Part shown: one piece after another, positions 1 through 46,550 of the stretch | How the letters are laid out: every line of letters begins with the position of its first letter | Numbering within the stretch: position 1 is the first letter of the stretch | NCBI GenBank assembly: GCA_947166945.1 | Contig: CAMVGH010000008.1 | Location: forward strand, 1-46,550 | DNA length: 46,550 nucleotides | Direction: 5' to 3' | Origin: an uncultured Clostridia bacterium | Lineage (GTDB): Bacteria; Bacillota; Clostridia; Oscillospirales; Ruminococcaceae | Notes under the pieces: model-generated | Told to the model about the DNA's origin: nothing | Seen by the model: the letters and a program-made list of their open reading frames with translations, nothing else | Database searches by the model: none | Position numbers and translations under genes: made by a program

Positions 1-86
1 AAACCGGTTGCGAACAAGCCGATCAGTATTTCCGCAGCCAGAAGAACTGCGGAGCATATACCGTAGAACAGTCTGCTGTATCTCAT
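1..86 (-). CDS. DUF2809-like membrane protein, N-terminal fragment cut by the window edge
   Basis: An open frame on the minus strand begins at the ATG at 86-84 and runs off the left edge. The 28 visible residues start MRYSRLFYGICSAVLLAAE and continue with a hydrophobic helix ending near GLFATG. This resembles the first transmembrane helix of the small DUF2809 membrane proteins of Firmicutes, whose function is unknown. It lies 8 bases after the stop of the DUF4097 gene in the same direction, so it is probably the fourth gene of the PadR-led operon. The ribosome binding site is weak. The family call rests only on the N-terminus; a different small membrane protein is possible. Confidence 0.55.
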   Translation of the reverse strand, partial: MRYSRLFYGICSAVLLAAEILIGLFATG

Positions 87-94
87 TGGGCGGC

Positions 95-1180
95 TCAGTT
101 ATGTATCGAAATACTTCCGCTCATTGTATGAGCCTTGACATTCTGTACGTTGCTGCCGCCGACAGTGGTACTTCCGTTCTTGCTGAGAGATACGTTCTCC
201 CCGTCGAGGGAAATGTTTATGCTGCCGGACGCCTTCTCGAAGTTCACATCGGCTCCGGAACCTTCGGGGAGCGTAACATCTGCCTTACCGCTCATGAGGT
301 TGATGTTCAGGTCGTCGTTCCATTCGGCGTAAACGAGAGTCACCTTTCCGGAAGCAAGATCCGCATCGACTGTGCCGGAGATACCGCCGAGGGTGACGCT
401 GCCGCTTGCAAGGTCTATGTTCGTGCTGTCGGCTTTGAATCCGTTCATTGTTACGCTGCCGGAAGCCGCATCTATATCAATACCGTTTGCGGTTTTATCA
501 GTGCAGTTTGTAAGTATCATCTTGCCGGAAGCTATATTGCAGTCGATGTTATCCGCGAATACTCCAAGCTCCACAGAACCGCTTGCGACCTCCGCTTTAA
601 GGCTGTCCGCGGTGAGATCCGAGCCGTTTATGCTGCCGGAAGCAAGATCGAGCTTGAGGGATTCATACTGTTTCTTCGGCAGACTGAGCGTAAGTTCCGA
701 GCTTTTGAAGCCTCCGAGATTGAACCATGATCCGGGCTTTTCCGTAATGGTAAGGGTGTCATTGCTCATCACGGCAGAGAAGTTTACCTTCATTGTTCCG
801 GTCGTGTAGCGTATTTCCGCTTTGCTGCTCCCGGAGCATACGATCCCTGCTTTGCAGCTTGCAAGACCGATCTCCACGGAAGTGAGCTGTGATGCGTCGA
901 AAGTATATGTGTATTCCCTGTTTGTCTCAAAATCCTCGTTGATCCTTGTTGCTCCGCCGTTGAGATCGGTCCCGTCAACGAAATGGATTCCTGCGTCTCC
1001 CGGTATGAATGCGCTCATGTTAAATCCTCCTATATTAAAGAATGGTATGTTTGTGTTTCCGATGCTTATGCCGTAGTCGGCGTTCTTAACGCCGAATGCT
1101 GCCACGCTGATCCCGAACAGGACAGCTCCTGTGAAAGCTATGAGTCCGAATATCAGAAGGGCTTTTCCGAGTTTGCTCAT
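95..1180 (-). CDS. DUF4097 (toastrack-type) adhesin-like membrane protein
   Basis: A 361-residue protein with one N-terminal membrane helix (about residues 7-28) and an outward-facing body of repeated short beta segments. Each segment carries an alternating ASGS / ASGK / LASG signature about every 20 residues (residues 120-340), typical of DUF4097 proteins, which fold as a beta-helix-like stack. The exact role of the family is unknown; it usually accompanies PadR regulators and HAAS-domain membrane proteins, as it does here, and is thought to sense or respond at the envelope. Its ATG overlaps the stop of the upstream HAAS gene by one base (TGATG), so the two are translationally coupled. No sorting signal is present; the single helix should anchor it in the membrane. 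Confidence 0.85.
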   Translation of the reverse strand: MSKLGKALLIFGLIAFTGAVLFGISVAAFGVKNADYGISIGNTNIPFFNIGGFNMSAFIPGDAGIHFVDGTDLNGGATRINEDFETNREYTYTFDASQLTSVEIGLASCKAGIVCSGSSKAEIRYTTGTMKVNFSAVMSNDTLTITEKPGSWFNLGGFKSSELTLSLPKKQYESLKLDLASGSINGSDLTADSLKAEVASGSVELGVFADNIDCNIASGKMILTNCTDKTANGIDIDAASGSVTMNGFKADSTNIDLASGSVTLGGISGTVDADLASGKVTLVYAEWNDDLNINLMSGKADVTLPEGSGADVNFEKASGSINISLDGENVSLSKNGSTTVGGSNVQNVKAHTMSGSISIHN

Positions 1181-1893
1181 CAGTATGCCACCTCCCTGTT
1201 TCTTTTACCTATCTTCTGTGCCACATTTTTTCCTGCGAACGCTCTGGAATGCTGGTTTATGATCGCGATGATAAGGTTTATGAATCCCTTTGTAGCTCCG
1301 ATCGAAGCGATGACGAGCATTCCTCCGAAGCCTATGAACATCACTCCGAGCGCAGCTATCGACAGGGGTGCGAATCCGGTCATCAGTATGCCGCCGAGAT
1401 CGATCCCGACGGATATCAGTCCTGCCGCGAACAGTGATATCCCTGTCGCCGAGAAGGCGGCAGCCACACTGTACAGAGCGACTATCAGGCTGAGCAGTGT
1501 GGGGAGAGCCCATGAGTAAAGGAAGATGTCGAGACAGATAACGCCGGCTATCTTTCCGCCGTCGGCATGAGGACCCTGATTTACGGGTTCCGCGTATCTC
1601 GGCTGGCTGTACGGCTGTTCGGGTGCGCCCTCCGCTCCGAATCCGCTTGCTTCCGGCATACTTCCCGAAGTCGTTGTATGAGTTGGGTTATCGCTTATAT
1701 ACTGCCGGACGATCTCATCTACATCTCCGAGTTTTGCGCATACGTCCGCTTCGGACTCTCCCGACGCGGCACCGTCCTCAAAATGCTGGCGGAAGTCGCT
1801 CAGGATATCGCGGATATCATTTATTCCGATACCGTTTCTTTCAAGTGTCTCCCGGAGTCCTGTCAGGAACTCGGTCTTTGTATTGTAAGTCAT
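1180..1893 (-). CDS. HAAS-domain (DUF1700-like) membrane protein
   Basis: A 237-residue protein. Residues 1-65 form a helical cytoplasmic HAAS/DUF1700-like domain (LRETLERNGI, DILSDFRQHFEDG, CAKLGDVDEIVRQY). A Pro/Gly/Tyr-rich linker follows, then three or four membrane helices from about residue 120, including SWALPTLLSLIVALYSVAAA and PLSIAALGVMFIGFGGML. The frame stays open upstream to 2178, but I chose the ATG at 1893 because the extra residues look like out-of-frame PadR sequence and because this ATG overlaps the PadR stop as ATGA. HAAS proteins are typically encoded between a PadR regulator and a DUF4097 protein, exactly as here, suggesting a membrane signalling unit. The signal sensed is not known. 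Confidence 0.85.
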   Translation of the reverse strand: MTYNTKTEFLTGLRETLERNGIGINDIRDILSDFRQHFEDGAASGESEADVCAKLGDVDEIVRQYISDNPTHTTTSGSMPEASGFGAEGAPEQPYSQPRYAEPVNQGPHADGGKIAGVICLDIFLYSWALPTLLSLIVALYSVAAAFSATGISLFAAGLISVGIDLGGILMTGFAPLSIAALGVMFIGFGGMLVIASIGATKGFINLIIAIINQHSRAFAGKNVAQKIGKRNREVAY

Positions 1894-2213
1894 TGCCCGT
1901 TCTCCTCCCCGTCTATCAGGCGGTTTACCGCGGCGGCAAAGCTGCGCCATTCGGTCTCCTGTTCTTTTTGTATCCCTCTTCCGCTGTCGGTGATCCTGTA
2001 ATACTTCCTCGGCGGTCCTTCCTGGGATTCCACGATGTAGGAATCTATGCTTCCGCTGTCCTTGAGACGTTTCATCAGCGGATATATCGTTCCCTCGGTT
2101 ATGTGCATTGCGTCTGAGATTATGTTGACCAGTTCGTACCCGTATCGGTCTCCCCGGCAGAGTATCGTCAGCACACACATTTCGAGGGTACCTCGTTTAA
2201 GCTGCGTCTGCAT
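1890..2213 (-). CDS. PadR-family transcriptional regulator
   Basis: A 107-residue winged-helix protein. The PadR core is clear: LKRGTLEMCVLTILCRGDRYGYELV, split here as LKRGTLEMCVL at residues 5-15 and DRYGYELV at 22-29; ITEGTIYPLMKRLKDSG is the recognition helix and wing region, and EGPPRKYYRIT the wing. The length is normal for the short PadR-s2 type. The ATG at 2213 has an AGGAG site just upstream; an in-frame extension to 2306 lacks conserved residues and would cross the promoter. It is the first gene of the operon, and CAAGGTA sites around its promoter suggest autorepression. The ligand is unknown. Confidence 0.9.
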   Translation of the reverse strand: MQTQLKRGTLEMCVLTILCRGDRYGYELVNIISDAMHITEGTIYPLMKRLKDSGSIDSYIVESQEGPPRKYYRITDSGRGIQKEQETEWRSFAAAVNRLIDGEENGQ

Positions 2214-2238
2214 TTTCCTGCTCCTCTCGCTTGTATTT

Positions 2239-2310
2239 GCAAGGTATTTTGTATCACAAGGTACCTTGCATATTTGTATTATACCACAAGCTATTATGTT
2301 TTGCAAGGTA
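2239..2310 (-). promoter_or_regulatory. Candidate PadR operator: three CAAGGTA sites
   Basis: The sequence GCAAGGTA occurs at 2239-2246 and 2303-2310, and a perfect 12-bp palindrome, CAAGGTACCTTG, at 2257-2268. One site overlaps the -35 box of the padR promoter; the palindrome lies just after the expected transcription start. The arrangement fits autorepression by the PadR protein, but no binding evidence exists. Confidence 0.6.
2278..2306 (-). promoter_or_regulatory. padR operon promoter (minus strand)
   Basis: On the minus strand a -35 box TTGCAA (2306-2301) is separated by exactly 17 bp from a perfect -10 box TATAAT (2283-2278). Transcription would start near 2271, giving a leader of about 58 bases before padR. 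Confidence 0.75.
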
Positions 2311-2413
2311 CTATGTGTACAAATATTGTTGCTTTTTTAATATATTTGTTATGCACATTGTATATATCAGTCGGAAATGGCAGTATATACTATAAAAAAA
2401 TATCGGAAAAGCA

Positions 2414-2442
2414 TTGCAAAAAAAAATTTTTTGTAGTATAAT
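2414..2442 (+). promoter_or_regulatory. Promoter of the activase gene
   Basis: A TTGCAA box at 2414-2419 and a TATAAT box at 2437-2442 are spaced by 17 bp. The spacer is a run of A then T, which would bend the DNA. It is divergent from the padR promoter about 110 bp away; the 297-bp gap between the two genes holds only these promoters and AT-rich DNA. Confidence 0.7.
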
Positions 2443-2510
2443 AAACAATGTATATGTGTGCCGGTCGAAACGCACACGGAAAGTAAGAACATATATAAAA
2501 GGTGATAAGT

Positions 2511-5500
2511 ATGTACCATATAGGTCTTGATGTCGGCTCCACAACGGTAAAGATCGCCGTTATCGACGACAATAACGAATTTGTATATAAAAATTATCAG
2601 AGACACTATTCGGATATAAAGAAAACACTCGCGGAAGTGCTGCTGGGCGGTCTCGAAAAGATCGACGACAAGGAGATAACAGCGGCGGTAACAGGTTCCG
2701 GGGGCATAAACGCCGCAAAATGGCTCGGCATACCTTTCATTCAGGAGGTAGAAGCGGGCGCTGTGGCTATCGAAGCCCTGATACCCGAAACAGATGTTGC
2801 TATCGAGCTTGGCGGCGAGGACGCGAAGATCACATATCTGCGCGGCGGCATCGAACAGAGAATGAACGGTTCCTGCGCAGGCGGCACCGGCGCGTTCATC
2901 GACCAGATGGCGGCACTGCTGAATACGGATATCACCGGTCTGAACGAGCTTGCAAAGGACTATGAGACGATATACCCCATAGCTTCCCGTTGCGGAGTGT
3001 TCGCAAAGAGCGATATACAGCCTCTGCTCAACGACGGCGCAAAAAAATCCGATGTGGCGGCTTCAATTTTCCAGTCTGTCGTAAACCAGACCATAAGCGG
3101 TCTCGCGTGCGGAAAGCCGATACGCGGCAAGGTAGCGTTCCTCGGCGGTCCGCTGTTCTATCTGTCGGAACTGAGAAAACGCTTCATCGAAACGCTTGAT
3201 CTTGCCCCGGAGGACGTTATATTCCCTCCTGACGCGAACCTGTTCGTTGCGACCGGCGCGGCTCTTGCGGACAACCGCGGCGAGGTGAGCGTGGAGGAGC
3301 TCAAAGAGAAGATAGCAGCCCTCGGCAGTGTTCAGGTGCATGAAGTCGAGAGACTTGCCCCTCTGTTTGAGAGCGAAGAGGAAAAACAGAAATTCCTTGA
3401 TCGCCATTCACAGAACAAGATACCCACTGCCGACTTCGCAAAACATACAGGAAAATGCTATCTCGGCATAGACGCAGGCTCCACCACCACAAAGGCGTGC
3501 CTTATCAATGAAAATGCGGAGATACTATACTCCTTCTACAATAATAACCTCGGTGACCCGCTGAGATCGGTCATAGGCATACTGAAAGAGATATACTCGC
3601 AGATGCCGGAGGGGGCATATATTGCAAAAGCCACTGCCACAGGCTACGGCGAGCATCTGATAAAAGCAGCGCTCGGCGTGGACTACGGCGAGATAGAGAC
3701 AATGGCGCACTACAAAGCCGCCGAGAAGATACTTCCGGGCGTGGAGTTCATTCTTGATATCGGCGGACAGGATATGAAGTGCATGCGCGTCAAGAACGGC
3801 GAGATCGAGAGCATTCTGCTGAACGAAGCCTGCTCCTCCGGCTGCGGTTCGTTCATTGAGAATTTCGCGGCAGCCCTCGGTATGACCAGCCGTGAGTTCG
3901 CGACTATCGGCCTTGAGGCGGAGCATCCCGTAGATCTCGGATCCCGCTGCACGGTGTTCATGAACAGCCGTGTGAAGCAGGCGCAGAAAGAGGGCGCGTC
4001 CGTTGCGGATATTTCCGCGGGTCTGAGCTATTCCGTAGTAAAGAACGCACTGTTCAAGGTCATAAAGATACGTGACCCGCAGGCAATGGGTGAGAAGATA
4101 ATTGTGCAGGGCGGCACATTCATGAATGCTTCCGTACTCCGCGCGTTCGAGCTTACCTGCGGCAGAGAAGTAGTACGCCCCGATAAGGCGGGACTCATGG
4201 GCGCCTACGGAAGCGCACTTGTGGCAATGCAGCGCGACGACGGCGAGGGTTCCACCATATCTCCGCTTGAGAAGCTCGAAAATTTCACCATTCAGAAATC
4301 CACGGCACGCTGCGGAAAATGCTCCAACAACTGCCTGCTTACTATAAGCAAATTCTCCGACGGCAAGCGGTTCATCACCAACAACCGCTGCGAGCGCGGA
4401 GCGGGTACCGGTGCCGGCAAGGCGACTCTGCCCAATATGTACGATTTCAAATACAAGCGCCTGTTTGCGCACTATAAGCCTATCCCGAAGGAAGAGGCAA
4501 AGCACGGTGTCGTGGGGATCCCGAGAGTCCTCGGAATGTACGAGAACTACCCGTTCTGGTTCACATTCCTTACCGATCTGGGCTACAGCGTGCTGCTGTC
4601 GCCCAAGTCTTCCCGCGATATCTATGATATGGGTATCGAGACGATGCCTTCCGAGTCCGTCTGCTACCCCGCAAAACTTGCTCACGGTCATATCGAGTGG
4701 CTGCTCAACAACGGCGCGGATTTCATATTCTACCCCTCACTGACTTACGAAATGGATAACGGCGGCAAGGGCGACAACCACTACAACTGCCCTGTTGTCG
4801 CAACCTACAGCGAAGTTATAAAGAACTCCGTTCCGAGACTGCGCGACCATGACGTGAAATTTATGAATCCGTTCCTGCCGATATACGACAAAAAGGCAAT
4901 GACACGCCGGATAGTAGAGGAATTTTCGCCCCTCGGATTCAGCGGCGAGGAGCTGGGCGCGGCTCTTGCGAAAGCCTACGCCGAGGACGCTGCGTTCAAA
5001 GCCGATGTGCGCAAAGAAGGCAGACGCATACTCGACCTTCTTGAAAAGGAAGGCAAGAAGGGCATAGTTCTTGCGGGCAGACCCTACCACGTTGATCCGG
5101 AGATCAACCACGGCATACCGGAGATGATCAACGGCTACGGCTACGCGGTGCTTACAGAGGACAGCGTTGCGGACCTCGGTGATCTTCCGAGACCGATACG
5201 CGTCGTTGACCAGTGGATGTACCATAACAGGCTGTACAACGCGGCAGCCTTCGTTTCCACACGTAAGGATCTCGAACTTGTGCAGCTCAACAGCTTCGGC
5301 TGCGGTATCGACGCGGTGACTACCGATGAAGTGCAGGAGATACTCCAGGGAAGCGGAAGAATGTACACCCTGCTCAAGATAGACGAAGTGAATAACCTCG
5401 GCGCGGCGCGCATAAGGCTCCGTTCGCTGATCTCGGTAATGGAAGAGCGTGAGCGCAGCGGTTATGTGTCGGACAAGAAATACACCGGCTATAAGCGTCA

Positions 5501-6797
5501 GCCCGTATTCACGAAGGAAATGAAAAAGCGCTATACGATACTTGCGCCGCAGATGGCGCCGTATCACTTCGACATCATCGAGGCGGCATTCAGATATTCG
5601 GGATTTGATTTCGTCGTCCTGAAAGACTATTCCAAGAAGATAGTCGATACGGGACTCAAATATGTAAACAACGACGCGTGCTATCCGTCGATCCTTACGG
5701 TGGGACAGCTGATGAACGCACTGGAGAGCGGCAAGTACGACCTTGACCGCACGGCTCTGCTGATAACCCAGACCGGCGGCGCGTGCAGAGCCACCAACTA
5801 TATCAGTATGATAAAGAAGGCTCTTGCGGACGGCGGTTACGGAGATACGCCGCTGCTGTCGCTGAACTTCAACGGTTTCGAGAAGCAGCCCGGCTTTAAG
5901 ATAACTCCCGGACTTGCGATAAGAGCGTTCATGGGGGTCATCTACGGAGATGCGATATGCCGCTGTCTGTACAGAGTGCGTCCCTATGAGATAGAAAAAG
6001 GCAGCGCCAATAAGCTGTATGAGAAGTGGAACGAGAAGATCAAGGCCGATCTGAAGCATATCAGCTTCAGACGTTTCCGCGAGAACATAACCAATATGGT
6101 CAGGGAATTCGGTGATCTTCCGGTCTATGATATCGAGAAGCCGCGTGTCGGCGTGGTGGGTGAGATACTTGTAAAGTACAGTCCCGCAGCGAACAATGAT
6201 GTCGTGGGATTTCTCGAATCCGAGGGCGCCGAGGCGGTAGTTCCCGATCTCATGGGATTCATCTACTTCTTCTGCGACCACGCGAACTCCCGCAAGGAAT
6301 TCCTTACCGTGGGCGGCGCGAGATACTTCTTCAGCAATGAAGCTATAAAGCTGTTCGAGCGCCTTGAAAAGCCGTTCATCGATGCTATAAAAGGCACCAA
6401 GTTCGGCGGATTTACTCCGATCTCCGAAATGCGCAAGCTGGTTGACGGTATAGTTTCCACCTGCAATATAGCGGGTGAGGGCTGGTTCCTGTCGGCAGAA
6501 ATGCTGGAACTGCTTGAAAGCGGCGTTACCAATATTATTTGTATGCAGCCGTTTGCCTGCCTGCCGAATCACGTTACGGGAAAAGGTGTTATCGGAGAGC
6601 TGCGCAGACGCAATCCGGAGTCCAATATTATTGCGGTTGACTACGATCCCGGCGCGTCCGAGGTAAACCAGATAAACCGCATAAAGCTGATGCTTACCGC
6701 GGCTCTCAAGAAGATAAAGAACAAGGACAGGATCGCTGTTCCGGAAGTAGAGATCAGGGACGAGTACTCCGACCTCATCGGCAGCAAGGCAGTATGA
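2511..6797 (+). CDS. Double acyl-CoA dehydratase activase-related protein (BadF/HgdC type plus DUF2229)
   Basis: A 1428-residue protein built from two fused ASKHA-type ATPase units and a long C-terminal part. Unit one has the phosphate-binding GLDVGSTTVK at residues 5-14 and the iron-sulfur cysteine in SCAGGTGAFIDQ near 121; unit two repeats these as GIDAGSTTTK near 318 and EACSSGCGSFIEN near 439. Next come a cysteine-rich CGKCSNNC near 602 and a DUF2229-type region (HGVVGIPRVLGMYENYPFW). The C-terminus carries MQPFACLPNHVTGKG near 1343, as in 2-hydroxyacyl-CoA dehydratase-like proteins. Classical activases use ATP to push an electron into a dehydratase; the substrate of these giant fused versions is not established, and no separate dehydratase subunit genes are nearby. 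I chose the ATG at 2511, just after AGGTGAT; a GTG at 2502 overlaps that site. Confidence 0.85.
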   Translation: MYHIGLDVGSTTVKIAVIDDNNEFVYKNYQRHYSDIKKTLAEVLLGGLEKIDDKEITAAVTGSGGINAAKWLGIPFIQEVEAGAVAIEALIPETDVAIELGGEDAKITYLRGGIEQRMNGSCAGGTGAFIDQMAALLNTDITGLNELAKDYETIYPIASRCGVFAKSDIQPLLNDGAKKSDVAASIFQSVVNQTISGLACGKPIRGKVAFLGGPLFYLSELRKRFIETLDLAPEDVIFPPDANLFVATGAALADNRGEVSVEELKEKIAALGSVQVHEVERLAPLFESEEEKQKFLDRHSQNKIPTADFAKHTGKCYLGIDAGSTTTKACLINENAEILYSFYNNNLGDPLRSVIGILKEIYSQMPEGAYIAKATATGYGEHLIKAALGVDYGEIETMAHYKAAEKILPGVEFILDIGGQDMKCMRVKNGEIESILLNEACSSGCGSFIENFAAALGMTSREFATIGLEAEHPVDLGSRCTVFMNSRVKQAQKEGASVADISAGLSYSVVKNALFKVIKIRDPQAMGEKIIVQGGTFMNASVLRAFELTCGREVVRPDKAGLMGAYGSALVAMQRDDGEGSTISPLEKLENFTIQKSTARCGKCSNNCLLTISKFSDGKRFITNNRCERGAGTGAGKATLPNMYDFKYKRLFAHYKPIPKEEAKHGVVGIPRVLGMYENYPFWFTFLTDLGYSVLLSPKSSRDIYDMGIETMPSESVCYPAKLAHGHIEWLLNNGADFIFYPSLTYEMDNGGKGDNHYNCPVVATYSEVIKNSVPRLRDHDVKFMNPFLPIYDKKAMTRRIVEEFSPLGFSGEELGAALAKAYAEDAAFKADVRKEGRRILDLLEKEGKKGIVLAGRPYHVDPEINHGIPEMINGYGYAVLTEDSVADLGDLPRPIRVVDQWMYHNRLYNAAAFVSTRKDLELVQLNSFGCGIDAVTTDEVQEILQGSGRMYTLLKIDEVNNLGAARIRLRSLISVMEERERSGYVSDKKYTGYKRQPVFTKEMKKRYTILAPQMAPYHFDIIEAAFRYSGFDFVVLKDYSKKIVDTGLKYVNNDACYPSILTVGQLMNALESGKYDLDRTALLITQTGGACRATNYISMIKKALADGGYGDTPLLSLNFNGFEKQPGFKITPGLAIRAFMGVIYGDAICRCLYRVRPYEIEKGSANKLYEKWNEKIKADLKHISFRRFRENITNMVREFGDLPVYDIEKPRVGVVGEILVKYSPAANNDVVGFLESEGAEAVVPDLMGFIYFFCDHANSRKEFLTVGGARYFFSNEAIKLFERLEKPFIDAIKGTKFGGFTPISEMRKLVDGIVSTCNIAGEGWFLSAEMLELLESGVTNIICMQPFACLPNHVTGKGVIGELRRRNPESNIIAVDYDPGASEVNQINRIKLMLTAALKKIKNKDRIAVPEVEIRDEYSDLIGSKAV

Positions 6798-6813
6798 GCC
6801 GGAATAGAAAAAA

Positions 6814-6893
6814 TGTAAATAAAATTTACATAAAAGGTATTGACAAGTAAATAAAAATATGCTATTATATAAATACAGTAAATGACATTTACT
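6814..6893 (+). promoter_or_regulatory. Two inverted repeats bracketing the SPFH gene promoter
   Basis: TGTAAAT-AAA-ATTTACA (6814-6830) is a perfect inverted repeat just upstream of the -35 box. AGTAAATG-A-CATTTACT (6877-6893) is a second perfect inverted repeat at the expected start of transcription. Both share a GTAAAT half-site, so one dimeric regulator could bind both and loop or block the promoter. The regulator is not identified. Confidence 0.6.
6840..6868 (+). promoter_or_regulatory. Promoter of the SPFH protein gene
   Basis: A consensus TTGACA at 6840-6845 is followed after 17 bp by TATTAT at 6863-6868. The predicted leader is about 50 bases. The promoter lies between two inverted repeats. 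Confidence 0.8.
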
Positions 6894-6927
6894 AAAAACC
6901 TGGCATTCAACTGGAAAGGAAACAATT

Positions 6928-7887
6928 ATGGCTGAATTCAAATTTACAGACGCAGGCAAGGCTGCCGCTCCGAAAAGCGGTGACTCCGGAAAGAAGACCG
7001 GCGGTATCGTATTAGCCGTTGTTATAATCATTATACTCCTCGCCGTTGTTTTCAACTGCTTTACTATAGTGAACGAAGGTTTCATAGGAGTGAAATATCA
7101 GTTCGGAAGGATCATCGAAGACAATCTTCAGGCGGGTCTGAATTTCCGCATACCATTTATAGAGGAGATAGACCAGGTGGATATCCGTGACCAGATCTAT
7201 TCCGTGAACGCGAACGCATATACAAGCGATACGCAGAGCGTTCAGAACCTCCAGCTAAAGCTCAATTACCGTTATTCGAGCGCCATGCTCTCGAATATTA
7301 TCCGTGAGACAGGCATCTCGAACGTCGAGAACAAGCTGCTCGTTCCTAATGTCGCAAAAATTGCGAAGGACGCTATCGGTAAGGTGAAAGCGGAAGACCT
7401 TGTACAGACCCGTTCGGAGGTGCAGTCCACCATTCAGAATGAGCTTACAGAGGTGCTGAACCCCTACGGTATCATAGTAACGGCATTCGCTATCGAGAAC
7501 CTTGACTTTGATCCCGCGTTCGAGGCTTCCATTCAGGAAAAGGTCATAGCGGCGCAGGACGCTCTCAAAATGGAGAACAAGACCCGTGAGAAGGAAGAGG
7601 AGGCAAAGCAGATAGTTATTGCCGCAAAGGCGGACGCCGACAGTCAGGTAGCTATCGCGGAGGCGGAAGCCAAGGCTATCTCCCTTATCGAGGAACAGCT
7701 TGCCAACAGCCCGAACTACATCGACTACTACAAGATCCAGAAGTGGGACGGCGAACTTCCGCAGGTCATGAGCGACGGCATCAATCCGTTCGTTTCGATA
7801 TCCGACAGCGGAAAGCCCGCATCGTCCGGCAGCAGTGCCGTGTCGGTACCGTCTTATGTACCGCAGGTATCGGGCAGCGACGAATAA
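6928..7887 (+). CDS. SPFH/band 7 (prohibitin-like) membrane protein
   Basis: A 319-residue protein with a short cytoplasmic N-terminus and one membrane helix at about residues 27-50 (VLAVVIIIILLAVVFNCF). An SPFH domain follows (about 50-210; NEGFIGVKYQFGRI, GLNFRIPFIEEIDQVDIRDQ, PYGIIVTAFAIENLDFDP). A charged helical stretch (210-260, KTREKEEEAKQIVIAAKADA) is the usual coiled coil for ring assembly. The Ser/Pro-rich tail has no motif. Family members form membrane rings that organise microdomains or modulate FtsH-type proteases; the partner here cannot be told. An AGGAAAC site precedes the ATG. It is a single-gene unit with its own promoter and terminator, and the bracketing inverted repeats suggest tight regulation. 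Confidence 0.9.
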   Translation: MAEFKFTDAGKAAAPKSGDSGKKTGGIVLAVVIIIILLAVVFNCFTIVNEGFIGVKYQFGRIIEDNLQAGLNFRIPFIEEIDQVDIRDQIYSVNANAYTSDTQSVQNLQLKLNYRYSSAMLSNIIRETGISNVENKLLVPNVAKIAKDAIGKVKAEDLVQTRSEVQSTIQNELTEVLNPYGIIVTAFAIENLDFDPAFEASIQEKVIAAQDALKMENKTREKEEEAKQIVIAAKADADSQVAIAEAEAKAISLIEEQLANSPNYIDYYKIQKWDGELPQVMSDGINPFVSISDSGKPASSGSSAVSVPSYVPQVSGSDE

Positions 7888-7913
7888 ACAGAAATACAGA
7901 TAAATACTATCAG

Positions 7914-7952
7914 CCTTACGCGCAGAAATGCGCGTAAGGTTTGTATTGTTTG
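7914..7952 (+). terminator. Rho-independent terminator after the SPFH gene
   Basis: A perfect 10-bp stem (CCTTACGCGC, 7914-7923, with GCGCGTAAGG, 7930-7939) closes a 6-base loop and is followed by a T-rich run. Confidence 0.85.
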
Positions 7953-8004
7953 CGGGGGAGCGTCGTTTCCGGCGTAAGAGCCCCTATATAGCGAAAGGAG
8001 ATCT

Positions 8005-10383
8005 ATGGATTATACGGAGATAAAAAAGAGAGCGCTCGACAGATTTTTTTCAAGAGCCAATGATATGCAGAAAAAGGCAATATTCAGGACCGACGGAGCA
8101 GTGCTGATAATAGCGGGCGCGGGAAGCGGCAAGACGACCGTGCTGTGCAACCGCATAGCTAATCTGCTGCTGTTCGGCGACGCATATACAAGTACTTATG
8201 AGCCCCAGCTCATCGAGGAGGAGACAGAGTTCCTCCGCAGATATGCGGACGGAGCCTACGAAAACACCCCCGAAGTCGCGGAGAGACTGTCCGCGCTGGT
8301 AGGACATAACAGGGCAACTCCGTGGAAAATTCTTGCCGTTACATTTACTAACAAGGCTGCCGGAGAGCTCAAGGAGCGCCTTGAAGCTATGAATGCCCCT
8401 GCCGCGGAGGTGTGGGCTTCCACATTCCATTCGGCGTGCGTCAGAATACTGCGCAGGAGCATCGAAAGCATAGGGTATAAGTCCAACTTCGTCATTTATG
8501 ACACCGATGACAGCAAGCGCATCATCAAAGATGTCCTGAAGGCGATGAACATTTCAGACAAGACATTCGACCCGAAAAATGTGATGAATATAATCTCCCG
8601 CGCTAAGGATAAGCTGATAACCCCGGAGAGATTTACCGTGGCGGGAAAGGACGGCAAGGCTGATTTCCAGCTCGGTGTGGTGCGCGACGTTTACCGCGAA
8701 TATCAGAATCGTCTGAAAGCGGCAAATGCTCTCGACTTCGATGATATCATAATGAAGACCGTTGAAGCGCTGCGGGCGGATCCGGAAGTGCTGAAATACT
8801 GGCAGAACCGTTTCGAGTACATAATGGTTGACGAGTATCAGGACACCAATACCGCACAGTATGAGCTTGTAAAGCTGCTGGCGGGCGGCTGCGGGAACCT
8901 GTGCGTCGTCGGTGATGAAGACCAGTCCATTTACCGTTTCAGAGGCGCGACCATTGAAAATATCCTGTCATTTGAGAAGGAATTCGACAGTGTTGTCATA
9001 AAGCTCGAACAGAACTACCGCTCCACTTCCAATATCCTTGATGCTGCAAATGCCGTTATCCGCAACAACACACAGCACAAGGACAAAAATCTGTGGTCGG
9101 ATCTCGGAGACGGGGATAAGATAAAGGTGATCAGATTTCCGGACGAACAGGCGGAAGCCGCTTTCGTTGCCAACGAAATACTCAACAACAAGGATTCGGG
9201 TACCTCGTACGCGGACAACGCTGTGCTGTACCGCAACAACGCCCAGTCAAGAAGCATAGAGCTTGCGCTCGGCAAAATGGGCATACCGCATAAGATCGTA
9301 GGCGGCACGCGATTCTATGAGCGCAAGGAGATAAGAGACATGATCGCTTATCTCAGCGTTATCAGCAATCCTTTCGATACCGTGCGGCTTGCGAGAATAA
9401 TCAATGAGCCGAGGCGCAGCATCGGAGACGCGACATGGGCGGAAGTTGAGCGTATATCGCTTGTCCTCGGCATCAGCCCGATAGAAGTAATGGAGCGCAG
9501 CGACGAGTTTGCCTCCGTATCCAGGAAAGCCAAGGTGCTCCAGCCTGTGGCGGCAATGTTCCGCGGACTTATCGATACAGCCGACGAACGGGAGATCACG
9601 GATATCCTCGATGATGTCCTCGAACAGTCGGGATACAAGGATATGCTGCTTACACAGGGCGACGAGGGCATGGGCAGACTGGAGAATATCCAGGAACTTA
9701 AATCGTCTATGATAACATTCTGTCAGGAAAACGAGAGCCATACTCTGTTCGATTTTCTGGAACAGGCCGCACTGATCTCGGATCTCGACAGCTACGATAC
9801 CTCGACCGATAAAGTAACGCTTATGACCATGCACGCGGCAAAGGGTCTGGAATTCACCAATGTTTACATCATAGGCGCCGAGGAGGGAATATTCCCGGGA
9901 TACCGCAGTTTCGGAGACCCGTATGAGCTGGAGGAGGACAGACGCCTCTGCTATGTGGCAATAACCCGCGCAAAACGCAGACTATATATAACAAACGCCG
10001 AGTCAAGACTGCTCTATGGTCAGACCCAGCGCAACAAACCCTCAAGATTTATTGATGAAATACCGGAGAAATATATGGAAAAGAAAGACAATACAAGACG
10101 CACACCGCTCTCTTCGGGCAGCGGTTCACAGCTTTCCGAACGCACATACGGCGGAAGAAAGCAGTCCACATACTTACAGGAACGCGCCGCGGCACAGGCA
10201 AGAAGCTCTGCGCCCAGCAATGAGAAGTTCACACCCGGTGACCGGATAAACCACAAGAAATTCGGCGACGGCACCGTGCTTAATGCAACGCCCATGGGTA
10301 CCGATACCCTGCTGGAGATCAGCTTTGACGAGGGAGGTACCAAGAAACTCGCGGCGACATTTGCGAAGATAACCAAGATCTGA
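8005..10383 (+). CDS. pcrA: ATP-dependent DNA helicase PcrA (UvrD/Rep family)
   Basis: A 792-residue superfamily 1A helicase that unwinds DNA 3'-to-5' in repair and at stalled forks. Visible motifs in order: Walker A AGAGSGKT (residues 32-39), Ia TFTNKAAGELKERL, motif II VDEYQDTN (about 275), III QSIYRFRGA, IV QNYRST, V TMHAAKGLEF and VI VAITRAKRR. The C-terminus (GDRINHKKFGDGTVLN, about 740) is the Tudor-like tail typical of PcrA, known to contact RNA polymerase. About 45 extra residues sit between motifs I and Ia (around residues 55-105), longer than in Bacillus PcrA. The ATG at 8005 follows AAAGGAG. There is no clear promoter of its own; the gene follows the SPFH terminator by about 50 bases. 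Confidence 0.95.
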   Translation: MDYTEIKKRALDRFFSRANDMQKKAIFRTDGAVLIIAGAGSGKTTVLCNRIANLLLFGDAYTSTYEPQLIEEETEFLRRYADGAYENTPEVAERLSALVGHNRATPWKILAVTFTNKAAGELKERLEAMNAPAAEVWASTFHSACVRILRRSIESIGYKSNFVIYDTDDSKRIIKDVLKAMNISDKTFDPKNVMNIISRAKDKLITPERFTVAGKDGKADFQLGVVRDVYREYQNRLKAANALDFDDIIMKTVEALRADPEVLKYWQNRFEYIMVDEYQDTNTAQYELVKLLAGGCGNLCVVGDEDQSIYRFRGATIENILSFEKEFDSVVIKLEQNYRSTSNILDAANAVIRNNTQHKDKNLWSDLGDGDKIKVIRFPDEQAEAAFVANEILNNKDSGTSYADNAVLYRNNAQSRSIELALGKMGIPHKIVGGTRFYERKEIRDMIAYLSVISNPFDTVRLARIINEPRRSIGDATWAEVERISLVLGISPIEVMERSDEFASVSRKAKVLQPVAAMFRGLIDTADEREITDILDDVLEQSGYKDMLLTQGDEGMGRLENIQELKSSMITFCQENESHTLFDFLEQAALISDLDSYDTSTDKVTLMTMHAAKGLEFTNVYIIGAEEGIFPGYRSFGDPYELEEDRRLCYVAITRAKRRLYITNAESRLLYGQTQRNKPSRFIDEIPEKYMEKKDNTRRTPLSSGSGSQLSERTYGGRKQSTYLQERAAAQARSSAPSNEKFTPGDRINHKKFGDGTVLNATPMGTDTLLEISFDEGGTKKLAATFAKITKI

Positions 10384-10468
10384 AGCGATAATAAGGCTGT
10401 TTTGTGAAAATGCTCAATTACTGCCTGAGAAATTTTACATCATTATTTAATAATTTTTCAAATAATTG

Positions 10469-10497
10469 TAGAAATCTTTCCCGAAATGTGCTATAAT
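10469..10497 (+). promoter_or_regulatory. Probable promoter of the FapA-like gene
   Basis: A perfect TATAAT at 10492-10497 is preceded at 17 bp by a weak TAGAAA (10469-10474). The 195-bp gap between pcrA and this gene is AT-rich and shows nothing else clear. Confidence 0.5.
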
Positions 10498-10578
10498 AAA
10501 TTGATATAGTCCGTTCATTTTTTGCCGCAGAGACGAAAAACGGGTGTATGACCGCTTTACGAAAAGAGATGATACATA

Positions 10579-11946
10579 ATGGCTGATCCGATACCGGGAA
10601 CATTCAAAATAGACATCGATGATAAATATATGACCGCGATACTGAGCATCGAACCGCCGAAGAACGGGGGAAAGCCCGTAACGGAAGCGGAAATCCGTCA
10701 GGATATGGCTCTGAAAGGTATTCGCTATAACGTGGACAATATGGCAGTGAAAACTGCGGTTGAAGTCGGAAGCATGAGCGTGCAGATCGCCAAGGGGGAT
10801 CCGCCCGTTGACGGCAGGAACGGCTATCTTGTGTATCATTTTGAACGCAGGAGCGGTGCGCAGATGAAAGAGGACGAGTTCGGCAATATCGACTACCGCG
10901 ACCTCGGACTGATACAGAATATAGAACAGGGCGTTGTTGTGGCGGATATATTCCCGGAAACACCGGGAAGCCCCGGACGCGATATACGCGGCGTCGTGAT
11001 ACAGCAGTACCCCGGAAAACCCGCAAAGCTGAATATCGGCAACGGCATCACTATGAGCGAGGACGGGAAGCATCTTTTGACTTCAAATCCGGGAAATCTG
11101 CGCTGGAACAAGGATCATTTCGTGGTGGACAAGGAGATCGTCGTATCCGGAGATGTCGATCTGTCCGTCGGAAATATAGATTTTATCGGTGACGTAACCA
11201 TAAAAGGAAATGTCAACGAAGGCTTTTTCGTAAAGTCGATGGGAAATATCAGCGTAGCAGGCAACGTCACGGGCGCTGTGCTCGAAGCACAGGGAAATAT
11301 CAGCTGCCGTCTCGGATTTGTCAGCTCGAAGATAACCGCCCACGGGGATATTTCGGTAAATTTCGGCGAGAATTCAGAGGTCACCTGTGACGGCTCGATA
11401 AAGGCGCAAAGCTTTATCAGCTGCACGGTCTGCTGCGGCGGTCCGCTTAACGTCGCGGGCGGAAAGTCCGTCATAGTGGGCGGAAAATATACCTGCCTTT
11501 CCGATATCGAAGTCAACTATATCGGTTCGGACGCTTATGTCCGCACACTTGTTGTGCTCGGAAATGTTGCGGTACTCGCTGAGGAACTCGGTGAGCTGAA
11601 AAAGAAGCTCAAGGAATATGAGGGACAGCTTCAGCAGCTTGAACTTGTATGCACGACGCTCCAGCAGCAGAAGAAGATAGCTCCGCTGCCGCCTGAGAGA
11701 GATGAGATGCTTAAACGTTCGATCAAAGCGAAGTTCGGTCACATGGGACTTATCAAGGAGACACATGACCGCATTGCGGAGATAGAACATGAGATAGAGA
11801 ACACCAACGATCTGTGCATCAGATTGAAACGTGCGGTATTTCCCGGGGTCACGGTCCGCATCAACAACTCACAGCTCGTTGTCACCACGAAATCCGGACC
11901 CGGGACCATTGCCGTGAACGATGAGGGCGATGTGGTGATACGCTGA
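10579..11946 (+). CDS. FapA family (DUF342) protein
   Basis: A 455-residue protein of the FapA/DUF342 family. After an N-terminal alpha-beta region (1-165) comes a right-handed beta-helix of short repeats (about 170-320; for example GDVTIKGNVNEGF, MGNISVAGNVTGAV, AQGNISCRLGF, VEVNYIG-like turns). Two antiparallel helices follow, forming a coiled coil (about 334-415; ELGELKKKLKEYEGQLQQ), and a final beta segment. FapA-type proteins are cytoplasmic polymers reported to influence cell-surface or two-component processes; the specific role here is unknown, and no flagellar genes are nearby. AAGAGAT precedes the ATG. It is followed after 36 bases by the ABC ATPase gene in the same direction, so the two may be cotranscribed. 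Confidence 0.85.
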   Translation: MADPIPGTFKIDIDDKYMTAILSIEPPKNGGKPVTEAEIRQDMALKGIRYNVDNMAVKTAVEVGSMSVQIAKGDPPVDGRNGYLVYHFERRSGAQMKEDEFGNIDYRDLGLIQNIEQGVVVADIFPETPGSPGRDIRGVVIQQYPGKPAKLNIGNGITMSEDGKHLLTSNPGNLRWNKDHFVVDKEIVVSGDVDLSVGNIDFIGDVTIKGNVNEGFFVKSMGNISVAGNVTGAVLEAQGNISCRLGFVSSKITAHGDISVNFGENSEVTCDGSIKAQSFISCTVCCGGPLNVAGGKSVIVGGKYTCLSDIEVNYIGSDAYVRTLVVLGNVAVLAEELGELKKKLKEYEGQLQQLELVCTTLQQQKKIAPLPPERDEMLKRSIKAKFGHMGLIKETHDRIAEIEHEIENTNDLCIRLKRAVFPGVTVRINNSQLVVTTKSGPGTIAVNDEGDVVIR

Positions 11947-11982
11947 ACTTCCGGAAACGCGAAAGGAGTGCCGCTGCACAGT

Positions 11983-12684
11983 ATGAGTTTTGTTTCGGTG
12001 CGCGATGTTTATAAGCGCTACAAAATGGGCGAAATAACGATAAATGCTTCCGACGGCATCACCTTTGATATAGAAAAGGGAGAGCTTGCGATCGTGCTGG
12101 GACCTTCCGGCTCCGGAAAAACCACCGTGCTTAATATGCTCGGGGGAATGGACACCATCGACGAGGGCAGCGTCGTTATCGACGGCAGGGATATTGCGAA
12201 GTATTCCCGGAAAGAACTTATAACCTACCGGAGATATGAGATAGGATTCATATTCCAGTTCTACAATCTGATACAGAACCTTACCGCGAAGGAAAATGTT
12301 GAACTTGCGGCGCAGACCTGCAAGGACTACATACCCGCGGAGGAGATACTCAGACAGGTGGGGCTCGGAGAGAGACTTGACAACTTTCCGGCACAGCTGT
12401 CGGGCGGTGAGCAGCAGAGAGTGGCGATAGCGAGAGCCCTTGCCAAAAAGCCGAAGCTCCTGCTGTGCGATGAGCCTACCGGCGCGCTTGACTACAATAC
12501 CGGCAAGATGATACTGAAACTGCTGCAGGACACCTGCCATGAGCGTGGCATGACGGTCATACTCGTCACCCATAATTCCGCGATAGCGCCTATGGCGGAC
12601 AGGGTAATACGGCTGAAAAACAGCAAGGTGAGGGAGATCATCACCAATGACGCCCCTATGTCCGTAGATGACATCGAATGGTAA
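11983..12684 (+). CDS. ABC transporter ATP-binding protein (MacB/LolD-type), no permease nearby
   Basis: A 233-residue ATPase of the LolD/MacB group that drives lipoprotein, peptide or antibiotic export modules. Motifs: Walker [10 protein letters not shown] (about 40-48), Q-loop [11 protein letters not shown], signature LSGGEQQR (about 140), Walker [13 protein letters not shown] (about 160) and switch histidine in THNSA. I prefer the ATG at 11983; a GTG at 11968 is in frame but overlaps the AAAGGAG site. The usual FtsX-like permease is not next to it: the next gene is an EAL-HDOD protein. It may serve a permease encoded elsewhere. It lies close behind the FapA-like gene. Confidence 0.9.
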
Positions 12685-12780
12685 AATAAAACATCGTATG
12701 TTCAATAATTAATGACCCGCCTGCGCGGCGATCTAAATATATTATAGTTATATACCTTAACGAAGGGACCAATGGAATAA

Positions 12781-14004
12781 ATGAGTTTTCTTATTTCAAA
12801 ACAGGCCGTATTCAATCAGAGCGGCGGCACTGATATGTATGAGATGCTTTACTCATTTGCGAGCAGAAAAAATCCCACAGGCGACGAATTGAATGTTACC
12901 GCGGAAGAGATCGAGGAAGCCAAGGAGTACATAAAGCTGAATATGCTTCCCGTATTCGACAGAAAGCCCGCATACATACAGTTTTCACAGCTTTTTCTCG
13001 AAAACAATTTTCATGAGCTGTTCCTGAAGGAGAATATCGTCATCGAAATACCCACTATGCTGCTTGCGGACGCATCTACGCTGCAAAGGGTTATGAGACT
13101 GAAGAGACTCGGTTATACGATAGCACTTTCGGGATTTCTGTACAGTGAGGATAATGAAGAGTTATTCAATTTTGCCGATATACTGAGATTTGACATCAAC
13201 TCGGACGCGGACGAGATATCTTACACGGTAAAGAAGTGCCACGAGCGCGGAAAGCGCGCAATGGCGGACAATATCCACGAAGCGGAGAATTTCGAGTTCG
13301 CGCGGGAACTGGATATCGACTATATGAGGGGCAGCTTCTTCTCAAAGCCTGTGCTTGAGACAAAGCGCTCCGGCGGGCCCATGATAAAGACGTTCCTTGA
13401 AATAATCGCGCTTCTGTACAGTCCCGACCCCAATATAGAGTACATTTCGGCAGTCATTTCCACCGATCCGGTATTAACGATCAAGCTGCTGAAAGTCATA
13501 AATCAGCTTTGCGCCGACAAAGGAAATACCGTATCAACTGTCAGACAGGCATTGGTAATGCTCGGTATAGACAGACTGAAAGAGTGGATTTACCTTGTGG
13601 GACTGCAAAGACTGAACCGCAATTCCCCGACAGAACTGCTCCGTCTGGCACTGTTCAGAGCAAGATTCTGCGAGCGGATCTCCCGTAATTCCGGCGGAAG
13701 CGTCGGTTCCCGCAGCAATGAGGTCTATCTGATGGGACTTATCTCTATCGTAACGGGAAGCAATGACGCGGAAGCCCTCGGCAAGGCTCTCGCCGATCTG
13801 CCGGTATCGGCAGAGATCAAAGAAGGTATAACCGGCGGCGGTATCTTCGGCGATATTTTCCACCTTTCCCAGAGCTATGAGATCGGTGACTGGAATAATG
13901 TGGTGATATATGCCGACGCCTGCAATGTGGACTTTCAGGTGCTTGCAAATGAATATATAGAAGCGCAGAAATTCGTCAAGAAGTACGGAAACTTCGGATC
14001 GTAA
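12781..14004 (+). CDS. Degenerate EAL plus HDOD domain protein
   Basis: A 407-residue protein with a YuxH-like layout. Residues 1-190 resemble an EAL domain fold (LISKQAVFNQSG, IVIEIPTMLL, RLKRLGYTIALSGF, ADILRFDIN), but the catalytic EAL motif and most metal ligands are missing, so c-di-GMP hydrolysis is unlikely. Residues 200-400 form an HDOD domain (IKTFLEIIALLYSPDPN, ISTDPVLTIKLLKVIN, STVRQALVMLGIDRLKEWI). Such proteins are regulatory scaffolds in signalling; the partner is not known. The ATG at 12781 follows GAAGGGA. The 96-bp gap before it holds AT-rich sequence with a possible -10 but no clear promoter. Confidence 0.85.
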   Translation: MSFLISKQAVFNQSGGTDMYEMLYSFASRKNPTGDELNVTAEEIEEAKEYIKLNMLPVFDRKPAYIQFSQLFLENNFHELFLKENIVIEIPTMLLADASTLQRVMRLKRLGYTIALSGFLYSEDNEELFNFADILRFDINSDADEISYTVKKCHERGKRAMADNIHEAENFEFARELDIDYMRGSFFSKPVLETKRSGGPMIKTFLEIIALLYSPDPNIEYISAVISTDPVLTIKLLKVINQLCADKGNTVSTVRQALVMLGIDRLKEWIYLVGLQRLNRNSPTELLRLALFRARFCERISRNSGGSVGSRSNEVYLMGLISIVTGSNDAEALGKALADLPVSAEIKEGITGGGIFGDIFHLSQSYEIGDWNNVVIYADACNVDFQVLANEYIEAQKFVKKYGNFGS

Positions 14005-14052
14005 AAGCGGCTGGAAGAAAATTTCCACAAAAAATTGAAATCGTTGAAAATT

Positions 14053-14076
14053 CCCCTTGACAAAAGGGGGATTTTT
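14053..14076 (+). terminator. Terminator-like hairpin overlapping the rpmH promoter
   Basis: CCCCTT (14053-14058) pairs with AAGGGG (14064-14069) around a 5-base loop and is followed by TTTTT at 14072-14076. It can end transcription from the EAL-HDOD gene. The same bases contain the -35 box and spacer of the rpmH promoter. Confidence 0.45.
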
Positions 14077-14085
14077 GATTATAAT
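14057..14085 (+). promoter_or_regulatory. rpmH operon promoter
   Basis: A perfect TTGACA at 14057-14062 and a perfect TATAAT at 14080-14085 with 17-bp spacing. It is the strongest promoter in the window by sequence and fits a highly expressed ribosomal protein operon. Confidence 0.9.
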
Positions 14086-14175
14086 AATATAGTTACTACT
14101 TATGGGGAAGTATGCCCTTTTACGGACAGTACTTCATGGAAAGAAAAAAGAAAGTTCATTACGGAGGTAAACAAA

Positions 14176-14310
14176 ATGAAAAGAACATATCAGCCCAAGA
14201 AGCGCCAGAGAAAGATGGAACATGGTTTCAGAAAGAGAATGAGAACAGCCAACGGCCGCAAGGTGCTCGCAAGACGCCGCGCAAAGGGCAGAAAGCAGCT
14301 CACATACTAA
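14176..14310 (+). CDS. rpmH: Large ribosomal subunit protein L34
   Basis: A 44-residue, highly basic protein: [18 protein letters not shown] at the start and [11 protein letters not shown] at the end, the full L34 signature at normal length. The frame is open upstream, but the ATG at 14176 follows a strong GGAGG at 14163-14167 and matches the family start exactly. It is the first gene of the rpmH-rnpA-yidD-yidC-jag cluster and is driven by a near-ideal promoter about 90 bases upstream. No dnaA or other origin genes are visible upstream, unlike in many Firmicutes. Confidence 0.98.
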
Positions 14311-14316
14311 GAGACA

Positions 14317-14766
14317 ATGGGAGATCTTTCCAAACGGTTCTATGCTATCAAGAATGACCGCGAGTTCCGGTACCTTTATAAAAAAGGTGAGTGCTGCCCG
14401 AGCTACGGCTTTGTCTGCTATTTCAGACAGACGGGCAGACGCAGGAACCGATGCGGCATCGTGACAGGCAAGAAGATCGGCAACGCGGTCACCAGAAACC
14501 GTGCAAGACGTGTTATACGTGAGGCTTTCCGGGTTTTTGACAATGAACTCAGCGGTGAGACCGATAAGCGTTTCGATTTTGTGTTCGTTGCGCGTGAAGC
14601 CACTGCCGGACTTAAATCCGATAAGGTCCTCGGAACAATGCGCGTCAAACTGAAGCCGCTGCTTCTGAAAACCGGAGGGAAAAGATCTGCCGACGGGAAA
14701 AGTGCGGCTGAAAATGCCCGCGGTATAAAGAAAAGCAATGAAGTACCTGCTGATAGCGATAATTAA
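14317..14766 (+). CDS. rnpA: Ribonuclease P protein component
   Basis: A 149-residue basic protein that assists the RNase P RNA in cutting tRNA 5' leaders. The family signature [12 protein letters not shown] lies near residues 63-74, preceded by [14 protein letters not shown]. The N-terminal [13 protein letters not shown] is also typical. It is about 30 residues longer than usual because of a Lys/Ala/Ser-rich tail after residue 118; the end of that tail overlaps the start of yidD by 29 bases. It begins 6 bases after rpmH, with a weak ribosome binding site, so translation is probably coupled. Confidence 0.95.
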
Positions 14767-15004
14767 ACTTTATCAGAAAACTTTATCAAAGCTGAAGCCG
14801 CCATGCTGCCGGTTTTATCCGACCTGCTCCTCTTACGGGATAGACGCGATAAGAAAATTCGGTGCTGTCAGAGGCGGCTGTTTGACTGTACGCAGAGTAC
14901 TCAGATGCAATCCGTTCAGTGCGGGCGGATATGATCCCGTGCCGGAGAAAGCCTATTTTCTTCCGGGTAATAAGGAACGCTTGATGCATAATGTGAAGAA
15001 TTGA
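14738..15004 (+). CDS. yidD: Membrane protein insertion efficiency factor YidD
   Basis: An 88-residue protein of the YidD family, which helps YidC-mediated insertion of membrane proteins. The conserved core is complete: [23 protein letters not shown] with its cysteines, and [13 protein letters not shown]. An amphipathic N-terminal helix ([13 protein letters not shown]) should lie along the membrane. It overlaps the end of rnpA and precedes yidC, the standard order. Confidence 0.95.
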
Positions 15005-15047
15005 AGAATCAGAAGGGTGATAGATCATAAACTGGCTATATACTATA

Positions 15048-16445
15048 GTGGGAACGCCTCTGGGTTACGTAATGTGGGTGTGCTACCTGCTCGTACAGAA
15101 TGTCGGCTGGGCGATCATACTGTTCACGCTGATAGTTCGTGTGGCAATGTTCCCGATAAACCTGCGCCAGCAGAAAAATACCGCTATCTCGCAGCTTTTT
15201 ATGCCGCGTGTGCGGGAAATACAGACCAAATATAAGAACAACCAGCAAAAACAGCAGGAAGAGCTCGCAAAGCTCCAGAAGGAAGGATATAACCCCACGG
15301 GCGGATGCCTTTCCATTATCCTTACCTTTATAATACTCGGCGGCGTCATCGATGTCGTTTACAGACCCATGACCCACATGGAGCGTTTTGACGCGGGCGA
15401 TATCAATACAATAGTCGCTTCCGCGAAAAAGGTGGATACAGTCCAGACATTGCTCGCCAACAGCGACGATTATGCCGCTGTGCTCGCATATCTGAAGGAC
15501 GAGACCACACTCGCTTATACAGAGACCGACTCCACCGATGAAAACGGTAAGAAAATAAAAGTCAATAACCGTAATAAGGTCGCCGAAGGTTTCAGCATCG
15601 ACAGCGTAAAGAAAGAGATCGTCGTCACACAGGCGCAGCTCGATGAGATGGCTCCGCTGTTCGATACTTCGGACGGCGTGGACAAGCTCACAAAGCTGTA
15701 CTCCAATGATTCCAGACTGTCGGATCCGATAAGGTCAGCCCTTCAGCAGATCGCTATGAACTACAGCGACGGCACTCTGTACAGAGAGCTCCGCGCACTC
15801 AACACCTACGGAAGAACGGATTCCAATAAGGCGCTCATAATCAGTAATTCCGGCATCAATGAGTCGGTCGCCGACAGACTCGAAAAGCTCAGTGAAAATA
15901 TCTATTTCATGGGTATCAACCTCGGAGAGCAGCCGAGATGGGCGTTTGATGAGCTTATCATTATCCCGATCATCGCGTTCGTGTTCTCCATGGCTCAGAT
16001 GATTATACAGCAGTACCTGATGAACAAGCAGAACCCCGAACTTGCGCAGCAGCAGAACTCTATGAAGTTCATGTTCCTGACCATGCCCTTTGTATCGCTG
16101 TTCATCGTATTCAGCGTACCTGCCGGCGCCGGCTTCTACTGGTCGGTGTCCTACCTGTTCGGAATACTGCAGAGTGTCATAATGTACAAGTTCTGGCCGT
16201 CGGATAAGATAAGAGCCGAGGCACAGGCGAAAATGGAAGCCCAGTTCGCAGAGAGAGAACAGAGAGCTACCGTTGTGACGGTTGACGCGGAAGGCAATTC
16301 CGTTGAAAAGACAGAGCGTCTTTCCAAGCTCACACAGAAAGAAATTAAAGAATTAAATAAAAAGAAGCTCGAGGCAGCAAGACGTGCAGACGCCGAGAAA
16401 TATGGCGAAGAATATAAGGAACTGCCCGATGACGATGACTTCTGA
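15048..16445 (+). CDS. yidC: Membrane protein insertase YidC (SpoIIIJ/OxaA type)
   Basis: A membrane protein insertase of 465 residues from the first canonical start (GTG at 15048). The core helices are visible: VGWAIILFTLIVRVAMFPI with its conserved arginine near residue 31, GCLSIILTFIILGGVIDV near 85, the FDELIIIPIIAFVFSMAQM helix, and a last pair near PFVSLFIVFSVPAGAGFYW. About 180 residues are inserted between the second and third helix. The tail is long and charged. The GTG has no ribosome binding site; a good one (AAGGGTG at 15013-15019) lies 8 bases before an ATA at 15027. The residues from 15027 match the family N-terminus (then NWLYTIVGTPLGY), so initiation may be at ATA. No signal peptide or lipobox is present. 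Confidence 0.92.
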   Translation: MGTPLGYVMWVCYLLVQNVGWAIILFTLIVRVAMFPINLRQQKNTAISQLFMPRVREIQTKYKNNQQKQQEELAKLQKEGYNPTGGCLSIILTFIILGGVIDVVYRPMTHMERFDAGDINTIVASAKKVDTVQTLLANSDDYAAVLAYLKDETTLAYTETDSTDENGKKIKVNNRNKVAEGFSIDSVKKEIVVTQAQLDEMAPLFDTSDGVDKLTKLYSNDSRLSDPIRSALQQIAMNYSDGTLYRELRALNTYGRTDSNKALIISNSGINESVADRLEKLSENIYFMGINLGEQPRWAFDELIIIPIIAFVFSMAQMIIQQYLMNKQNPELAQQQNSMKFMFLTMPFVSLFIVFSVPAGAGFYWSVSYLFGILQSVIMYKFWPSDKIRAEAQAKMEAQFAEREQRATVVTVDAEGNSVEKTERLSKLTQKEIKELNKKKLEAARRADAEKYGEEYKELPDDDDF

Positions 16446-16464
16446 GAAAGGACAGATCAGTTCA

Positions 16465-17445
16465 ATGGAAAGATTCTATACCGCAAAGACCGAGGAACTT
16501 GCCAAGGAACAGGCAATAAATGAGTTCCGCGCCCTCGGTATCAGCGAGAATGATATTACTTTTGAGGTCGTGGAGCAGCCTGTTAAAAAGCTCTTCACAA
16601 TGAAAGGCGATTATCGTATCAGAGCCTATGCCCGTGATATTGCTGCCGAGACACAGGAAGACGAAGAGCCGTCCGGCACAGCCGAGGAGTCCGCAGAAGA
16701 AGCGGCAGTATCCGTTTCCGAAGCTCCCGAGCAAAGCGTAACGGATATCCCGGAGGGCGTCAATGTCCTTGAGAGCGAAAAGGTGAAGAATGCGCAGAAC
16801 TACCTCAATAAGGTGCTCGGCGCACTCGGACTTGAAAATTACACGATCAATACCACACAGAATGATGATACCGTTATCCTCGACATCGTCGGCGAGAAGC
16901 TCGGCGTTGTCATCGGCAGACGCGGCGAGACTCTCGATGCGCTTCAGTATCTCACCATTCTCGCAAGCAACAAGGCTGAGAATTCCTACTGCCGTATCGC
17001 CGTTGACTGCAACGGTTATCGCGCAAAGAGAAAGGAAACCCTCGAAGCTCTTGCGGTCAAGACCGCTCACCGCGTTCTCAAACAGGGAAGAAGAGTTACT
17101 CTTGAGCCTATGAATCCCTATGAGAGAAGGATCATTCACAGCAAGGTAGCCGAGATCGAGGGCGTGTACAGCAACTCTATCGGCGAGGAGCCTTTCAGAA
17201 AGGTAGTCATCTCCTCCAACACAAAGCCCACTTATAATAAAGGTGACAGAAACGGCAAGCGCGGCGACCGCCGTTCTTCCTACAACGGCGCGGGTAAGAG
17301 CTATAAGCAGTCCACAGGCTTCTCCACATCTTTCGAGCGTGAATATAAGCGTGAAAGACAGGAGAACGCAGAGTCTATAACTTATTCGCAGGAAACTGTC
17401 GATCTTGAAAAGAACACTTCACTTTACGGAAAGATCGAACTCTAA
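16465..17445 (+). CDS. jag: RNA-binding protein Jag/KhpB
   Basis: A 326-residue cytoplasmic RNA-binding protein with the standard order: Jag_N domain (residues 1-52; KTEELAKEQAINEFRALGI), an acidic linker (60-110), a KH domain (about 115-195; GEKLGVVIGRRGETLDALQ carries the GxxG-type loop) and an R3H domain (about 205-265; LEPMNPYERRIIHSKV). The tail is rich in Lys, Arg and Gly. Jag/KhpB works with KhpA on cell division and envelope transcripts in related bacteria. The frame is open upstream inside yidC, but the ATG at 16465 has GAAAGGA upstream and matches the family start. It is the last gene of the rpmH operon, followed by a terminator. Confidence 0.95.
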   Translation: MERFYTAKTEELAKEQAINEFRALGISENDITFEVVEQPVKKLFTMKGDYRIRAYARDIAAETQEDEEPSGTAEESAEEAAVSVSEAPEQSVTDIPEGVNVLESEKVKNAQNYLNKVLGALGLENYTINTTQNDDTVILDIVGEKLGVVIGRRGETLDALQYLTILASNKAENSYCRIAVDCNGYRAKRKETLEALAVKTAHRVLKQGRRVTLEPMNPYERRIIHSKVAEIEGVYSNSIGEEPFRKVVISSNTKPTYNKGDRNGKRGDRRSSYNGAGKSYKQSTGFSTSFEREYKRERQENAESITYSQETVDLEKNTSLYGKIEL

Positions 17446-17455
17446 AACAGAAAAC

Positions 17456-17490
17456 ATCCGTCCCGACTCGTTCGGGACGGATAATTTCAT
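17456..17490 (+). terminator. Terminator of the rpmH-jag operon
   Basis: An 11-bp perfect stem, ATCCGTCCCGA (17456-17466) with TCGGGACGGAT (17472-17482), closes a 5-base loop. The run after it is only moderately T-rich. Confidence 0.75.
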
Positions 17491-17504
17491 AAATATTATT
17501 ATAT

Positions 17505-17580
17505 TGAGCCGTAGCCAAGCGGTAAGGCAAGGGACTTTGACTCCCTCATCCCGTGGGTTCGAATCCCGCCGGCTCAACCA
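17505..17580 (+). tRNA. tRNA-Gln (anticodon TTG)
   Basis: A complete 76-base tRNA. The acceptor stem pairs TGAGCCG (17505-17511) with CGGCTCA, followed by the discriminator A and an encoded CCA (17578-17580). The anticodon stem AGGGA/TCCCT encloses CTTTGAC, giving anticodon TTG for glutamine. The T arm has GGTTCGAATCC. No duplicated 3' end, and so no integrated element, was seen downstream. Confidence 0.97.
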
Positions 17581-17600
17581 GGCGCGGTGTCCGCGCTGAC

Positions 17601-17838
17601 AAACCGTATGGCAGTTATCTGCTATACGGTATTTTTCTGCCTCGCTGTCCGGAGTTCGGATATACTTTTTGTAATGCAATCACAGCGGCGAGCCGCCGCC
17701 CCCAAACCGTATGTTACTTCGGTGACATACGGTATTTTTCTGCCTCGCTGTCTGGAGTTCGGATATACTTTTTGTAATGCAATCACAGCGGCGAGCCGCC
17801 GCTCCCAAACCGTCTGTCACTTTTGTGACAGACGGTGT
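17601..17838 (+). repeat. 103-bp tandem repeat carrying terminator-like hairpins
   Basis: Two almost identical 103-bp units (17601-17703 and 17704-17806) and the start of a third (17807-17838). Each begins AAACCGT and forms a hairpin followed by T residues: loops TTAT (about 17614), TTCG (about 17718) and TTTT (about 17821). The inner stem bases differ between units but stay paired. Each full unit also ends with a small GCGGC-GA-GCCGC hairpin. The array fills most of the 282-bp gap between tRNA-Gln and the end of the XRE gene on the other strand. Only direct repeats of this kind are seen; it is not a CRISPR array. Confidence 0.85.
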
Positions 17839-17862
17839 TTTTTTGTCTCATACGGACCGCTC

Positions 17863-18084
17863 TTATTGTTTTTCAGTATCATCATCTTCCGCATACTCAA
17901 GTATTTCTCCGGGTTGACAATGCAATACACGGCAGATAGCATTAAGGGTCGAGAAACGGACTGCGCTTACTTTACCTGTTTTCAGCTTCGATAGATTGAC
18001 ATTCGCCACACCGACCTTCTCGGATAGCTCATTCAGCGACATTTTTCTGTCTGCCATGACCCTGTCGAGACGCAGGATTATCAT
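17863..18084 (-). CDS. XRE-family (Cro/C1-type) small regulator
   Basis: A 73-residue DNA-binding protein: the helix-turn-helix runs through SLNELSEKVGVANVNLSKLK (residues 16-35) and is followed by NAICRVLHCQPGEIL, typical of the small YozG-like regulators. The ATG at 18084 follows AAAGGCGGTGA; an extension to 18156 would overlap the upstream gene and lacks conservation. It lies 13 bases after a four-helix membrane protein, the usual pairing for these regulators with DUF2975-type proteins. It probably acts as a repressor of its own operon. Confidence 0.9.
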   Translation of the reverse strand: MIILRLDRVMADRKMSLNELSEKVGVANVNLSKLKTGKVSAVRFSTLNAICRVLHCQPGEILEYAEDDDTEKQ

Positions 18085-18097
18085 ATCGTCACCGCCT

Positions 18098-18604
18098 TTA
18101 CAGAGTTTCGTCGGATTCTTGCTGGAGCTTGCAACCGTACTCGAAGATAAGTGCAAATGTCTGTAGTATCATTCCTATCACCAGTATAACAAGGTTTACT
18201 GACTGCACTATTAAAAAATCCGGGTGTGCCGACGTATTGAAGAAGAGTATGCAGATGATGAAGAGGATCATGCCCGCCAGAGCGCCGAACGTCAGAACTC
18301 CCGCGGCACCTTTCATTTTATCGGCGATATCGTATCTGAACGGTGTATCGGACTCTTTGAGCCGTTTGAATAGCTGTCTCATGAAGTTGCTCAAAAGGAA
18401 GAACACAAGCGTGTAGTACGCAATGAACAAAGTACTCCACATACTGTCTTTTCCTTCGATAAGCTGTCCGATGACCGCGATAAAGAGGATCACGAACAGA
18501 ATGCCGAACACTATATTGCTGCCGAGCGCGTACCCGTAAACATTCCCACATATCGCTCTGTATCTCTGCTCGGAGGTCACTTCCTGTTTTACTGTATTTT
18601 TCAT
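18098..18604 (-). CDS. Four-helix membrane protein (DUF2975-like)
   Basis: A 168-residue integral membrane protein with four predicted helices: SNIVFGILFVILFIAVIG (about 29-46), LFIAYYTLVFFLLSNF (about 58-74), GVLTFGALAGMILFIICILFF (about 101-121) and VNLVILVIGMILQTFALIF (about 136-154). Size, topology and the partner XRE gene match the DUF2975 family, whose function is unknown. The ATG at 18604 follows AAAGGGAAC. It is the first gene of a two-gene operon with its own promoter. Confidence 0.75.
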   Translation of the reverse strand: MKNTVKQEVTSEQRYRAICGNVYGYALGSNIVFGILFVILFIAVIGQLIEGKDSMWSTLFIAYYTLVFFLLSNFMRQLFKRLKESDTPFRYDIADKMKGAAGVLTFGALAGMILFIICILFFNTSAHPDFLIVQSVNLVILVIGMILQTFALIFEYGCKLQQESDETL

Positions 18605-18658
18605 AATGTTCCCTTTCCATGATGTGCCGAAATTCTTGTGTAAGCTTACTGTGGTTAT

Positions 18659-18687
18659 ACTATACCACGAAAATTAATGTTTGTCAA
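18659..18687 (-). promoter_or_regulatory. Promoter of the membrane protein-XRE operon
   Basis: On the minus strand TTGACA (18687-18682) is followed after 17 bp by TATAGT (18664-18659). A perfect palindrome, GTAAGCTTAC (18640-18649), lies just after the start site, and an imperfect one, GTGGTTATACTATACCAC, covers the -10. Either could be the XRE operator. Confidence 0.8.
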
Positions 18688-18722
18688 TAGTAATTTAACG
18701 AAAAACATAAAATAATTTATTT

Positions 18723-18876
18723 TTGTCATGGGATTACTGTACTCTATATAATTATGTGTATTTCATTGAACAATTTTTTTGAAAATTCTGTAATAAATAA
18801 TCAACGGTAATGTTTTCTGCACTATGGATAACTATGGTACCATAACAAAAGCCGGCTGGTACAGTCCGTTTTTTTC
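18723..18876 (+). ncRNA. Candidate small RNA between two promoters
   Basis: A promoter-like pair, TTGTCA (18723-18728), 18 bp, TATAAT (18747-18752), is followed about 100 bases later by a terminator-like hairpin, CGGCTG-GTA-CAGTCCG (18853-18868, one bulged T), and seven T residues. No reading frame with a ribosome binding site lies between. A perfect palindrome, TATGGTACCATA, is at 18833-18844. This is the main content of the 448-bp gap 18605-19052 apart from the two flanking gene promoters. The RNA is only inferred. Confidence 0.3.
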
Positions 18877-18927
18877 GTCAATTTTCGGGATTTTCCGACA
18901 GCGGTGTGATTATCCGTTCTCATTTGC

Positions 18928-18956
18928 TTGACTTTTGATTTGAATAATGATATACT
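18928..18956 (+). promoter_or_regulatory. Promoter of the zinc-ribbon surface protein gene
   Basis: TTGACT (18928-18933), 17 bp, TATACT (18951-18956). The leader would be about 90 bases and ends with GAAAGGAATTAGAA before the ATG. Confidence 0.75.
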
Positions 18957-19052
18957 GTAAGTTGGTAAGTGTTTTTACCGATATAATGCAGTGAAGCAGA
19001 GATAACGGATAAGATTCCGATAGCAGATACCACATGGAGAAAGGAATTAGAA

Positions 19053-22000
19053 ATGTTTTGCGGAAATTGCGGAACTAAGGTTGAGGACGGAGCGATGTTC
19101 TGTCCCAATTGCGGTAATAAGCTCGCGGAAGCTGCTGCACAGGCAGTCGAGGAGGTCGCTGCGCCGGTTCAGGAAACGGTAACACAGGCAGTCGAGCAGG
19201 TCGCTGCGCCCGTTCAGGAAACAGTAGCACAGACAGTCGAGCAGGTCGCTGCGCCCGTTCAGGAAACGGTAGCACAGGCAGTCGAGCAGGTCGCTGCGCC
19301 CGTTCAGGAAACGGTAACTCAGGCAGTCGGGACAACGATCCCCCCTCTGCCGGAAATGCCGCAGATAAACGGCATTCAGCAGCCCACAGAGCCTGTACAG
19401 CCCGAATTCAACGTGCGTCCTGCTTCGCAGCCGGTGCCGGAACAGCCTGTACAGCAGTTCCCCGGAGCGGCGTCTGTACCCGAAGCGCCGGTCACACCTG
19501 TGAAGAAGAAAAAGGGTAAGGGCGGCGTTATTGCGGGAGTTACGGCTGCCGCAGTAGTAGTCGGCGGCGCAGGAGTAGGCTATTTCGGATTCCATGATAA
19601 GATCACGAGGACATTCATGGGTGATGTGGCTTACGCACAGATGGTGAATAAAGACGCTGTGTCGTCAATTACAAAAGCCGATGCCTTTGACAGCGGCACC
19701 GAACTCGGTGTCGGTGCATTTATGGATTCTGTCATATCCTCGAAGGTATATAGTCTGACCGGTGATTCATCGGCTGTCACATCTTCCTATCTGTCAATAC
19801 TGAAAACAATGGGAACCGGTGCAGGCTCGAACTATGAGAACATTATCGAAGAGGCTCTTTCGGCAATACCGGAAGGCACAAAGGTGACTTCGAAAAACTC
19901 GGTGAAAATCGAAGCCGGCAGTGTGTTTGCGCTTGTCAGTGACGGGCAGATCGGAGATATCCTGAACAAGATAAATGATTTCTCGTTTGTTTCCGAACTT
20001 GTAAACGGCTCAACCGATATGATATCTTTCGGACTTTCGGACAGCGACGGAAATATCGGTTCCCTTGAGGCGTACATGGACGAGTCCGGCGATATTGTCC
20101 TGGCGTTCCCGGGTATATCGGAAAAGACTGTACGCATTAAAAAGGAAGATATCGAAAAGTCCCTGAACGGCAGCGAGGAAAAGAAGGAAGAAACTCCCTC
20201 CGTAACATTCAGCGAAGATGAGGCAAAGCGTATCAGGCAGGCTGTTACGGATATCTACTATGACACATACAACAGTGCGCGGATAAGCTATTCTGATGCC
20301 GTATTCACAATGGGGGACGGCGAATGGAAGACGGAAGCAAAGGGAACATCTGTATCCGTATCCTTCACTCCCGCCGAACTTAAAGCAATGATCGACAAGA
20401 TCGGTGAATTCCTGAAAAATGACGCATACCTCATAAGCTATGCAAAGGATAGATTCGATCTGTCCGAAGAGGATTACAAGGGGATATTCAAAGAGGCTGA
20501 GGACGTAAAATATTCGCTTGTCTCCGAACAGCTCGTCGATGTACATAACAAGGTCATCGGCTCGAAATATATCATAGAGCAGGAAGACAGCGCGAATAAG
20601 ATCATTGCGGTAAATATATCGGGTGACAAACTTAATGCCGGCGCCATAGACATTACCGGCAAAGACGGCAAAAAGGTAGGTTTCAAGCTGTTTGACCGCT
20701 CGGAGAACGGCAAGGACGGCTCTATGCTTGCACAGCTGGGTATAGAACAGGAAGACGTCGAGTTTGCATTCAAGGTGGATTACACCGGCAAGGACAAGGC
20801 TCAGTGGCTCGGCAAGGAAACAGGTGTCGGTACATATATTGTAACGCTTGCGGATCCGGACAAGTTCGTTGACTCAATGAAGAAGCTTTCAGACGGCGGC
20901 ACAAAGATACCGGATATAAGCGATTTCAATGCGAATATGAGCAATGAACTGATCGCGCCGGTCATGTCTGTTGCCGAGGGCGGCAATGACAAGAGGTTCG
21001 GCATTGACAATGAGAAACTCATAGCGGAGATCAAGAAACTGGAGATCGTAATGTCCACTGTTGTTGACGGAAACACGATGAATACGGATCTCAGCATTTC
21101 TGCCGGAGATATAGGCAAGATCACATTTACTTCGGCATCTGTTTCGGAGTCGGCGAACGTATCTCTTCCCGACAGCTCGAAGGAGATCAGTTCGGACGAT
21201 AAGGAAGCACAGAACGAATTCACCGAGGAAGCTCTCGGATGGGTAGGCGGTCTTACCGAAAAACTCGGCCTCGGCGATCTCGGCAGCATGCTCGGCGGTA
21301 TGGGCAGCATTGGCAGCAGCGGTTTCGGCGGTGATAACGACGAAGATTCCGACAAGAAAGCACATTACGCAGCGTATGACAGATATGAGTCCGGTACTTT
21401 TGCGGACGAATGTGCGGAAAAGATCTACAACGGTCTCAACGATACCGTCAAGTCGGCAATGACCGCAAAGGGAAGCGATGTTACAAGCGGCGTCATCAAG
21501 CTCTGGTATGACGACGGTAATCTGAAAGTCATCAGCGACGCGGGCGTTTCCGGCATCACATACACGGACAGCAGTTTCGATTCCGTTTACGCGGAGGTCG
21601 TATTCGATGACAGAGTTGCGGAAGGTATCGCCGGTGTTACCGTAATACTTACCGACAATGAGAACGATCTGCCGAATAATGACTATCCCGCCGCGCTCAA
21701 TTACTACGATCAGATGTACAAATGGGATAATTACGGCAATCAGATAGGCGATTTCGCGGCAGGTTCTTATCCCGTACTTTACTACGGCGATCCTTATACC
21801 GAGAAGCTTCCCGATAAGAAGATCTCCGTGAGCGAACTGAACGAAGCGGCGAGAGCGGTATCCGAAAGTTTCTCCTCCTACCTCGGAGTTTCCAACAGAC
21901 TCAATATCCAGCCCATGGGAGAAGAATCCGTTATCCAGTTCCTCGTGAAAGAAGACGGCGCTATCGTGCTTTATGACGAGTACACGGTCATAGACGAGGA

Positions 22001-23336
22001 GAAGGGCAAGGAAGCGGCGGAAGTCGTAGCGAAGGCATGCGACATAAAGAATGCGCTTGTAGGTCTGTATTTCTGCGACAACGTGTTTGTCGGCACAGCT
22101 GTGCTGCCCGATGAAGGCGATGTGGATACATTCCTCACCATGAACAGTATGCCCACCGCGAATGACTTCAAGAGCGGCGAATTCGTCGGCTGGTACGGCA
22201 CCTCGGAAAGCGATTATGAATCCCTCCCCGGCTATATCTACAACAACGATTATGATGCGGTGCGCGTCGGAACATACAGTCTTAAAACACAGGGTGAGCT
22301 TGTGCTTCCGGGCGAGAACGGCAGCACATCATCTTCTTCAGCCGGTGCAGTCGGCAGATGGACTGTTACCGATGGTTACGGTGACTTCTTTGTTGCTGAT
22401 ACAGATCCGTCGCTGGTCGATATGTATGTTACGGTCTTTGAAGAAGATATGGCGCTTGAACTGGGCGTAACGGAAGGAAGCTTTATCGGACGCTATTTCG
22501 TTGTACCTGATGGGGACAGCGGTGACTATATGCTGTTTGCCACAAAGGACGATGCCGAAGAAGCCGATGAAGACAAGGTTGTCGGCGGACTGTTCTTTAA
22601 TGACGAGGATCACAGTGTTCTGGTTATATTCGACGAAAACCAAAGATATGCAATGTACGAACTTGTCCGTGAAGGCGCAGCGTCTGCCGGCGGTACCGGT
22701 GATTACGAATTCGGGGAAGTCAAGGAAGATCCTGAACTGTCCGACATAGCGGGTGAATGGGTCGGTGAATTGCAGAGCGGCACAATGGTGCTGCATATAA
22801 GCACCAACGGTATTATAAGCGGGTCGGACTCCGATGACACATATCTCTTTGTAAACCCGCGCAGCGGTGGATTTGATATTTTCTCTGATATTGAAGGCAA
22901 TGTCAATTCCGGCAGTATTCTTTACAGTGCCGAGACTGATTCGATCTCTGTCACAGACGGAGAAACGGTAATTTTCTCCAGAGTAAGCACACAGCCGGCA
23001 TACGGATATATCGGCGAATGGGAGCTTGACACGCTGGACGGCGTATCCATGGCGGATATCGCGGAGCGTCTCGATCAGCCTCTTGAAGCTATCAACTCAT
23101 ACATGACCGTATCGGCGTATGACATCATTCTTACGAACTCCGAATCCACACAGATACTTCTTATCGGTGCCTATGACGAGGGATACTATGTAAAGAACCC
23201 CGGTGAAAACTTTGTGGAAGTCGGCGATTATGATGCAGCGACCGATACTCTGCAAGTCACATCTTCGGTATTCGGAGAAGGCGATTCACAGGACGCGGAG
23301 TCCACCACGATCCTTGTATTCAAGCGTAAAAATTAA
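19053..23336 (+). CDS. Large zinc-ribbon membrane protein with extracytoplasmic body
   Basis: A 1427-residue protein of unknown function. Residues 1-22 are a zinc ribbon with cysteines 3, 6, 17 and 20 (FCGNCGTKV, FCPNCGNKL). Residues 30-90 are four copies of a 15-residue repeat (AVEQVAAPVQETV). A Pro/Gln-rich linker and a KKKKGKGG stretch lead into one membrane helix at about 157-178 (AGVTAAAVVVGGAGVGYFGF). The remaining 1250 residues should face outside. They are acidic, contain SLADPDK-like and SGDK-like beta-rich segments, and end in two or three lipocalin-like sheets that open with a GRW/GEW turn (AGAVGRWTV, IAGEWVGEL, YIGEWELDT). Zinc ribbon followed by a helix is a common layout of Firmicutes envelope proteins. 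No sorting signal is present. It probably forms its own transcript. Confidence 0.85.
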   Translation: MFCGNCGTKVEDGAMFCPNCGNKLAEAAAQAVEEVAAPVQETVTQAVEQVAAPVQETVAQTVEQVAAPVQETVAQAVEQVAAPVQETVTQAVGTTIPPLPEMPQINGIQQPTEPVQPEFNVRPASQPVPEQPVQQFPGAASVPEAPVTPVKKKKGKGGVIAGVTAAAVVVGGAGVGYFGFHDKITRTFMGDVAYAQMVNKDAVSSITKADAFDSGTELGVGAFMDSVISSKVYSLTGDSSAVTSSYLSILKTMGTGAGSNYENIIEEALSAIPEGTKVTSKNSVKIEAGSVFALVSDGQIGDILNKINDFSFVSELVNGSTDMISFGLSDSDGNIGSLEAYMDESGDIVLAFPGISEKTVRIKKEDIEKSLNGSEEKKEETPSVTFSEDEAKRIRQAVTDIYYDTYNSARISYSDAVFTMGDGEWKTEAKGTSVSVSFTPAELKAMIDKIGEFLKNDAYLISYAKDRFDLSEEDYKGIFKEAEDVKYSLVSEQLVDVHNKVIGSKYIIEQEDSANKIIAVNISGDKLNAGAIDITGKDGKKVGFKLFDRSENGKDGSMLAQLGIEQEDVEFAFKVDYTGKDKAQWLGKETGVGTYIVTLADPDKFVDSMKKLSDGGTKIPDISDFNANMSNELIAPVMSVAEGGNDKRFGIDNEKLIAEIKKLEIVMSTVVDGNTMNTDLSISAGDIGKITFTSASVSESANVSLPDSSKEISSDDKEAQNEFTEEALGWVGGLTEKLGLGDLGSMLGGMGSIGSSGFGGDNDEDSDKKAHYAAYDRYESGTFADECAEKIYNGLNDTVKSAMTAKGSDVTSGVIKLWYDDGNLKVISDAGVSGITYTDSSFDSVYAEVVFDDRVAEGIAGVTVILTDNENDLPNNDYPAALNYYDQMYKWDNYGNQIGDFAAGSYPVLYYGDPYTEKLPDKKISVSELNEAARAVSESFSSYLGVSNRLNIQPMGEESVIQFLVKEDGAIVLYDEYTVIDEEKGKEAAEVVAKACDIKNALVGLYFCDNVFVGTAVLPDEGDVDTFLTMNSMPTANDFKSGEFVGWYGTSESDYESLPGYIYNNDYDAVRVGTYSLKTQGELVLPGENGSTSSSSAGAVGRWTVTDGYGDFFVADTDPSLVDMYVTVFEEDMALELGVTEGSFIGRYFVVPDGDSGDYMLFATKDDAEEADEDKVVGGLFFNDEDHSVLVIFDENQRYAMYELVREGAASAGGTGDYEFGEVKEDPELSDIAGEWVGELQSGTMVLHISTNGIISGSDSDDTYLFVNPRSGGFDIFSDIEGNVNSGSILYSAETDSISVTDGETVIFSRVSTQPAYGYIGEWELDTLDGVSMADIAERLDQPLEAINSYMTVSAYDIILTNSESTQILLIGAYDEGYYVKNPGENFVEVGDYDAATDTLQVTSSVFGEGDSQDAESTTILVFKRKN
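19140..19319 (+). repeat. Four 45-bp coding repeats
   Basis: Four head-to-tail copies of a 45-bp unit start at 19140, 19185, 19230 and 19275, each beginning CAGGCAGTCGAG or a close variant, with a partial fifth at 19320. They encode the 15-residue repeat of the zinc-ribbon protein and differ at only a few bases. Confidence 0.95.
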
Positions 23337-23352
23337 CCCCATCTCTTCCATA

Positions 23353-23377
23353 CCGCAAGGCATCAGATGCCTTGCGG
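23353..23377 (+). terminator. Perfect hairpin after the surface protein gene
   Basis: CCGCAAGGCATC (23353-23364) and GATGCCTTGCGG (23366-23377) form a 12-bp stem around one base. No T run follows, so it may be an mRNA-stabilising or weak termination element between this gene and the Nnr gene. Confidence 0.5.
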
Positions 23378-23417
23378 GAAGAGAATTCAGCAAACAAAAA
23401 GGAAGCAGGAACGATCA

Positions 23418-24947
23418 ATGCGGTTTACGGTGACCAACGAGCAGATGAAGAAGGCGGAGGAAAATGCCGACAAAGCGGGAATATCATATATGCGTATGAT
23501 GAGGAACGCGGGAGAGGCGTGTTTTTCGCGTATCTCAAAGATACTCGGCGGTGTTGACGGCAAGGATATAGTTATTCTCGCCGGCCGCGGCAATAACGGC
23601 GGCGACGGCATAGTTATCGCAAACCTGCTTACCGAAGCGCACGCAAATGCGATCCTCGTGTTCGTTCAGGATCTGCCGAAGACCGACTGCGCAAGGGAGT
23701 GCTTTTCGCTGTATGAGCGCACCATAAAGACCACTCTCTATGTCCACCGCAAGGAGACAGTGCAGTACGCTGTCGCCAATTGTGACGCGGTAATTGACTG
23801 TGTGTTCGGGACAGGCTTTCACGGAGAGCTTGAGGAAACAGTCTCTGAGCTTTTCAAATATGCCAACGAGAACTGCCCCGGACTGCGGATATCAGTTGAT
23901 ATACCGAGCGGGGTGAACAGCGACACCGGCGAAGTTGCCGAGAACGCTTTTCTGCCTGATGTGACACTGGTGCTGGCAGCAATGAAACGGGGATTATATT
24001 CCCACCCCGCTTTTGAGCAGTGCGGGAGAATGATCCTTACCGATATAGGCATACCGCAGACTATGTATGAACAGTTTGAAGCTGTGCTTTCGGACAATTC
24101 ACTGCTCGGGCTGATACCCGAAAGAAGAGCCGTTTCCCACAAGGGAAGTTACGGAAAGCTGCTCAATATAAGCGGAAGCGCGTTTTACACCGGCGCCGCT
24201 ATGCTCTCGACGGACGGAGCGCTTCGTACAGGGGTGGGGTTATGCACTCTCGCGACTCCTACCCGTGTTATCAACGCGATAGCGTCTGCTGTCCCCGAAA
24301 CCATTTATCTCCCGCTGGAACAGGATTTCGACGGCTTTATAAATGCCGCCGCTGTTCAGGCAGTATCGGAAGAACTTGTAAGAACAAAATTCACGGCGGT
24401 GCTTACCGGCTGCGGGCTCGGAAACAACAGAAGCACCTTCCAGATGACAGAAACCGTCATAAAACGCGCTGATTGTCCGATAATTATTGATGCAGATGGT
24501 CTTAATTCGATCGCCCCGAATATAAATATACTAAAGGAAAGCAAAAAGGGCGTCATCGTGACACCGCACCCCGCGGAATTTGCCCGCATGACGGGAAAGA
24601 GCGTTGAGGAGATACAGCGTGACCGTCTGACAGCGGCGAAGGATTTTGCGGGAGAATACCGCTGTGTGACTGTGCTGAAAGGCGTGAATACGGTGATAGT
24701 GTCGCCGGACGGTGATATGTTCATCAATACGACAGGCAATGCGGGACTTGCAAAAGGCGGGAGCGGAGATGTGCTGGCAGGCATTATAGCCTCTCTGTGC
24801 GCACAGGGGGTGCCGGAATTCCACGCGGCGGCTCTCGGGGTATATCTGCACGGACTGGCTGCCGATGTACTGGCGGCTCGTATAGGCAAACCGGGGCTGC
24901 TGCCGCGGGACCTGCCTTCGGTGCTGCCCGAGATAATGAAGCGGTAA
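23418..24947 (+). CDS. nnr: Bifunctional NAD(P)H-hydrate epimerase / ADP-dependent dehydratase
   Basis: A 509-residue repair enzyme that returns hydrated NADH and NADPH to their active form. Residues 1-205 are the YjeF_N epimerase (AGRGNNGGDGIVIA near 55, VFGTGFHGE near 130, SVDIPSGVNSDTG near 152). Residues 220-509 are the kinase-fold dehydratase (HKGSYGKLLNISGS, CGLGNN, VTPHPAEFARMTG, NAGLAKGGSGDVLAGIIA with the catalytic glycine-rich loop and aspartate). Fusion of both domains is common in bacteria. The frame opens upstream at 23367, but the ATG at 23418 has GCAGGAA just before it and matches the family start. It follows the surface protein gene by 81 bases and may be cotranscribed. Confidence 0.95.
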   Translation: MRFTVTNEQMKKAEENADKAGISYMRMMRNAGEACFSRISKILGGVDGKDIVILAGRGNNGGDGIVIANLLTEAHANAILVFVQDLPKTDCARECFSLYERTIKTTLYVHRKETVQYAVANCDAVIDCVFGTGFHGELEETVSELFKYANENCPGLRISVDIPSGVNSDTGEVAENAFLPDVTLVLAAMKRGLYSHPAFEQCGRMILTDIGIPQTMYEQFEAVLSDNSLLGLIPERRAVSHKGSYGKLLNISGSAFYTGAAMLSTDGALRTGVGLCTLATPTRVINAIASAVPETIYLPLEQDFDGFINAAAVQAVSEELVRTKFTAVLTGCGLGNNRSTFQMTETVIKRADCPIIIDADGLNSIAPNINILKESKKGVIVTPHPAEFARMTGKSVEEIQRDRLTAAKDFAGEYRCVTVLKGVNTVIVSPDGDMFINTTGNAGLAKGGSGDVLAGIIASLCAQGVPEFHAAALGVYLHGLAADVLAARIGKPGLLPRDLPSVLPEIMKR

Positions 24948-24960
24948 AATAATAAAACAC

Positions 24961-25017
24961 GACGCTTCACGGCTTTCCTTAGGAAAGGGGAATTACCGTG
25001 AAGCGTCTTTTATTATT
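24961..25017 (+). terminator. Terminator-like hairpin containing the start of the next gene
   Basis: GACGCTTCACGG (24961-24972) pairs perfectly with CCGTGAAGCGTC (24996-25007); inside it CTTTCC (24973-24978) pairs with GGAAAG (24982-24987). A run of TTTTATTATT follows. The 3' arm contains the GTG start codon at 24998 of the lipoprotein gene, the inner stem covers its ribosome binding site, and the T run encodes its leucines. Confidence 0.75.
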
Positions 25018-25537
25018 GGCGATGCCGGCGGTGCTGGCATTGTCGGCATGTTCCGGCGGGACGGTCGGGAATGTGCCGCCCGATCTTGACCAGGCGTTCA
25101 GTGCCGAAGCGGACATAGTCTATGACGGACAGGAATGTACTGCGCAGATACGCCGCATGGAGCGGGATATCTGGGAGTTCTGCATCACCGACCCGTACCC
25201 TGTGGAGGGGCTTGTGATAACTGTTCGGGGCGATGAAACGAAAATGAAGATGTATGATATGGAGAGTGCTGCCGATGTGAGCGGCAATGCCGTAAGCATG
25301 GCGCGTGCCGTGGTGACGGCATACGAAGCCGCCGCAGACAGCGGTTCGGTAGTCACGGAAGGCTACAGTGCCGCGGCGGTTGCGGGAAGTTCGGAACTCG
25401 GAGCTTACACTGTCGTGTTCGACGAGAACCTTGCCCCTGCCTCCATAACCTCCGACGCGGGAAAACTGTCTGTGGCGATAACGAAGTTTGCCCCGCTTGA
25501 AAGAGATACCGAAGCGGAAATAGTCATAGTTGAGTAG
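24998..25537 (+). CDS. Small lipoprotein of unknown function
   Basis: A 179-residue secreted lipoprotein. The signal peptide KRLLLLAMPAVLALSAC ends in a lipobox with cysteine 18. The mature part has no recognised domain; it has alternating beta-type segments (EADIVYDGQECTAQIRRM, VEGLVITVRGDETKMKMYD) and an Ala/Ser-rich stretch around residues 95-135. The start is GTG at 24998 behind GGAAAGGGGAA; both lie inside a strong hairpin that also looks like the terminator of the Nnr gene. Expression may therefore depend on opening that hairpin. It is the last plus-strand gene before a long non-coding mosaic. Confidence 0.85.
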   Translation: MKRLLLLAMPAVLALSACSGGTVGNVPPDLDQAFSAEADIVYDGQECTAQIRRMERDIWEFCITDPYPVEGLVITVRGDETKMKMYDMESAADVSGNAVSMARAVVTAYEAAADSGSVVTEGYSAAAVAGSSELGAYTVVFDENLAPASITSDAGKLSVAITKFAPLERDTEAEIVIVE

Positions 25538-25583
25538 GAACCGCGCCCGATATTTGGCGTCACAGGAAGAAAAGCTATAATTG

Positions 25584-25691
25584 ATGTGTCCTCAATAACT
25601 GCCTTTTGGCAGTTATTGACTGAAAATCTGCAAAACAGATTTTCAGATGTTGTTTAAATGCGCCTGCGGTGCATTTAAACAACGGACACAT
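25584..25691. repeat. Cloverleaf-like element: three perfect hairpins inside a closing stem
   Basis: ATGTGTCC (25584-25591) pairs with GGACACAT (25684-25691). Inside lie three perfect hairpins with almost no spacer: TCAATAACTGCC/GGCAGTTATTGA (25592-25619, loop TTTT), CTGAAAATCTG/CAGATTTTCAG (25620-25646, loop CAAAA), and GTTGTTTAAATGC/GCATTTAAACAAC (25649-25683), which extends by GCC/GGT to a 3-base loop. Only two bases (25647-25648) are unpaired at the junction. There is no coding sequence here; what the element does is unknown. Confidence 0.9.
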
Positions 25692-25693
25692 TC

Positions 25694-25777
25694 CTTGATG
25701 TCAAGCTCATTTCGTCCTTCGGACGAACAAAAGCGCAAGGAAAATCCTAAAATATATAAATTTTCCTTGCACTTTTG
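25694..25777. repeat. Three further contiguous hairpins
   Basis: CTTGA-TG-TCAAG (25694-25705), TTCGTCC-TTC-GGACGAA (25711-25727), and immediately after it an 18-bp inverted repeat with one mismatch, CAAAAGCGCAAGGAAAAT (25728-25745) with ATTTTCCTTGCACTTTTG (25760-25777). They continue the mosaic that begins at 25584. Confidence 0.85.
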
Positions 25778-25952
25778 CAGCCATTAATTGGGTTCTGCAA
25801 AGTATCTTTCAAAAAAGTAATGTTTTGATTTTGTACACACTTTGAAATTTAAACGCGAAGCGATCAAAAGTCTTTGGAAAGGGGTTTGGGGGAAACCTTT
25901 CTTCAGAAAGGTTTTCCCCGGTCTCAAGCGAAGCGGCTTCTCTGATATGCGT
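25778..25952. other. Non-coding rest of the 456-bp gap, with a G-rich hairpin repeat
   Basis: No gene is seen. A 15-bp stem (one G-T pair) joins 25888-25902 (GGGGGAAACCTTTCT) to 25905-25919 (AGAAAGGTTTTCCCC). It is preceded by TTTGGAAAGGGGTTTGGGGG-type sequence of the kind that recurs between genes in related Clostridia, a statement from memory. TTTTGAT/ATCAAAA near 25823-25869 may form a looser outer stem. Confidence 0.6.
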
Positions 25953-25990
25953 AAAGCTGTCACATCAGAAATGTGACAGCTTTTTGAGTT
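25953..25990. terminator. Terminator between converging genes
   Basis: A perfect 13-bp stem, AAAGCTGTCACAT (25953-25965) with ATGTGACAGCTTT (25971-25983), has a 5-base loop and is followed on the plus strand by TTTTTGAGTTTT. It ends plus-strand transcription and lies 10 bases beyond the stop of addA on the minus strand. Confidence 0.85.
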
Positions 25991-25993
25991 TTA

Positions 25994-28900
25994 TTATCCG
26001 ACGGTGATGCTTTTTCCGAGCCAGAACGAATACAGCACCCGTTCTTTCACAGTCATTCCCATCGACTCGGTGAGCGCATGCGCGTAAACGGCAAGCTGCC
26101 CCCGGTATTCCCGTATCAGGTCTTCTTCGGTAACATGACTGTTGGTCTTGTAATCTACGAGAACGATCCCGCCGGCTTCAATGAAGAACATATCGGTTAT
26201 GCCCTGGATAACGGGTCTTTCGTCATAATCCCACCCGTTCGCGTCAATACCGTATTTCCGGCAGATATTGCACAGCTCCGCGTCATCGGGTTCATAGAAG
26301 AGCGGGTATTCCTTGAAAATGCTTTCTTTCCCGCATGCAGCGGCTCGGCGGCAGATATCGCTGTTCAGGAATGTCACGATATCATCGTCATTGATCGAAT
26401 TTCGTTCGGTCAATGAAATGCTTCCGCGTTCGCAGAATCTGTCAAGCTCGGCGGAGACAGATTCCGCCGGGGTCGAAAGATCTATCAGTTCGAGAGCCTT
26501 GTGGTACGCGTCACCGCGTCTTTTTCCGGTTAGTTTTGAAGCATCTCCGCTTTTCAGAAAGGACGGAACACGCAGTACACGGGTATCGTCATCTGCTCTG
26601 CCCTCATGCTCAAAATCGCTGTCCACGCCTATCTGGGTGGCAGTGAATTTCGCGGGAACTTCCGAATATCTGCGGTACTTGTAACCGGTGAACAGGGAGA
26701 TCCCCACGGAAGGAGATACATCGGGCGCGGGCGCGGAGGGTATCTCATCGTACATCGGGTCGCATACGGGAATGATAAGCCCGTCGGTCACGGCGCCGCT
26801 TTCGGTTATCCAGCTGTGGTGGGTGTCCTTCTGCGGCTTCTTTCCCGACAGCGGAACGGTGATGATGAGCTTTTCCTTAGCGCGGGTGAGCGCCACATAC
26901 AGCAGTCTCATGCTTTCGCTCATCTCAAGCCGCCCGTATTCCTGTGCGACGGTATTATAGAAGTATGTGTTGATCCGCAGACGCTTTTCGGCATCGACGA
27001 TAGTCATTCCGATGCCGTATCTTGCGTCGCAGATTATGCCGTCGGCTCTGTGTATGCTGCGGTTGGTGCTTTTAAGGTTTACAAGGAAGCATATCGGGAA
27101 TTCCAGACCTTTTGAACTGTGGATAGTCATTATCTGCACAGCATCACGGGAGCTTCCGTCTCCTTCGGCTTTTGTGAGCTTTATCTTCTTTTTGCCGAGA
27201 GTGTCGAGGTATTGCAGAAAATCATACAGTCCGGCACTTTCACTGCCCGGGAAGTTTTCCGCGTAGTGTGCCAGCATCCGCAGATTGAGTCCCTTTTTAA
27301 GTCCGCCTCTGCCGACTTCAAATGCCGGGACTATCATACTTTCGTCGCATATTTTACGGATAAGCCGAGCGGGGGAGTTCTCGGCGGCATATTCCCGCCA
27401 GCTTTCTATGTCACGGAGAGCATTTGCGGCACGTCCACCCTTCTTCGCGGCTGCGACAAGCCCTGACCACAGGTCGGAGCGTTTCTGTCTGCCGCTTTGA
27501 TATATTGTGTCGAGACGGTTACTGTAAATGTCGGGAGATATATCTTTTATTAAGTTTCCGACTGCCGCGTCGTTTTCCGGTATTTCTCCGCCGGAACGTT
27601 CTCTCACGGCTTTATCGAGTGCGGAAAATTCCCCGTTGAGCCGTGCCAGCTTTTCGAGACCGTATTTCAGGCTTCCCTTTTCGTACAGCTTCATTTCCGC
27701 GACTTCGGCGGCGCTGAACAGATACGGTTCTTTCATAAGTACCGCGGCGAGATCCGCGTCGCGGTATGGGTCATCTATCACCCGCAGCAGCGACAGCATA
27801 TATTTTACTTCCTCGAGGTCTGTGTAATCGCTCTCGTCCTTTGCCTCAAACGGTATGTCGGCATCGTCGAGAGCTTTTTTGTATATTGCTGCGAAATTGG
27901 TATAGCTGCCCATTATCACGGCGAAATCCCCATATTGGCAGGGGCGTGTTCCGCCGTTCCCGTCGGAAACGGGGAAACCCTCCGCGATCATTTTACGGAT
28001 ACGCTGCGCTATGTATCCCGCTTCGCGTTCACGGGCTTCCTTACTGTCACGGGCGTGTATCTCAATGAACTCGGTACCGTTTGCGCTGTCGGTGGTGGGG
28101 TATGAGGCTCCCCGCACGAGCCTGCATTCGTCGTTGTAGTCCACATCGCCTTTTTCCAAGGTCATAGTTCCCTCGAAAATGGCGTTTACCGAATCGACCA
28201 CCTGTTTGCAGCTGCGGAAATTCTTGTTCAGCCGCAGTACTTCAAACCCCGAGCCATTCTTTGTAAGTCTCTGGAACACCAGCGGATCGGCGCCGCGGAA
28301 CCGGTAGATCGACTGTTTGATGTCACCGACAAGGTACAGGTTCGTAAGATCGCGGGACATCAGGCGGTACAGTTCATACTGTACTTCGTTGCTGTCCTGG
28401 AACTCGTCCACTATGATTATGCGCATTTCGGCGGCGATAGCTTTTGCAACGGCGCTCTGACCTCCGTTCCCGTCGCCGAGCAGAGAAAGCGTTTTAAGCT
28501 CCATGTCGTCAAAGTCCAGCCCGCCGAGTTCGCTTTTAAGCCTTGAGAATTCGCTGTCGTACTTTCCTACAAGTTCCAGCAGGGCTTCAAGCACCGGTGC
28601 GCACTGTCTGTTCTCTGTACCGATCTTCAGGATCTTATCCGAATTTCCGGGGAGCGTGGCGCATATTTCTTTCAGTTTTGTGATACAGCTTTTTACTTCC
28701 TGTACATTCACTTTTTTTGATGTTGTCGTACAGTCGGTGGCTTTTGCGGCTTTCGCCGCCAGAAATGCGTCATCGGCGGCTTTCAGCTTTTCCCTGAAAT
28801 CGTCCGAACCCCATTCGGCTTTGCCGTACATACCTGCAAGCATCAGCCACGTTTCGCCGGTGCCGGCAGCGGGAGTATCAGCCGTCATGGCGCACAGTTC

Positions 28901-29629
28901 GTCAGTAAGCCGCTGTATCTCTTTCAGCGGCAGGATCACGGAACTCTGCAATTCTTCGTCGATCCGCTCCTTCATCAGGCCGGTTATCGCGGCGGGATCA
29001 TTGAAAGCCGCAAGCTGTCTTTCAAAGAATCTTTGCGCGTCGGGTATCTTCTTTGAGAACTCATGCAGATATCTTACAGTTTCTTCGAGCCTGCTGTCGT
29101 CCTCACCCGCGAATCTTTCATACAGCATATCTCTTTTTGCGGCGGTCACGCTGTCCTCAGCCTCGCAGAATCCGTCGAGGACAGTCTTCATAGCCTGTCC
29201 GGCAAGCAGCTTTGTCTGGGATTCATCCAGCACTTTGAAATCCGGGCGCAGACCCGCTTCGGCGCTGTATCTGCGCAGTATGTTCATACACAGCGAGTCA
29301 GTGGTGCAGATGTATGCGTCTTTCAGGCGGCGCTGCTGCTCGGTTATCAGCTTTCTTAGTGCAGTATCGTCCTTTTCTGCGGCTCCGAGAGCGTCTTCCA
29401 GCGCCGCTTCCAGCCTTGACCGCATCTCGGAGGCGGCTTTTTTTGTGAACGTAGTGATGACAGTCTCATCGGCATAAACCGGGTCTTCGGTGTTCAGAAA
29501 CAGCCTTTTCACCCGTTCAACGAGCACGGCGGTCTTTCCGCTTCCGGCGGCAGCCGAGACTATGGCAGCTCCGTTACGGTGATCTATAGCCTTTATCTGT
29601 TCGTCAGACCATTTTATTTCTTTTGCCAT
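25994..29629 (-). CDS. addA: ATP-dependent helicase/nuclease subunit A (AddA)
   Basis: A 1211-residue recombination enzyme that, with AddB, resects double-strand breaks. Helicase motifs in order: Walker A AAAGSGKTA (near 26-34), Ia TTFTKKAASEMRSRLE, II IIVDEFQDSNEVQYEL (near 405), III GDIKQSIYRFRGADP, IV LNKNFRS, V MTIHSSKGLEFP (near 800) and VI LLYVALTRAKEKL. The C-terminus is the RecB-type nuclease: FIEAGGIVLVDYKTNS near 1160 holds the catalytic Asp and the YKT lysine. Length is normal. Unusually, addB is not next to it; the gene starts 3 bases after an OmpR-family regulator, whose last codons contain its AAAGGT site. It must pair with an AddB encoded elsewhere. Confidence 0.95.
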   Translation of the reverse strand: MAKEIKWSDEQIKAIDHRNGAAIVSAAAGSGKTAVLVERVKRLFLNTEDPVYADETVITTFTKKAASEMRSRLEAALEDALGAAEKDDTALRKLITEQQRRLKDAYICTTDSLCMNILRRYSAEAGLRPDFKVLDESQTKLLAGQAMKTVLDGFCEAEDSVTAAKRDMLYERFAGEDDSRLEETVRYLHEFSKKIPDAQRFFERQLAAFNDPAAITGLMKERIDEELQSSVILPLKEIQRLTDELCAMTADTPAAGTGETWLMLAGMYGKAEWGSDDFREKLKAADDAFLAAKAAKATDCTTTSKKVNVQEVKSCITKLKEICATLPGNSDKILKIGTENRQCAPVLEALLELVGKYDSEFSRLKSELGGLDFDDMELKTLSLLGDGNGGQSAVAKAIAAEMRIIIVDEFQDSNEVQYELYRLMSRDLTNLYLVGDIKQSIYRFRGADPLVFQRLTKNGSGFEVLRLNKNFRSCKQVVDSVNAIFEGTMTLEKGDVDYNDECRLVRGASYPTTDSANGTEFIEIHARDSKEAREREAGYIAQRIRKMIAEGFPVSDGNGGTRPCQYGDFAVIMGSYTNFAAIYKKALDDADIPFEAKDESDYTDLEEVKYMLSLLRVIDDPYRDADLAAVLMKEPYLFSAAEVAEMKLYEKGSLKYGLEKLARLNGEFSALDKAVRERSGGEIPENDAAVGNLIKDISPDIYSNRLDTIYQSGRQKRSDLWSGLVAAAKKGGRAANALRDIESWREYAAENSPARLIRKICDESMIVPAFEVGRGGLKKGLNLRMLAHYAENFPGSESAGLYDFLQYLDTLGKKKIKLTKAEGDGSSRDAVQIMTIHSSKGLEFPICFLVNLKSTNRSIHRADGIICDARYGIGMTIVDAEKRLRINTYFYNTVAQEYGRLEMSESMRLLYVALTRAKEKLIITVPLSGKKPQKDTHHSWITESGAVTDGLIIPVCDPMYDEIPSAPAPDVSPSVGISLFTGYKYRRYSEVPAKFTATQIGVDSDFEHEGRADDDTRVLRVPSFLKSGDASKLTGKRRGDAYHKALELIDLSTPAESVSAELDRFCERGSISLTERNSINDDDIVTFLNSDICRRAAACGKESIFKEYPLFYEPDDAELCNICRKYGIDANGWDYDERPVIQGITDMFFIEAGGIVLVDYKTNSHVTEEDLIREYRGQLAVYAHALTESMGMTVKERVLYSFWLGKSITVG

Positions 29630-29632
29630 TCA

Positions 29633-30316
29633 TCAATTACCTTTTTCGTCGGGGGAGAGGAGATAGCCTATCCCTCTTGCGGCTCTGATCGCGGCATTGC
29701 CTCCCACGGACGCTATTTTTTTGCGGAGACCGGATATGTTCACCCAAACGACATTTATTTCGGATTCGCTCTCATATCCCCATATCTTTTCGAGAAATCT
29801 TTCGGTGGAGATAGCCTGATTCGGGTTCATCATCATCATTTCGAGCATTTGGAATTCCTTGTTAGCGAGCCGCACGGAGCCCTCCGGACCGTTCAGGCTG
29901 TAATCCCCTCTGCTCAGAGAGATGTTCCCGAATTTCAGGAGATTGTCGGTAAGTTCCGGCTGACGCCTTGTCATTGCGCGTACACGGGCAAGCAGTTCCT
30001 TTGTGGAGAACGGCTTGGTCATATAGTCGTCCGCCCCGCTGTCCAGACCTTCGACCCTGTCGTCGATCTCGCTCTTTGCGGTCAGCAGCAGCACCGGGAT
30101 AGAGATTCCCTGCGCCCGTATTTTCTTCAGTACGGTTATACCGTCCATTTTCGGCATCATCACGTCCATAACGGCACAGTCATAGTTTCCCGCCGTCAGG
30201 TAATCAAGTGCGTCCTGTCCGTTATATACCGCATCTACAGAATAGTTGCTGTGCGAAAGTATAGTCACCAGAGCGTCCGAAAGCGTCCGCTCGTCTTCTG
30301 CTAAAAGTAGTCTCAT
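29633..30316 (-). CDS. OmpR/PhoB-family response regulator without adjacent kinase
   Basis: A 227-residue two-component regulator. The receiver domain (1-118) has the acidic pair E7 D8, phospho-acceptor D51 (in MDVMMPKMDG), switch T79 and K101 (TKPF). The winged-helix DNA-binding domain (128-222) ends AIRAARGIGYLLS, typical of the OmpR family. The ATG at 30316 follows GGAGGGAA. No histidine kinase gene is beside it on either side; the next gene, 3 bases on, is addA. The leader holds two direct repeats GGAAAGTCA (plus-strand sense) at 30392-30400 and 30410-30418, possible self-regulation sites. The signal is unknown. Confidence 0.92.
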   Translation of the reverse strand: MRLLLAEDERTLSDALVTILSHSNYSVDAVYNGQDALDYLTAGNYDCAVMDVMMPKMDGITVLKKIRAQGISIPVLLLTAKSEIDDRVEGLDSGADDYMTKPFSTKELLARVRAMTRRQPELTDNLLKFGNISLSRGDYSLNGPEGSVRLANKEFQMLEMMMMNPNQAISTERFLEKIWGYESESEINVVWVNISGLRKKIASVGGNAAIRAARGIGYLLSPDEKGN

Positions 30317-30436
30317 CAGTTCCCTCCGTGTGGGCCCCCTTTCAAAAAACTTTCAATGCTCCGCGTGCCGACCGGCAGCTTTCAGCACAGCGGAAAGTCA
30401 CAGAAAAAGGGAAAGTCATTGAATTAATATACAATA

Positions 30437-30465
30437 ATGATATCAAATTTTGTGCCTTTTGTCAA
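30437..30465 (-). promoter_or_regulatory. Promoter of the response regulator-addA operon
   Basis: On the minus strand TTGACA (30465-30460), 17 bp, TATCAT (30442-30437). The leader is about 115 bases. Confidence 0.8.
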
Positions 30466-30477
30466 TAATTTTCACTA

Positions 30478-30506
30478 TTTACAAACAGGTTGGGATATAG
30501 TATAAT
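30478..30506 (+). promoter_or_regulatory. Promoter of the P-type ATPase gene
   Basis: TTTACA (30478-30483), 17 bp, perfect TATAAT (30501-30506). It is divergent from the response regulator promoter, with the two -35 boxes only about 12 bp apart. Confidence 0.8.
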
Positions 30507-30537
30507 AGTTTTATTGACGTTTACAGGAGTGATAGGA

Positions 30538-32931
30538 ATGACAGAAAAAGAAGAAATGACAGAAAGAGCAGAGACGGAGAAGAAATCAGAAACGGATATA
30601 CAGAACGGACTGTCCGCGTCAGAAGCACAGAAGCGTGCCGACGAAGGCAGAATCAACGGCAGTACCGAAATAAAAACAAAATCCATATCGCAGATCGTCC
30701 GGGATAATACACTGACATTCTTTAATTTCCTGAATATTGCGCTGGCAGTGATAGTGCTTATTTTCGGGGAAATAAAAAATGCAATGTTCATCGGAGTTAT
30801 CCTGTGCAATACCGCTATCGGTATTGTCCAGGAAATAAGGGCAAAGCGGACTATCGACAGACTTACACTGATATCGGCGCCAAAGGCACACGTCATACGG
30901 GACGGAACAGAGCTTGAAATACTTAATTCGGATATAGTGGAGGGAGATCTGTCCGTCTTCCGCGCCGGATATCAGGCATCGGCTGACTGTGAGGTGGTGT
31001 GGGGCGACTGCGAGGTAAATGAAAGCCTGATTACAGGTGAGAGTGACCCGATAAACAAGAAAGTCGGAGACAAAATACTCTCCGGAAGCTTCATAATAAG
31101 CGGCGAGGTGCGTGCCATAGCAGTAGGTCTGGGGAAGGACAGCTTTGCCAATAAGATCACCAGCGGCGCGAAATACGTGAAAAAAACCGATTCCAAGATG
31201 ATGAACGCAATAAACCGCATATTGAAAGGCATTTCAATAATCATTCTGCCGCTTATGGCGCTTCTGGTTTATAACGGAGTATTCGTGGCGGACCCGCCGC
31301 AGACATTCGACCGTGCAATGGTAAGTACGGTGGCTGCAATAATCGGTATGATACCCGAGGGACTTGTGCTGCTGACAAGTATAGTCCTTGCGGTAAGCTC
31401 GATACGTCTTGCGCAGGCAAAGACGCTGGTGCAGGATCTGTACTGCATAGAGACCCTTGCGAGAGTAGATGTGCTGTGCCTCGATAAGACCGGTACCATA
31501 ACCGAGGGCAGTATGCAGGTGGCTGAAACGAAATGCCTTGACTGCACGGAAGATACGCTGAATGAGGGAATGACCGCCCTTGTGTGTGCGCTGTCGGACA
31601 CTAACCCCACTTACGACGCAGTAAAGGAGCACTGGGGCGGAAACTCGGTGCTGAAAGCTTCTGAGACCGTCCCGTTCTCGTCCGCAAGAAAATGGAGCGG
31701 CGCGTATTTCCCGGAAAAAGGGACCTATGTTATGGGAGCGGGAGAATTTATACTCGGCGAACGGTTCGCATCGCTGAAAGAGATGGCGGAGCAGTTCGCG
31801 GCGGGCGGCAGACGCGTCATAATGCTTGCACATTCCGACAAGTCTTTTGAAGGAAAATCACTGCCGGAGGATATAAAGCCGCTGGCACTGATAGCGATAA
31901 CCGATAAGATACGCGCCGAAGCTCCCGATACTCTCAGGTATTTTGCGGAGCAGGGCGTGGATATCAAGATAATCTCTGGCGACAATCCCCTTACCGTAAG
32001 CTGTGTGGCGAAGAAAGCGGGCGTTGCCGGTGCCGACAGATACATAGACGCTTCTGCGGTGGAGAATATCGGGGAAGTTGTCGATGATTACACGATATTC
32101 GGGCGTGTGACTCCGCCGCAGAAGCTGGAGCTTGTAAAGGCGCTCAAAGCAAAGGGACATACAGTGGGAATGACAGGCGACGGTGTCAACGATGTTCTCG
32201 CGCTGAAAGAGGCGGATTGCTCGGTAGCAATGCAGAGCGGAAGTGAAGCGGCAAGAAATGTATCAAATCTCGTCCTGCTGGACAGCAATTTCGCTTCCAT
32301 GCCGAAAGTAGTAGCGGAGGGCAGACGCGCTATCAACAATGTTGAGCGTTCGGCGTCGCTGTTCCTGTCCAAGACGACATACAGCCTGCTGTTGGCGGTG
32401 CTGTTCGTGGTTATACAGATGCCGTTCCTGTTCGAGCCGATACAGATGACGCTGATAAACGCGCTTTGCATAGGTCTGCCGAGTTTCCTGCTGGCGCTCC
32501 AGCCGAACCACGAGCTTATACGCGGCAGTTTCATTTCCAACGTTGTCAAACGTGCGGTGCCGAACGGCATATCGGCGGTGCTTGCGCTCTCGGCAGGCAT
32601 AATATGCAGCAGGGTGTACGGCTTCTCGACCGAGCAGCTCAGCACCATGTCCGCATTTATACTCGCGGACGTGTCCTTCATCATCGTCCTGCTTGCGTGT
32701 CACCCGATGAAGCCGTGGAAGATCGGTATGCTGGTCGGGCTTATAGGGCTGTTCCTGTGCGGACATATCTTCTTTGAGGATTTCTTCGGCTTTGTGCCGT
32801 TTACTCCGGATATGATAACAGTTACCACGATAATAGTTGCGTGTGCGGTGCTGTTTACGCTGCTGCTGAACGTGACTGTGGAGATGACAGCGCAGAAGGT
32901 CGGATCGAAAAAAAAGGAGGCAGTCCGGTAA
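30538..32931 (+). CDS. Cation-translocating P-type ATPase (CtpE-like)
   Basis: A 797-residue ion pump. Motifs: actuator LITGESDPINKKVGD near 170; PEGL in the fourth helix (IGMIPEGLVLLTS); phosphorylation site CLDKTGTITEG with aspartate 316; hinge TGDGVNDVLALKEADCSVAM near 545; and six C-terminal hydrophobic helices from about 610. The PEGL helix and the SEAARNVSNLVLLDSNFASM stretch resemble mycobacterial CtpE, a calcium-uptake pump, more than the P2A calcium or magnesium pumps. The ion is not proven. No metal-binding N-terminal domain is present. I chose the ATG at 30538 behind AGGAGTGA; a start at 30490 would lie inside the promoter. rnhA follows with no gap. Confidence 0.9.
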   Translation: MTEKEEMTERAETEKKSETDIQNGLSASEAQKRADEGRINGSTEIKTKSISQIVRDNTLTFFNFLNIALAVIVLIFGEIKNAMFIGVILCNTAIGIVQEIRAKRTIDRLTLISAPKAHVIRDGTELEILNSDIVEGDLSVFRAGYQASADCEVVWGDCEVNESLITGESDPINKKVGDKILSGSFIISGEVRAIAVGLGKDSFANKITSGAKYVKKTDSKMMNAINRILKGISIIILPLMALLVYNGVFVADPPQTFDRAMVSTVAAIIGMIPEGLVLLTSIVLAVSSIRLAQAKTLVQDLYCIETLARVDVLCLDKTGTITEGSMQVAETKCLDCTEDTLNEGMTALVCALSDTNPTYDAVKEHWGGNSVLKASETVPFSSARKWSGAYFPEKGTYVMGAGEFILGERFASLKEMAEQFAAGGRRVIMLAHSDKSFEGKSLPEDIKPLALIAITDKIRAEAPDTLRYFAEQGVDIKIISGDNPLTVSCVAKKAGVAGADRYIDASAVENIGEVVDDYTIFGRVTPPQKLELVKALKAKGHTVGMTGDGVNDVLALKEADCSVAMQSGSEAARNVSNLVLLDSNFASMPKVVAEGRRAINNVERSASLFLSKTTYSLLLAVLFVVIQMPFLFEPIQMTLINALCIGLPSFLLALQPNHELIRGSFISNVVKRAVPNGISAVLALSAGIICSRVYGFSTEQLSTMSAFILADVSFIIVLLACHPMKPWKIGMLVGLIGLFLCGHIFFEDFFGFVPFTPDMITVTTIIVACAVLFTLLLNVTVEMTAQKVGSKKKEAVR

Positions 32932-33381
32932 ATGGAAAAAAGACAGGTCTATATATTCTCGGACGGCGCCTGCTCCGGCAATCCGGGACCCGGCGGCTGG
33001 GGCGTGATACTTCGCTGTGACGGCAGGGAAAAGGAGATGTCGGGCGGTGAGGCGCATACCACCAACAACCGTATGGAGCTTACCGGTGTCATAAAGGGGC
33101 TGGAGGCTCTGAAATACCCCTGTAAAGTCACCATACAGACCGACTCACGCTATGTGGTGGACGGTATAGAGAAAGGCTGGGCGGAAGGCTGGCGCAAGCG
33201 CGGCTGGGTCAAGAGCGACAAACAGCCCGCGCTGAATCCCGACTTGTGGGGGCGGCTGCTTGAGCTGATCGCGATACACGAGGTAAAATTCACATGGATA
33301 AAGGGTCACGCAGGGCACCCGGAAAATGAGCGCTGCGACAGTCTCGCCGTCGAACAGAGAGACATATACGCGGGAAAGTGA
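32932..33381 (+). CDS. rnhA: Ribonuclease HI
   Basis: A 149-residue enzyme that removes RNA from RNA-DNA hybrids. All catalytic residues are present: D11 ([14 protein letters not shown]), E49 (NNRMELTG), D71 (QTDSRYV) and D136 (ERCDSLA), with the flexible-loop H126. The basic handle WRKRGWVKS is the E. coli-type feature. The ATG directly abuts the stop of the P-type ATPase, whose end carries the AGGAGG site, so the two are coupled. Confidence 0.97.
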
Positions 33382-33398
33382 AGATCAAACAGTAGCAA

Positions 33399-33444
33399 AT
33401 ACCTCCGGGCAGGAATAAACTGAAAGAAAACTGCCCGGAGGTAT
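33399..33444 (+). promoter_or_regulatory. Perfect hairpin sequestering the ZIP transporter ribosome binding site
   Basis: ATACCTCCGGGCAG (33399-33412) pairs perfectly over 14 bp with CTGCCCGGAGGTAT (33431-33444) around an 18-base A-rich loop. The 3' arm contains the GGAGG (33437-33441) used by the ZIP gene at 33449. It could also act as a terminator of rnhA, but only a weak ATATTT follows. Confidence 0.7.
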
Positions 33445-33448
33445 ATTT

Positions 33449-34213
33449 ATGGATATCGGAGTTGTTGAGGGGATATTCATTCCCTTTTTCGGAACAACGC
33501 TCGGAGCCGCGTGCGTGTTCTTTATGAAGAAGTCATTCGGGAAAATGCCGGAGCGTGTCCTCACGGGGACAGCGGCAGGGGTCATGGCTGCCGCGAGCGT
33601 GTGGAGCCTGATAATACCGGCGGTCGATCTGTGCGCCGACAGTATGGGACAGTGGGCATTCCTGCCGGCAGCCTCGGGATTTCTGGTGGGTATAGTGTTC
33701 CTGATGCTGCTGGACCGGCTCATAAACCGTCTGGACGCACAGCGCCGCAGATCGTCGGACAAAATGCTGATGATGCTTGCGGTGACGCTGCACAATATCC
33801 CGGAGGGAATGGCGGTAGGCGCGGTATATGCGGGACTGCTGTACGGCACCGAGGAGATCACCGCGGCAGCTGCCGCCGCCCTTGCTCTCGGTATTGCCAT
33901 ACAGAATTTCCCCGAAGGCGCGATAATCTCACTTCCGCTCCATGCAGGCGGCACCGGAAAATTTCGTTCGTTCCTGCTTGGGACCGCTTCCGGGGCGGTG
34001 GAGCCGATAGGCGCCCTTGTCACTATCGCCGCCGCAAGCCTTATAATTCCCGCTATGCCGTACCTTCTCAGCTTTGCGGCAGGGGCGATGATATATGTCA
34101 CGGTGGCTGAGATGATCCCGGAAACCGCCGCGGACGGACATTCCGATATTGCCGCTCTTTCGTTCTCCGCCGGATTTGTGATAATGATGTCTCTCGATGT
34201 GGCTCTGGGGTAA
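33449..34213 (+). CDS. ZIP-family metal transporter (ZupT/GufA-like)
   Basis: A 254-residue membrane protein of the ZIP family, importing divalent metals such as zinc, iron or manganese. The two family signatures are present: LHNIPEGMAVG (about 112-122) and AIQNFPEGAII (about 149-159), both forming the metal site in helices 4 and 5. About eight hydrophobic helices are seen, beginning FIPFFGTTLGAACVFFM. The usual cytoplasmic histidine loop is short and has few histidines. The ATG at 33449 follows GGAGG, which is buried in a 14-bp hairpin. It lies 67 bases after rnhA in the same direction and has no clear promoter of its own. Confidence 0.92.
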   Translation: MDIGVVEGIFIPFFGTTLGAACVFFMKKSFGKMPERVLTGTAAGVMAAASVWSLIIPAVDLCADSMGQWAFLPAASGFLVGIVFLMLLDRLINRLDAQRRRSSDKMLMMLAVTLHNIPEGMAVGAVYAGLLYGTEEITAAAAAALALGIAIQNFPEGAIISLPLHAGGTGKFRSFLLGTASGAVEPIGALVTIAAASLIIPAMPYLLSFAAGAMIYVTVAEMIPETAADGHSDIAALSFSAGFVIMMSLDVALG

Positions 34214-34226
34214 TTTATAATTTTGC

Positions 34227-34255
34227 TTTACATTTGCGGAAAAATGTGATATAAT
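34227..34255 (+). promoter_or_regulatory. darA-holB-ricT promoter
   Basis: TTTACA (34227-34232), 17 bp, perfect TATAAT (34250-34255). Confidence 0.8.
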
Positions 34256-34296
34256 AATCTATGTATTATTTTTACTTCCGGAAGGGAACGATAAGT

Positions 34297-34623
34297 ATGA
34301 AACTTATTTTTGCGATAGTGAACAACGATGACGCGCACGCTGTAGCGACAGAGCTTACCAGAAGCGGTTTTTCGGCTACAAAGCTTGCTTCGACGGGCGG
34401 ATTTCTCATGGCGGGCAATACCACGTTCATGATCTGCTGCGAGACCGCAAGCGTTGACACGGTCATCGGATTAATAGCACAGAATTCCCGCAAACGCAAG
34501 CAGTATGTGCCGAACGCGGCATCTTACACGGCAGACGAAGCCCCGGTGAGCTATCCGGTCGAGGTGAGCGTCGGCGGCGCAACGGTTTTCGTTACCGATA
34601 TAGAGCGGTTTGAGAAGCTGTAA
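34297..34623 (+). CDS. darA: Cyclic di-AMP receptor DarA (PII-like, YaaQ/PstA)
   Basis: A 108-residue PII-like protein that binds c-di-AMP. The conserved opening MKLIFAIVNNDDAHAV, the loop GFSATKLASTGGFLMAGNTTF (written here in two parts: GFSATKLAST, GGFLMAGNTTF, residues 24-44) and the C-terminal VGGATVFVTDIERFEKL are all present. The ATG at 34297 follows GAAGGGA; the frame opens further at 34261 but overlaps the promoter. Its stop overlaps the holB start as TAATG. The order darA-holB-ricT matches Firmicutes such as Bacillus subtilis, where yaaQ precedes holB and yaaT. Confidence 0.95.
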   Translation: MKLIFAIVNNDDAHAVATELTRSGFSATKLASTGGFLMAGNTTFMICCETASVDTVIGLIAQNSRKRKQYVPNAASYTADEAPVSYPVEVSVGGATVFVTDIERFEKL

Positions 34624-35594
34624 TGAAGATCTACGGGAAGAAGCGTGCTCTTAACGCGCTCACGAATTTCGGCAGATCGGGGAGAATGCCGCACGCATTG
34701 CTGCTGTACGGGGCGAGGGGTATAGGAAAACGCACCCTTGCCGATTACGTGGCTATGGGATATATGTGCGAGAAGCACGGAGCCGTGCCGTGTATGCAGT
34801 GCAACGAATGCCGCCGGGTAAGTGAGCATATCCACCCCGATGTGGTATATCCGCTGAAATTGATGGGCGACAAGGAACGCTACAATATGGACGGACTGCG
34901 TCAGCTCATCTCGGATTGCTATATCAAGCCCAACGACGGCGATATCCGGGTCTGCATCTTTGAGAAGCTCGATGAGATGCGCCCTGAGCATCAGAACGCT
35001 CTGCTGAAATTCATCGAGGAACCTCTCGATTTCAACCGGTATATATTCACCGCCGAGAAGAAAGTTTCGATACTGGAAACTATACTTTCCCGTGTTACGG
35101 CTGTCGAGGTTGACGGCGCGGACGGGGCGGATCTCTGGGCTGCGCTTGCGGAAAAGGGGATCGGCGGCGAACGTGCGGAAGAACTGTACGCACGGTTCGG
35201 CGGGAATATCGGTGCGGCGCTCACATTTGAGGAGAGCGGCGAGGAGCTGCAGTATATGACTGCTGCCGTAAATGCCGCGGAAGCAATAGCGGGGCGGCGG
35301 GAGAGTGCCTGTCTCATGGCGCTGCTGTCGCTGAAGACACGCGAGGAGCTGTTTGAGACGCTGGGGATACTCTCGGATATATTTGCCGAAGCTGCCGCAA
35401 AGCGCGGCGGAAAAGAGCCTGCGGGAGCATTCAGAGCGCAGTCGGACAAGCTCGCAGCCGGTTTTTCCACCAAAGCGCTTACGGGATTGTACAATGAAGC
35501 GGTGCGGTTGTACGGAATGTCCTTTACAAACCCCAATCTGCGGCTGTTTGCTGGGGAATGCTGCGGTGCGTTCTTTACGGTAATGGAGAAGTAG
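34623..35594 (+). CDS. holB: DNA polymerase III delta' subunit
   Basis: A 323-residue subunit of the clamp-loader complex. The N-terminal AAA+ domain has a Walker A-like GARGIGKRT (near 32-40), a zinc-binding set (CEKHGAVPCMQCNEC, near 50-64), the MRPEHQNALLKFIEEP stretch (near 120) and sensor SRVTAVE (near 159). The C-terminal half is helical and poorly conserved. It overlaps darA by one base, so translation is coupled, and is followed by ricT after 18 bases. Confidence 0.93.
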   Translation: MKIYGKKRALNALTNFGRSGRMPHALLLYGARGIGKRTLADYVAMGYMCEKHGAVPCMQCNECRRVSEHIHPDVVYPLKLMGDKERYNMDGLRQLISDCYIKPNDGDIRVCIFEKLDEMRPEHQNALLKFIEEPLDFNRYIFTAEKKVSILETILSRVTAVEVDGADGADLWAALAEKGIGGERAEELYARFGGNIGAALTFEESGEELQYMTAAVNAAEAIAGRRESACLMALLSLKTREELFETLGILSDIFAEAAAKRGGKEPAGAFRAQSDKLAAGFSTKALTGLYNEAVRLYGMSFTNPNLRLFAGECCGAFFTVMEK

Positions 35595-35612
35595 AAAGAC
35601 AAGGAGAAATAA

Positions 35613-36479
35613 ATGACAGAGATAATAGGGATCAGGTTCAAGGAAATAGGCAAGGTCTATTACTTTGCTCCCGGAAATATAAAAGTCGCACAGGGCGACA
35701 GAGTGATAGTCGAGACTGCCAGAGGTGTGGAATGCGGTGAAGTGGTGATCCCCAACCGCATGGTCGATGACGGTACTATCGTGGCACCGCTGAAACCCAT
35801 AATCCGCAAGGCTACCGCCGACGACTATAAGCGGATAAAGGACAATGAGGCAAAAGAAGAAGAAATAATGAAGACTTTCACAAAGAAAGTCGCTGAGCAT
35901 GGGTTGAAAATGAAGCCGATAAATGTGGAATACACATTCGACGGCAGCAAGATACTGTTCTATTTCTCGGCGGAGAGCCGTGTGGATTTCCGTGAGCTGG
36001 TAAAGGATCTTGCAAGCGTGTACCGCACCCGTATCGAGCTGCGGCAGATAGGTGTGCGTGATGAGGCTAAAATGCTCGGAGGGCTCGGTATATGCGGACG
36101 TCCGTTCTGTTGTTCGAGCTTTCTCGGAGAGTTCCAGCCGGTGTCCATCAAAATGGCGAAAGAGCAGTCTCTTTCGCTCAATCCGACAAAGATATCCGGC
36201 ACCTGCGGGAGACTTATGTGCTGCCTGAAATACGAACAGGACAGCTATGACGCTCTGCTGAAGATAACCCCGAAAGTGGGCGCTCTGGTAGAGACTCCCG
36301 ACGGACAGGGTCATGTCGAGGAAGCAAACCTGCTGACCGGCGTACTGAAAGTAAAGCTGAAAAACAATCCCGATGCCCCTGCCGCGCCGTATAAGCGGGA
36401 AGATGTGAAGCTGCTCCGTGATTCCCGTATCAAGGTGAACCGCGACGAGCTTGCGGCTCTGAAAGATCTTGAAGACTGA
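35613..36479 (+). CDS. ricT: RicT/YaaT, PSP1-family iron-sulfur regulator
   Basis: A 288-residue PSP1 protein. In B. subtilis RicT is part of the RicAFT complex that promotes mRNA processing by RNase Y and sporulation. Conserved features: IGIRFKEIGKVYYF at the start, ARGVECGEVV, the RVDFRELVKDLA core, and the cysteine cluster GICGRPFCCSSF and GTCGRLMCCLKYEQ (near 160-205) that can bind iron-sulfur. RicA and RicF homologues are not in the window. It ends in a charged tail with no motif and is followed by a strong hairpin. Confidence 0.95.
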   Translation: MTEIIGIRFKEIGKVYYFAPGNIKVAQGDRVIVETARGVECGEVVIPNRMVDDGTIVAPLKPIIRKATADDYKRIKDNEAKEEEIMKTFTKKVAEHGLKMKPINVEYTFDGSKILFYFSAESRVDFRELVKDLASVYRTRIELRQIGVRDEAKMLGGLGICGRPFCCSSFLGEFQPVSIKMAKEQSLSLNPTKISGTCGRLMCCLKYEQDSYDALLKITPKVGALVETPDGQGHVEEANLLTGVLKVKLKNNPDAPAAPYKREDVKLLRDSRIKVNRDELAALKDLED

Positions 36480-36484
36480 TAACA

Positions 36485-36520
36485 ACAAATGCTCCGTTCA
36501 ATAACGAACGGAGCATTTGT
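36485..36520. terminator. Terminator hairpin after ricT
   Basis: A 15-bp perfect stem, ACAAATGCTCCGTTC (36485-36499) with GAACGGAGCATTTGT (36506-36520), around AATAAC. The run after it is only modestly T-rich on either strand. It could serve both ricT and a leftward transcript from 36777. Confidence 0.75.
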
Positions 36521-36776
36521 CAATTAAGGAAGGATTATCTATCAGGCAAAAAGTGAAGTATTCGGATCATCACGGGCGGAGATCATTTTTACCTCAACGG
36601 CAGCAGGACAGCCGGGACTTTTTATGGCAATCAAGGCAATGGCAGACTTTCGGGGTTTGTATTTTCAGTCGGATGCGGAAGATATATTTTCGTTCCGCTG
36701 CCCTGCACCCGCATTGGTTTTCTGTATATATGTATCTCCTTTATCTTTTCTTTCTCTTTCTTTTCTCTACAATTGC
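36521..36776. other. Stretch without a clear gene
   Basis: No convincing gene. Short open frames on the plus strand (for example from 36624) lack a matching ribosome binding site or any family look. On the minus strand an AAAGGAGAT site near 36743 precedes a short frame of about 27-34 codons, running ATACATATATACAGAAAA and then from ATG at about 36717; it shows no known motif. With the promoter at 36777-36805 this could be a small RNA or a small peptide gene. Confidence 0.3.
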
Positions 36777-36805
36777 ATTATATCACACATAGGACAGAAA
36801 TACAA
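36777..36805 (-). promoter_or_regulatory. Minus-strand promoter with weak -35
   Basis: On the minus strand TTGTAT (36805-36800), 17 bp, perfect TATAAT (36782-36777). The poor -35 match suggests that an activator is needed. It points into the gap before ricT, with no recognised gene downstream. Confidence 0.5.
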
Positions 36806-36814
36806 CTACAAAGC

Positions 36815-36864
36815 GGTTACAATGTGATTACGAAACGGTTACAATTTCAGGGAAACAGGTTACA
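36815..36864 (-). promoter_or_regulatory. Phased GGTTACA heptamers, Pho-box-like
   Basis: GGTTACA (plus-strand sense) occurs at 36815-36821, 36837-36843 and 36858-36864. A weaker copy GATTACG at 36826-36832 fills the 11-bp phase between the first two. Read on the minus strand these are TGTAACC, CGTAATC and TGTAACC with 4-bp spacers, beginning 9 bp upstream of the -35. Seven-plus-four direct repeats are typical for OmpR/PhoB-type activators. Confidence 0.55.
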
Positions 36865-36953
36865 GATTGTAAAAAATCCGATTCCGGGCGGGAGAACAGC
36901 GGGCGGGGGAGAGCTATGGAGCATCATTTCTCTCCCCCGGATCGTCTGACGGA

Positions 36954-38297
36954 TCAGACGGTCAGCACGCCGGAACTGCCTATCTTCAGTATCAGTATCT
37001 GTTCCTCCCTGCCTGTCTCAGCGTTGAGATAGACAAGGATATTCTCGCCCTCGGCACCGGTGCAGCGCACCTCATAGCAGAATATCTCATTCTGTCCGCG
37101 GGAGGGTATAACGCACAGCTTTCCCGAATGAGGGGTGAGATTTCCTGAAACGAGAGTCATTGCATAGTCGCCGGAGATCTTCGGCGGAGGGAGTTCCCGG
37201 ATAGTATGGTTGGTGAGATAACCGCGCATATCGAAGGAAAGGACTTCGCCGTTGTCAAGTGCTACGCCGACTTTTATCAGGTCGGTGTACATCGTCACAC
37301 CGTTCTGTTCGGCTGCAAAGTTTATCACGCAGATACCGTTCCTTATCTCATAGTACGAATCGGTGATATTTCTTATGCCGAGTGCCGCGAGAAATTCCCT
37401 GGCTTTTGTCATTGCCTCCCTTGCCGTTATATCCGGCTTGCCGACCGCGCGGTTCCCAAGCATATATGAGTACATTCCTCCCGCTTTGGTTATCGCGATG
37501 GTGCGGTCATCCGCACCGAAAACATACGAGGGCATTTTCCCGTCTTCTTCGGTGAGCAGCGTGAGTTCCTCGCCTGCCGAGAGCTTTTTGGCGAGACGTG
37601 CAGCTTCGTTCCTGTCGATGTTCTTCTCGTTTTTCAGCATCAGCGGTGACTTCTCCATTATATGGTCGGAATAAGGTCCGTCATATATCAGCGTCGGATA
37701 GCTGTTGTCGCTCACCGCGAAATCGGTGAAACCGCTGGTCACGGTGACGGGGTCGTCCGCCTCAAGCTGTGTCGCGGCATATACGGTATCGGAAAGGGTT
37801 ATCTCGCCATTTTCGATGCGCTGCTCTATCTTCCACATATTGGAACTCAGTTCCTGCGCATAAGCGTGGAGTTTTGTGATGTTTCCGCGTTCCTCGGAGG
37901 TAAGTCCGTTGCCCTCGGTACATTTCTCCGCAAGAGCTTTGGAATAGTTGCCGACCTGAGACAGAAATCTGTAAGTCTCGGTCAGATCAAGCTCGTCCAC
38001 CGGCAGGCGGGAGAGTGAGTCCTTCGCTGTGGCGGCATCGCTGCACAGCTTTTCGGACAGGTCGGACAGCATGGAGATGCTGTTGGTGTACATTCCTTTC
38101 TGGAGATTGTTCTTTATGTTGTCAAGGTTGAGAGAAAGTTCCTCGACCGCGTGCATATAATTGTTTTCTACGGCTCTCTCGGCCTTTACGGCGCGCCCGT
38201 GGTTCTGTACCGCGATCACCGACAATGTGAGTATTATAGCAAGCGCAAAGGTTATCAGCCTTGCAAGCGCTCTTCTCGATAGTGTTACATTTGCCAT
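36954..38297 (-). CDS. ypeB: Germination protein YpeB
   Basis: A 447-residue spore protein. A signal anchor runs from about residue 13 to 29 (ITFALAIILTLSVIAV), then a helical region (35-190; AVEELSLNLDNIKNNLQKGM, ISMLSDLSEKLCSDA, FLSQVGNYSKALAEK) and PepSY-type repeats in the C-terminal half (270-440). In Bacillus and Clostridium YpeB holds the cortex-lytic enzyme SleB, and the two genes are neighbours. No sleB is seen here on either side. It lies divergent to the cysteine desulfurase gene; the ATG at 38297 follows AAAGGAACCG. Its stop codon lies in a small hairpin (CGTCTGA/TCAGACG, 36943-36960). Confidence 0.9.
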   Translation of the reverse strand: MANVTLSRRALARLITFALAIILTLSVIAVQNHGRAVKAERAVENNYMHAVEELSLNLDNIKNNLQKGMYTNSISMLSDLSEKLCSDAATAKDSLSRLPVDELDLTETYRFLSQVGNYSKALAEKCTEGNGLTSEERGNITKLHAYAQELSSNMWKIEQRIENGEITLSDTVYAATQLEADDPVTVTSGFTDFAVSDNSYPTLIYDGPYSDHIMEKSPLMLKNEKNIDRNEAARLAKKLSAGEELTLLTEEDGKMPSYVFGADDRTIAITKAGGMYSYMLGNRAVGKPDITAREAMTKAREFLAALGIRNITDSYYEIRNGICVINFAAEQNGVTMYTDLIKVGVALDNGEVLSFDMRGYLTNHTIRELPPPKISGDYAMTLVSGNLTPHSGKLCVIPSRGQNEIFCYEVRCTGAEGENILVYLNAETGREEQILILKIGSSGVLTV

Positions 38298-38342
38298 TTT
38301 TTCGGTTCCTTTCGGGATATTACGGAAATTTGATGTTCCGCT

Positions 38343-38371
38343 GTAATATTTTTGTGCAATTTGTCGGTCAA
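38343..38371 (-). promoter_or_regulatory. Possible ypeB promoter
   Basis: On the minus strand TTGACC (38371-38366), 17 bp, TATTAC (38348-38343). This is a vegetative-type match. A good sigma-G consensus, expected for a forespore gene, was not found, so the true start may differ. Confidence 0.45.
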
Positions 38372-38378
38372 TATTCTA

Positions 38379-38407
38379 TTTAAATTTTTGTAAAAATGTG
38401 GTATAAT
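38379..38407 (+). promoter_or_regulatory. Promoter of the desulfurase-thiI genes
   Basis: TTTAAA (38379-38384), 17 bp, perfect TATAAT (38402-38407). It faces away from the ypeB promoter; the two -35 boxes are 7 bp apart. Confidence 0.65.
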
Positions 38408-38437
38408 AAATATAACTATGACTTACGGAGAGAAACG

Positions 38438-39547
38438 ATGATATATCTTGACAACTCCGCTACCACAAGACCTTTTGACAGCGTGATAAAAGCTGTCTCG
38501 GAGAATATGGCGGGGAATTTCGGAAATGCCTCCTCGCTGCACCACATGGGCGTGGAAGCAGAGAAAGTGATACAGGACGCAAAAAAGACCATACTCGGCA
38601 GACTGGGAGCCGACGGGGATATCATATTCACATCGGGAGCCACGGAAAGCAATAATACGGCGCTTTCCGGCGTCACGAAAGCATACCGGCATAACGGCGG
38701 CAGGATAGTAACGACATCTTTCGAGCATCCGAGCGTCGAAAACCCGCTGAAAAAACTGGAAGAGGCGGGGTATGAGGCGGTGCGTGTAAAGCCGCCGAAG
38801 CGCGGTGAGCCGCAGGACTATGAGCAGCGCATCATCGACGCCGTGGACGGGAACACCCTGCTGGTAAGCGTTATGTGGGTCAACAATGAGACAGGCTTCT
38901 GCACCGATATGAGCAGGGTATATCGCGGGGTAAAGCGGAAGAATCCGAAGACGATCGTTCACTGTGACGCGGTGCAGGGGTTCTGCAAAATGCCCGCGAA
39001 GCTGCTGACTGCCGACCTGATAAGCCTGTCCGCACATAAGATACACGGTCCGAAAGGTGTGGGTGCGCTGTATGCCGCGAAGGGCGTCCGCTTTGAGCCG
39101 CTTCTGTACGGCGGCGGACAGCAGAAGGGGATACGCTCCGGCACCGAGCCGGTCGATCTGATAGCGGGATTTGCCGAGGCTGTGCGCAGCTACCCGGACT
39201 GTACGGAGAAGTACGCGTCGCTGAACGAGCAGCTTCTCGGGCGGCTTGCGGAGTTTGAAGATATCGGCATAAACAGCTATAACAACGCGAAGAATATACT
39301 CAATTTTTCTGTTCGCGGAGTGCGAAGCGAGATAATGCTGCACTTTCTGGAGGAGCGGGAGATATATGTGTCCAGCGGCTCGGCATGCTCAAAAGGCAAG
39401 ACAAGCGGAGTGCTGGCAGAGTTCGGCGTTCCCGACAAGGACGCTGACTGCGCGATACGCGCAAGCTTTTCGCCGTTCACGTCCGAAAGCGACATTGACG
39501 CGCTTGCGCAGGGTATAGCGGACGGGATAAAAAGGTTCAGGAGATAA
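38438..39547 (+). CDS. Cysteine desulfurase (NifS/IscS family)
   Basis: A 369-residue pyridoxal-phosphate enzyme that takes sulfur from cysteine. The cofactor lysine is K201 in SAHKIHGPKGVG, the catalytic cysteine is C317 in SSGSACSKGK, and the cofactor-binding TSGATESNN lies at 65-73. The short loop around the cysteine is the IscS/NifS type. The ATG at 38438 follows ACGGAGAG; the frame opens earlier at 38396 but that part overlaps the promoter. thiI starts 5 bases after its stop, so the enzyme most likely supplies sulfur for 4-thiouridine in tRNA, as with NifZ-ThiI in B. subtilis. Confidence 0.95.
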   Translation: MIYLDNSATTRPFDSVIKAVSENMAGNFGNASSLHHMGVEAEKVIQDAKKTILGRLGADGDIIFTSGATESNNTALSGVTKAYRHNGGRIVTTSFEHPSVENPLKKLEEAGYEAVRVKPPKRGEPQDYEQRIIDAVDGNTLLVSVMWVNNETGFCTDMSRVYRGVKRKNPKTIVHCDAVQGFCKMPAKLLTADLISLSAHKIHGPKGVGALYAAKGVRFEPLLYGGGQQKGIRSGTEPVDLIAGFAEAVRSYPDCTEKYASLNEQLLGRLAEFEDIGINSYNNAKNILNFSVRGVRSEIMLHFLEEREIYVSSGSACSKGKTSGVLAEFGVPDKDADCAIRASFSPFTSESDIDALAQGIADGIKRFRR

Positions 39548-39552
39548 CAGAA

Positions 39553-40725
39553 ATGCAGGAAGTAATAATGGCAAAATACGGCGAGATAGCGCTCAAAGGG
39601 CTCAATAGGAACACCTTTGAGGATATGCTTGTCCGCAACATAAGACGCAGGATAAAGAACTGCGGGGAGTTTCACATCACCCGCAACCAATCTACAATAT
39701 ACATCAAGCCGGAAAATGACGATGCCGACCTTGAAAAAGCGGCGGACTGGGTGTCAAAGACATTCGGTGTGGCGGCTGTACAGCGCGCGGCGGTATTGCC
39801 GAAGGATTTCGATGAGATAGTGAAGCAGGGTATTCCTTACCTCGAAGAAGCGCTGTCCGGCGCTAAGACCTTTAAAGTCGATGCAAAGCGCTCGGACAAG
39901 AAGTTTCCGCTGAAAACTCCGGAGATACAGCGTGAACTGGGCGCGGCGATACTTGACGCCTACCCGCATCTCACGGTAGATGTGCATGATCCGGATATCA
40001 CGGTGCTATGCGAGATACGCGACACCAACGCTTACCTGAACGCCCACCGCATTATCGGCGCGGGAGGTATTCCGGTAGGCAGCAGCGGCACGGCGTTGCT
40101 GCTCCTGTCCGGCGGCATAGACAGTCCGGTCGCGGCATATATGATGGCAAAGCGCGGCATAGGAGTGGACGCGATCCATTTCCAGAGCCCGCCCTATACC
40201 TCCGAGCGCGCTCTTATGAAAGTGGAGGAACTGTGCGAAGAGCTTGTGCCGTACTGCGGGGACATACGTTTCTACATCGTGCCGTTCACCGAGATACAGG
40301 AAGCGCTCCGCGACAACTGCCCGGAGGAATATTTCACTGTAATAATGCGCAGGTTAATGATAAAGATAACCAACCGCATCTGTGCGGAGCATGACTACAA
40401 GGCTATCATCACCGGCGAGAGCGTCGGACAGGTGGCGAGCCAGACCATAATGGCTCTCGGCTGCACCGACAAGGCAGCGGAGTACCCGGTTTTCCGTCCC
40501 GTTATCGGCATGGACAAGAAGGAGATCGTTGAGATCGCCCGTAAGATCGGCACATTCGAGACATCTATCCAGCCCTATGAGGATTGCTGCACCGTATTTA
40601 CACCGAAGCACCCGCGCACAAAGCCTGTAATTTCGGAAGTGGAAAAGGCGGAGGAAAGATTTGACTTTGAGCCGCTTATCGAAAAGGCTGTAAAAGGTAT
40701 CACAGTTAAAGATTTTAAATTATAA
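39553..40725 (+). CDS. thiI: tRNA 4-thiouridine synthase ThiI
   Basis: A 390-residue enzyme that makes 4-thiouridine at position 8 of tRNA. Domains: N-terminal ferredoxin-like part (1-60; AKYGEIALKGLNRNTFE), THUMP domain (60-165) and PP-loop ATPase with LLLLSGGIDSPVAA (183-194) and the ESVGQVASQT motif (near 290). The rhodanese domain of the E. coli enzyme is missing, as usual in Firmicutes. It is coupled to the preceding cysteine desulfurase. The ATG at 39553 follows AGGAGATAAC. Confidence 0.95.
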   Translation: MQEVIMAKYGEIALKGLNRNTFEDMLVRNIRRRIKNCGEFHITRNQSTIYIKPENDDADLEKAADWVSKTFGVAAVQRAAVLPKDFDEIVKQGIPYLEEALSGAKTFKVDAKRSDKKFPLKTPEIQRELGAAILDAYPHLTVDVHDPDITVLCEIRDTNAYLNAHRIIGAGGIPVGSSGTALLLLSGGIDSPVAAYMMAKRGIGVDAIHFQSPPYTSERALMKVEELCEELVPYCGDIRFYIVPFTEIQEALRDNCPEEYFTVIMRRLMIKITNRICAEHDYKAIITGESVGQVASQTIMALGCTDKAAEYPVFRPVIGMDKKEIVEIARKIGTFETSIQPYEDCCTVFTPKHPRTKPVISEVEKAEERFDFEPLIEKAVKGITVKDFKL

Positions 40726-40785
40726 TTGACATATTTTTGATTTTTGTGAAAAATAGATAAAAATTTAAAAGGAATTTATTACAAA

Positions 40786-41301
40786 GTGGTAACAAAACTT
40801 GACAAAACAGCCGAAAATGTAGTACAATTATTAAAAGCATACGGATTTACGGCGGCAACTGCCGAAAGCTGCACCGGGGGCCTTATATCCGCGGAGATAA
40901 CTTCGGTATCCGGCTCGTCGGAGGTTTTCGGCTTCGGTGTATGCACATACGCAAACGAGGCGAAGATGAAGCTGCTTGGGGTCAAAGCGCAGACGCTTGA
41001 AACACTGGGCGCGGTGTCCGATGAAACCGCAGTGCAGATGGCAAATGGAGTGAGAGAACTCTCAGGAGCCGATATAGCGGTGTCGGTTACCGGAATAGCC
41101 GGACCTACGGGCGGTACTCCCGATAAGCCGGTCGGTACGGTGTATATCGGCTGCTCGACAGCGCAGCGCACTTACGCGACACGGTATCTGTTCACCGGCG
41201 AGAGCTTTCCCGACGCGGATAATGTGCGCGAAGCAATAAGATACGAAACGGCTCAGACAGCGCTTGAAACTATTATAAAAGAGATACAGAACAGAAACTA
41301 A
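40786..41301 (+). CDS. pncC: Nicotinamide-nucleotide amidase PncC (CinA C-terminal domain)
   Basis: A 171-residue stand-alone CinA C-terminal domain that deamidates nicotinamide mononucleotide in NAD recycling. Motifs: ATAESCTGGLISAEIT (about 25-40, with the active serine), VCTYANEAKMKLLGV and SVTGIAGPTGGTPDKPVG (about 102-119). The start is GTG at 40786, with AAAAGGAA about 12 bases upstream; no ATG is available before the conserved part. A promoter-like TTGACA (40799-40804), 18 bp, TACAAT (40823-40828) lies inside the first codons, so the true 5' end is uncertain. The N-terminal MoCF domain of full CinA is absent. Confidence 0.9.
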   Translation: MVTKLDKTAENVVQLLKAYGFTAATAESCTGGLISAEITSVSGSSEVFGFGVCTYANEAKMKLLGVKAQTLETLGAVSDETAVQMANGVRELSGADIAVSVTGIAGPTGGTPDKPVGTVYIGCSTAQRTYATRYLFTGESFPDADNVREAIRYETAQTALETIIKEIQNRN

Positions 41302-41311
41302 GGAGAAAGTT

Positions 41312-42661
41312 ATGGCAGGTTTTGCAAAAAGACCGCGTCGTAAAAATCCCGCGGTGAAGTCGCACAGGAAATATGATATGCCCACCGATGAGGATACCGT
41401 GAGCAGCTACGCGAATGCCGGCTACTTCGATGACGACGATGACGACGATGAGCCTGACCTCGGTGCTCACAAAAAGAACAGGTCAAGAACAAGGGTCATT
41501 TACGATGATGATATAATGACAAGCAGAAAGAAGAAACCGAATATATTCATACGTGCGCTTACCGCTATATTCCCGGTAAAGGGCGACGGAGTCAAGGAAT
41601 CGGTCCGCAAGGTGATATTCGATATCGCCGTGGTGGCATTCGTAATAACCGGCGGTATGGTGCTTCGTGACGTTATCGGCGAGGCACATTCCAGTGCGGT
41701 GGTTGACCCGATGATAGAGGGCTGGTACGATACGGTCGGCGGAGGAAACAGCAGCAACGGCGGAAGCGATGCGGAAGACCGTGAGACGCAGATCGAAAAG
41801 ATCAAGGGTACGCTGAATATGACCGACGCGGAGATCGAGAAGGTCGAAGCAGAAAAGCCCGGAATTCAGCCCAGCTTCATAAAGCTCTACTCGGAGAACT
41901 CCGATGTCGTGGGCTGGATATCGCTCGGCGGCAAGGACGACCCCATAGTGAAGATAAATTACCCCGTTGTAAAGGCGGAGGACAACGACTACTACCTTAC
42001 TCATGACTACCTGAAGAACGAGGAACAGCGCGGCGCGATATTTGCAGATTACCGCAATGTGTTCGAGCCGGACAGACTTTCGGCAAATACCATTCTCTAC
42101 GGTCACAATATGTGGAACGGAGAAACGATGTTCGCAAAACTCTCCCGCTATTATGAACCCAATGCTTTCAGCGATCCCGCAGAGTATAAGAATGATCCGC
42201 TCCTCTTCTACAAGCAGCACCCTACGTTGACATTCAATACCCTCTACGAGGACGCTCAGTGGAAGGTGTTCGCCTGTGTACTGTTCAATACTCAGGAACA
42301 GCTCGGTGAGGTATATCCGTACCTCAACTACCGTGATTTCCCGAATGAGGCGACATTCAACAGCTTCATACTCGATATCATGGACAGAAGCGTGCTGTGG
42401 ACAGACGTTGACCTCACCTACGGAGACGAGATACTCACACTCTCAACCTGCTACTATCCTTATACAAAGGAAAGAGCAGACACAAGATGCGCGGTGTTCG
42501 CACGCAAGGTGCGCCCCGGAGAGTCCGCGGAAGTCGATGTATCAAAGGCACAGCGCAATCCCGACCCGCTTATGTTCACTTTCCAGTATGAAGTAAGAGG
42601 CGGCGGTTCATGGGGCGGCAGAAAGTGGGATACCTCCAAGCTGCTCAGCTACAACGGCTGA
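41312..42661 (+). CDS. Class B sortase 1, with long acidic cytoplasmic N-terminus
   Basis: A 449-residue membrane transpeptidase. Residues 1-95 are cytoplasmic, with an Asp stretch (FDDDDDDDEPD, about 39-49) and basic blocks. One membrane helix at about 99-119 (IFDIAVVAFVITGGMVL) is followed by the outer catalytic domain. The triad is H265 (YGHNMWNG), C380 (LTLSTCYYP) and R392 (DTRCAVFARK). The domain has the class B core GWISL...INYPVV...DNDYYLTHDY. The C-terminus ends GSWGGRKWDTSK, shared with the next sortase. Sortases cut a sorting signal and join the protein to peptidoglycan; no substrate with such a signal is in the window. AAGGAGAAAG precedes the ATG, 10 bases after pncC. Confidence 0.93.
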   Translation: MAGFAKRPRRKNPAVKSHRKYDMPTDEDTVSSYANAGYFDDDDDDDEPDLGAHKKNRSRTRVIYDDDIMTSRKKKPNIFIRALTAIFPVKGDGVKESVRKVIFDIAVVAFVITGGMVLRDVIGEAHSSAVVDPMIEGWYDTVGGGNSSNGGSDAEDRETQIEKIKGTLNMTDAEIEKVEAEKPGIQPSFIKLYSENSDVVGWISLGGKDDPIVKINYPVVKAEDNDYYLTHDYLKNEEQRGAIFADYRNVFEPDRLSANTILYGHNMWNGETMFAKLSRYYEPNAFSDPAEYKNDPLLFYKQHPTLTFNTLYEDAQWKVFACVLFNTQEQLGEVYPYLNYRDFPNEATFNSFILDIMDRSVLWTDVDLTYGDEILTLSTCYYPYTKERADTRCAVFARKVRPGESAEVDVSKAQRNPDPLMFTFQYEVRGGGSWGGRKWDTSKLLSYNG

Positions 42662-42725
42662 TAAAGTCAACAAAACGGGTCATACCCGGCGAAAATAAAT
42701 AATATATTTAAAGGAATGAAAAGCT

Positions 42726-43781
42726 ATGTCCAGAAAAAGCAAATTCACAAGAGCCGCAGCACTTATTGCTGCCGCACTGATGACATTCTCTGCGGCGTCC
42801 TGCGGTTCCAACACCGAAACGCCCCAGGATTCCGGAACCGCGGATACTCTCTCCGCCTCCGAAACATCGGCACCTGAGGAATCCACCACCAAAGCGGCTA
42901 CCACGACCACTATCAAGATAACCACGACCACCACAACTACCCTCGCGCCACTGCCTGTTCTTGACGATTACAAGGAGTGGGTAGATAAGAACGATGATAT
43001 CAAGGGCTGGATAAAGGTCGGCGGCACACCTATCGATTACCCCTGCGTACAGGGTACGGACAACTCCTACTACCTAGAGCATGACTATGAGAAGAACGAG
43101 ATCCGCAACGGTGCCTGCTTCATAGACTATCTCTGCGAATTCACCACCCGCACAAGACCTGCCAATATCATAATCTACGGTCATAACATGAGGACAGGTC
43201 CGAGCTTCGCAAAGCTCACCACATACTGCCCGTGGTACTACACAGGATACAACAAGTCCGGCACAGGCTTCTCCATAAGCCAGTACACCGAGAACCCCAC
43301 AGTCACATTCAATACCGTATGGGAAGAGGGTACATACAAAGTATTCGCGGCTATGTTCGTTAATACAATGGAAGAACACGGTGATGTATTCAGATACTAC
43401 CGTCAGAGAACTATAACCAGCGAGTATGAGTTCTATAACTATATAGCAAATATCCTCGACCGCAGCCAGTTCTACACCGACGTTGATCTTGAATACGGCG
43501 ATGAGCTGCTCACTCTTTCGACCTGCTACTATCCGCTCGGCAACAATGTTGATACAAGATTTGTATTGTTCGCAAGAAGGCTCCGTGACGGCGAAAGCCC
43601 CGAGGTAGATGTATCAAAGGCTACTATCAACTATGACCCGCTCTATTTCAAGTACTGGTATCAGGTATATGGCGGTTCATGGGGCGGCAGAAAGTGGGAT
43701 ACCTCCAAGATCAAGGGCCTTGACGAATATATGAAGGCTCACCCCGATCAGGAGATCGGCACTATCGAGGCAGCACAGTAA
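42726..43781 (+). CDS. Class B sortase 2, predicted lipoprotein
   Basis: A 351-residue class B sortase with an unusual anchor: the N-terminus is a lipoprotein signal (ALMTFSAASC, cysteine 26) instead of a membrane helix. A Ser/Thr linker follows (about 27-75, including TTTTTTTLAP). The catalytic domain has H153 (YGHNMRTG), C267 (LTLSTCYYP) and R278 (DTRFVLFARR), so it looks active. The C-terminus GSWGGRKWDTSK matches sortase 1. A lipobox-anchored sortase is rare in my knowledge. AAAGGA lies 10 bases before the ATG; the gene follows sortase 1 by 64 bases. Confidence 0.92.
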   Translation: MSRKSKFTRAAALIAAALMTFSAASCGSNTETPQDSGTADTLSASETSAPEESTTKAATTTTIKITTTTTTTLAPLPVLDDYKEWVDKNDDIKGWIKVGGTPIDYPCVQGTDNSYYLEHDYEKNEIRNGACFIDYLCEFTTRTRPANIIIYGHNMRTGPSFAKLTTYCPWYYTGYNKSGTGFSISQYTENPTVTFNTVWEEGTYKVFAAMFVNTMEEHGDVFRYYRQRTITSEYEFYNYIANILDRSQFYTDVDLEYGDELLTLSTCYYPLGNNVDTRFVLFARRLRDGESPEVDVSKATINYDPLYFKYWYQVYGGSWGGRKWDTSKIKGLDEYMKAHPDQEIGTIEAAQ

Positions 43782-43812
43782 TTGCATTAAAGGCGGAAAG
43801 AACGAGATATAA

Positions 43813-44952
43813 ATGCCCGAACTTGAACTCACTTCAAAAAGAAAAAAGCCCGAGCAGCCAAAAAAACGCACTCCGAAACGCCGGAAGAAAATGGGACCCG
43901 TTGAATCTTTCCTCAGCGGAGTTCTCCCGTGGCGCGGCGATTCGGCAGGCGAGGCTGCACGCAAGATAATACTTCTCGTCTCCACGATAGTATTGTTTGC
44001 GGCGGGCTTCATAATGCTGAACTTCTACGTATTCCGCGATCAGCAGAACACCCAGGAAGTCCAGAGCTATGTGGAACAGAAGAAAAGCAACGACTCCGAT
44101 CAGCGCATAACTATCCTCATGGACGACGCCGATGAGGAAAACGCGTCAAACGGCGACTCACAGAAGGAAGTCGAGATACTCGCGGAGTATCAGACATTCT
44201 ATGATACCAACAAGGATTTCGTAGGCTGGATAGAGATGTATCCGTATATCCAGATGCCTGTGGTACAGACCGATAACAACGATTACTACCTGCATCACAC
44301 TTTCGAGGGCTATCCCAACGACAACGGTACTATATTCGCCGACTATCAGGGAAAGATCACTGCGACCGAAAGACCCGGCAACATTCTCCTTTACGGGCAC
44401 AACCTTATAACAAACAACTACTTCCAGCCCCTTTCGCATTTCCGCAAGGAGGGTATGGAATTCCTTCAGAACAACTACATCATACAGTTCGACACCATGT
44501 ATGACCGCAACAAGTACTTCATTTTCTCGGTATTCCTCACTAATACCAACGAACAGCACGGCGAGGTATTCGATTACTGGAACCAGGTATATTTCCGTAC
44601 AAAGAGCGAGTTTGACAACTACATTGCGGAATGTCTTGACCGCAGTTACTTCTACACGAATGTCGATCTGGAATATGGAGATGAGATAATAACTCTCTCG
44701 ACCTGTGATTTCTCGATGTTCAACGATATGCGTCTCGTGGTAATGGGACGCAAGGTGCGTGACGGCGAGGTGCCTACCCTCGATGTGACAAAGTTCATTG
44801 ACAATACCGGATTCGATGAAAACGGCAATGTCAGACGCAAAATGTTCGATGCGTATTACAAGAACTATGCCACCAAGTGGGCAGGCAGACAGTGGGATCC
44901 CGCATATATAAAGGATTTTGCGGACTATAACAGCACGGAAACTGCACAATAA
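43813..44952 (+). CDS. Class B sortase 3, with short basic N-terminus
   Basis: A 379-residue class B sortase. A Lys/Arg-rich cytoplasmic stretch (RKKPEQPKKRTPKRRKK, 10-26) precedes one membrane helix at about 50-72 (KIILLVSTIVLFAAGFIML). The catalytic residues are H196 (YGHNLITN), C298 (ITLSTCDFS) and R307 (DMRLVVMGRK). The C-terminal signature is related but changed: WAGRQWDPAYIK in place of WGGRKWDTSK. The gap between C298 and R307 is shorter than in the other two, and the CYYP after the cysteine is lost. It follows sortase 2 by 31 bases and probably belongs to the same operon. Confidence 0.93.
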   Translation: MPELELTSKRKKPEQPKKRTPKRRKKMGPVESFLSGVLPWRGDSAGEAARKIILLVSTIVLFAAGFIMLNFYVFRDQQNTQEVQSYVEQKKSNDSDQRITILMDDADEENASNGDSQKEVEILAEYQTFYDTNKDFVGWIEMYPYIQMPVVQTDNNDYYLHHTFEGYPNDNGTIFADYQGKITATERPGNILLYGHNLITNNYFQPLSHFRKEGMEFLQNNYIIQFDTMYDRNKYFIFSVFLTNTNEQHGEVFDYWNQVYFRTKSEFDNYIAECLDRSYFYTNVDLEYGDEIITLSTCDFSMFNDMRLVVMGRKVRDGEVPTLDVTKFIDNTGFDENGNVRRKMFDAYYKNYATKWAGRQWDPAYIKDFADYNSTETAQ

Positions 44953-44983
44953 TGTCTGCTGAATTTACAAAGGAGGTGAACGC

Positions 44984-46483
44984 ATGGAGAAAGGCTCGAT
45001 AGTAAAGATCATCATATCGCTTGCGATAATAAGCCTGTATGTATTCCTGTTCGGGATAATGCAGACGGTCGAGAGCATAGATGTGAGCATAGAAGCCGCA
45101 ACTGCTGCGGAAAGCGCGGAAGTACGGCTCGCGGCCGCTCCTGCGGTCACCACCGGGGTAAATGAAGAGGGCAGGGCATACTTCACATACGCTACCGAAC
45201 TGAATGTAGCGAACGCCCGCAAGCCGAAACTCGCGGATTATTCGAGAACGGAGACCGCACTTCTGATAATGCCGGAGGAGACCTCCGCAACCACAACAGA
45301 GACTACAGTGCCGCCGGATTATGTATTTGAGAAGGAAGACCTCGATTATACGATCCCGGTGACCACCACGACCACAACTGCTCCGGTGACTGTGACCACC
45401 ACGGCGGCTCCGGAAACCACCGTCCCGCCGGAGACGACCACAACGACCGCCGCTCCGGAAACTACCACGACCACGACCACGCCCGTGCCGATCACAGAGA
45501 TCCCCGAAGACGACACCGATATCGAGGATTTCAATGACGAGCAGGAAGTCACCTATGTGACTTCCGAGGAGACAACACCTTCCGAAGAAACAACCGCGGA
45601 AACCACCACCACGGCCGAAGAGACCACAACGACCCCCGAAGCCGTTACGGAAGCTCCGGCAGAGGAAAATACATACCCGAACAACGAGATGTTCACGGTC
45701 AATGCAGGCGGTACGATAATCACCGATACTGCGGTCAACGTAGTTGCCGCGGCAGTTATGGCGGAGATAGGTGACGGGTTCGACGATGAAGCTATCAAAG
45801 CACAGGCGATCGCAGCATACACCTACATAAAATACTATAATCTGAACAATCAGCGCGCATATATCGCCAAGCGTACACCAAGCGAAAAGGTGCTGAATCT
45901 TGTCAAGCAGGTCATCGGCAAGGCACTGTATTATGACGGAACACTGATACAGGCGGTATATACGGCTTCCACGGCAGGCCGTACAGCCTCAGCGAAGAAT
46001 GTCTGGGGAATCGACTATCCGTATCTCCAGAGCATGGACACCGAGTTCATTGATAAGGAATATGACATAAACTACGGCAGGAAGCCGACATTCACTTCCG
46101 AGGAGATCAAGGAGTATGTCCGCAGCAATACCGGCATCATTCTTTCAGGTGATCCTTCGGAGTGGATAAAGATAGATTCCTACGTTGACGGAAAGTTTGT
46201 AGGACAAATGACGATAGGCGGACAGCAGAAATTCAATAACGGTACCCGCGATGTCACTATCACCGGACGTGTGTTCCGCGAAACGATCATGGATTATGAT
46301 ATTCGCTCTGCATGCTTTGAAATAAGTTACGATCCGTCAGCCGACCTGTTCACCATAACCACCTACGGATACGGCCACTGCGTCGGGTTAAGTCAGCACG
46401 GAGCCAATATTCTCGCTTCCAAATTCGGCTATACTTACGATCAGATCCTGAAGTTCTATTATCAGGGCGTGGAGATCAGGTAA
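44984..46483 (+). CDS. SpoIID/LytB-domain protein with threonine-rich stalk
   Basis: A 499-residue membrane-anchored envelope enzyme. A signal anchor at about 8-27 (VKIIISLAIISLYVFLFGIM) is followed by a long low-complexity stalk (about 90-230) rich in Thr, Pro, Glu and Ala. Residues 240-495 are a SpoIID/LytB domain: VVAAAVMAEIGDG carries the glutamate (E261) at the place of the catalytic acid of SpoIID, a peptidoglycan lytic transglycosylase; AIKAQAIAAYTYIKY, FISKASTAGRT-like ASTAGRTASAKNVWG and GYGHCVGLSQHGAN (about 464-477) are also conserved. The strong AAAGGAGGTGA before the ATG and the 31-base gap suggest cotranscription with the sortases. It is not the sporulation SpoIID itself with any certainty; a vegetative wall remodelling role is equally likely. 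Confidence 0.9.
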   Translation: MEKGSIVKIIISLAIISLYVFLFGIMQTVESIDVSIEAATAAESAEVRLAAAPAVTTGVNEEGRAYFTYATELNVANARKPKLADYSRTETALLIMPEETSATTTETTVPPDYVFEKEDLDYTIPVTTTTTTAPVTVTTTAAPETTVPPETTTTTAAPETTTTTTTPVPITEIPEDDTDIEDFNDEQEVTYVTSEETTPSEETTAETTTTAEETTTTPEAVTEAPAEENTYPNNEMFTVNAGGTIITDTAVNVVAAAVMAEIGDGFDDEAIKAQAIAAYTYIKYYNLNNQRAYIAKRTPSEKVLNLVKQVIGKALYYDGTLIQAVYTASTAGRTASAKNVWGIDYPYLQSMDTEFIDKEYDINYGRKPTFTSEEIKEYVRSNTGIILSGDPSEWIKIDSYVDGKFVGQMTIGGQQKFNNGTRDVTITGRVFRETIMDYDIRSACFEISYDPSADLFTITTYGYGHCVGLSQHGANILASKFGYTYDQILKFYYQGVEIR

Positions 46484-46495
46484 GCAACCGCTTGT

Positions 46496-46521
46496 GCTCG
46501 AGTGGTCGCTGCGCTCGAGTG
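46496..46521 (+). repeat. Short direct repeat at the right edge
   Basis: GCTCGAGTG occurs twice (46496-46504 and 46513-46521), each containing the palindrome CTCGAG. No gene or clear terminator is seen in the last 67 bases of the window. Confidence 0.6.
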
Positions 46522-46550
46522 CCTCCGGCGGGCAGGGGGAAAGAGGGGAA

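Follow-up and report, generated by a model that had tools for sequence, protein, structure and literature searches.

A short gene-less DNA element with two tandem cloverleaf folds and a preference for promoters in Ruminococcaceae genomes

The window (the whole stretch of 46,550 nucleotides that was analysed) contains a copy of a short, multi-copy DNA element without coding capacity, the recognised copies being too short for a gene. The element is real and its closest kind is the bacterial MITE. Full copies are composed of two tandem cloverleafs, each of which holds one terminus of the element in its closing stem. The reading preferred here, to which a probability of about 0.7 is given, is that of a non-autonomous, MITE-like and promoter-favouring element which is moved in trans and whose ends are presented in folded-DNA cloverleafs that are under selection.

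The window copy is 201 bp long (25584..25784, forward strand) and was recognised as a deletion form of the 254-bp element by comparison with full copies and from its flanking duplication, the hexamer TAATTG being found in identical form at 25578..25583 and at 25785..25790 (both forward strand). Its left cloverleaf (25584..25691, +) is supported by folds and by covariation in relatives; it consists of a closing stem (25584-25591/25684-25691, +) and three hairpins (25592-25619, 25620-25646 and 25649-25683, +). The sequence-only reading had described four helices here, and all were found as it states: the 8-bp closing stem encloses hairpins of 12, 11 and 16 bp, a single pair is G-T, and the junction has two unpaired bases. 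Its opinion that random DNA would not fold in this way was borne out by a DNA fold of -44 kcal/mol, as good as which none of 200 dinucleotide shuffles was (z -13.4); RNA parameters with flanks gave the same cloverleaf (z -9.9). It had also excluded a tRNA and known riboswitches, in agreement with Rfam, where the one match that reaches the gathering threshold anywhere in the window is a tRNA at 17505-17577, outside the element. On the full copy L005, Rfam 15 gave 10 matches, all far under gathering scores. The limits that it drew enclose a real fold but only the left half of the unit; the second, right cloverleaf and the promoter preference are additional to its description.

The right half begins with TTGATGTCAAGCTCAT (25695..25710, +), which contains the inner strand of the right closing stem and in full copies pairs through it with the 3′ terminus ATGAGCAGACAT; the window copy has lost ATGAGCAGACAT. 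A first hairpin (TTCGTCC/GGACGAA; 25711..25727, +) and a second with an AT-rich loop (25728..25777, +) follow, all three features being assigned from folds of full copies and from the consensus fold. The last hairpin is missing, apparently by deletion at a GCAG repeat, and the terminal ACAT is now CCAT.

The copy sits between two convergent open reading frames, one at 24998-25537 (+), for which there was no Pfam match, and one at 25994-29629 (-) with UvrD helicase and PD-(D/E)XK domains, which is presumably AddA-like. The left hexamer overlaps a TATAAT at 25576-25581, which is without a good -35, and the copy faces the convergent gene. In the same gap, an inverted repeat around GGGGGAAACCTTTC/GAAAGGTTTTCCCC (25870-25919) lies beside the element and a terminator-like hairpin with a T run is found at about 25953-25985. 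Elsewhere in the window, a tRNA gene is followed by two 103-bp tandem copies that are 90% alike (17505-17805), 45-bp tandem repeats (19127-19351) occur inside a 1427-aa ORF (19053-23336) that begins with a zinc ribbon, and identical 39-nt stretches (42602-42640 and 43671-43709) lie near the ends of two adjoining ORFs.

When copies are oriented, the unit starts with ATGTGTCCTCA and ends with TGAGCAGACAT. The ends are of the type ATGTNTNCTCA and the terminal inverted repeats are imperfect (ATGTGTCCTCA / ATGTCTGCTCA, 9 of 11 positions matching). The commonest unit length is 254 bp (32 of the 101 copies with a recognised 3′ end), and recognised copies range from 90 to 323 bp, the 3′ end having been sought up to 420 nt ahead. 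In the left cloverleaf the 5′ terminus ATGTGTCC pairs with GGACACAT and encloses three hairpins; in the right one an internal ATGTC.AA.GCTCAT pairs with the 3′ terminus ATGAGC.A.GACAT and encloses three further hairpins. Copy L005 with short flanks folds as DNA at -100.9 kcal/mol (z -20.2). Both domains were found in all 18 representatives (248-262 bp, chosen at <93% identity), with two blemishes: a nested short copy replaces the last hairpin in L111, and the left closing stem is reduced in L044. By inspection, copies of 322-323 bp carry extra hairpins within the fourth helix. In a relative from the genus (G019), the inner strand GTGTCTGCT is again complementary to the 3′ end, which there reads AGCAGACAC. 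One locus was folded per genome in other genera; both domains were seen in L370 (G326), L371 (G293), L372 (G187) and L373 (G180). In L376 (G355) the right domain is reduced, and L375 (G258) and L377 (G246) show only the left one, while L374 (G177) is cut off by a contig edge.

Short forms of 42-51 bp were also found. Copies of 126 bp and 51 bp turn up repeatedly, which may equally be due to movement of the short forms or to deletions that arose more than once at short direct repeats. Forms of 51 bp, composed of one hairpin and both ends, recur beside TAA-hexamers (L201, L204, L219 and L356). Elements inserted into or directly beside one another were observed at L209 (near 10680), L394, L091, L219 and L111.

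In the genome from which the window comes (G000; 3.39 Mb, 244 contigs), the covariance model R1 gave 40 rows. Of these, 18 are opposite-strand echoes, which leaves 22 distinct places, and 18 of the places score more than 120 bits. Within the genus, 16 of 60 sampled species' genomes match R1, and a single genome gave as many as 54 rows, among which there may be echoes. Across the family, the model R2 matched 9 of 297 genomes and 7 of 126 genera, counts that include the genome of the window and its genus; outside the genus, 8 genomes in six other genera match. Among named genomes at least 97 stretches were found, the listed titles being Ruminiclostridium, Ruminococcus, Ruminococcaceae and uncultured Clostridia; the carriers are gut-type bacteria, several of the listed named ones coming expressly from rumen, omasum or abomasum. 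The named carriers are almost all labelled as MAGs, and contamination of G000 is 6.3%. A full copy had no match in phage and plasmid collections. In viral contigs the internal motif gave no match, and the end patterns occurred in 15 and 1 stretches, which were judged from their context to be chance, neither a second end nor a matching fold being seen. The identities of phage or plasmid repeat, tRNA and Rfam RNA were rejected, with no above-threshold match at the element.

For the study of insertion sites, 209 places were obtained from three model searches of fetched loci; 11 near a contig edge were dropped and 47 duplicates merged to give 151 copies, which are loci chosen among the best-scoring matches. 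An GCAGACAT end lies within 420 nt in 101 of the 151. Because of this 420-nt limit, longer gene-bearing copies could sit among the 50 copies without a recognised end. An exact 6-bp target duplication flanks 70 of the 101, and the duplications at L034, L121 and L127 are of 7, 7 and 5 bp. The commonest left hexamers among all 151 are TAATTA (36), TAAATA (33), TAATAA (31) and TAAGTA (14). Of the 31 without an exact duplication, 14 carry two different TAA-hexamers, which may be due to recombination between copies or to MAG chimeras. The joined flanks of 15 copies were compared with 71 genus genomes, and clean empty sites with a single hexamer were found for L021 in G024 (98%), for L113 in G000 itself and in G043 (98 and 97%) and for L103 in G058 (93%). 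The joined flanks of L005 gave an 82% match in G048, also running through the junction; the matches of L010 in G039 and of L009 in G051 do not align cleanly at the junction. The flanking hexamers thus behave like a target duplication. A structured mobile repeat had been one of the identities proposed from the letters of the window, and it is strongly supported by the many copies, by stems that are changed yet paired, by the target duplications and by the empty sites in sister genomes. A recombination or attachment site read as folded single-stranded DNA had been offered as well; folded-strand reading is a possible mechanism, but the flanking hexamers speak for a target duplication.

The folds are compensated. 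Aligned with MAFFT, 23 left cloverleafs (26 representatives without the three that are truncated) gave the same fold in RNAalifold, with two-sided change in 25 of 38 pairs. From 17 full elements (the 18 representatives less L111), RNAalifold found both cloverleafs unaided, with two-sided change in 45 of 97 pairs. When the fold of L002 was imposed, two-sided compensated change was seen in 45 of 105 pairs; 93.9% of 1774 cells were paired versus 84.0% in shuffles, and 181 cells were doubly changed versus 56.9, a number that none of 500 shuffles reached. One of the five covariation measures was weaker, with 80 further pair types versus 74.4, reached by 22 of 500 shuffles. Comparisons with shuffles are inflated by sequence relatedness, and a slid-partner control, with at most 34 doubly changed cells, and close pairs of sequences were also relied on. 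The right closing stem is nearly invariant in the full-element alignment (10 of 11 pairs), and its support hence rests on the folds and on G019.

A near neighbour was lacking for 9 of 85 distinct left cloverleafs, and 63 comparisons were made. Single changes between near neighbours gave 24 GT pairs, 35 AC mismatches and 28 transversion mismatches, with 15 further changes between non-standard states. Seven double changes from one Watson-Crick pair to another were found in close pairs, versus 0.79 expected (the largest of 300 simulations gave 4). Close copies decay nearly regardless of pairing. The source copies, by this pattern, would be the ones selected for a DNA fold that serves mobility. 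The main rival to fold selection is that template switching from one palindrome arm to the other, a mutational process, keeps the stems perfect. It would agree with the strand symmetry of the compensation and with the seven compensated double changes; against it, uncorrected single changes are far commoner among close copies (87 vs 7), and the left closing stem covaries too although its arms are 92 nt apart. Arm-to-arm switching is considered unlikely, and it is compatible with the rest of the preferred explanation.

Partial searches revealed neither an autonomous partner nor a transposase. The terminal inverted repeat pattern in G011, G059 and G000 gave no pair of ends spaced like an IS. The end motif was searched in 8 genomes (among the matches listed), in 6 low-copy genomes and in G326 and G293. 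No partner was seen among the ORFs at four 3′-end loci without a listed cloverleaf (L189, L195, L203 and L205), which were read by eye, or at L341, L344, L349, L355 and L203, where ORFs were listed by length only. In G326 and G293, 7 of 20 motif places have no matching 5′ end, and one of them, L393, was followed up. A search for PF01609 in 8 copy-rich genomes gave matches at five loci in four of them, and no locus had ends that form a matching pair. A cut-and-paste DDE transposase would fit the 6-bp duplication best.

A different mover for the same element would be a tyrosine recombinase (Xer- or integron-like), for which TGAGCAGACAT-N6-ATGTGTCCTCA would serve as a site that is folded or dif-like and has a crossover of 6 bp. 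The junction of a circle would then be of 11+6+11 bp, which is the size of a dif site, and the 14 hybrid hexamer pairs resemble coupling sequences. Moreover, an element end lies 28 nt downstream of an Xer-like gene in G326 (L393, 495-1511), and an element lies about 60 nt beside a homologue in G000 (L404, C37). This proximity in two genera may be chance; element ends are near only these 2 of the 19 loci of the Xer-homologue search. Of 9 other genomes, 7 have a single close homologue (44-53% identity), G293 has two, one of them with an internal stop, and G059 has none; the gene, being conserved across genomes, looks like a housekeeping one. A 1170-bp candidate in G326, with the Xer-like gene between TAATTA repeats, was rejected, as most of the other genomes have a close homologue of the gene and the repeat is missing at the left end. 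Further, copies that are nearly identical have different hexamers, although the two sides of a copy agree in 70 of 101 cases, and the recognised copies are too short to carry a recombinase gene, with none of their own or co-mobile found. Movement by a tyrosine recombinase is judged a little less probable than template switching.

The insertions show a marked preference for promoters. TATAAT is present exactly 2 nt upstream of the element in 59 of the 151 copies, and the profile of the flanks contains TTGA at -31 to -28 (0.50, 0.44, 0.39, 0.40), T at -11 (0.49), G at -10 (0.34) and TATAAT at -8 to -3, with a 17-bp spacer. The background was compared for the 133 copies that bear the ten commonest hexamers; their TATAAT share is 43.6%, versus a mean of 12.5% for 3759 hexamer-matched sites (largest of 1000 draws 21.1%) and 16.7% for 1495 intergenic sites (largest of 1000 draws 25.6%). 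Where TATAAT is present, 37% of copies vs 21% of background sites have a -35 of at least 5/6 at a distance of 16-18 bp, and 54% vs 26% have a TG extension. The 75 copies among the 133 without TATAAT have a -35 at 5/6 in 0% vs 2.0% in the background, and so the majority of insertions lie outside recognisable promoters. As judged from these sequences, sigma-A promoters seem to be favoured and not required, other TAANNN sites being used as well. In an independent repeat with two other genera (G326 and G293), TATAAT precedes 9 of 13 exact-duplication copies versus 12% of 125 sites, and 6 of the 9 have a -35 of at least 5/6. The duplicated hexamer spans about -10 to -5, which lies inside the stretch that is melted in the open complex, and this suggests the melted promoter as the targeting cue. 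Selection after insertion may add to the preference.

Position downstream of promoters also brings up a regulatory RNA leader that is spread by transposition and kept since its RNA fold serves host genes, which is close to the non-coding RNA considered in the sequence-only reading. A transcript would start inside the element, and a gene start with a ribosome-binding-like site lies within 250 nt in 26 of 42 TATAAT copies with a 3′ end (27 of 59 others). This reading is quite improbable, however, as 92 of 151 copies are not after TATAAT, the window copy is between convergent genes, G-T pairs are not in excess over A-C mismatches (31 GT vs 42 AC cells in alignment A6; 87 vs 124 in the 106 distinct sequences of the model alignments) and pairing is freely lost in close copies. 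From the last two points, which rest on comparison of sequences, the fold seems to be required in DNA, for mobility, and not in an RNA leader. Single-strand mobilisation of the IS200/IS605 or RAYT type, as for REPINs, would suit the strong hairpins at both ends and the recurrent deletions, which resemble the outcome of slippage between short direct repeats at the bases of hairpins, but it is the least probable of all given the exact 6-bp duplications and the lack of a Y1_Tnp match in 6 of 12 copy-bearing genomes (G000, G034, G043, G059, G053 and G007), three of which are only 79-86% complete, the matches in the other six being in some cases only fragments.

For a MITE-like element moved in trans, the following steps can be proposed. 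In a Ruminococcus-like genus and some related genera, the gene-less element would be mobilised by a putative trans-acting enzyme that makes a cut staggered by 6 bp in its target at TAANNN. Preference would be given to sigma-A promoters, at their melted -10 region, so that the element would often land between -10 and +1. Both ends would be presented in the closing stems of the two folded-DNA cloverleafs, and source copies would be selected for keeping both folds.

Several known systems share some of these properties. REPINs and the IS200/IS605 family have hairpin-rich ends and include non-autonomous forms; to our knowledge they move without target duplication, and 6-bp duplications would not be expected of them. 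The present element differs in its exact duplications and in having no consistent Y1 transposase. The attC sites of integrons are folded DNA read by shape, which is a possible analogy, though here neither an integrase nor a cassette array was seen and flanking duplications are present. The bacterial MITEs (Correia/NEMIS, RUP, ERIC, QMITE) are alike in being short, gene-less and multi-copy, with imperfect terminal inverted repeats, target duplication and stable folds, as far as the consulted parts of two reviews describe them (PMC10969869; PMC2229807). Going by the same parts, the present element stands apart by its pair of consecutive three-hairpin domains, each with one terminus in its closing stem, by pairing that is conserved over the genus and seen again in other genera, by its -10 preference and by the absence of a source IS from the search results. 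In these parts, the reviews (PMC10969869, 2024; PMC2229807, 2007) report intergenic preference, stem-loop transcripts and promoters carried on MITEs, and name neither -10 targeting nor a conserved two-domain fold. The YPAL/RU-2 repeat of Yersinia is likewise, in the part of the review that treats it, a mobile repeat with internal inverted repeats, duplications and empty sites, the duplications being of 3-26 bp at or beside dyads as against 6 bp (seldom 5 or 7) at TAANNN here (PMC2229807). Such an element was not named in open-access titles or the starts of abstracts, which is weak evidence of absence.

The element joins compensated DNA folds, closing stems that contain both termini, and insertion with single-base precision between -10 and +1 of promoters, a combination not met in the consulted parts of the MITE reviews. 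It is conceivable, and no more than a tentative proposal, that it stands for a new class of mobile DNA whose ends are recognised as folded-DNA cloverleafs and not as sequence, and which is aimed at open promoters and often becomes the first stretch of a host transcript. The Ty3 retrotransposon of yeast, a eukaryotic retroelement, inserts at transcription starts; the present element resembles it in start-site insertion and differs in being gene-less DNA at bacterial sigma-A promoters. If such a class were true, it would be a bacterial analogue of the start-site-targeting retrotransposons. If the fold is the recognition signal, structure-read mobility would become testable outside integrons and IS200/IS605, and if the open promoter is the target, the element would be a natural probe of bacterial transcription starts.
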